20,203 nt of DNA from a virus: the IMG/VR virus record IMGVR_UViG_3300025141_001014, positions 1 to 20,203 of that record; one strand, 5' to 3'. Both the position numbers and the translations under genes were made by a program. The notes under the pieces are model-generated. The model had not been told where the DNA came from. It saw only the letters and a program-made list of their open reading frames with translations, and made no database searches. Positions within the stretch are counted from its first letter, which is position 1. The number at the start of each line of letters is the position of its first letter. This document shows, one piece after another, positions 1 through 20,203 of the stretch.

Positions 1-649
1 TTGCCCTTACTACCTTTCCAGTTATTAAAGCTGGATATTTACTATCTATGGCTGCTCCACTGCTAGGAGAAGTATCAACTTCAGTAATACGTATTAATAT
101 ATAATCAGAACCCCAATTAGCAGCTGTGTATGTAGCACTATTCATTGGAACCTTAACAAGCTGACCTGGTAAGAAAAACTGCGGTGTAGTACCGCTAACC
201 CCTACATCAACTTTATTGGTTGTTTGTCCATATATATTCTGTATGTTACCCTGGCTTTTATAATCACCAGCCATGTAGAGCTTTACTGTATCATCAGCTA
301 CTACAGGTGTCCCTCCATCATTAGATGCAGTTAATGTTGCATCACCAAATGAATCTGCTCCTGCACTTGTTATGAATCCCATAGCATATGCATATCGCTT
401 GTGGAAGGAAGGTCTTTTCTCAGTAAACTTGAACTGAGGGTCGTCTGTCGGCTTTTTTGCTACCTTACTTACGAATCTAAAGAACGGATCTTGAGGGATT
501 GCCAGTTCAGATACTCTACTACCAAAGTTATACCTTCTACGTATATCTCCAGTAGCTAGACTATTACTTGCACCTGGGCCTATCCCTGCATCATAATCTG
601 CTACAGTTAGATTGGTGTTCGGGGTTATGACCGATAAAAAATCAGACAT
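1..649 (-). CDS. Major capsid protein, N-terminal part (cut by window edge)
   Basis: The open frame starts at ATG 647-649 and runs off the left edge with 216 whole codons visible. An AAGGAG site lies 6 bases before the ATG. The visible part has a polar N-terminus, then a basic segment ending RVSELAIPQDPFFRF at roughly residues 44-58, then alternating beta-rich and Gly/Ser-rich stretches. This is how the N-terminal arm and first strands of a phage head protein look. Position supports the call: it is the last visible gene after terminase, portal and a scaffold-like gene, where the capsid gene of P22/T7-like phages normally lies. It would form the icosahedral shell, probably with an HK97-type fold (inference). 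The C-terminal half is not visible, so length and fold cannot be confirmed. A different head or decoration protein is the main alternative. Confidence 0.72.
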   Translation of the reverse strand, partial: MSDFLSVITPNTNLTVADYDAGIGPGASNSLATGDIRRRYNFGSRVSELAIPQDPFFRFVSKVAKKPTDDPQFKFTEKRPSFHKRYAYAMGFITSAGADSFGDATLTASNDGGTPVVADDTVKLYMAGDYKSQGNIQNIYGQTTNKVDVGVSGTTPQFFLPGQLVKVPMNSATYTAANWGSDYILIRITEVDTSPSSGAAIDSKYPALITGKVVRA

Positions 650-694
650 ATCGAACTCCTTTTAATTAAGTTCAGGTAGCACTTATAATTTTAA

Positions 695-1579
695 CTACCC
701 AAACAGGTTATCTAAATCACCGTCAGTGCCCATTATAGTATCGAAAACAGCATTGTTTGGATCTATATCTTGAGCACGACTGTTTGCTCCGCTAGCGGTT
801 GCAGGTATGTTCCTTACGTTCTTCATCTGGTTTAACATGTCAGTTTTAGTATGTTGTACTACATTGGCATTAGCTTGGTCTCTATTCAATAGATAGTCCA
901 CATCATCAAGAGTGAGGATATGTTTCTTAGCTCGTTCCTTAAAACTCTCGAACTGTTCATCATTCATTCCCTTTTTCTCTTGAAAGTCAGTTTCTACCTG
1001 TTGACGACTTCTTTCATTATGGATCTTCTGTGCATTCTGTTTCTCAGCCTGCAGTATCTGACCTACTCTTGCCTGTACAACTCTATCCACCTGAGCATTC
1101 ATTAACTTTGCTGAATCAGACTTTGGATCTGTCATTGCTTCTTGTTGATCGAAGATGAAATCCTCATCTAATCCTATCTGTTCCTGTATGGTCTTTGATG
1201 GAGTACCTCCATTAACCAGATAATTACGAACATGTTCTACAAGTCCGCTATCCTTTTTCATTGTGTCGAGAATGGGTACGAAAGCCTCAACTTCCTTATA
1301 CGCATCTCTCCACTTGACAGCTTCTCTGCTACTATCTTTGTAGCGTTTTTCCCAGTTGCTGCTGCCTTCCTGGGCTGCCACATTATCGGAGCCAACATAT
1401 TGTGATTGGGTTACCTGTTCGGGGCCAATACTTTGTTGGGTTGCCTCAGTGTCATTATCGGCTATTACACCATTTACGTCTTTCTCCAAAGCTTCAAAGA
1501 AGCCTTCTGAGGAGCCAGCACCTGGTTGTTCCATTACTTCATCAACAACTTCTGCTGGGTTACCTTCTAGTTCAGACAT
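695..1579 (-). CDS. Scaffold-like head assembly protein
   Basis: A 294-residue, strongly acidic and Gln/Asn-rich protein. The start ATG 1577-1579 follows AAGGAG at 8 bases. The first ~75 residues look disordered (Glu, Gly, Ser and Gln rich). Residues ~76-125 and ~150-225 are charged and likely helical or coiled-coil. The last residues (DGDLDNLFG) form an acidic tail with a terminal hydrophobic patch. No enzymatic motif is visible. Low-complexity, helical, acidic proteins encoded between portal and capsid genes are the usual scaffolding proteins of P22- and T7-like phages, where they guide procapsid assembly and are then lost or cleaved. The role is inferred from position and composition, not from a family signature. 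Confidence 0.6.
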   Translation of the reverse strand: MSELEGNPAEVVDEVMEQPGAGSSEGFFEALEKDVNGVIADNDTEATQQSIGPEQVTQSQYVGSDNVAAQEGSSNWEKRYKDSSREAVKWRDAYKEVEAFVPILDTMKKDSGLVEHVRNYLVNGGTPSKTIQEQIGLDEDFIFDQQEAMTDPKSDSAKLMNAQVDRVVQARVGQILQAEKQNAQKIHNERSRQQVETDFQEKKGMNDEQFESFKERAKKHILTLDDVDYLLNRDQANANVVQHTKTDMLNQMKNVRNIPATASGANSRAQDIDPNNAVFDTIMGTDGDLDNLFG

Positions 1580-1605
1580 ATTTTACTCTCCTTCATTGAG
1601 TTATT

Positions 1606-3903
1606 TTATTGATTTGTTTTTGTTCTTTGCAAATCTTTTCGTGCAGACTGTATTTCAAGTCCTAATTCTTTCTTTCTGGTATCTACTTCATTGGTCATTA
1701 CATTCCTTAAGAGCTTTTGTTTTCCTTCCGTATCTCTATAGCTTTCTTTAAGATCGCCCTTAACTTCTTCCTTCTTCTTAGTGATCTCCATTTCAGCCTG
1801 CATAACCTTGCCTTTAATACCAGCTTGTACAAGTTGTCTTTCAAGAGTTTCAATAGTGCCCTCCTTATCTTTCATAGCTTCTTGTAATCCTTGTAATTGA
1901 CCCTGAAGTTGTGAATACATACTCTTTCTCTTAGCTATTTGTTCTTTATTTCTTACATCAGTTTCAGCAAGCACTGCTATATCATCTATAACTCCAAATT
2001 GTAAGAGTTCCTTTAATTCTGCTAAATAAGCCCATCTATTGACAGGAAGAGTAGATCCTGATACTACTTTCACATCAAATTTAGCTGATGAATAATCCAT
2101 AGATTTACCTATAGCCTGACCCATATCATTATAGATAGGAATATTAATCTCTTGTTCTTTCTGCTCTTGTAAAGCAGATGGTTGAACTATCCTGAATCTC
2201 TTTTGAGCACTGTATACAGATTGAGATATCTGCATCACTACCTTACCTAGTTGTCTTAATGCAGGTTCAATAGCTTGTCCCATCCACTGCTTAATTCTTC
2301 TAGTCCCATATTCATCTAAAGCTAGCATTCCCCTGAATGTTTCATGTTGTTGCTGAGTATCTCCCTGCATGGAGGAGTATATACCAGCTAAATATTCCAT
2401 ATCAGCTTTACCTTGTTGTACTATAGAGAAGAAAGCATTAGATAGAGGTGCAGGCATAATAGGAGTAGGTTTCTCTGATCCAGGTCTTACTGCTAATAAT
2501 GCACCTGGAGATGAGGAATATTTCTCCCATAGATCAGGATCAATACTACCCTCTTCATATAACCACCTTAATGATGATCCTAAAGATGCATTGTGTACCA
2601 TTATCTGATGTGACTTATTTATCTCTTTCTGCTTTCCTACTAATGGAGCTACTGCAGATACTGGATATGGGGTACCAGTCCATTTATAATGAAATGGTAC
2701 TATAGGATACTCAGTTACATTCTCTGGATATACCTGTTCATATAATTGGGTATCTCCTGCTATACAAGTTTGTTTAATTCTAGTCCCATAAAATTGTATA
2801 GCATCTACTACTGTTTGCTGAAACTTCTTATCTTTCATTAGTATCTTAAATTCTTTCTCTGATATAACTTTGTTCTCTATCTTAGAAGCCTCTGCCTGTA
2901 ACTGGCTCATATACTCTTGTTCTGCAGCTTGTAATTGTTGCTGCATCATCTTTTGAGCTTTTTCTATTTCAAGTTTATATCTCTCAGGTATCATCTTACC
3001 AGCTTGTACTGCTTCTTGCATTTGTTTATCTTGTTCCATAAGCTTTACTTGCATTTCAGCAGCCATCTCTTTCATTCTCACCTGAACCTGTTGTTGTATA
3101 GCTTTTAATTGCTTAGGATCAGGAGGTATCCTATAAAATAGATTAATATAGGAAATCTTTATCTTCTCATATAATTCAAATAACTCTAATACTTCCTCAT
3201 GCTCACCCTCAATAGTTATTCCATAATCCTCTGCATTGGGATCATCTTTAAGAAATAACTTATGATCACTATCTGACATTGATCTTTCAGTTAAACTATT
3301 ATATCCATCTAAAGAAGAAGCCTTTACTATCTTTCTTTTATATTGAGGGAATAACTTGACTACATGACTCTTAGGTAATACTTTTCTTATCAAGACAAAA
3401 GAAGCATCCCTAAACATAATATCTCTTGACTTAGGATCTACAAATACATCAAATGGTTCTGGCTGTTGTATTGTTACTTCTCCCATTCCATTATCCATAT
3501 CTGTATCTACATTTACAAGAAGATATCCTAAACCTTTACATATAGAATCATTAATAGCATTTGCATATAATGTAGACCCATCTGATAAGGACCATATATA
3601 GTCTGCAAGATCTGAAAAGACTGCTGCTACATCTGAATCACTACCCTCTACTCCAATAGCCTGCCACCGTGGGTTATTAGCTGTAGCATAGAAATTAAGC
3701 ATCTCAACAACAGGAAGTATCCTATTGATAGTAAATGTAGGCATCCCCTGATCTTCAAGAGACTTTTTCTCTGAACTAGACAACTGTTCATCATGAGCAA
3801 ATTCATATCCTTTCTGATTCACAAACTGCCACTGTTGCCTGGTCCAGTTATTAGAAAGATTATATAACTCTCTAATCTGGTCAGCTTTCTTTTTTCTAGC
3901 CAT
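1606..3903 (-). CDS. Portal protein (P22-type, 765 residues)
   Basis: The 765-residue length matches P22-like portals (around 700-770). Residues ~45-175 contain the early portal signature: TFTINRILPVVEML, then ANNPRW, then a segment ending in FDVFVDPKSRD, typical of the P22-like family. Residues ~400-560 (YPIVPFHYKW through the IKQWMGQAIEPALRQL helix) form the clip/stem core. Two long Gln/Lys/Glu-rich coiled-coil segments are present: one inserted at ~262-345 in the wing region and one at the C-terminus, ~660-765, comparable in place to the P22 barrel. Twelve copies would form the DNA entry ring at a capsid vertex and dock the terminase. Its ATG overlaps the upstream stop by one base (TAATG at 3901-3905), so translation is probably coupled. 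Confidence 0.86.
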   Translation of the reverse strand: MARKKKADQIRELYNLSNNWTRQQWQFVNQKGYEFAHDEQLSSSEKKSLEDQGMPTFTINRILPVVEMLNFYATANNPRWQAIGVEGSDSDVAAVFSDLADYIWSLSDGSTLYANAINDSICKGLGYLLVNVDTDMDNGMGEVTIQQPEPFDVFVDPKSRDIMFRDASFVLIRKVLPKSHVVKLFPQYKRKIVKASSLDGYNSLTERSMSDSDHKLFLKDDPNAEDYGITIEGEHEEVLELFELYEKIKISYINLFYRIPPDPKQLKAIQQQVQVRMKEMAAEMQVKLMEQDKQMQEAVQAGKMIPERYKLEIEKAQKMMQQQLQAAEQEYMSQLQAEASKIENKVISEKEFKILMKDKKFQQTVVDAIQFYGTRIKQTCIAGDTQLYEQVYPENVTEYPIVPFHYKWTGTPYPVSAVAPLVGKQKEINKSHQIMVHNASLGSSLRWLYEEGSIDPDLWEKYSSSPGALLAVRPGSEKPTPIMPAPLSNAFFSIVQQGKADMEYLAGIYSSMQGDTQQQHETFRGMLALDEYGTRRIKQWMGQAIEPALRQLGKVVMQISQSVYSAQKRFRIVQPSALQEQKEQEINIPIYNDMGQAIGKSMDYSSAKFDVKVVSGSTLPVNRWAYLAELKELLQFGVIDDIAVLAETDVRNKEQIAKRKSMYSQLQGQLQGLQEAMKDKEGTIETLERQLVQAGIKGKVMQAEMEITKKKEEVKGDLKESYRDTEGKQKLLRNVMTNEVDTRKKELGLEIQSARKDLQRTKTNQ

Positions 3904-4307
3904 TATTCACCCATCTTGTTATCTTGTTCTTTAAAAGAATCTATAATTTTATCTTCTATATGATAATCATAAGCTTCTGGGGGAGGAAAAGATATACCAG
4001 CTTTATGAGATAAATATTTATCAAGTAATTTTAGCAATTTATCAGGAGTATCCTTTCTGTCTTTTGCATTAACAGCATATCCTCTTAATTCATCATATCT
4101 TTTATAAGCTAAAATAGGATTTATTTGATGAGAAAATCCTTCACTTTTATCTCTCTGCCATTCTAATCTATCTATGAGCCAGGCATATTTGGCATATTCT
4201 GGTTTAGTTCCCATCCCCATAAAATCTCGACTTATATAATCTCTAAGATTTTTTAAGTCAACATCCTTTTTCTCTAGAGCTTCTTTTAAAAGTATACTTT
4301 CAGCCAT
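3903..4307 (-). CDS. Uncharacterised protein between terminase and portal genes
   Basis: A 134-residue soluble protein, mostly helical, rich in Lys, Asp and Tyr, with no Cys, no membrane segment and no recognised motif. Residues ~1-25 (LLKEALEKKDVDLKNLRDYI) look like an amphipathic helix; a second charged helix covers ~70-105. The start ATG 4305-4307 follows an AGGGA-type site and overlaps by one base the stop codon of the interrupted small frame upstream. Its own stop overlaps the portal ATG. This double TAATG coupling places it firmly in the head operon. A packaging or head-completion accessory role is plausible by location only. Confidence 0.7.
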   Translation of the reverse strand: MAESILLKEALEKKDVDLKNLRDYISRDFMGMGTKPEYAKYAWLIDRLEWQRDKSEGFSHQINPILAYKRYDELRGYAVNAKDRKDTPDKLLKLLDKYLSHKAGISFPPPEAYDYHIEDKIIDSFKEQDNKMGE

Positions 4308-4462
4308 TATTTCCCTTCTTTATACTTATTCTTTGGGAAGTTGTAGTAGAAATTAGGCGTTTCACTTCCATGAACTTTATCTCCATTCTTTTTAGTATGT
4401 TTCTCCCTAACTGGGTGAGGTTTTTTATTATAGGGTCATGTATGTAAGGCATCTTTAGCCAT
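4307..4462 (-). pseudogene. Small gene interrupted by an in-frame TGA
   Basis: ATG 4460-4462 follows a strong AAGGAG site at 5 bases, but the frame meets TGA at codon 9 (4436-4438). The same frame then stays open for 42 more codons and ends in TAA at 4307-4309, which overlaps the next gene's ATG in the same TAATG arrangement used at 3903. The post-stop peptide is Lys/His/Tyr/Asn-rich (for example PYNKKPHPVREKH, then FYYNFPKNKYKEGK) and looks like a genuine small basic protein. There is no start codon after the TGA. A single base change (TGG or CGA to TGA) would explain it. Readthrough, recoding or an assembly error remain possible. Other genes here use TGA as a normal stop, so wholesale reassignment is unlikely. 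Another frame gives about 50 codons but lacks a ribosome binding site. Confidence 0.5.
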
Positions 4463-4471
4463 ATTAACTCC

Positions 4472-6025
4472 TTAAGCTACCACCCAATCCCTTGGTTTAG
4501 GTTTCTTCTTATACCAATTACCTTCTTTATCCTGACCTGCTGCCATTGGAGGGCTGGCAAACTTACAGGCATATGCTAATGCATCTATAGTATCATCGTG
4601 TGCCATTCTTGGTCCAAATGTTATTATTTCTCTATGCAGATCATAATGTTCCTTCTTAATATGAATCTGCCCTATACTAAATCTTTGTGCTAATATCTCT
4701 TGTATTCTATCTCTCTTACTCATTCTTGTACCTGGCAACTCTGCCTTATATCCTATTGAGAAGTCATTTCTCCTTCTCATCTCTGAGTTAATAGCTTGGA
4801 ATATAGGTTTAGACATAGAAGTATCTTCAATTGTAAAAAGGCTGGGTTTGTAGCTTTTTGAGAATTGGAATATATAATCTACAATACCCAGCCTGTCTTC
4901 TCCTGGTATACCCAAAACTGGTAAAGACCGTTTTCTAATGTAATCAATCACGTATATATTATTATCAGGCGTAACAGCTACTGCAATTATAACTGAATAG
5001 TCTGAATCCCGTCTTGCAGAGTCAGTTGCAGGATCCACTCCTACATATACACTGCAAGGTTCATAACCTTGACCATTGGCATCAACGAAAGAAAGTCCAG
5101 TTTCAGTGTCAACATAAAACTTACCATCCCAAAACTTAATATGATCTCTTGTAAATATGGCATCTTCAGCACTTTGTACCTCCATCATGTATTCCTGGTA
5201 GAACTTCTGTGGAGTACCACTATCAGCATAGAACTTCTTCTTACGCTTCATCTCTTTATGACCAAACCATGAAGGCCATAGAGGAGTACCATCATCTTGT
5301 ATTGCTTTATATGTTATCACATGCCAACTAAAGTCTTCATTTTGTTTAACAGCTTGCTCATAGCCGACAAGTATCTTTTGAATAAAAGAATCATAATGAA
5401 CAGGAGTTCCATTAATTCTTAATCTCCCCGTCTTCGGCTCAAGAGCAGGAAATACAACTGCCGTAACAAGATTCGAGATCTTGGAGCGACTTTCTGGAGT
5501 AATAGTATTATTTTCATCTTCAAAATCATCCAATACAATGAGATCGTATCTTTTATGGAGCTTTGCCCCTCCTCTAATTCCTGATAGATTCGATTTAGAA
5601 ATAAGTTTGCAGCCGTTTGTAAGTTCGATATCATCTTCAGTCCACTTCTTTCCTTTTAATTCACCAAAATAATATCTGACCTTATCGTTATATTCAAGAT
5701 GATACTTAACATAATCAAGATTAGGGACAGAAATCTTACTGGAAGCTGCGACCCATCCATAAAATAGTGGCTCTTGAGTAAAGAGGAAATCATGAAGAAT
5801 ACCGCACTTAGTAAGAACAGTCTTCCCATGCCCACGTGGAAGTATAACTGCCAGCTGTCTAACGGACATGTCATTAATTGCATCTACTACCTCATAATGG
5901 AAAAAAGGGGTTTCACTTCTCATAAAATCATCTGGCAGAAACAACTTACCAAATGCTACTAAATCTTTGTGTGCTAATCTAAGGTCTTCCTCAGCTTTAC
6001 TTACATCTTGAGTATTAATATTCAC
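4472..6025 (-). CDS. terL: Terminase large subunit (packaging ATPase-nuclease)
   Basis: A 517-residue DNA-packaging motor subunit. The N-terminal ATPase has Walker A LPRGHGKT (62-69) and Walker B IVLDDFED (163-170). The C-terminal RNase H-like nuclease has the acidic residues of VGVDPATD (D331, D335), E400 in LFTIEDTS and DDTIDA (D477, D478, D481). It cuts concatemeric DNA and pumps it into the procapsid through the portal. The start is GTG at 6023-6025, inside the 3' end of the upstream gene (11-base overlap), with only a weak purine-rich site before it. No better start lies upstream, and the first in-frame ATG is at residue 35, which would remove part of the usual N-terminus. All core motifs are intact. 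Confidence 0.95.
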   Translation of the reverse strand: MNINTQDVSKAEEDLRLAHKDLVAFGKLFLPDDFMRSETPFFHYEVVDAINDMSVRQLAVILPRGHGKTVLTKCGILHDFLFTQEPLFYGWVAASSKISVPNLDYVKYHLEYNDKVRYYFGELKGKKWTEDDIELTNGCKLISKSNLSGIRGGAKLHKRYDLIVLDDFEDENNTITPESRSKISNLVTAVVFPALEPKTGRLRINGTPVHYDSFIQKILVGYEQAVKQNEDFSWHVITYKAIQDDGTPLWPSWFGHKEMKRKKKFYADSGTPQKFYQEYMMEVQSAEDAIFTRDHIKFWDGKFYVDTETGLSFVDANGQGYEPCSVYVGVDPATDSARRDSDYSVIIAVAVTPDNNIYVIDYIRKRSLPVLGIPGEDRLGIVDYIFQFSKSYKPSLFTIEDTSMSKPIFQAINSEMRRRNDFSIGYKAELPGTRMSKRDRIQEILAQRFSIGQIHIKKEHYDLHREIITFGPRMAHDDTIDALAYACKFASPPMAAGQDKEGNWYKKKPKPRDWVVA

Positions 6026-6659
6026 GCCTACTACCTGGTGGTAACTGTTGTCCTCCTACCTGTGGTTTTGGAACTATGGCAGGCTTTCCTTTTGGATGAG
6101 CACGCACAAGAAGATTTTCATATAAATCCTCCATCACATCTTTTATAAAATTAGGATCATACCTTCCTTCGGGACCTGCTTTTGGATTCCTAAGTATTTC
6201 ATTAATACTATTAAAAAATTCATCACCCTTATTTATTGCATCTTTCAGTAACTTAGGATTTTCAAAGAATTCCTCAGGCAATGCCTCTAAAACTCTTCTT
6301 TCTTGAGTGGGGGCAAGTGCCATATATGCTCTATCTTTTGGATATCTTCCTATTCTCGAATTCATAGTATCTAATATATCTTTACCTGCTTTAGTTCTTT
6401 TAAGGATCTCTGCTGTTTTTCTAGATACCTCTTTTATACCTCCACCAATTGTTCCTGATATTCCCTCATATAACTGACCTTGAGTTAATCCTGGAATGAC
6501 CTCTTCTGCCATTTTCTCTTTCTGATACTCTGCTGCCTTGTTATATAACTTACCAAGACCTTTCTTGGAAACATTCTCTTCCAGCCACCCCTTAAGACCA
6601 GTGCTTTCCTCTTCTCTGTTCCATAGATCAATTAATTTACCTTCTGTATCATTTGCCAT
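6015..6659 (-). CDS. Uncharacterised 214-residue protein before TerL
   Basis: Soluble, mixed charge and mostly helical. A Gly-rich stretch GISGTIGGGI (66-75) sits between two amphipathic helices. The last ~30 residues are Pro/Gly/Gln-rich and probably disordered. No catalytic or metal-binding pattern is visible. It overlaps the gene before it by 11 bases (6649-6659) and TerL by 11 bases, so it belongs to the packaging/head operon. A virion-internal or packaging accessory protein is possible from position alone. Family not recognised. Confidence 0.65.
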   Translation of the reverse strand: MANDTEGKLIDLWNREEESTGLKGWLEENVSKKGLGKLYNKAAEYQKEKMAEEVIPGLTQGQLYEGISGTIGGGIKEVSRKTAEILKRTKAGKDILDTMNSRIGRYPKDRAYMALAPTQERRVLEALPEEFFENPKLLKDAINKGDEFFNSINEILRNPKAGPEGRYDPNFIKDVMEDLYENLLVRAHPKGKPAIVPKPQVGGQQLPPGSRREY

Positions 6660-6846
6660 CTTCTACATCCCCAAACTTCTTGTTGAGAAACTTAGTAAAT
6701 TTCTTTTCATCCTTCCTAAACTCAATATAATTCCTAAATGTACCCATTAATAGATCTAAAGTGTGTATAGTTCCATTAATTGTCTTATTAATGTCCTTTA
6801 TTTCACGTATAATGTCATGTTTGGACACAGTATTACTCTTCTTCAT
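6649..6846 (-). CDS. Small helical protein, likely coiled coil
   Basis: A 65-residue, Lys-rich protein. Hydrophobic residues recur at heptad-like spacing across residues ~10-40 (IIREIKDINKTINGTIHTL), suggesting one long helix that self-associates, followed by a basic tail. No signal or membrane segment. ATG 6844-6846 has no strong ribosome binding site. The 46-base gap before it contains a short GTTAA/TTAAC inverted repeat. Its stop overlaps the next gene. Function unknown. Confidence 0.6.
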   Translation of the reverse strand: MKKSNTVSKHDIIREIKDINKTINGTIHTLDLLMGTFRNYIEFRKDEKKFTKFLNKKFGDVEDGK

Positions 6847-6892
6847 GTTATAAACTGCTACTTTCTGTTAGTTAAATGCAAAAACTTTCGTG

Positions 6893-7096
6893 TTAACTGT
6901 TAATAATCTCCCCATTAAAGGTATTTACTACCTTATTTACAAGTATATCTGCCTTTACATCTGTTAATGTCCTCTGTCTGTAGTGGTTACATCCTTTATC
7001 TACTATATGCATAGGTATCTTCTTTCTACTTCTAAACCAAGTACAGTATCCAGACTGCTGATCCCCACAATCCCAGCAGTTAGATTCCAATTTCAT
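6893..7096 (-). CDS. Small Cys-rich, probable zinc-binding protein
   Basis: 67 residues with four cysteines: C7 and C10 (CWDC), C18 and C36 (KGCNHY). The spacing and surrounding Trp, Gly and basic residues fit a single zinc knuckle. The C-terminal ~25 residues look helical. The ATG at 7094-7096 lies within the end of the preceding gene (17-base overlap) and follows AAGG at about 3 bases. Small zinc-ribbon proteins are frequent in phage operons with varied binding roles; none can be assigned here. Confidence 0.62.
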   Translation of the reverse strand: MKLESNCWDCGDQQSGYCTWFRSRKKIPMHIVDKGCNHYRQRTLTDVKADILVNKVVNTFNGEIINS

Positions 7097-7460
7097 TACC
7101 TTCGAGTGTATTCCTGATCATATGCTGCATAAGCCAGTCTTCAAGAGTAGCAGAAGTATCTTTCTTGGTATCATACCATTCTCCATTATCCTTTATATAT
7201 CTATTTGGATGTAGATCATCCTTAAACTTAGAAGGCCAATGATATTCTCCAGATTCTTCATCAAGTTCAGGATTAAATCCGTGCATATACGAAGATCTGT
7301 AGTCATAGTAATGCTTAGGGTCATCTGGATCTAAGCTTATACCTGTCTTCTTTGCCCAAAACTTATACCAAAACTGGAATTGGTCCTCATCTTCTGGAGA
7401 TAACTGAGTCTTACCAAATTTTAAAGTTTGTGAATACTTGTCTAGATCTAATTCATCCAC
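7080..7460 (-). CDS. Acidic aromatic-rich phage protein, probable virion-operon family
   Basis: A 126-residue protein rich in Asp, Glu, Trp and Tyr. The stretch FQFWYKFWAKKTG, then DPDDPKHYYDYRSSY, then FNPELDEESGEYHWPSKF follows a layout I associate with a widespread small phage family in structural gene clusters (a W-x-x-W core, a D-x-D-P turn, a YDYR motif and a W-P-S-K-F segment). The role of that family is not established to my knowledge. It overlaps the preceding gene by 8 bases and the following one by 17, so all three are translated from one message. Confidence 0.65.
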   Translation of the reverse strand: MDELDLDKYSQTLKFGKTQLSPEDEDQFQFWYKFWAKKTGISLDPDDPKHYYDYRSSYMHGFNPELDEESGEYHWPSKFKDDLHPNRYIKDNGEWYDTKKDTSATLEDWLMQHMIRNTLEGNEIGI

Positions 7461-8178
7461 TTTCTATCTCCTTTGGTCTTTCTACTTTATCTAACTGTTC
7501 TTCTGAAAATCCCTGGAACTGTATCCCTGTAAGCTGGGTGACCTTTGCTGAGGATTTATCTTCCAGATCAAGTATATCAGACAGCTTAAATAAAGCCTTA
7601 AGCTTAGTATCATCCTTTTCTGATTCCTCTGCTGTAGATTTAATACCTTCAAGCACATATTCTTGTGTTATTCCAAGTTTTTCCAGTACTGGCTCTAACT
7701 CCTTCTTCATAGCTTTCCTTATTCTCTTAGTCTTAGTTAATTCTGCACTCTTAAAATTAGCATAACCTGGGTTATTGGTAGGGAAGGCCTTTATGTAAGC
7801 TTCTACAGGCTTCATGCCACCTACTAGATACTGAACAAATAACCTTTCATACTTATTTAAATTCTCTCTGGTCATGGTCTTAGGCTCTAATCCACTTAAA
7901 GTATATATATTCTCTCTCCTGGATGAGTCAATCTTAGACTTTAACAGGTAAGTACCAGTACATGTACCTATATATGAAACCTTCTTGTTTTTTCCTTTAG
8001 CTTTGGTCATATTACCTGATCTCAATACCTCCATATAACATCCGTCATCAGTCTCTATCCAATCACCTGTACTGACCTGATCCCTCTTATAATTTACTTT
8101 CCGCTTGACATCCGTGGGCAGCTCTTCACTGTCTTCATATACAGTGTGAAACATTCTATTTACCTTGTAATGCCTCAT
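7453..8178 (-). CDS. terS: Probable terminase small subunit with N-terminal extension
   Basis: 241 residues in two parts. Residues ~105-205 match the small-terminase pattern: FVQYLVGGMKPVEAYIKAF (helix-turn-helix-like DNA recognition), helices ending in ELTKTKRIRKAM, then LEKLGITQEYVLEGIKSTA and a helical segment ending LSDILDL. Small terminases form a ring that recognises the packaging site and hands DNA to TerL. Residues 1-100 are beta-rich and basic (STGDWIETDDG, SYIGTCTG) and are not part of the usual core; they look like a small barrel-type extension. The start ATG 8176-8178 overlaps the upstream stop (ATGA). It is the second gene of the leftward operon, a normal place for TerS. The call rests on pattern memory, not alignment. 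Confidence 0.68.
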   Translation of the reverse strand: MRHYKVNRMFHTVYEDSEELPTDVKRKVNYKRDQVSTGDWIETDDGCYMEVLRSGNMTKAKGKNKKVSYIGTCTGTYLLKSKIDSSRRENIYTLSGLEPKTMTRENLNKYERLFVQYLVGGMKPVEAYIKAFPTNNPGYANFKSAELTKTKRIRKAMKKELEPVLEKLGITQEYVLEGIKSTAEESEKDDTKLKALFKLSDILDLEDKSSAKVTQLTGIQFQGFSEEQLDKVERPKEIESG

Positions 8179-8360
8179 GCTGATGCTATGTCAGTAGATT
8201 CATATCTTAGTATATCCATTAACTCCTCCTGATCTATGACTTCCCTTAAGTCTTTACCACCAATACTATAGTGAGATCCTTCGTCTTCAACCTTCTCTTC
8301 TATCTCGTATACCTCTCCATTCATCTCACTGTATACTATTGTAAGTGTGTATATCTTCAT
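8175..8360 (-). CDS. Small acidic protein, first gene of leftward operon
   Basis: 61 residues. An N-terminal beta pair (KIYTLTIVYS and EVYEIEEKV) is followed by an acidic helix-prone region (REVIDQEELMDIL). No metal, catalytic or membrane motif. ATG 8358-8360 has no clear Shine-Dalgarno sequence and lies 26 bases after a TATAAT box. The stop overlaps the next start by 4 bases. Function unknown. Confidence 0.55.
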   Translation of the reverse strand: MKIYTLTIVYSEMNGEVYEIEEKVEDEGSHYSIGGKDLREVIDQEELMDILRYESTDIASA

Positions 8361-8386
8361 AAAAGAATATAATAAAAATTGAGATC

Positions 8387-8392
8387 ATTATA
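8387..8392 (-). promoter_or_regulatory. Candidate -10 box for the leftward head operon
   Basis: TATAAT on the minus strand, 26 bases before the first leftward ATG (8360). No good -35 hexamer lies at 16-18 bases (CTACGG or TACGGT there), so it may need an activator or be a phage-type late promoter. It is the best sigma70-like -10 seen in the spacer. Confidence 0.35.
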
Positions 8393-8433
8393 TAAGACTT
8401 TTGAATTGACCGTAGTTATCCCCTGAGAAAAGG

Positions 8434-8652
8434 TTAAGTTTTAAAATTTGAATTTCCACAGGACCAGTTATGTACTCCCTTATCCTGCTTTATATCAAAC
8501 TCTTTCGCTAATGTCGGAGAAAACACAAGATATCTATGGCGATAACTCTATAATCCAACGTCTGATCCCTTTGGCAGAACTATTACAAGTGTACCAACTG
8601 GATGATTCCTATAAGGACTAGCATTGCGAATATAATACCAAACTTTGAAAAA
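8434..8652 (-). pseudogene. Decayed small gene, no start codon and internal TAG
   Basis: On the minus strand the frame is open from 8652 to a TAA at 8434-8436 except for one TAG at 8548-8550. Both halves look like real protein: before the TAG, KVWYYIRNASPYRNHPVG then TLVIVLPKGSDVGL; after it, SYRHRYLVFSPTLAKEF then a short polar tail. A TAA (8653-8655) bounds it upstream and no ATG, GTG or TTG lies in frame before the conserved-looking part, so both the start and the continuity are lost. It lies just upstream of the leftward operon. It is probably a former small gene. Its family is unrecognised. Confidence 0.45.
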
Positions 8653-8720
8653 TTATAGGATTTTAGTGTGTGGTCTTTAATATATGCATACCCCCTTACA
8701 AAGGGATTTTCACTATCGTG

Positions 8721-8749
8721 TTTACGTTATTTTTGGTTTAGGTTATTTT
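8721..8749 (+). promoter_or_regulatory. Weak candidate promoter for the rightward operon
   Basis: TTTACG (8721-8726), a 17-base T-rich spacer and TATTTT (8744-8749) form a poor sigma70-like pair, ending 34 bases before the ATG at 8784. Each hexamer matches consensus at 4 of 6 positions. In such T-rich DNA this could be chance. Confidence 0.2.
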
Positions 8750-8783
8750 AGTTGTTTATTTATTATTTAACATAGGAGACAGT

Positions 8784-9134
8784 ATGATACAAGCAGGTAG
8801 AGGGAACAGTAATTTCTTCTTAAGTGTCAAGAACCTAGGTGATACTATCCAAGGTGGTCTTAAGGATGCTATCATTAGCAATGGTAAGAATGCTCTAAGA
8901 ATGATGCCTCCACAGGATTCAATCCAGTTGGCCATCGAAGTACAGGGTAAGCATGCAGTAAGTAATGATACCCAGGGTATACTTGATGAGAAGGCTGCTA
9001 TAGAATCAGAACTCGCACAATATCGTGCAAACCATGAGGCTAACAAAGGTCTATCAGATTCTCAGTCTAAGCTTATCCAAGCTCAAGCCACTGAGATTGC
9101 AGATCTTAAAACTCAGGTTAATACACCTACATAA
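8784..9134 (+). CDS. First rightward gene, protein of unknown function
   Basis: 116 residues. ATG at 8784 follows AGGAGA at 4 bases. Residues 1-60 are mixed and Gly-containing (SVKNLGDTIQGGLKDAI). Residues ~65-110 form a probable coiled coil (EKAAIESELAQYRANHEA, then SKLIQAQATEIADLKTQ). No Cys, membrane or catalytic motif. It is the first gene after the divergent spacer and is followed by a terminator-like hairpin, so it may be its own transcription unit. Family not recognised. Confidence 0.65.
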   Translation: MIQAGRGNSNFFLSVKNLGDTIQGGLKDAIISNGKNALRMMPPQDSIQLAIEVQGKHAVSNDTQGILDEKAAIESELAQYRANHEANKGLSDSQSKLIQAQATEIADLKTQVNTPT

Positions 9135-9146
9135 TGGTCATGAGAT

Positions 9147-9174
9147 AAGGAGAGCAGGTTAAACTGTTCTCCTT
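9147..9174 (+). terminator. Strong hairpin after the first rightward gene
   Basis: AAGGAGAGCAG (9147-9157) pairs with CTGTTCTCCTT (9164-9174): 11 pairs including one G-U, loop GTTAAA. The tail TTGATCTTTAG is only moderately T-rich, so it may be a partial terminator or the first domain of the structured region that follows. Confidence 0.5.
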
Positions 9175-9179
9175 TGATC

Positions 9180-9748
9180 TTTAGTATATGTCGTGATCAA
9201 ACAGTTACTTATCTGCATATTAGTAGTAATACTGTAGTTATACTGTTCTTATTGACAAGATTTGGAGGTTCAGGATGGACTTTACGTCCTAGATTACAGG
9301 TAACACCCACGTGTTGGGCATATGTAGTTATCTAAGTCATCGAAGCATTAACACTGTTCATCCTCTCCATTAATTTATATATAAACTTGTACCTAACCAT
9401 GGTACTAAGAATTCCCTGATGTCTTGGGATAGTTAAGGCATACAATGATAATGAATAGAAGTAGCATTGTGGATGTGTACTTGGCCCATTTGATACATAT
9501 CTAGAGTTAAGCGAAACTCTAAAAGCACATTGCGTTAGATTGCATGATGGGGATTGATGTTCCTCGTTAGACATTTAAGAACACTAACAGTTTAAGCTAA
9601 ACTAGTTAAGTGTGATAATGTTGAATGATGTATGTTAATTGGCATAAGGGTTGCTCAATGCACTCCTTAACATCACTAAGTCATTGGCCCCTCTAGCAAG
9701 AGGCGATTATGGTTTTTAATGACAGGGCTTTATTTTTTAATCATTAAC
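9180..9748 (+). ncRNA. Long gene-free, hairpin-rich region; candidate structured RNA
   Basis: No convincing coding frame on either strand. Hairpins seen: ACAGT-TACT with AGTA-ACTGT (about 9199-9234, two-base bulge); ACAATG/CATTGT (around 9441-9470); TAGAGTT/AACTCTA (9502-9508 with 9515-9521, loop AAGCGA); ACACTAAC-AGTTT with AAACT-GTT-AGTGT (9581-9593 with 9599-9613, 13 pairs with two single-A bulges, loop AAGCT); CCTCT/AGAGG with loop AGCA (about 9690-9703). Smaller ones include GGAC/GTCC near 9277-9289 and GTACC/GGTAC near 9389-9405. The density, with unpaired A bulges and small loops, suggests a large folded RNA rather than degraded coding DNA. No known class (tRNA, GOLLD, ROOL, 6S) could be recognised by eye. 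Confidence 0.45.
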
Positions 9749-9761
9749 TTGGAGGTTCATA

Positions 9762-10103
9762 ATGGATAATAACATGGGAATTGACACTAAATTAATAAAG
9801 ATGGAAAGAGATTGGGAATTAGATAGAAGAAATAATATTCTTAAAGAGTATGATTTTTCTAATGATAAGCTTGCCCAAAGAGTTATTGAGCTTGAAGATT
9901 TAGTATTTACTCGTGAATCAGAGAAAGATATTTCAGGACAACAGTTAAGAGAAACTGTATCATTGAATACTCATCTAAGTCGTGAAATTACAAAGCGTGA
10001 TAAGAAGATTAAAGAGTATCATAATAGATTGATCAAAGTTAGAGTAAGGTCATTCTTTAACAGGATATTTGCTAAACTTGGTTATACTCAGAAGGAGGAT
10101 TAA
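9762..10103 (+). CDS. Coiled-coil protein of unknown function
   Basis: 113 residues. ATG at 9762 follows GGAGG at 6 bases. Almost entirely charged and helical: residues ~30-85 carry regular hydrophobic positions (RVIELEDLVF, LRETVSLNTHLSREI), then a basic C-terminus (RLIKVRVRSFFNRIFAKL) that could bind nucleic acid or a membrane surface. The next gene starts directly after its stop (TAAATG) and uses the GGAGG inside its last codons. Family not recognised. Confidence 0.65.
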   Translation: MDNNMGIDTKLIKMERDWELDRRNNILKEYDFSNDKLAQRVIELEDLVFTRESEKDISGQQLRETVSLNTHLSREITKRDKKIKEYHNRLIKVRVRSFFNRIFAKLGYTQKED

Positions 10104-10253
10104 ATGTGGAAACAATTGGATAGAAGAAAGTTTAGTGTTGATAAGTTATTCAAGATGACACTCACATTTTATATGTGGGTAACTGGTGTGTGGACCATAG
10201 TTACATTGATATGGTTCTGGAAGAATGGATTCTATTTCTTCATGGCTAAGTAA
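10104..10253 (+). CDS. 49-residue single-span membrane protein
   Basis: ATG at 10104 lies directly after the previous stop, with AAGGAGGAT just upstream. The first ~17 residues are basic (MWKQLDRRKFSVDKLFK). Residues ~18-46 form a long Trp/Phe-rich hydrophobic segment (TFYMWVTGVWTIVTLIWFW), ending in a short polar tail. One transmembrane helix with a cytoplasmic basic N-terminus is likely. A small holin-like or host-membrane-modifying early protein is possible, but there is no lysis context here. Good ribosome binding site and coupling support a real gene. Confidence 0.6.
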   Translation: MWKQLDRRKFSVDKLFKMTLTFYMWVTGVWTIVTLIWFWKNGFYFFMAK

Positions 10254-10260
10254 ATAAGAA

Positions 10261-10675
10261 AGTTTATTAGGGCTATCTGGAATGATAGTTAGCACTAAAT
10301 GAATATAGGTAAGGACATTATTAGACTATGTTTGACAACCTCTTATACAATCTGTTAGGTCATTAGTCCTGAGCCTATGATTGTTATGCAAAGCACTGTA
10401 GCGGTGCAGGATGAAATGTCGTACCCTAAAGGTATATTTCTCCAAAGGTGATATCTTTTGCATAGGTTGTAGCCGAAAGGCATATCAGAACCCTTACTCA
10501 CCAGGTGTCATAGCAGTATGATGTACTGGGTACCAGTAAAGAGAACACAAAGGAATGTACAACCGTTGTTAAATTCTCGGTATAAGCTCGTAAATCTTTG
10601 TCAAACGGGACGAGTTATATTCATGTTTATCAGCCATTCTTACCCAAGCGGGGAAGGATAGCCCTTTTACTAATT
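10261..10675 (+). ncRNA. Second gene-free, hairpin-rich region; candidate structured RNA
   Basis: No coding frame of note. A multi-branched domain is closed by TATGCAAA (10385-10392) with TTTGCATA (10457-10464), enclosing GCACT/GGTGC (10393-10397 with 10403-10407), TACC/GGTA (10422-10425 with 10431-10434) and an ATAT..CC/GG..ATAT hairpin near 10434-10454. Further on are TACTGG/CCAGTA (10524-10538, loop GTA), ATAA-G-CTCGT with ACGAGTTAT (10582-10591 with 10610-10618, one bulged G) and ATTCTTACCC with GGGGAAGGAT (10636-10645 with 10650-10659, loop AAGC, one A-G mismatch). It ends about 20 bases before the next gene's ribosome binding site. Stem density is well above what AT-rich spacer normally shows. 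RNA function is inference. Confidence 0.45.
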
Positions 10676-10696
10676 AAATTAAATAAGGAGGTTTAA

Positions 10697-10933
10697 ATGC
10701 CTAAAAAAGTAAAGTCAACTAAAGCTGCTGCTAAAGTTATTACAGCAGAAACAAAGAAGAAGGAAGGAACAGGTACATATCAAGATGAAGTAAATGATAA
10801 GACTTTTAACCTTATAGATATTGTTTCAGAGAATGTTCAATTGTTAACTGAAAGAGTAGATATAATAAGTCAAAGAATAGATGTTGCTAATCAAAGACTT
10901 GATAAAATAGCTAATAGAATTGGTATAGTATGA
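10697..10933 (+). CDS. Lys-rich head plus coiled-coil protein
   Basis: 78 residues. ATG at 10697 follows AAGGAGG at 6 bases. Residues 1-25 are Lys/Ala/Thr-rich and likely disordered (PKKVKSTKAAAKV). Residues ~40-75 are a clear heptad repeat (VQLLTERVDIISQRIDVANQ, then RLDKIANRI), predicting a parallel coiled coil. The basic head may bind nucleic acid. Its stop overlaps the next start (ATGA). Family not recognised. Confidence 0.62.
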   Translation: MPKKVKSTKAAAKVITAETKKKEGTGTYQDEVNDKTFNLIDIVSENVQLLTERVDIISQRIDVANQRLDKIANRIGIV

Positions 10934-11112
10934 GTAATGTAGTATTAACTAGGAAAGACTTCAGAGCTTATGCAGAAGTGCGAAAGAGTGGACTGTATAA
11001 TATGTTTGATACAAGAGCTAGAGAGATGACACATCTTTCAAAAGAGCAATGGGTAGAGATTATGAAACAATATACAGCTTTAGAGAATAAATATAAGGAG
11101 AATAAAGAATGA
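10930..11112 (+). CDS. Small phage protein with GLYNMFD motif
   Basis: 60 residues, charged and helical. The segment KSGLYNMFDTRAREM (19-33) resembles a short motif common in small phage proteins (S-G-x-x-N-M-F-D), whose function is unknown to me. It is coupled at both ends by ATGA overlaps (10930-10933 and 11109-11112), so it forms one translational unit with its neighbours. Confidence 0.6.
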   Translation: MSNVVLTRKDFRAYAEVRKSGLYNMFDTRAREMTHLSKEQWVEIMKQYTALENKYKENKE

Positions 11113-11522
11113 AGTATCAACAAGGAGATGTATTATTTATCAAGTCAAATAGAGAAGTTGAACATGATAATAATAGAGACAGTTCAAGTATCAGACTTGG
11201 TCAGTATACAAAAGCAAGTAAGAATGATGATCCTGTAGATGGTAAGACAACTGTAGCATTAGGTGAAGGTACAGGTCATAGTCATACATTTTATAAAAGT
11301 GATAATCCTGATGTAGTTGTAAATACATATGGTTCTCTTGCTGGTGTAATTGGATTAGGAGATGTTCCTATGTATGTAGAGGTAAAAGCAAAGCCTGAGA
11401 AATTTGCTATCATTAAGCATGAAGAACATAAACCTCTTAGCTTGCCACCTGGTATGTATAGAACTAGGATAGTAAAGGAGTTTGATCATCTTTCACAAAG
11501 AACAAGAAATGTGGTAGACTGA
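11109..11522 (+). CDS. Conserved phage/bacterial protein with GHSH and HEEH motifs
   Basis: 137 residues, beta-rich. Motifs in order: QQGDVLF (4-10), ALGEGTGHSHTF (50-61), IIKHEEHKPLSLPPGMYR (101-118), then a C-terminal EFDH..R..VVD. This layout (QGDVL, GE-x-TGH-x-H, HEEH-x-P-x-x-LP-x-G-x-YR) is one I recall from a widespread uncharacterised family that often sits next to a DUF6745-type gene, as seems to be the case here. The paired histidines could bind a metal in a barrel fold (inference). The ATG overlaps the previous stop and its own stop overlaps the next start by one base (TGATG), indicating coupled expression with its partner. Confidence 0.7.
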   Translation: MKYQQGDVLFIKSNREVEHDNNRDSSSIRLGQYTKASKNDDPVDGKTTVALGEGTGHSHTFYKSDNPDVVVNTYGSLAGVIGLGDVPMYVEVKAKPEKFAIIKHEEHKPLSLPPGMYRTRIVKEFDHLSQRTRNVVD

Positions 11523-12520
11523 TGGCTATGAATTTGTGTTACAATGAATCAAATGCTAGTATAGTAGAGGATTTACTACACTTTGGTAAGATTGGAGATT
11601 GTAAAGTTCTCTATGGTGTTTATCAGAATCACACATCATACTATGGATTTATGTTTGTTAAGTCTACTAAAAGCTTAGTAAAGATATATTCTATTTATAG
11701 AGGATTTATACATAATGATAGTTTTAATAATAGTATAGCTGAGTTTAGAAAGAGTAGTAAAGATAATGGTGGAGGAGTGATCAAATGGATGCCAGCATTT
11801 ACTTATACTCACAGGTTACCAAGGAATAGACATAATGGTGGCACTGATTACACTTTTAGAGCATTTATATCTTTAGGTATAGTTATGCATATGGGTATTA
11901 AATGGATGAGAGGTGCTGAAATATGGGAATTCCAAGACACAGAAATAGCATCTATTAGAGAGAAAGGCTTTTCATTTGGACTTAACGGGAAACTGATTAG
12001 TCGAGTTCCTAAACAGTGTAAAAACTTATTTGAAGCTGCTAAAGAAGATCAAAGACAGGCGAAGAATAGGAATGCTAGAGCTAATTATGCTAATACAAGT
12101 ACTGTAGCAAAGGTTAGAAATGCTAGAGTAACTGGTGACTATAGTAAATTAGTACCACAAGATGTGTTTAAGCTTAAAAATGTGACTACAAGAACAGAAT
12201 TACTTGAACACTATGGACAAGATAAAGTTCTTGATAGTATAGATCATGATGTTATCCATAAAGATGAAATTGATGGAAGAAAGTATGAGTTATTAAGATT
12301 TTCTTTGCCTTTTCAGAGATTTGGACAAGATGATCCAGCATTAGCTACATATCTTAAGATGATCAATCCCTCTACAGGTGAGACATGTATTGAAGGTGTC
12401 CCTAATAATGTAGAAGGTTCTCCATGGTCTACTGCTATTGATATGAATTGTGTCAAAGATGCATTAAAGTGGAGAGATGGTGATGTTAAGTCTTATGATG
12501 TACCTCAAGTTTTAACATAG
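11522..12520 (+). CDS. Partner of the GHSH/HEEH protein; possible DUF6745-like C-terminus
   Basis: 332 residues. Residues 1-160 are aromatic and beta-rich with several His (TYTHRLPRNRHNGG). Residues ~165-205 are a Gln/Arg/Asn-rich linker (KEDQRQAKNRNARANYAN). Residues ~222-322 form a second domain: RTELLEHYGQDKVLDSI, then VIHKDEIDGRKYELLRF, then YLKMINPSTGETCIEGV, then ALKWRDGD. That order (short helix, D-x-x-G turn, V-N-P/S-T segment, VP, A-x-x-W at the end) is like the DUF6745-type family as I recall it. No biochemical role is known to me. It is the last gene of this unit; a clear terminator follows 18 bases after the stop. The double-domain make-up and linker suggest an RNA- or DNA-contacting protein, but this is inference. 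Confidence 0.6.
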   Translation: MAMNLCYNESNASIVEDLLHFGKIGDCKVLYGVYQNHTSYYGFMFVKSTKSLVKIYSIYRGFIHNDSFNNSIAEFRKSSKDNGGGVIKWMPAFTYTHRLPRNRHNGGTDYTFRAFISLGIVMHMGIKWMRGAEIWEFQDTEIASIREKGFSFGLNGKLISRVPKQCKNLFEAAKEDQRQAKNRNARANYANTSTVAKVRNARVTGDYSKLVPQDVFKLKNVTTRTELLEHYGQDKVLDSIDHDVIHKDEIDGRKYELLRFSLPFQRFGQDDPALATYLKMINPSTGETCIEGVPNNVEGSPWSTAIDMNCVKDALKWRDGDVKSYDVPQVLT

Positions 12521-12538
12521 GATAGATGGAAAAAAGTT

Positions 12539-12563
12539 AAGGGCTCAGACGTTTTGGGCCCTT
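12539..12563 (+). terminator. Rho-independent terminator
   Basis: AAGGGCTC (12539-12546) pairs with GGGCCCTT (12556-12563) across a 9-base loop, 8 pairs with one G-U, followed by TTCCTCTTTG and preceded by an A-rich run. It closes the 10697-12520 unit. Confidence 0.75.
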
Positions 12564-12604
12564 TTCCTCTTTGTTATAAATTCAATTAGTGTTAAATTTA
12601 GGGG

Positions 12605-12781
12605 ATGGATGATGAGCGTATTAACAACATTGTAGCTTCAATTTATATGAAGCTATATTTGGAGTATAGAGTTGCTGGGATAGGGAATTATACTAAAAAA
12701 GGAAGACTTGTTACGCAAGAAATCCTTGATATGTTCCAAAAAAGATTACAAAGTTATTTAATTAAAATAAAGGAGAAGTAA
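12605..12781 (+). CDS. Small 58-residue protein before the ATPase
   Basis: ATG at 12605 opens a 58-codon frame ending in TAA 12779-12781, immediately followed by the ATPase ATG. The protein is helical and basic: DDERINNIVASIYMKLYLEY, then a polar turn, then EILDMFQKRLQSYLIKIKEK. The ribosome binding site is poor (GGGG adjoining the ATG); the internal ATG at codon 15 is an alternative. It is the first gene after the terminator and its last codons supply the ribosome binding site of the next gene. Family not recognised. Confidence 0.55.
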   Translation: MDDERINNIVASIYMKLYLEYRVAGIGNYTKKGRLVTQEILDMFQKRLQSYLIKIKEK

Positions 12782-12784
12782 ATG
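12757..12784 (+). repeat. Left copy of the sequence flanking the ATPase gene
   Basis: TTTAATTAA (12757-12765), three extra bases, then AAGGAGAAGTAAATG (12770-12784). The same two blocks recur at the end of the ATPase gene (13510-13534) in the same frame, so the upstream gene and the ATPase both end KEK-stop followed by ATG. Part of the match is a ribosome binding site. Confidence 0.6.
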
Positions 12785-13531
12785 AAGAGAATACTTCTGT
12801 TTGACACCGAAGATGGGTCAAAAACTCTCGGTGGAGAGAGTAGTGTCCAGAAATTGTTTGGATGTCCACCACTTAAACCTGATTCATGGCAATCTTTTAG
12901 AGATACTTTAGCTTCCATATATGTGGATAAAAAGGTTGAAGTAGAAAAGAAGATTACACCTGACTTAGTAGTAAAAGAAATTCAAAGCAAAACCGTTCTA
13001 AAGAATGGTACTCAGATGGATGGGATTATAGTAGACTCATTTTCTGAATTGTCTAAGAAATTTCAAAGATCACTTACTGGTGCTGATGATAAGATGAAGT
13101 TACAGCAATGGGGAGTTTTGAAAGCAGGATTAGATAAATGTCTTGAGTTTATTATGAAGATACCTGGTGTTGTTGTTGCTACATGTCATACTAAGATACA
13201 GATCATGGATGATGGTAGTAATGAAGAGATTCCATATATTGATGGATCAACCAAAGATGATATATCTAAGTGGTTTGATTTTGTGTTCTATACTTTTACT
13301 AAGAAAGTTAAGGGTAAGGAACAGTATATGTGGAGAACCAGACACAGTGCAAGGTATGCTAATGCTAAAGACAGAACAAATCTATTGGATGATGAGATTC
13401 CTCAGGATTTTCAATTAGTATTAGAAGCTGCAAGGAAAAGAGAATTTGATAATTGTCGTATTCTTATTCTTGGTAAGGCTGGTACTGGTAAAACACAAAG
13501 TTTGTCTACTTTAATTAATAAGGAGAAGTAA
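12782..13531 (+). CDS. RecA-like ATPase (AAA_24/Sak4 type) with P-loop at the C-terminus
   Basis: 249 residues. The motif order is rotated relative to the family. The protein opens with KRILLFDTEDGSKTL (2-16), the strand that normally follows the Walker A helix. It continues with Walker B GIIVDSFSEL (81-90), a sensor-like strand VVVATCHTKI (130-139) and the usual terminal IPQDFQLVLEAA (206-217). Only then does it present Walker A, ILILGKAGTGKTQSLSTL (227-244), five residues before the stop. Joining the C-terminus to the N-terminus restores the canonical order and spacing. AAA_24/Sak4 proteins are phage single-strand annealing or replication-associated ATPases, often encoded beside an ssDNA-binding protein, as here. 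All nucleotide-binding motifs look intact, so an active permuted enzyme is likely. Start: ATG 12782 with AAGGAG at 6 bases; no earlier in-frame start provides a P-loop. Confidence 0.8.
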   Translation: MKRILLFDTEDGSKTLGGESSVQKLFGCPPLKPDSWQSFRDTLASIYVDKKVEVEKKITPDLVVKEIQSKTVLKNGTQMDGIIVDSFSELSKKFQRSLTGADDKMKLQQWGVLKAGLDKCLEFIMKIPGVVVATCHTKIQIMDDGSNEEIPYIDGSTKDDISKWFDFVFYTFTKKVKGKEQYMWRTRHSARYANAKDRTNLLDDEIPQDFQLVLEAARKREFDNCRILILGKAGTGKTQSLSTLINKEK

Positions 13532-13534
13532 ATG
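13510..13534 (+). repeat. Right copy of the sequence flanking the ATPase gene
   Basis: TTTAATTAA (13510-13518), one base, then AAGGAGAAGTAAATG (13520-13534). It matches 12757-12784 apart from a three-base length difference. It encodes the ATPase C-terminus LINKEK-stop and the next gene's ribosome binding site. Confidence 0.6.
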
Positions 13535-14056
13535 GCAATAAGAACAATGACAACTGGATCTGGAACTGGTGCTGATTTCAGTATTGGATGGAAAGATTTA
13601 GTTATTAAGAAGGCTGAGTATGGTGACTACAATGGTAAGAGATATCTAGATGTATGGTTTGAAGACTATCCAGATAACTTTAATTGTAGAGTATATGAAG
13701 CTGTTAATAGAAAGACCAAGGAAGAATTTCGTATATCTAATTGGTTTAGGTTCTCACAGTCTGGTATTCAAGAAGTACTTGATGATGGTACTGGTAAGCC
13801 TATAATTACATATGATGATGATGCTTCTTTGTTAGCAGGAATGCCTATAAATGTATATCTCTATAAAGAAGATGAGTATTCAAGAATATGGCGTGAACCA
13901 GCTCCAACAGCTGGAGAAGGAGAACATCTAACATTTACAGAAAAAGATGTTGCATATTGGAAGAGATCTGCTGAAGGTGGATTAAAGAGGTGGAATGATC
14001 AGAATGGTACAGTCACACAATCTAGTGAAGGGAATGCTTCTGCACCTCCTTTCTAG
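13532..14056 (+). CDS. Probable single-stranded DNA-binding protein
   Basis: 174 residues. The N-terminal ~115 residues alternate short strands with aromatic and basic residues (DFSIGWKDLVIKKAEYGDY, YLDVWFEDYP, ISNWFRFSQSG), consistent with an OB-fold. Residues ~122-140 are acidic and Pro/Gly-rich, and the tail is Ser/Gln/Asn-rich ending APPF, like the protein-binding tip of many SSBs (which commonly end in acidic residues plus PF). It starts at ATG 13532, directly at the ATPase stop. Sak4/AAA_24 ATPases are often paired with such proteins. No family signature is decisive; other replication accessory proteins remain possible. Confidence 0.6.
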   Translation: MAIRTMTTGSGTGADFSIGWKDLVIKKAEYGDYNGKRYLDVWFEDYPDNFNCRVYEAVNRKTKEEFRISNWFRFSQSGIQEVLDDGTGKPIITYDDDASLLAGMPINVYLYKEDEYSRIWREPAPTAGEGEHLTFTEKDVAYWKRSAEGGLKRWNDQNGTVTQSSEGNASAPPF

Positions 14057-14068
14057 ATAATACTTGGG

Positions 14069-14141
14069 GAGGGACTGCCACCATCCACATACACTGAACC
14101 TCTATCCTAGGTAGTCCCTCTTCTATATAACCGAGAAGAGG
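14069..14141 (+). promoter_or_regulatory. Two competing hairpins controlling the primase-helicase start
   Basis: Hairpin 1: GAGGGACTGCC (14069-14079) with GGTAGTCCCTC (14110-14120), 11 pairs with one G-U, 30-base loop. Hairpin 2: CCTCTTCT (14117-14124) with AGAAGAGG (14134-14141), 8 perfect pairs, 9-base loop. They share 14117-14120 and so exclude each other in full form. Hairpin 2 covers the only ribosome binding site (AGAGG, 4 bases before ATG 14146), so hairpin 1 would free it. This is the architecture of a translational switch; the 30-base loop of hairpin 1 is a possible sensing site. Confidence 0.6.
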
Positions 14142-14145
14142 ATAA

Positions 14146-15897
14146 ATGAATAAAGTAAAGATGATATACAAAGAATTCGCATTATCCTTATCTAACAGAC
14201 ATCACTTCTTTCCAGTAAGTAAAATATCTTCATTCTATGGTATAAACTCAGACACATTCATGTCTTTGTGGGATTATGATGAAGATGTAATTGAGTATGT
14301 TAAATCAAATAAAACATTATCAGGCTATAGAGGTAAACTTTATATGCCTGATGAGTTTATCCTTGATGTTGATGGAGCCAATATAGATCAGGCTAAACAG
14401 TTAACTCATGGATTAATAGATTTACTTAACATACCAATGCAAGTTTACTTCTCAGGAGAAAAGGGATTTCATATACATATATCAGGTACGGCTTTCAAGT
14501 GGGAGCCATGCAAAGACCTGAATCTAAGAGTAAAACATACACTTAAGAATTATGGTATATATGATTTCGCAGATCCTCTTGTTATAGATAAAGTAAGATT
14601 GATACGAATTCCTAACACAAAGAAGCTTTCCTCAGGCTATTGGAAAGTTCCAATAAAGATATCAGAAATAAATGATGTCAATATTGAATGGCTGCACACT
14701 AATGCAGTTAAGCCAAAGGATGACTTTGATTATCAAGAACTGGAAACCAATCCAATATTTGATGTATCGAAGAGTTTACCAAAGAGTAATGTAGCTGTAA
14801 AAGAACATGGTACAGCTCCCTTATCTAATGATTACATATGTATTCAAAGATTAATGGAGAATACTCCCTATGGATTTAGGCATAAGGCATCATTAACTCT
14901 TGGTTCACACTTAAGACAAAGGTATCCTGAAAGTGCGGTAAGAGCATTCATGGAACATTGGAGATCTAGTGTCTTAGATACCAGTGAATATCCATTTAAT
15001 ATAGAAGAGATGGAGACAATACTTCATTCTGTATACAATGCTAACAAAGGAGAAGGATATCATTTTGGATGTTTCTCTGAGGTTAAAGATAGAATGTGTT
15101 CACCTGATTGTAAGTTATATCAATCTAAGAAGCATATGTCTGAATCCAGTATAAGTGATCTGGAAGAAGAGCTAATCAAATTCTATGCTAGTGATAAGGA
15201 TCCTATAAATGTAGGTGAATTATATGGACAGCATTTCCCTATATACCCAGGAGAAACAGTGCTATTAACTGCACCTCCTGAGTCAATGAAATCAATGTTA
15301 TTACTAAATTGGTTACATGATTTAGAGAAGAAGTCTTACTTCATGGAATTTGAAATGTCCTCAAGACAAGTAGGGCAAAGGATGTCTATGATACACAATA
15401 ATTGGAATGAAGAACAGATGAAAGGTCATTACAAAGCTGGTAAGAATGGAATGCCTTCTATGGAACACATTAAGTTTGATTATCATAGCTGTTATCCTTG
15501 GGAAATAAAGAAAAGGTTAGAAGCAATACAGTTTGAACCTGAAGTAATCTATATTGATCATTGTGGTTTAATGAAATCTAGATTCAGAGATGAGATATCT
15601 AAAGATAAAGATATATCTGAAGGTATAATGAATCTTGCTAATGAAATTAATTGTGTTGTCATTGGTGTTTGGGAACTATCAAAGAATGCCTTTCAAAATG
15701 GTATTGATATAGCTTCACCAGCAGGTTCTTTTAGAGTATCATACAATGCTAATAAGATTCTTGCTTTAAAGCCTATTAGACCTAATGATAGTGGAAAGAT
15801 AGAATATCTTGAGCTTAGTACAATCAAAAACAGAGAACAGGAGAGAATGAATGTCAGATTAGAAGTAGATAAAAGGAGAACAGGACGAATAGTATGA
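14146..15897 (+). CDS. Primase-helicase (archaeo-eukaryotic primase fused to DnaB-like helicase)
   Basis: 583 residues. Residues ~60-190 are an AEP/PrimPol catalytic domain: FILDVDG with metal ligands D74 and D76, SGEKGFHIHI (103-112) with H109, and DKVRLIRIPNT (148-158). Residues ~225-325 resemble a PriL-type or PriCT module: C232, then GFRHKASLTLGSHL (243-256), then C309, C318 and C322, a possible Fe-S or zinc site. Residues ~355-583 are a RecA/DnaB-like helicase: Walker A APPESMKS (376-383), the FEMSS helix (E403) and Walker B VIYIDHCG (467-474). It would prime and unwind DNA at the phage fork. The Walker A is unusual: Ala and Met replace the two conserved Gly residues while K382 and S383 remain. 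Upstream hairpins may gate translation. Confidence 0.85.
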   Translation: MNKVKMIYKEFALSLSNRHHFFPVSKISSFYGINSDTFMSLWDYDEDVIEYVKSNKTLSGYRGKLYMPDEFILDVDGANIDQAKQLTHGLIDLLNIPMQVYFSGEKGFHIHISGTAFKWEPCKDLNLRVKHTLKNYGIYDFADPLVIDKVRLIRIPNTKKLSSGYWKVPIKISEINDVNIEWLHTNAVKPKDDFDYQELETNPIFDVSKSLPKSNVAVKEHGTAPLSNDYICIQRLMENTPYGFRHKASLTLGSHLRQRYPESAVRAFMEHWRSSVLDTSEYPFNIEEMETILHSVYNANKGEGYHFGCFSEVKDRMCSPDCKLYQSKKHMSESSISDLEEELIKFYASDKDPINVGELYGQHFPIYPGETVLLTAPPESMKSMLLLNWLHDLEKKSYFMEFEMSSRQVGQRMSMIHNNWNEEQMKGHYKAGKNGMPSMEHIKFDYHSCYPWEIKKRLEAIQFEPEVIYIDHCGLMKSRFRDEISKDKDISEGIMNLANEINCVVIGVWELSKNAFQNGIDIASPAGSFRVSYNANKILALKPIRPNDSGKIEYLELSTIKNREQERMNVRLEVDKRRTGRIV

Positions 15898-16382
15898 AGA
15901 GAAAAATGAGTGAGATAACAACAGACATAATGTCAATGCAGATGGGACTTACATTTAATGAAGACGAATTTGATGTACAGCTTAACGAGTTATTTGCTGA
16001 GTTGTATGACAAAGAAGATGGTATCTATTGGCTATATAAAGATAATGATAAAAAGATAGAGTTAGTCAAGGAACATATGGATAAATGTAAGAGAATCATG
16101 AACATGATTAAGAATGGCCAAGAAAGTATTAAAGGTATGGTCATGGCAAGACATGAATCTGTAGGTACACTACCTAAAAATTCTGTATTTAATCCAGTTA
16201 GTATAAGGAATTCTAATGGTGCAGTAGATGCATATGATGAAGACGTAATACCAGAAGAATACTTTATTACTGTTGAAACTAAGAGATTAGATAAGAAAAG
16301 AATGGTAGAGGAAATGAAAGCAGGTATAAAAATACCTGGAGCAAGGCTGGTAAAGAAGCCTTTCGTAAACGGTTTAAAATAA
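15894..16382 (+). CDS. Gp157-family phage protein
   Basis: 162 residues. The C-terminal part matches the Siphovirus Gp157 pattern: short strand PVSIRNSNGAV (101-111), DEDVIPEEYF (115-124), DKKRMVEEMKAG (133-144) and IPGARLVKK (147-155). The N-terminal half is helical (DVQLNELFAELYDKE, then the RIMNMIK region) and somewhat degenerate. Gp157 proteins are common in phage replication/recombination operons; their exact job is unclear, though a link to resistance against other phages has been proposed for the Streptococcus family member. The ATG overlaps the helicase stop (ATGA). Confidence 0.75.
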   Translation: MKRKMSEITTDIMSMQMGLTFNEDEFDVQLNELFAELYDKEDGIYWLYKDNDKKIELVKEHMDKCKRIMNMIKNGQESIKGMVMARHESVGTLPKNSVFNPVSIRNSNGAVDAYDEDVIPEEYFITVETKRLDKKRMVEEMKAGIKIPGARLVKKPFVNGLK

Positions 16383-16393
16383 AGGAGAATAGA

Positions 16394-17158
16394 ATGGTAA
16401 AATCCACAATTAATTTCGATGATTTTAGCCTTATAAAAGCTAACAGACCAGTTGACTGGAATAAGATTACTAGAATGAGAAAGGAAATTAGAAGAAAGAA
16501 TCTTACTAAAGAGTACCCTATTTGTGTAAATAGTAAAACTGCTAGTAAGAGAAGGTATGGACTAGATGGTACTAACATGGGTGTTATTGATGGTCAACAT
16601 AGGTATATATCTTGTAAGTTAGAAAAGGTACCAATGTATTACCAAGTAGTAGATACTTTAACACTTAGTGATATACCAAGAGCAGCAGCGGTCCAAAGTA
16701 GTTGGAAAATGACTGATTTCATTCACTATTATGCTACATTAGGTGTGCGGTCGTATTTGTTATTTAAAAGTTATATGGAAAGAAATAACTTTGCTCCATC
16801 ATCTACATTAACAATATTATGTGGTGATAGAGGAGGACATGTTCTTACTAAACTAAAGAATGGCGAATTAGAAATCACAAGAAACTGGACTGTAGCAAAT
16901 GCTTTTGCTGATGCAATAACAGAACTTGGTGAGTATATTGCATTCAACAAGCAAGCTAGATTTTTAGAAGCATATATGATATGTTTTGCAAATCCAGAGT
17001 TTAGTCACAATAGAATGATCACAAAACTTGAGTATTTGTCATCTAAAATGAATAGAGAGCCTGATACTTGGAGTCACTTGGAACAGCTTGAGAATATCTA
17101 TAATTACAATACAAAGAAGAAGATCAAGCTTAACACAGTTAAACGTGTAACATTCTGA
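16394..17158 (+). CDS. ParB-like (sulfiredoxin-fold) protein
   Basis: 254 residues. ATG 16394 follows AAGGAGAATAGA. Residues ~8-85 follow the ParB N-terminal layout: KANRPVDWNKITRMRKEI, a PICV strand, then GVIDGQHRYISC (63-74) with the DGQHR box, then a short strand (MYYQVVD). Residues ~100-254 are helical and lack a clear partition-type helix-turn-helix. Phage proteins with this domain include nucleases and DNA-binding regulators; some ParB-fold proteins bind CTP. It lies between Gp157- and DUF932-type genes in a replication operon. Specific activity unknown. The stop overlaps the next start (TGATG). Confidence 0.72.
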   Translation: MVKSTINFDDFSLIKANRPVDWNKITRMRKEIRRKNLTKEYPICVNSKTASKRRYGLDGTNMGVIDGQHRYISCKLEKVPMYYQVVDTLTLSDIPRAAAVQSSWKMTDFIHYYATLGVRSYLLFKSYMERNNFAPSSTLTILCGDRGGHVLTKLKNGELEITRNWTVANAFADAITELGEYIAFNKQARFLEAYMICFANPEFSHNRMITKLEYLSSKMNREPDTWSHLEQLENIYNYNTKKKIKLNTVKRVTF

Positions 17159-17883
17159 TGAGTAAACTAACATTACACTGTGGAGCTGAATTGGTAGAGT
17201 TAGAATCTCTTAAGTATATCCAACTTCCTGAAGAAACAAGAACATATAAGCCTGTACCTCATTATGATTTAGTAATGAATACAATGAACTCAGGTGATAT
17301 CTTCTTGAAACCACAAGGATATGAACTGGAAAGTACTAACTTTGGTTTAGGAAGAAAAGGTAATCATATGTTCTTCACATTAAACTATGGAAGAGAAGGT
17401 GCTAAGAACGGATTAACTATTGGTGGTAGAAATAGTTACGATAAGAGTACATCTATAGGACTTGCAGCTGGTATGCATGTCTTTGTGTGTGATAATCTTA
17501 TGTTCTCAGGTGATCAGGTTACATACCTTCGTAAACACACAGGTAACGTCATGGATGACATGGAAATCATGCTAATGAGGATCATGAAGTCTGCTGATAA
17601 TGAATGGAAGCGTATGACAGAAGTATCTTCTACATTAAAGACAGAGTTATTGAGTGATACTGAAGCTTACAGATGGATGGGGTTATTGTATGGTAAAGGT
17701 GTACTAACTCCAAGACAGCTTCCTATCGTTAAAGATAGATGGAAGAAACCAAATCATGAAGAGTTTGCGAGTAAGAATATGTGGTCTTTCTATAATGCTT
17801 GTACAGAAGCGTTAAAGACATCACCACCTAATCAGATACTTAACAGACACATCAAACTTCATCAACAACTGGTATTAGCTTAA
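17158..17883 (+). CDS. DUF932-family protein
   Basis: 241 residues. It carries the core of DUF932: HMFFTLNYGREGA (70-82), IGGRNSYDKSTSIGLAAG (88-105), then VFVCDNLMFSG (108-118) followed by a helical C-terminal half. DUF932 proteins are frequent on phages and plasmids near recombination genes; the first-described relatives lie in mobile elements, and no biochemical role is established to my knowledge. The start is coupled to the ParB-like gene by a one-base overlap. Its stop is followed 12 bases later by the structured element at 17894. Confidence 0.78.
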   Translation: MSKLTLHCGAELVELESLKYIQLPEETRTYKPVPHYDLVMNTMNSGDIFLKPQGYELESTNFGLGRKGNHMFFTLNYGREGAKNGLTIGGRNSYDKSTSIGLAAGMHVFVCDNLMFSGDQVTYLRKHTGNVMDDMEIMLMRIMKSADNEWKRMTEVSSTLKTELLSDTEAYRWMGLLYGKGVLTPRQLPIVKDRWKKPNHEEFASKNMWSFYNACTEALKTSPPNQILNRHIKLHQQLVLA

Positions 17884-17893
17884 GGGATTAGGA

Positions 17894-18003
17894 CAGAATA
17901 AATATTGAACTATGTAGAGGGAGATGCGTGAAGCATAGTAGTGGTAGGCAGTGGTGGAAGGGCTGAAATATCCTTTCGTGTACACATAGTTCATATTTAT
18001 CTG
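17894..18003 (+). ncRNA. Long-stem junction element between DUF932 gene and a small ORF
   Basis: The outer arms CAG + ATAAATATTGAACTATGT (17894-17896 and 17898-17915) pair with ACATAGTTCATATTTAT + CTG (17984-18003): about 20 pairs, with one bulged A and one bulged T. The 68-base interior has ATGC/GCAT (near 17923-17935) and AAGG/CCTT (near 17958-17975), with a G-rich link (GTAGTGGTAGGCAGTGGTGG) between them. It reads as a multi-way junction. It ends 15 bases before an ATG that lacks a ribosome binding site, so it may act as a stable RNA, a processing site or a translation control. Class unknown. Confidence 0.5.
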
Positions 18004-18018
18004 TATTAATATTATATT

Positions 18019-18189
18019 ATGATTACATTAACAGTAAAACTAACTGAAGAAGAGATTCATGAAATAAGAGATGCCCTAACAGGATATCTTAGAGAAGATT
18101 TTGAAGGCTTTGTCAAGATGATTGATGATGCAAAATTAAAAGAACAGGATAAACTTCATGGTGAATCCTGTAAAAACTGCGATGTATAG
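18019..18189 (+). CDS. Small 56-residue protein with C-terminal CxxC
   Basis: The frame from ATG 18019 to TAG 18187-18189 encodes an acidic helical protein: ITLTVKLTEEEIHEIRDAL, then LREDFEGFVKMIDDAKLKEQ, ending SCKNCDV with a CxxC pair. A single CxxC could form a two-chain metal site or disulfide. There is no Shine-Dalgarno sequence: the 15 bases before the ATG are pure AT-rich sequence following the stem at 17894-18003. The next gene's AGGAGG begins at its stop. Confidence 0.55.
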   Translation: MITLTVKLTEEEIHEIRDALTGYLREDFEGFVKMIDDAKLKEQDKLHGESCKNCDV

Positions 18190-18197
18190 GAGGTTAT

Positions 18198-18395
18198 ATG
18201 CTACAAGTGACTAAAGTTAAAAAGATCTTTCATGACAAGAATGTACAAGTATCTACTAAAGCTTTAAACATGATTAGAGTAGACTTTAACAGGTATCTTG
18301 AGAAAATGGCTGAAAGATGTAAGGAAGGTAATGTTAAGAGATTAACACCTGAAACATATCATATAGCCTTAGGTAATTACGATAAGTATATTTAG
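18198..18395 (+). CDS. Candidate single histone-fold protein
   Basis: 65 residues. ATG 18198 follows AGGAGG at 4 bases. The layout fits one histone fold: short helix VTKVKKIFHDKN (4-15), loop VQVS (16-19), long helix TKALNMIRVDFNRYLEKMAE (20-39) extending to about residue 45, loop KRLTPET (46-52), short helix starting PETYHIAL. The loop 2 R-x-T-P-E pattern and basic N-terminus are as in archaeal and short bacterial histones, which are around 60-70 residues. It would dimerise and bind DNA (inference), possibly on the phage genome or host chromosome. No alignment could be run; a chance three-helix protein is the alternative. Confidence 0.5.
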   Translation: MLQVTKVKKIFHDKNVQVSTKALNMIRVDFNRYLEKMAERCKEGNVKRLTPETYHIALGNYDKYI

Positions 18396-18476
18396 GGTGC
18401 TTCAAGGTGTAAATCCTGACGAGGTGATAGAGCTTAATGAGACAGAATTCTACTAGCAGAGCCTAGTCTCACCCTA
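18393..18476 (+). ncRNA. Closed stem element after the histone-like gene
   Basis: TAGGGTG (18393-18399, including the stop codon) pairs perfectly with CACCCTA (18470-18476), enclosing 70 bases. Inside are TC-AGG/CCTGA (18402-18407 with 18415-18419) and TGAGAC/GTCTCA (18438-18443 with 18466-18471; the last two bases overlap the outer arm). A 7-pair closing stem on 84 bases recalls a tRNA, but there is no T-loop or CCA-proximal signature. It could be a terminator-like or processing element. Confidence 0.42.
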
Positions 18477-18488
18477 TAACGGATAAAT

Positions 18489-18565
18489 TTAGGGCAGTAT
18501 AACAACTTGAACATAATGGACTATGTGAGTGTTACTCGGTTGGCGAACTGAAGATGCTGCCCTAA
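18489..18565 (+). ncRNA. Three-way junction element before the 73-residue gene
   Basis: TTAGGGCAG (18489-18497) pairs perfectly with CTGCCCTAA (18557-18565). Within it are ACATA/TATGT (18511-18515 with 18522-18526, loop ATGGAC) and TCGGTT/AACTGA (18536-18541 with 18546-18551, loop GGCG, one G-U). All three helices can coexist. It ends 6 bases before the AGGAG site of the gene at 18583, so it could influence its translation or be released as an RNA. Confidence 0.48.
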
Positions 18566-18582
18566 TAATTTAGGAGATTTAA

Positions 18583-18804
18583 ATGGGTTATATTAATGAA
18601 AATGACTGGAATAATCATATAGATTGGGAATTTCCATATAAAGGACATACCTTATCAAATCCTCAATACAAAAAAGATAAAGCTGAAACATTTGATGAGA
18701 ATGGCAATGGATGGTGGTGGAATGATGGAAAAGGATGGACTATGTACTGGGAATCTTCAATGGAATATCATAGAAGAAAAAGAAAAGAAAGAGGATTAGA
18801 ATGA
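18583..18804 (+). CDS. Small Trp/Tyr-rich protein of unknown function
   Basis: 73 residues with nine Trp. ATG 18583 follows AGGAGATTTAA. Motif-like stretches are NDWNNHIDWEFPYKG, NGNGWWWNDGKGW and a charged tail RRKRKERGLE. No Cys and no hydrophobic span. The aromatic/Asn/Gly pattern is seen in small phage proteins without known role. Its stop overlaps the next start (ATGA). Confidence 0.6.
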   Translation: MGYINENDWNNHIDWEFPYKGHTLSNPQYKKDKAETFDENGNGWWWNDGKGWTMYWESSMEYHRRKRKERGLE

Positions 18805-19058
18805 GATATAAAGTTAAAAAACTATTTAATGGATTTGCTTCAATAAGAGACTACATAATAAAAAAATGTGTAGACTCAGAAAATGATCTTATTATAGAGT
18901 TTGAAGATAAAAAAATGACAGTACCACTGTCTAAACTGGACAATCCATTTCAGCTTCATGAAAGAGAGTTTGTATCAAAGTACGATGGATCAAAATATAA
19001 GTTGTATGACTTTAAATTTATTCCTAGTGATGATAAACAAGAGGAGATGAAATTATGA
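18801..19058 (+). CDS. Small mixed alpha/beta protein of unknown function
   Basis: 85 residues. Basic N-terminus (RYKVKKLFNGFASIRDYIIK), then strand pairs NDLIIEFEDKKMTVPLSKL and YKLYDFKFIPSD. No metal, catalytic or membrane motif. ATGA coupling at both ends ties it to the neighbouring small genes. Family not recognised. Confidence 0.58.
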   Translation: MRYKVKKLFNGFASIRDYIIKKCVDSENDLIIEFEDKKMTVPLSKLDNPFQLHEREFVSKYDGSKYKLYDFKFIPSDDKQEEMKL

Positions 19059-19279
19059 ATTTACAAGAACTTAGATGGAAACTATGTGAATGCTGTAATA
19101 ATGGTACATGGTATGAATGGGACGGTCCAGGTCCAAGTGATGGACATGCTGAACAGTGTTCGTGTTGGAAAGAATCATGGTATAGTCTTTTTAAAGGATA
19201 TATTATGGTTAGAATAAAAATATTAAAGAAGAAGCTTATATGGAGGAATACAAATGTCAATGAACATACATTTCGATGA
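19055..19279 (+). CDS. Small Cys-rich protein
   Basis: 74 residues. Cysteines C11, C13, C14, C35 and C37 (LCECCNNGTW and EQCSCWKE) bracket a Gly/Pro/Trp-rich turn and could hold a zinc ion. The rest is basic and hydrophobic (FKGYIMVRIKILKKKLIW), possibly a helix. It starts inside the previous gene and its last 26 bases overlap the next start, whose GGAGG site lies within this gene. Confidence 0.55.
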   Translation: MNLQELRWKLCECCNNGTWYEWDGPGPSDGHAEQCSCWKESWYSLFKGYIMVRIKILKKKLIWRNTNVNEHTFR

Positions 19280-19499
19280 TGACTATACTGAGACTACATA
19301 CTATTATGGTGTCGTAGATGATAAGTATAAATTTACTGTAAATGTAGATTATAATTCAGCTTTAGGTACATATGTTGTCGAAGAAATCATATGGCCCGAA
19401 GAAGAGCCTCCCAAAAGAGATAAAGCTGTAAAGAGAATCATGGATGTAGTATACAGTTGGCATCCTAAAGGTGGTGATATGTATGCTAAAGACTATTAA
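19254..19499 (+). CDS. Small acidic protein of unknown function
   Basis: 81 residues, acidic and Tyr-rich. ATG 19254 is preceded by GGAGGAATACAA. Beta-type segments TTYYYGVVDDKYKFTVNV and GTYVVEEIIWPEEEPP, then a charged helix (DKAVKRIMDVVYSW). No recognised motif. A second Met three codons in is an alternative start. Confidence 0.58.
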   Translation: MSMNIHFDDDYTETTYYYGVVDDKYKFTVNVDYNSALGTYVVEEIIWPEEEPPKRDKAVKRIMDVVYSWHPKGGDMYAKDY

Positions 19500-19509
19500 G
19501 GAGAATAGA

Positions 19510-19821
19510 ATGGCAAGAGAATGGAATAAACAAACAGATCCTAATTTACTATTGATTGATATCATGGATCAAATATCTACCTATTTCAATAGTAGTAATA
19601 AGAAAACAAAGAGTATTGCTACAAAGAAGAAGCGTAAGATAAAACCTGCTACAAATCCTGTTCTACATAAAGATAAGTTTGCCAAATGCAAGTATTGTGG
19701 TGGTGATGAATTCTTTTGGGGAGAGACTGAGTGGGGATGGAGATTGTTTGACAAAGATAACGAACAACATATGTGTAAAGATCAAACTGAGTCGAAGAAT
19801 GGACAACTTACTACAGGGTAA
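19510..19821 (+). CDS. Zinc-finger-like protein before the methyltransferase
   Basis: 103 residues from ATG 19510. This start is chosen over an upstream in-frame ATG at 19471 because AAGGAG lies 6 bases before it and the earlier start would overlap the previous gene with no such site. Residues 28-50 are very Lys-rich (KKTKSIATKKKRKIK). Residues 59-89 carry KCKYCGG..FFW..W.L..NEQHMC, a C60-x2-C63 and H87-x-C89 set typical of a small zinc knuckle seen in phage proteins. The basic stretch plus finger suggests nucleic acid binding (inference). Its 3' end overlaps the methyltransferase start by 23 bases. Confidence 0.65.
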   Translation: MAREWNKQTDPNLLLIDIMDQISTYFNSSNKKTKSIATKKKRKIKPATNPVLHKDKFAKCKYCGGDEFFWGETEWGWRLFDKDNEQHMCKDQTESKNGQLTTG

Positions 19822-20203
19822 TGTATTAGATAGAATCAAAGACATCCCTGGCAAGAGTATTCAATGTGTGGTTACCAGCCCTCCTTACTGGGGGCTGCGT
19901 AACTATGGTGAAGAAGAACAGTTAGGTTTAGAAAGTACACCTGAAGAGTATGTACATCATATGGTACAGGTATTTAGAGGTGTAAGAGATGCAATGAAAG
20001 ATGATGGTACGCTTTGGCTTAACATTGGTGACAGTTATGCTAGCAGTGGACAGTTCGGTAAACCAGGTGAACAGGATATAGGTCCAAAAGGTCTATCACA
20101 TGGCAGAGCTCCTACTCCTCCAGGTCTAAAAGTCAAGGATTTGGTAGGAATCCCATGGAGGCTCGCATTTGCCCTACAGAGGGACGATTGGTTCTTAAGG
20201 CAA
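19799..20203 (+). CDS. DNA methyltransferase, N-terminal part (cut by window edge)
   Basis: ATG 19799 opens a frame running to the right edge, 135 codons. LLQGNVLDRIKDIP (4-17) precedes the catalytic motif IV VVTSPPYWGLRNYG (24-37, S27-P-P-Y30). Then come QLGLESTPEEYV, GTLWLNIGDSYA (70-81) and a target-side segment ending in DLVGIPWRLAFALQ. TSPPY with QLGLE and LN-x-GDSYA is the common phage site-specific methyltransferase type (N4-cytosine or N6-adenine). It probably marks phage DNA against host restriction; the SAM-binding FxGxG motif should lie beyond the window. It starts within the preceding gene and has no strong ribosome binding site (GTCGAAGA), so coupling is likely. Confidence 0.88.
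   Translation, partial: MDNLLQGNVLDRIKDIPGKSIQCVVTSPPYWGLRNYGEEEQLGLESTPEEYVHHMVQVFRGVRDAMKDDGTLWLNIGDSYASSGQFGKPGEQDIGPKGLSHGRAPTPPGLKVKDLVGIPWRLAFALQRDDWFLRQ

Follow-up and report, generated by a model that had tools for sequence, protein, structure and literature searches.

The gene at positions 12782-13531 (plus strand) of the analysed window very likely encodes a naturally circularly permuted ATPase of the Sak4 type (RecA/Rad51 superfamily, AAA_24). The window is the whole of a 20,203 bp linear virus sequence of metagenomic origin (IMGVR_UViG_3300025141_001014). The gene was assigned on the basis of its open reading frame, whose ATG follows a good Shine-Dalgarno sequence, and of profile matches of the 249 amino acid product. 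A first-pass annotation, made from the sequence alone, had proposed a circularly permuted AAA_24/Sak4-type ATPase, in which Walker A (residues 231-238) comes after Walker B (81-86) and the sensor strand, and FDTEDG lies at the amino end. The motif order was confirmed by the ORF and the motif positions, and the permutation by HMM rotation, by the motif order in 122 of 122 loci and by an AF2 model.

The polypeptide begins with the strand that corresponds to beta-2 (ILLFDTEDG, 12791-12817, plus strand as are all features described here). FDTEDGSKTL occupies residues 7-16; D8, E10 and G12 are invariant, and E10 is the residue that we take to be the catalytic glutamate ending beta-2 in RecA/Rad51-type ATPases. 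Further downstream are Walker B (GIIVDS, residues 81-86, 13022-13039), the family motif MKLQQWG (residues 105-111, 13094-13114), whose counterpart in normal-order Sak4 is MKLQDWG, the sensor strand region (13169-13198, with invariant H136; predicted strand, residues 130-141) and the motif PYIDGSTKDDISKWFDFV (residues 151-168, 13232-13285), which aligns with the PxxxGKxxxEIxxFFxFVG region of normal Sak4. Only after the E10 strand, Walker B (D85) and the sensor region comes Walker A (GKAGTGKT, residues 231-238, 13472-13495), which includes columns that are invariant across relatives. It is part of a relocated beta-1/P-loop/alpha-1 segment (residues 221-249, 13442-13528), recognized by HMM rotation and in the AF2 model. 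In the 51-sequence family alignment G231, G234, G236, K237, T238, E10 and D85 are all invariant. A second intact P-loop on the N-terminal side, which according to the first-pass annotation would have refuted the permutation, was found neither in the protein nor within 900 nt upstream of the gene.

Pfam AAA_24 matched residues 2-198 with profile positions 23-194 (E 1.6e-16), leaving the 22 N-terminal profile positions, which bear the P-loop, unmatched. When residues 221-249 were placed first, one match extending over profile positions 2-194 was obtained, and the score rose from 61.1 to 73.6 bits; both values exceed the curated cut-off of 27 bits. Of the Sak4-like PHROG families, PHROG_124 matched the protein at E 2.2e-24, and PHROG_2872 matched only residues 226-247 with its positions 4-25, which represent the N-terminal P-loop of normal Sak4. 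An HMM built on 18 normal-order Sak4 proteins (11 from virus contigs and 7 from named phages) aligned with the native protein as two pieces in exchanged order, namely HMM positions 35-212 with residues 3-204 and positions 9-31 with residues 221-243. All in silico rotations were scored with this HMM: the best, cut at residues 207-218, gave a single piece (HMM positions 10-212) and 105.9 bits, compared to 83.6 bits for the native order. The swapped two-piece match was seen in 51 of 51 full-length relatives, and normal Sak4 proteins rotated in silico at the same loop, serving as positive control, produced the mirror-image signature. In tblastn searches of 50,697 phage records the native-order protein found no match, whereas the rotated query was aligned across the junction with Sak4/RecA-like phage genes (E 6e-4). 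The strict criterion for circular permutation, namely that both parts are homologous to the normal-order family, are swapped and occur in one copy each, is thus met. Of the features defining Sak4/AAA_24 membership the protein has the profile score, an intact Walker A and a RecA-like fold, and lacks the canonical motif order; because Walker A is the last of the motifs, it must be regarded as a permuted variant and not as an ordinary member of the family.

Relatives were collected from virus contigs using the neighbouring primase-helicase as bait. In relatives whose primase-helicases are 90, 88, 77 and 45-48% identical, the permuted gene was present wherever the contig reached it, and two further family scans of virus contigs returned 80 loci each. 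The P-loop was C-terminal in 122 of the 122 three-prime-complete loci and N-terminal in none; these loci represent 63 distinct core sequences, some contigs having been fetched more than once. The next relatives, at 23-33% identity, all have the normal order. In the P-loop segment dN was lower than dS, indicating purifying selection. No members of the permuted family were detected in the genome contig collection or in the plasmid collection that were scanned, and four family members used in native order as queries against isolate phages gave weak partial matches to normal Sak4 or none.

The protein was modelled in its native order by AF2. With the 51-sequence alignment a single domain was predicted (pLDDT 91.0, pTM 0.89); with only seven sequences pLDDT was 72.6. 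In the model residues 225-231 form a strand within a sheet, the P-loop and a helix come next in the chain, and residues 221-240 have pLDDT values of 93-95. The best match among solved structures was the Sak4 of 8rc5 (Z 12.6, rmsd 3.0 A over 165 residues), with model residues 1-220 aligned to residues 48-258 of the 8rc5 chain, i.e. from just behind the P-loop of that protein. Judged by sequence alignment and our reading of the numbering, the 8rc5 P-loop probably precedes residue 48, provided that the numbering of the entry omits the 20-residue tag. The next solved matches were Rad51, RadA and RecA. In this search (VIA-align) residues 1-209 were well covered and the C-terminal segment was barely tested. 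In BFVD the best match was an unnamed 248 amino acid protein, A0A516LUR7 (TM 0.89/0.90, 39% identity), which is likely to be a member of the permuted family deposited without a name; normal Sak4 proteins scored TM values of about 0.6. A sequence search of the PDB (query A2) returned P-loop fragments only. Sequence and model show that the chain starts at beta-2 and that beta-1 stands near its end, followed by the P-loop and the first helix. The two ends are inferred to meet in the fold, so that K237/T238, E10 and D85 may form one ATP site. This closure is inferred from sequence, DSSP, pTM and homology, without atom-level contacts; contact of the P-loop with E10 and D85, which bears on the annotation's assumption that GKAGTGKT lies next to the FDTEDG strand, was not measured.

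The new amino end is tightly fixed in the family, the initiating Met lying 8-11 residues ahead of the catalytic-type Glu, and the new carboxy end is variable, 7 to 77 residues after GK[ST]; given this variable length, the tail may possibly be flexible. The former C-terminal helix, PQDFQLVLEAARKR, joins beta-1 (CRILILG) through a short linker. As inferred from the alignments, the arrangement fits fusion of the old termini, the old C-terminal helix being linked to beta-1 by a few residues, and opening of the loop that links the P-loop helix to beta-2, where the new ends lie. The first-pass annotation had stated that joining the ends recreates the normal order and spacing exactly. The order held and the spacing did not: the rejoined distance from GKT to the catalytic-like Glu is 21 residues, as opposed to about 15-18 in most normal Sak4 proteins, a length that is still plausible for a loop.

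The usual route to circular permutation is tandem duplication followed by trimming. We envisage, as the least certain part of the explanation, that the permutation had a single origin in a tandem duplication of a sak4 gene, with subsequent loss of the outer parts, and was then kept by selection. Neither a duplication intermediate nor a P-loop remnant was found, the upstream 900 nt included. The clean split in identity makes a single origin of the permuted clade likely without proving it. In the trees a very long branch carried the normal-order Sak4 proteins of Schitoviridae and was attached either within the permuted clade or next to it, a placement weakened by the long branches; these proteins have a GK[ST]xSLxxL helix in common with the clade. 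By HMM score the nearest normal-order relatives are marine Sak4 proteins of the L076 type and an Oceanotoga phage protein.

An exact 15 bp repeat at 12770 (12770-12784) and 13520 was considered as a possible scar of the permutation and was rejected. The repeat arises because the Shine-Dalgarno sequence of the ssb gene (13520-13525) lies within the final codons of the upstream permuted gene; both copies read as Shine-Dalgarno sequences within gene ends, and relative L003 has the copy at the start of the gene and not the one at its end. Without the Shine-Dalgarno sequences the gene flanks aligned no better than shuffles (0.43).

Directly downstream lies an SSB-like gene (13532-14056, 174 amino acids, tail ..SAPPF), identified by its position, its tip and weak SSB-family matches. 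The same gene, coding for 170-205 amino acids, occupies this place in every locus that extends far enough, and is followed by a gene for a PrimS-like primase fused to a DnaB-like helicase (14146-15897, by profile matches). Some of the ssb-like neighbours match PHROG SSB families weakly (best E 2.4e-4). The family's ssb-like proteins usually end in SSB-type tips (DIPF, DLPF, EPPF); in L025, L033, L034, L044, L049, L035, L037, L046 and L052 the tips are of the DPWD or DDW(D/E) type instead of PF, and the partner contact may be changed there. Normal sak4 genes also precede ssb in Schitoviridae, Queuovirinae and other phages. Sak4 of HK620 is an ATP-dependent single-strand annealase, and its stimulation by the cognate SSB requires the NDYPPF tail of that SSB (PMC5928155). 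Considering the ssb neighbour with its SSB-type tips and the precedents of the HK620 and 52A Sak4 proteins, an SSB-assisted strand-annealing role is proposed. The permuted protein would load on phage ssDNA coated by the SSB of the neighbouring gene, through the acidic -PF tip, and would anneal complementary strands ATP-dependently in the manner of HK620 Sak4, in support of recombination and replication of the phage. It is likely that the protein is a working ATP-dependent annealase; annealing and stimulation by SSB are inferred with support from the gene neighbourhood only, and there is no biochemistry on any member. The explanation as a whole, a Sak4-like fold permuted by a cut in the loop from the P-loop helix to beta-2 and acting as an ATP-dependent ssDNA-annealing recombinase, is likewise probable.

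Among the rival explanations the one that survives best accepts the same permuted fold and assigns it another role, namely SSB-dependent loading of helicase or primase on behalf of the adjacent primase-helicase. In its favour, ssb and the primase-helicase are constant neighbours, and a separate helicase loader was not recognized in any of the scanned genes. Against it, the protein belongs by its family matches with Sak4 annealing proteins, a Sak4 SSAP is its nearest solved structure, and sak4-ssb pairs of other phages show the same layout, which makes this role unlikely. According to a second rival the function of an ATPase-driven recombinase was lost, and the P-loop peptide, attached to a Sak4 body devoid of a P-loop, serves to sense nucleotide or SSB, or is paired with a neighbouring subunit in trans by domain swap. 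The C-terminal segment is indeed short and its tail variable in length, and a monomer model cannot separate cis from trans closure. We nevertheless consider this very unlikely: all 51 sequences agree in the P-loop, E10 and D85, the segment aligns to the beta-1/P-loop/alpha-1 piece that is absent from the body, and the monomer was predicted with high confidence in the P-loop segment as well as overall (see above). Finally, a local misassembly, chimera or frameshift mimicking permutation, which the 20-kb linear metagenomic source and the exact direct repeat at both gene ends (spacing 750 bp) might suggest and which the first-pass annotation had named as a possible refutation, is all but excluded, since the same order is found on dozens of independent contigs of 48-90% identity from many samples, and the repeat consists of Shine-Dalgarno and stop/start sequences and has no copy at the gene end in the closest relative, L003.

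The permuted, ATP-dependent annealase that we favour has its homologous core in common with the Sak4-like SSAPs (PHROG_124, PF13479; HK620 Sak4, phage 52A Sak4 in 8rc5), as well as the MKLQDWG and P..G..EI..FF motifs, the ATP motifs and an adjacent ssb with an SSB-type tail. It differs from them in that the P-loop strand and helix, N-terminal there, are C-terminal in the permuted family, which starts at beta-2. With the Rad51/RadA/RecA core it shares the order of Glu strand, Walker B and sensor (structural match with Z 8-10 over residues 1-209), whereas the 249 amino acid protein is permuted and lacks the N-terminal polymerisation domain. The permuted P-loop GTPases (RsgA/YjeQ-YlqF, cpRAS) are similar in being P-loop NTPases with permuted motifs and a presumably kept fold; in cpRAS, G1-G2 stand behind the rest of the domain (PMC2430557). 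They belong, however, to the GTPase branch, have roles in ribosome assembly or unknown ones and are cut elsewhere, whereas the permuted Sak4 is cut directly behind the P-loop helix, before beta-2. The Pfam matches of the permuted protein include no GTPase family, and its homologues are Sak4/RecA-like. Permuted DNA methylases are reported to occur in phages. No permuted RecA/Rad51-superfamily or Sak4 recombinase was found in the open-access literature searched (most subscription papers and preprints were outside its scope), and the collections of isolate phages and plasmids that were searched yielded none either. Within that literature, the initial view that permuted P-loop GTPases are known and that a permuted RecA-like phage recombinase would be unusual held.

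RecA/Rad51-type recombinases work as assemblies that hold ATP between adjoining subunits. The first-pass annotation had suggested that ring assembly may differ in the permuted protein; this wording remains uncertain, as the one Sak4 with a solved structure, that of 52A, assembles with Stl2 into filaments (PMC11846896), and the HK620 protein elutes as a monomer (PMC5928155). We regard as fairly probable a bolder reading: that this is the first natural circularly permuted member of the RecA/Rad51 superfamily, an old and conserved lineage among phages with an ATP site made from both chain ends. Nucleotide binding may, on this reading, couple closure of the termini to filament or SSB contacts in a way unlike normal Sak4 or Rad51. 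That it is the first cannot be claimed with certainty. A natural cut right behind the P-loop helix means that this connection is dispensable in the RecA/Rad51 superfamily, and the permuted Sak4 constitutes a natural experiment on the connections needed by the ATP site and the filament interface. With free termini at the active site, the sequence set should be useful for engineering phage annealases. Annotation relying on motif order misses such genes, as did the native-order tblastn search; because such searches are blind to them, permuted P-loop ATPases may be under-counted.

Several features of the surrounding replication genes were also noted. The protein encoded at 14146-15897 is a fusion of an archaeal/eukaryotic-type primase small-subunit-like domain to a DnaB-like helicase, and the nearest relatives in named phages, at about 25% identity, come from phages of Thermus, Moorella, Bacillus and Vibrio. 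Around residue 375 of the fusion protein the Walker A motif of the helicase part has Met for the expected Gly before Lys (APPESMKS; APPKSMKT in L008); this is kept in relatives and is unusual for an active DnaB. A Gp157/Mu Gam-like gene (15894-16382, profile matches) is a frequent neighbour, located between ssb and the primase-helicase in L020 and L038. A ParB-like gene (16394-17158, PHROG_12305) in the replication block is present in L002/L003 and was not seen in L004 and L012-L014. Two genes of unknown function (11109-11522, 137 amino acids, and 11522-12520, 332 amino acids), located upstream of the permuted gene, are conserved in the closest relatives L003, L004, L012-L014 and L065.
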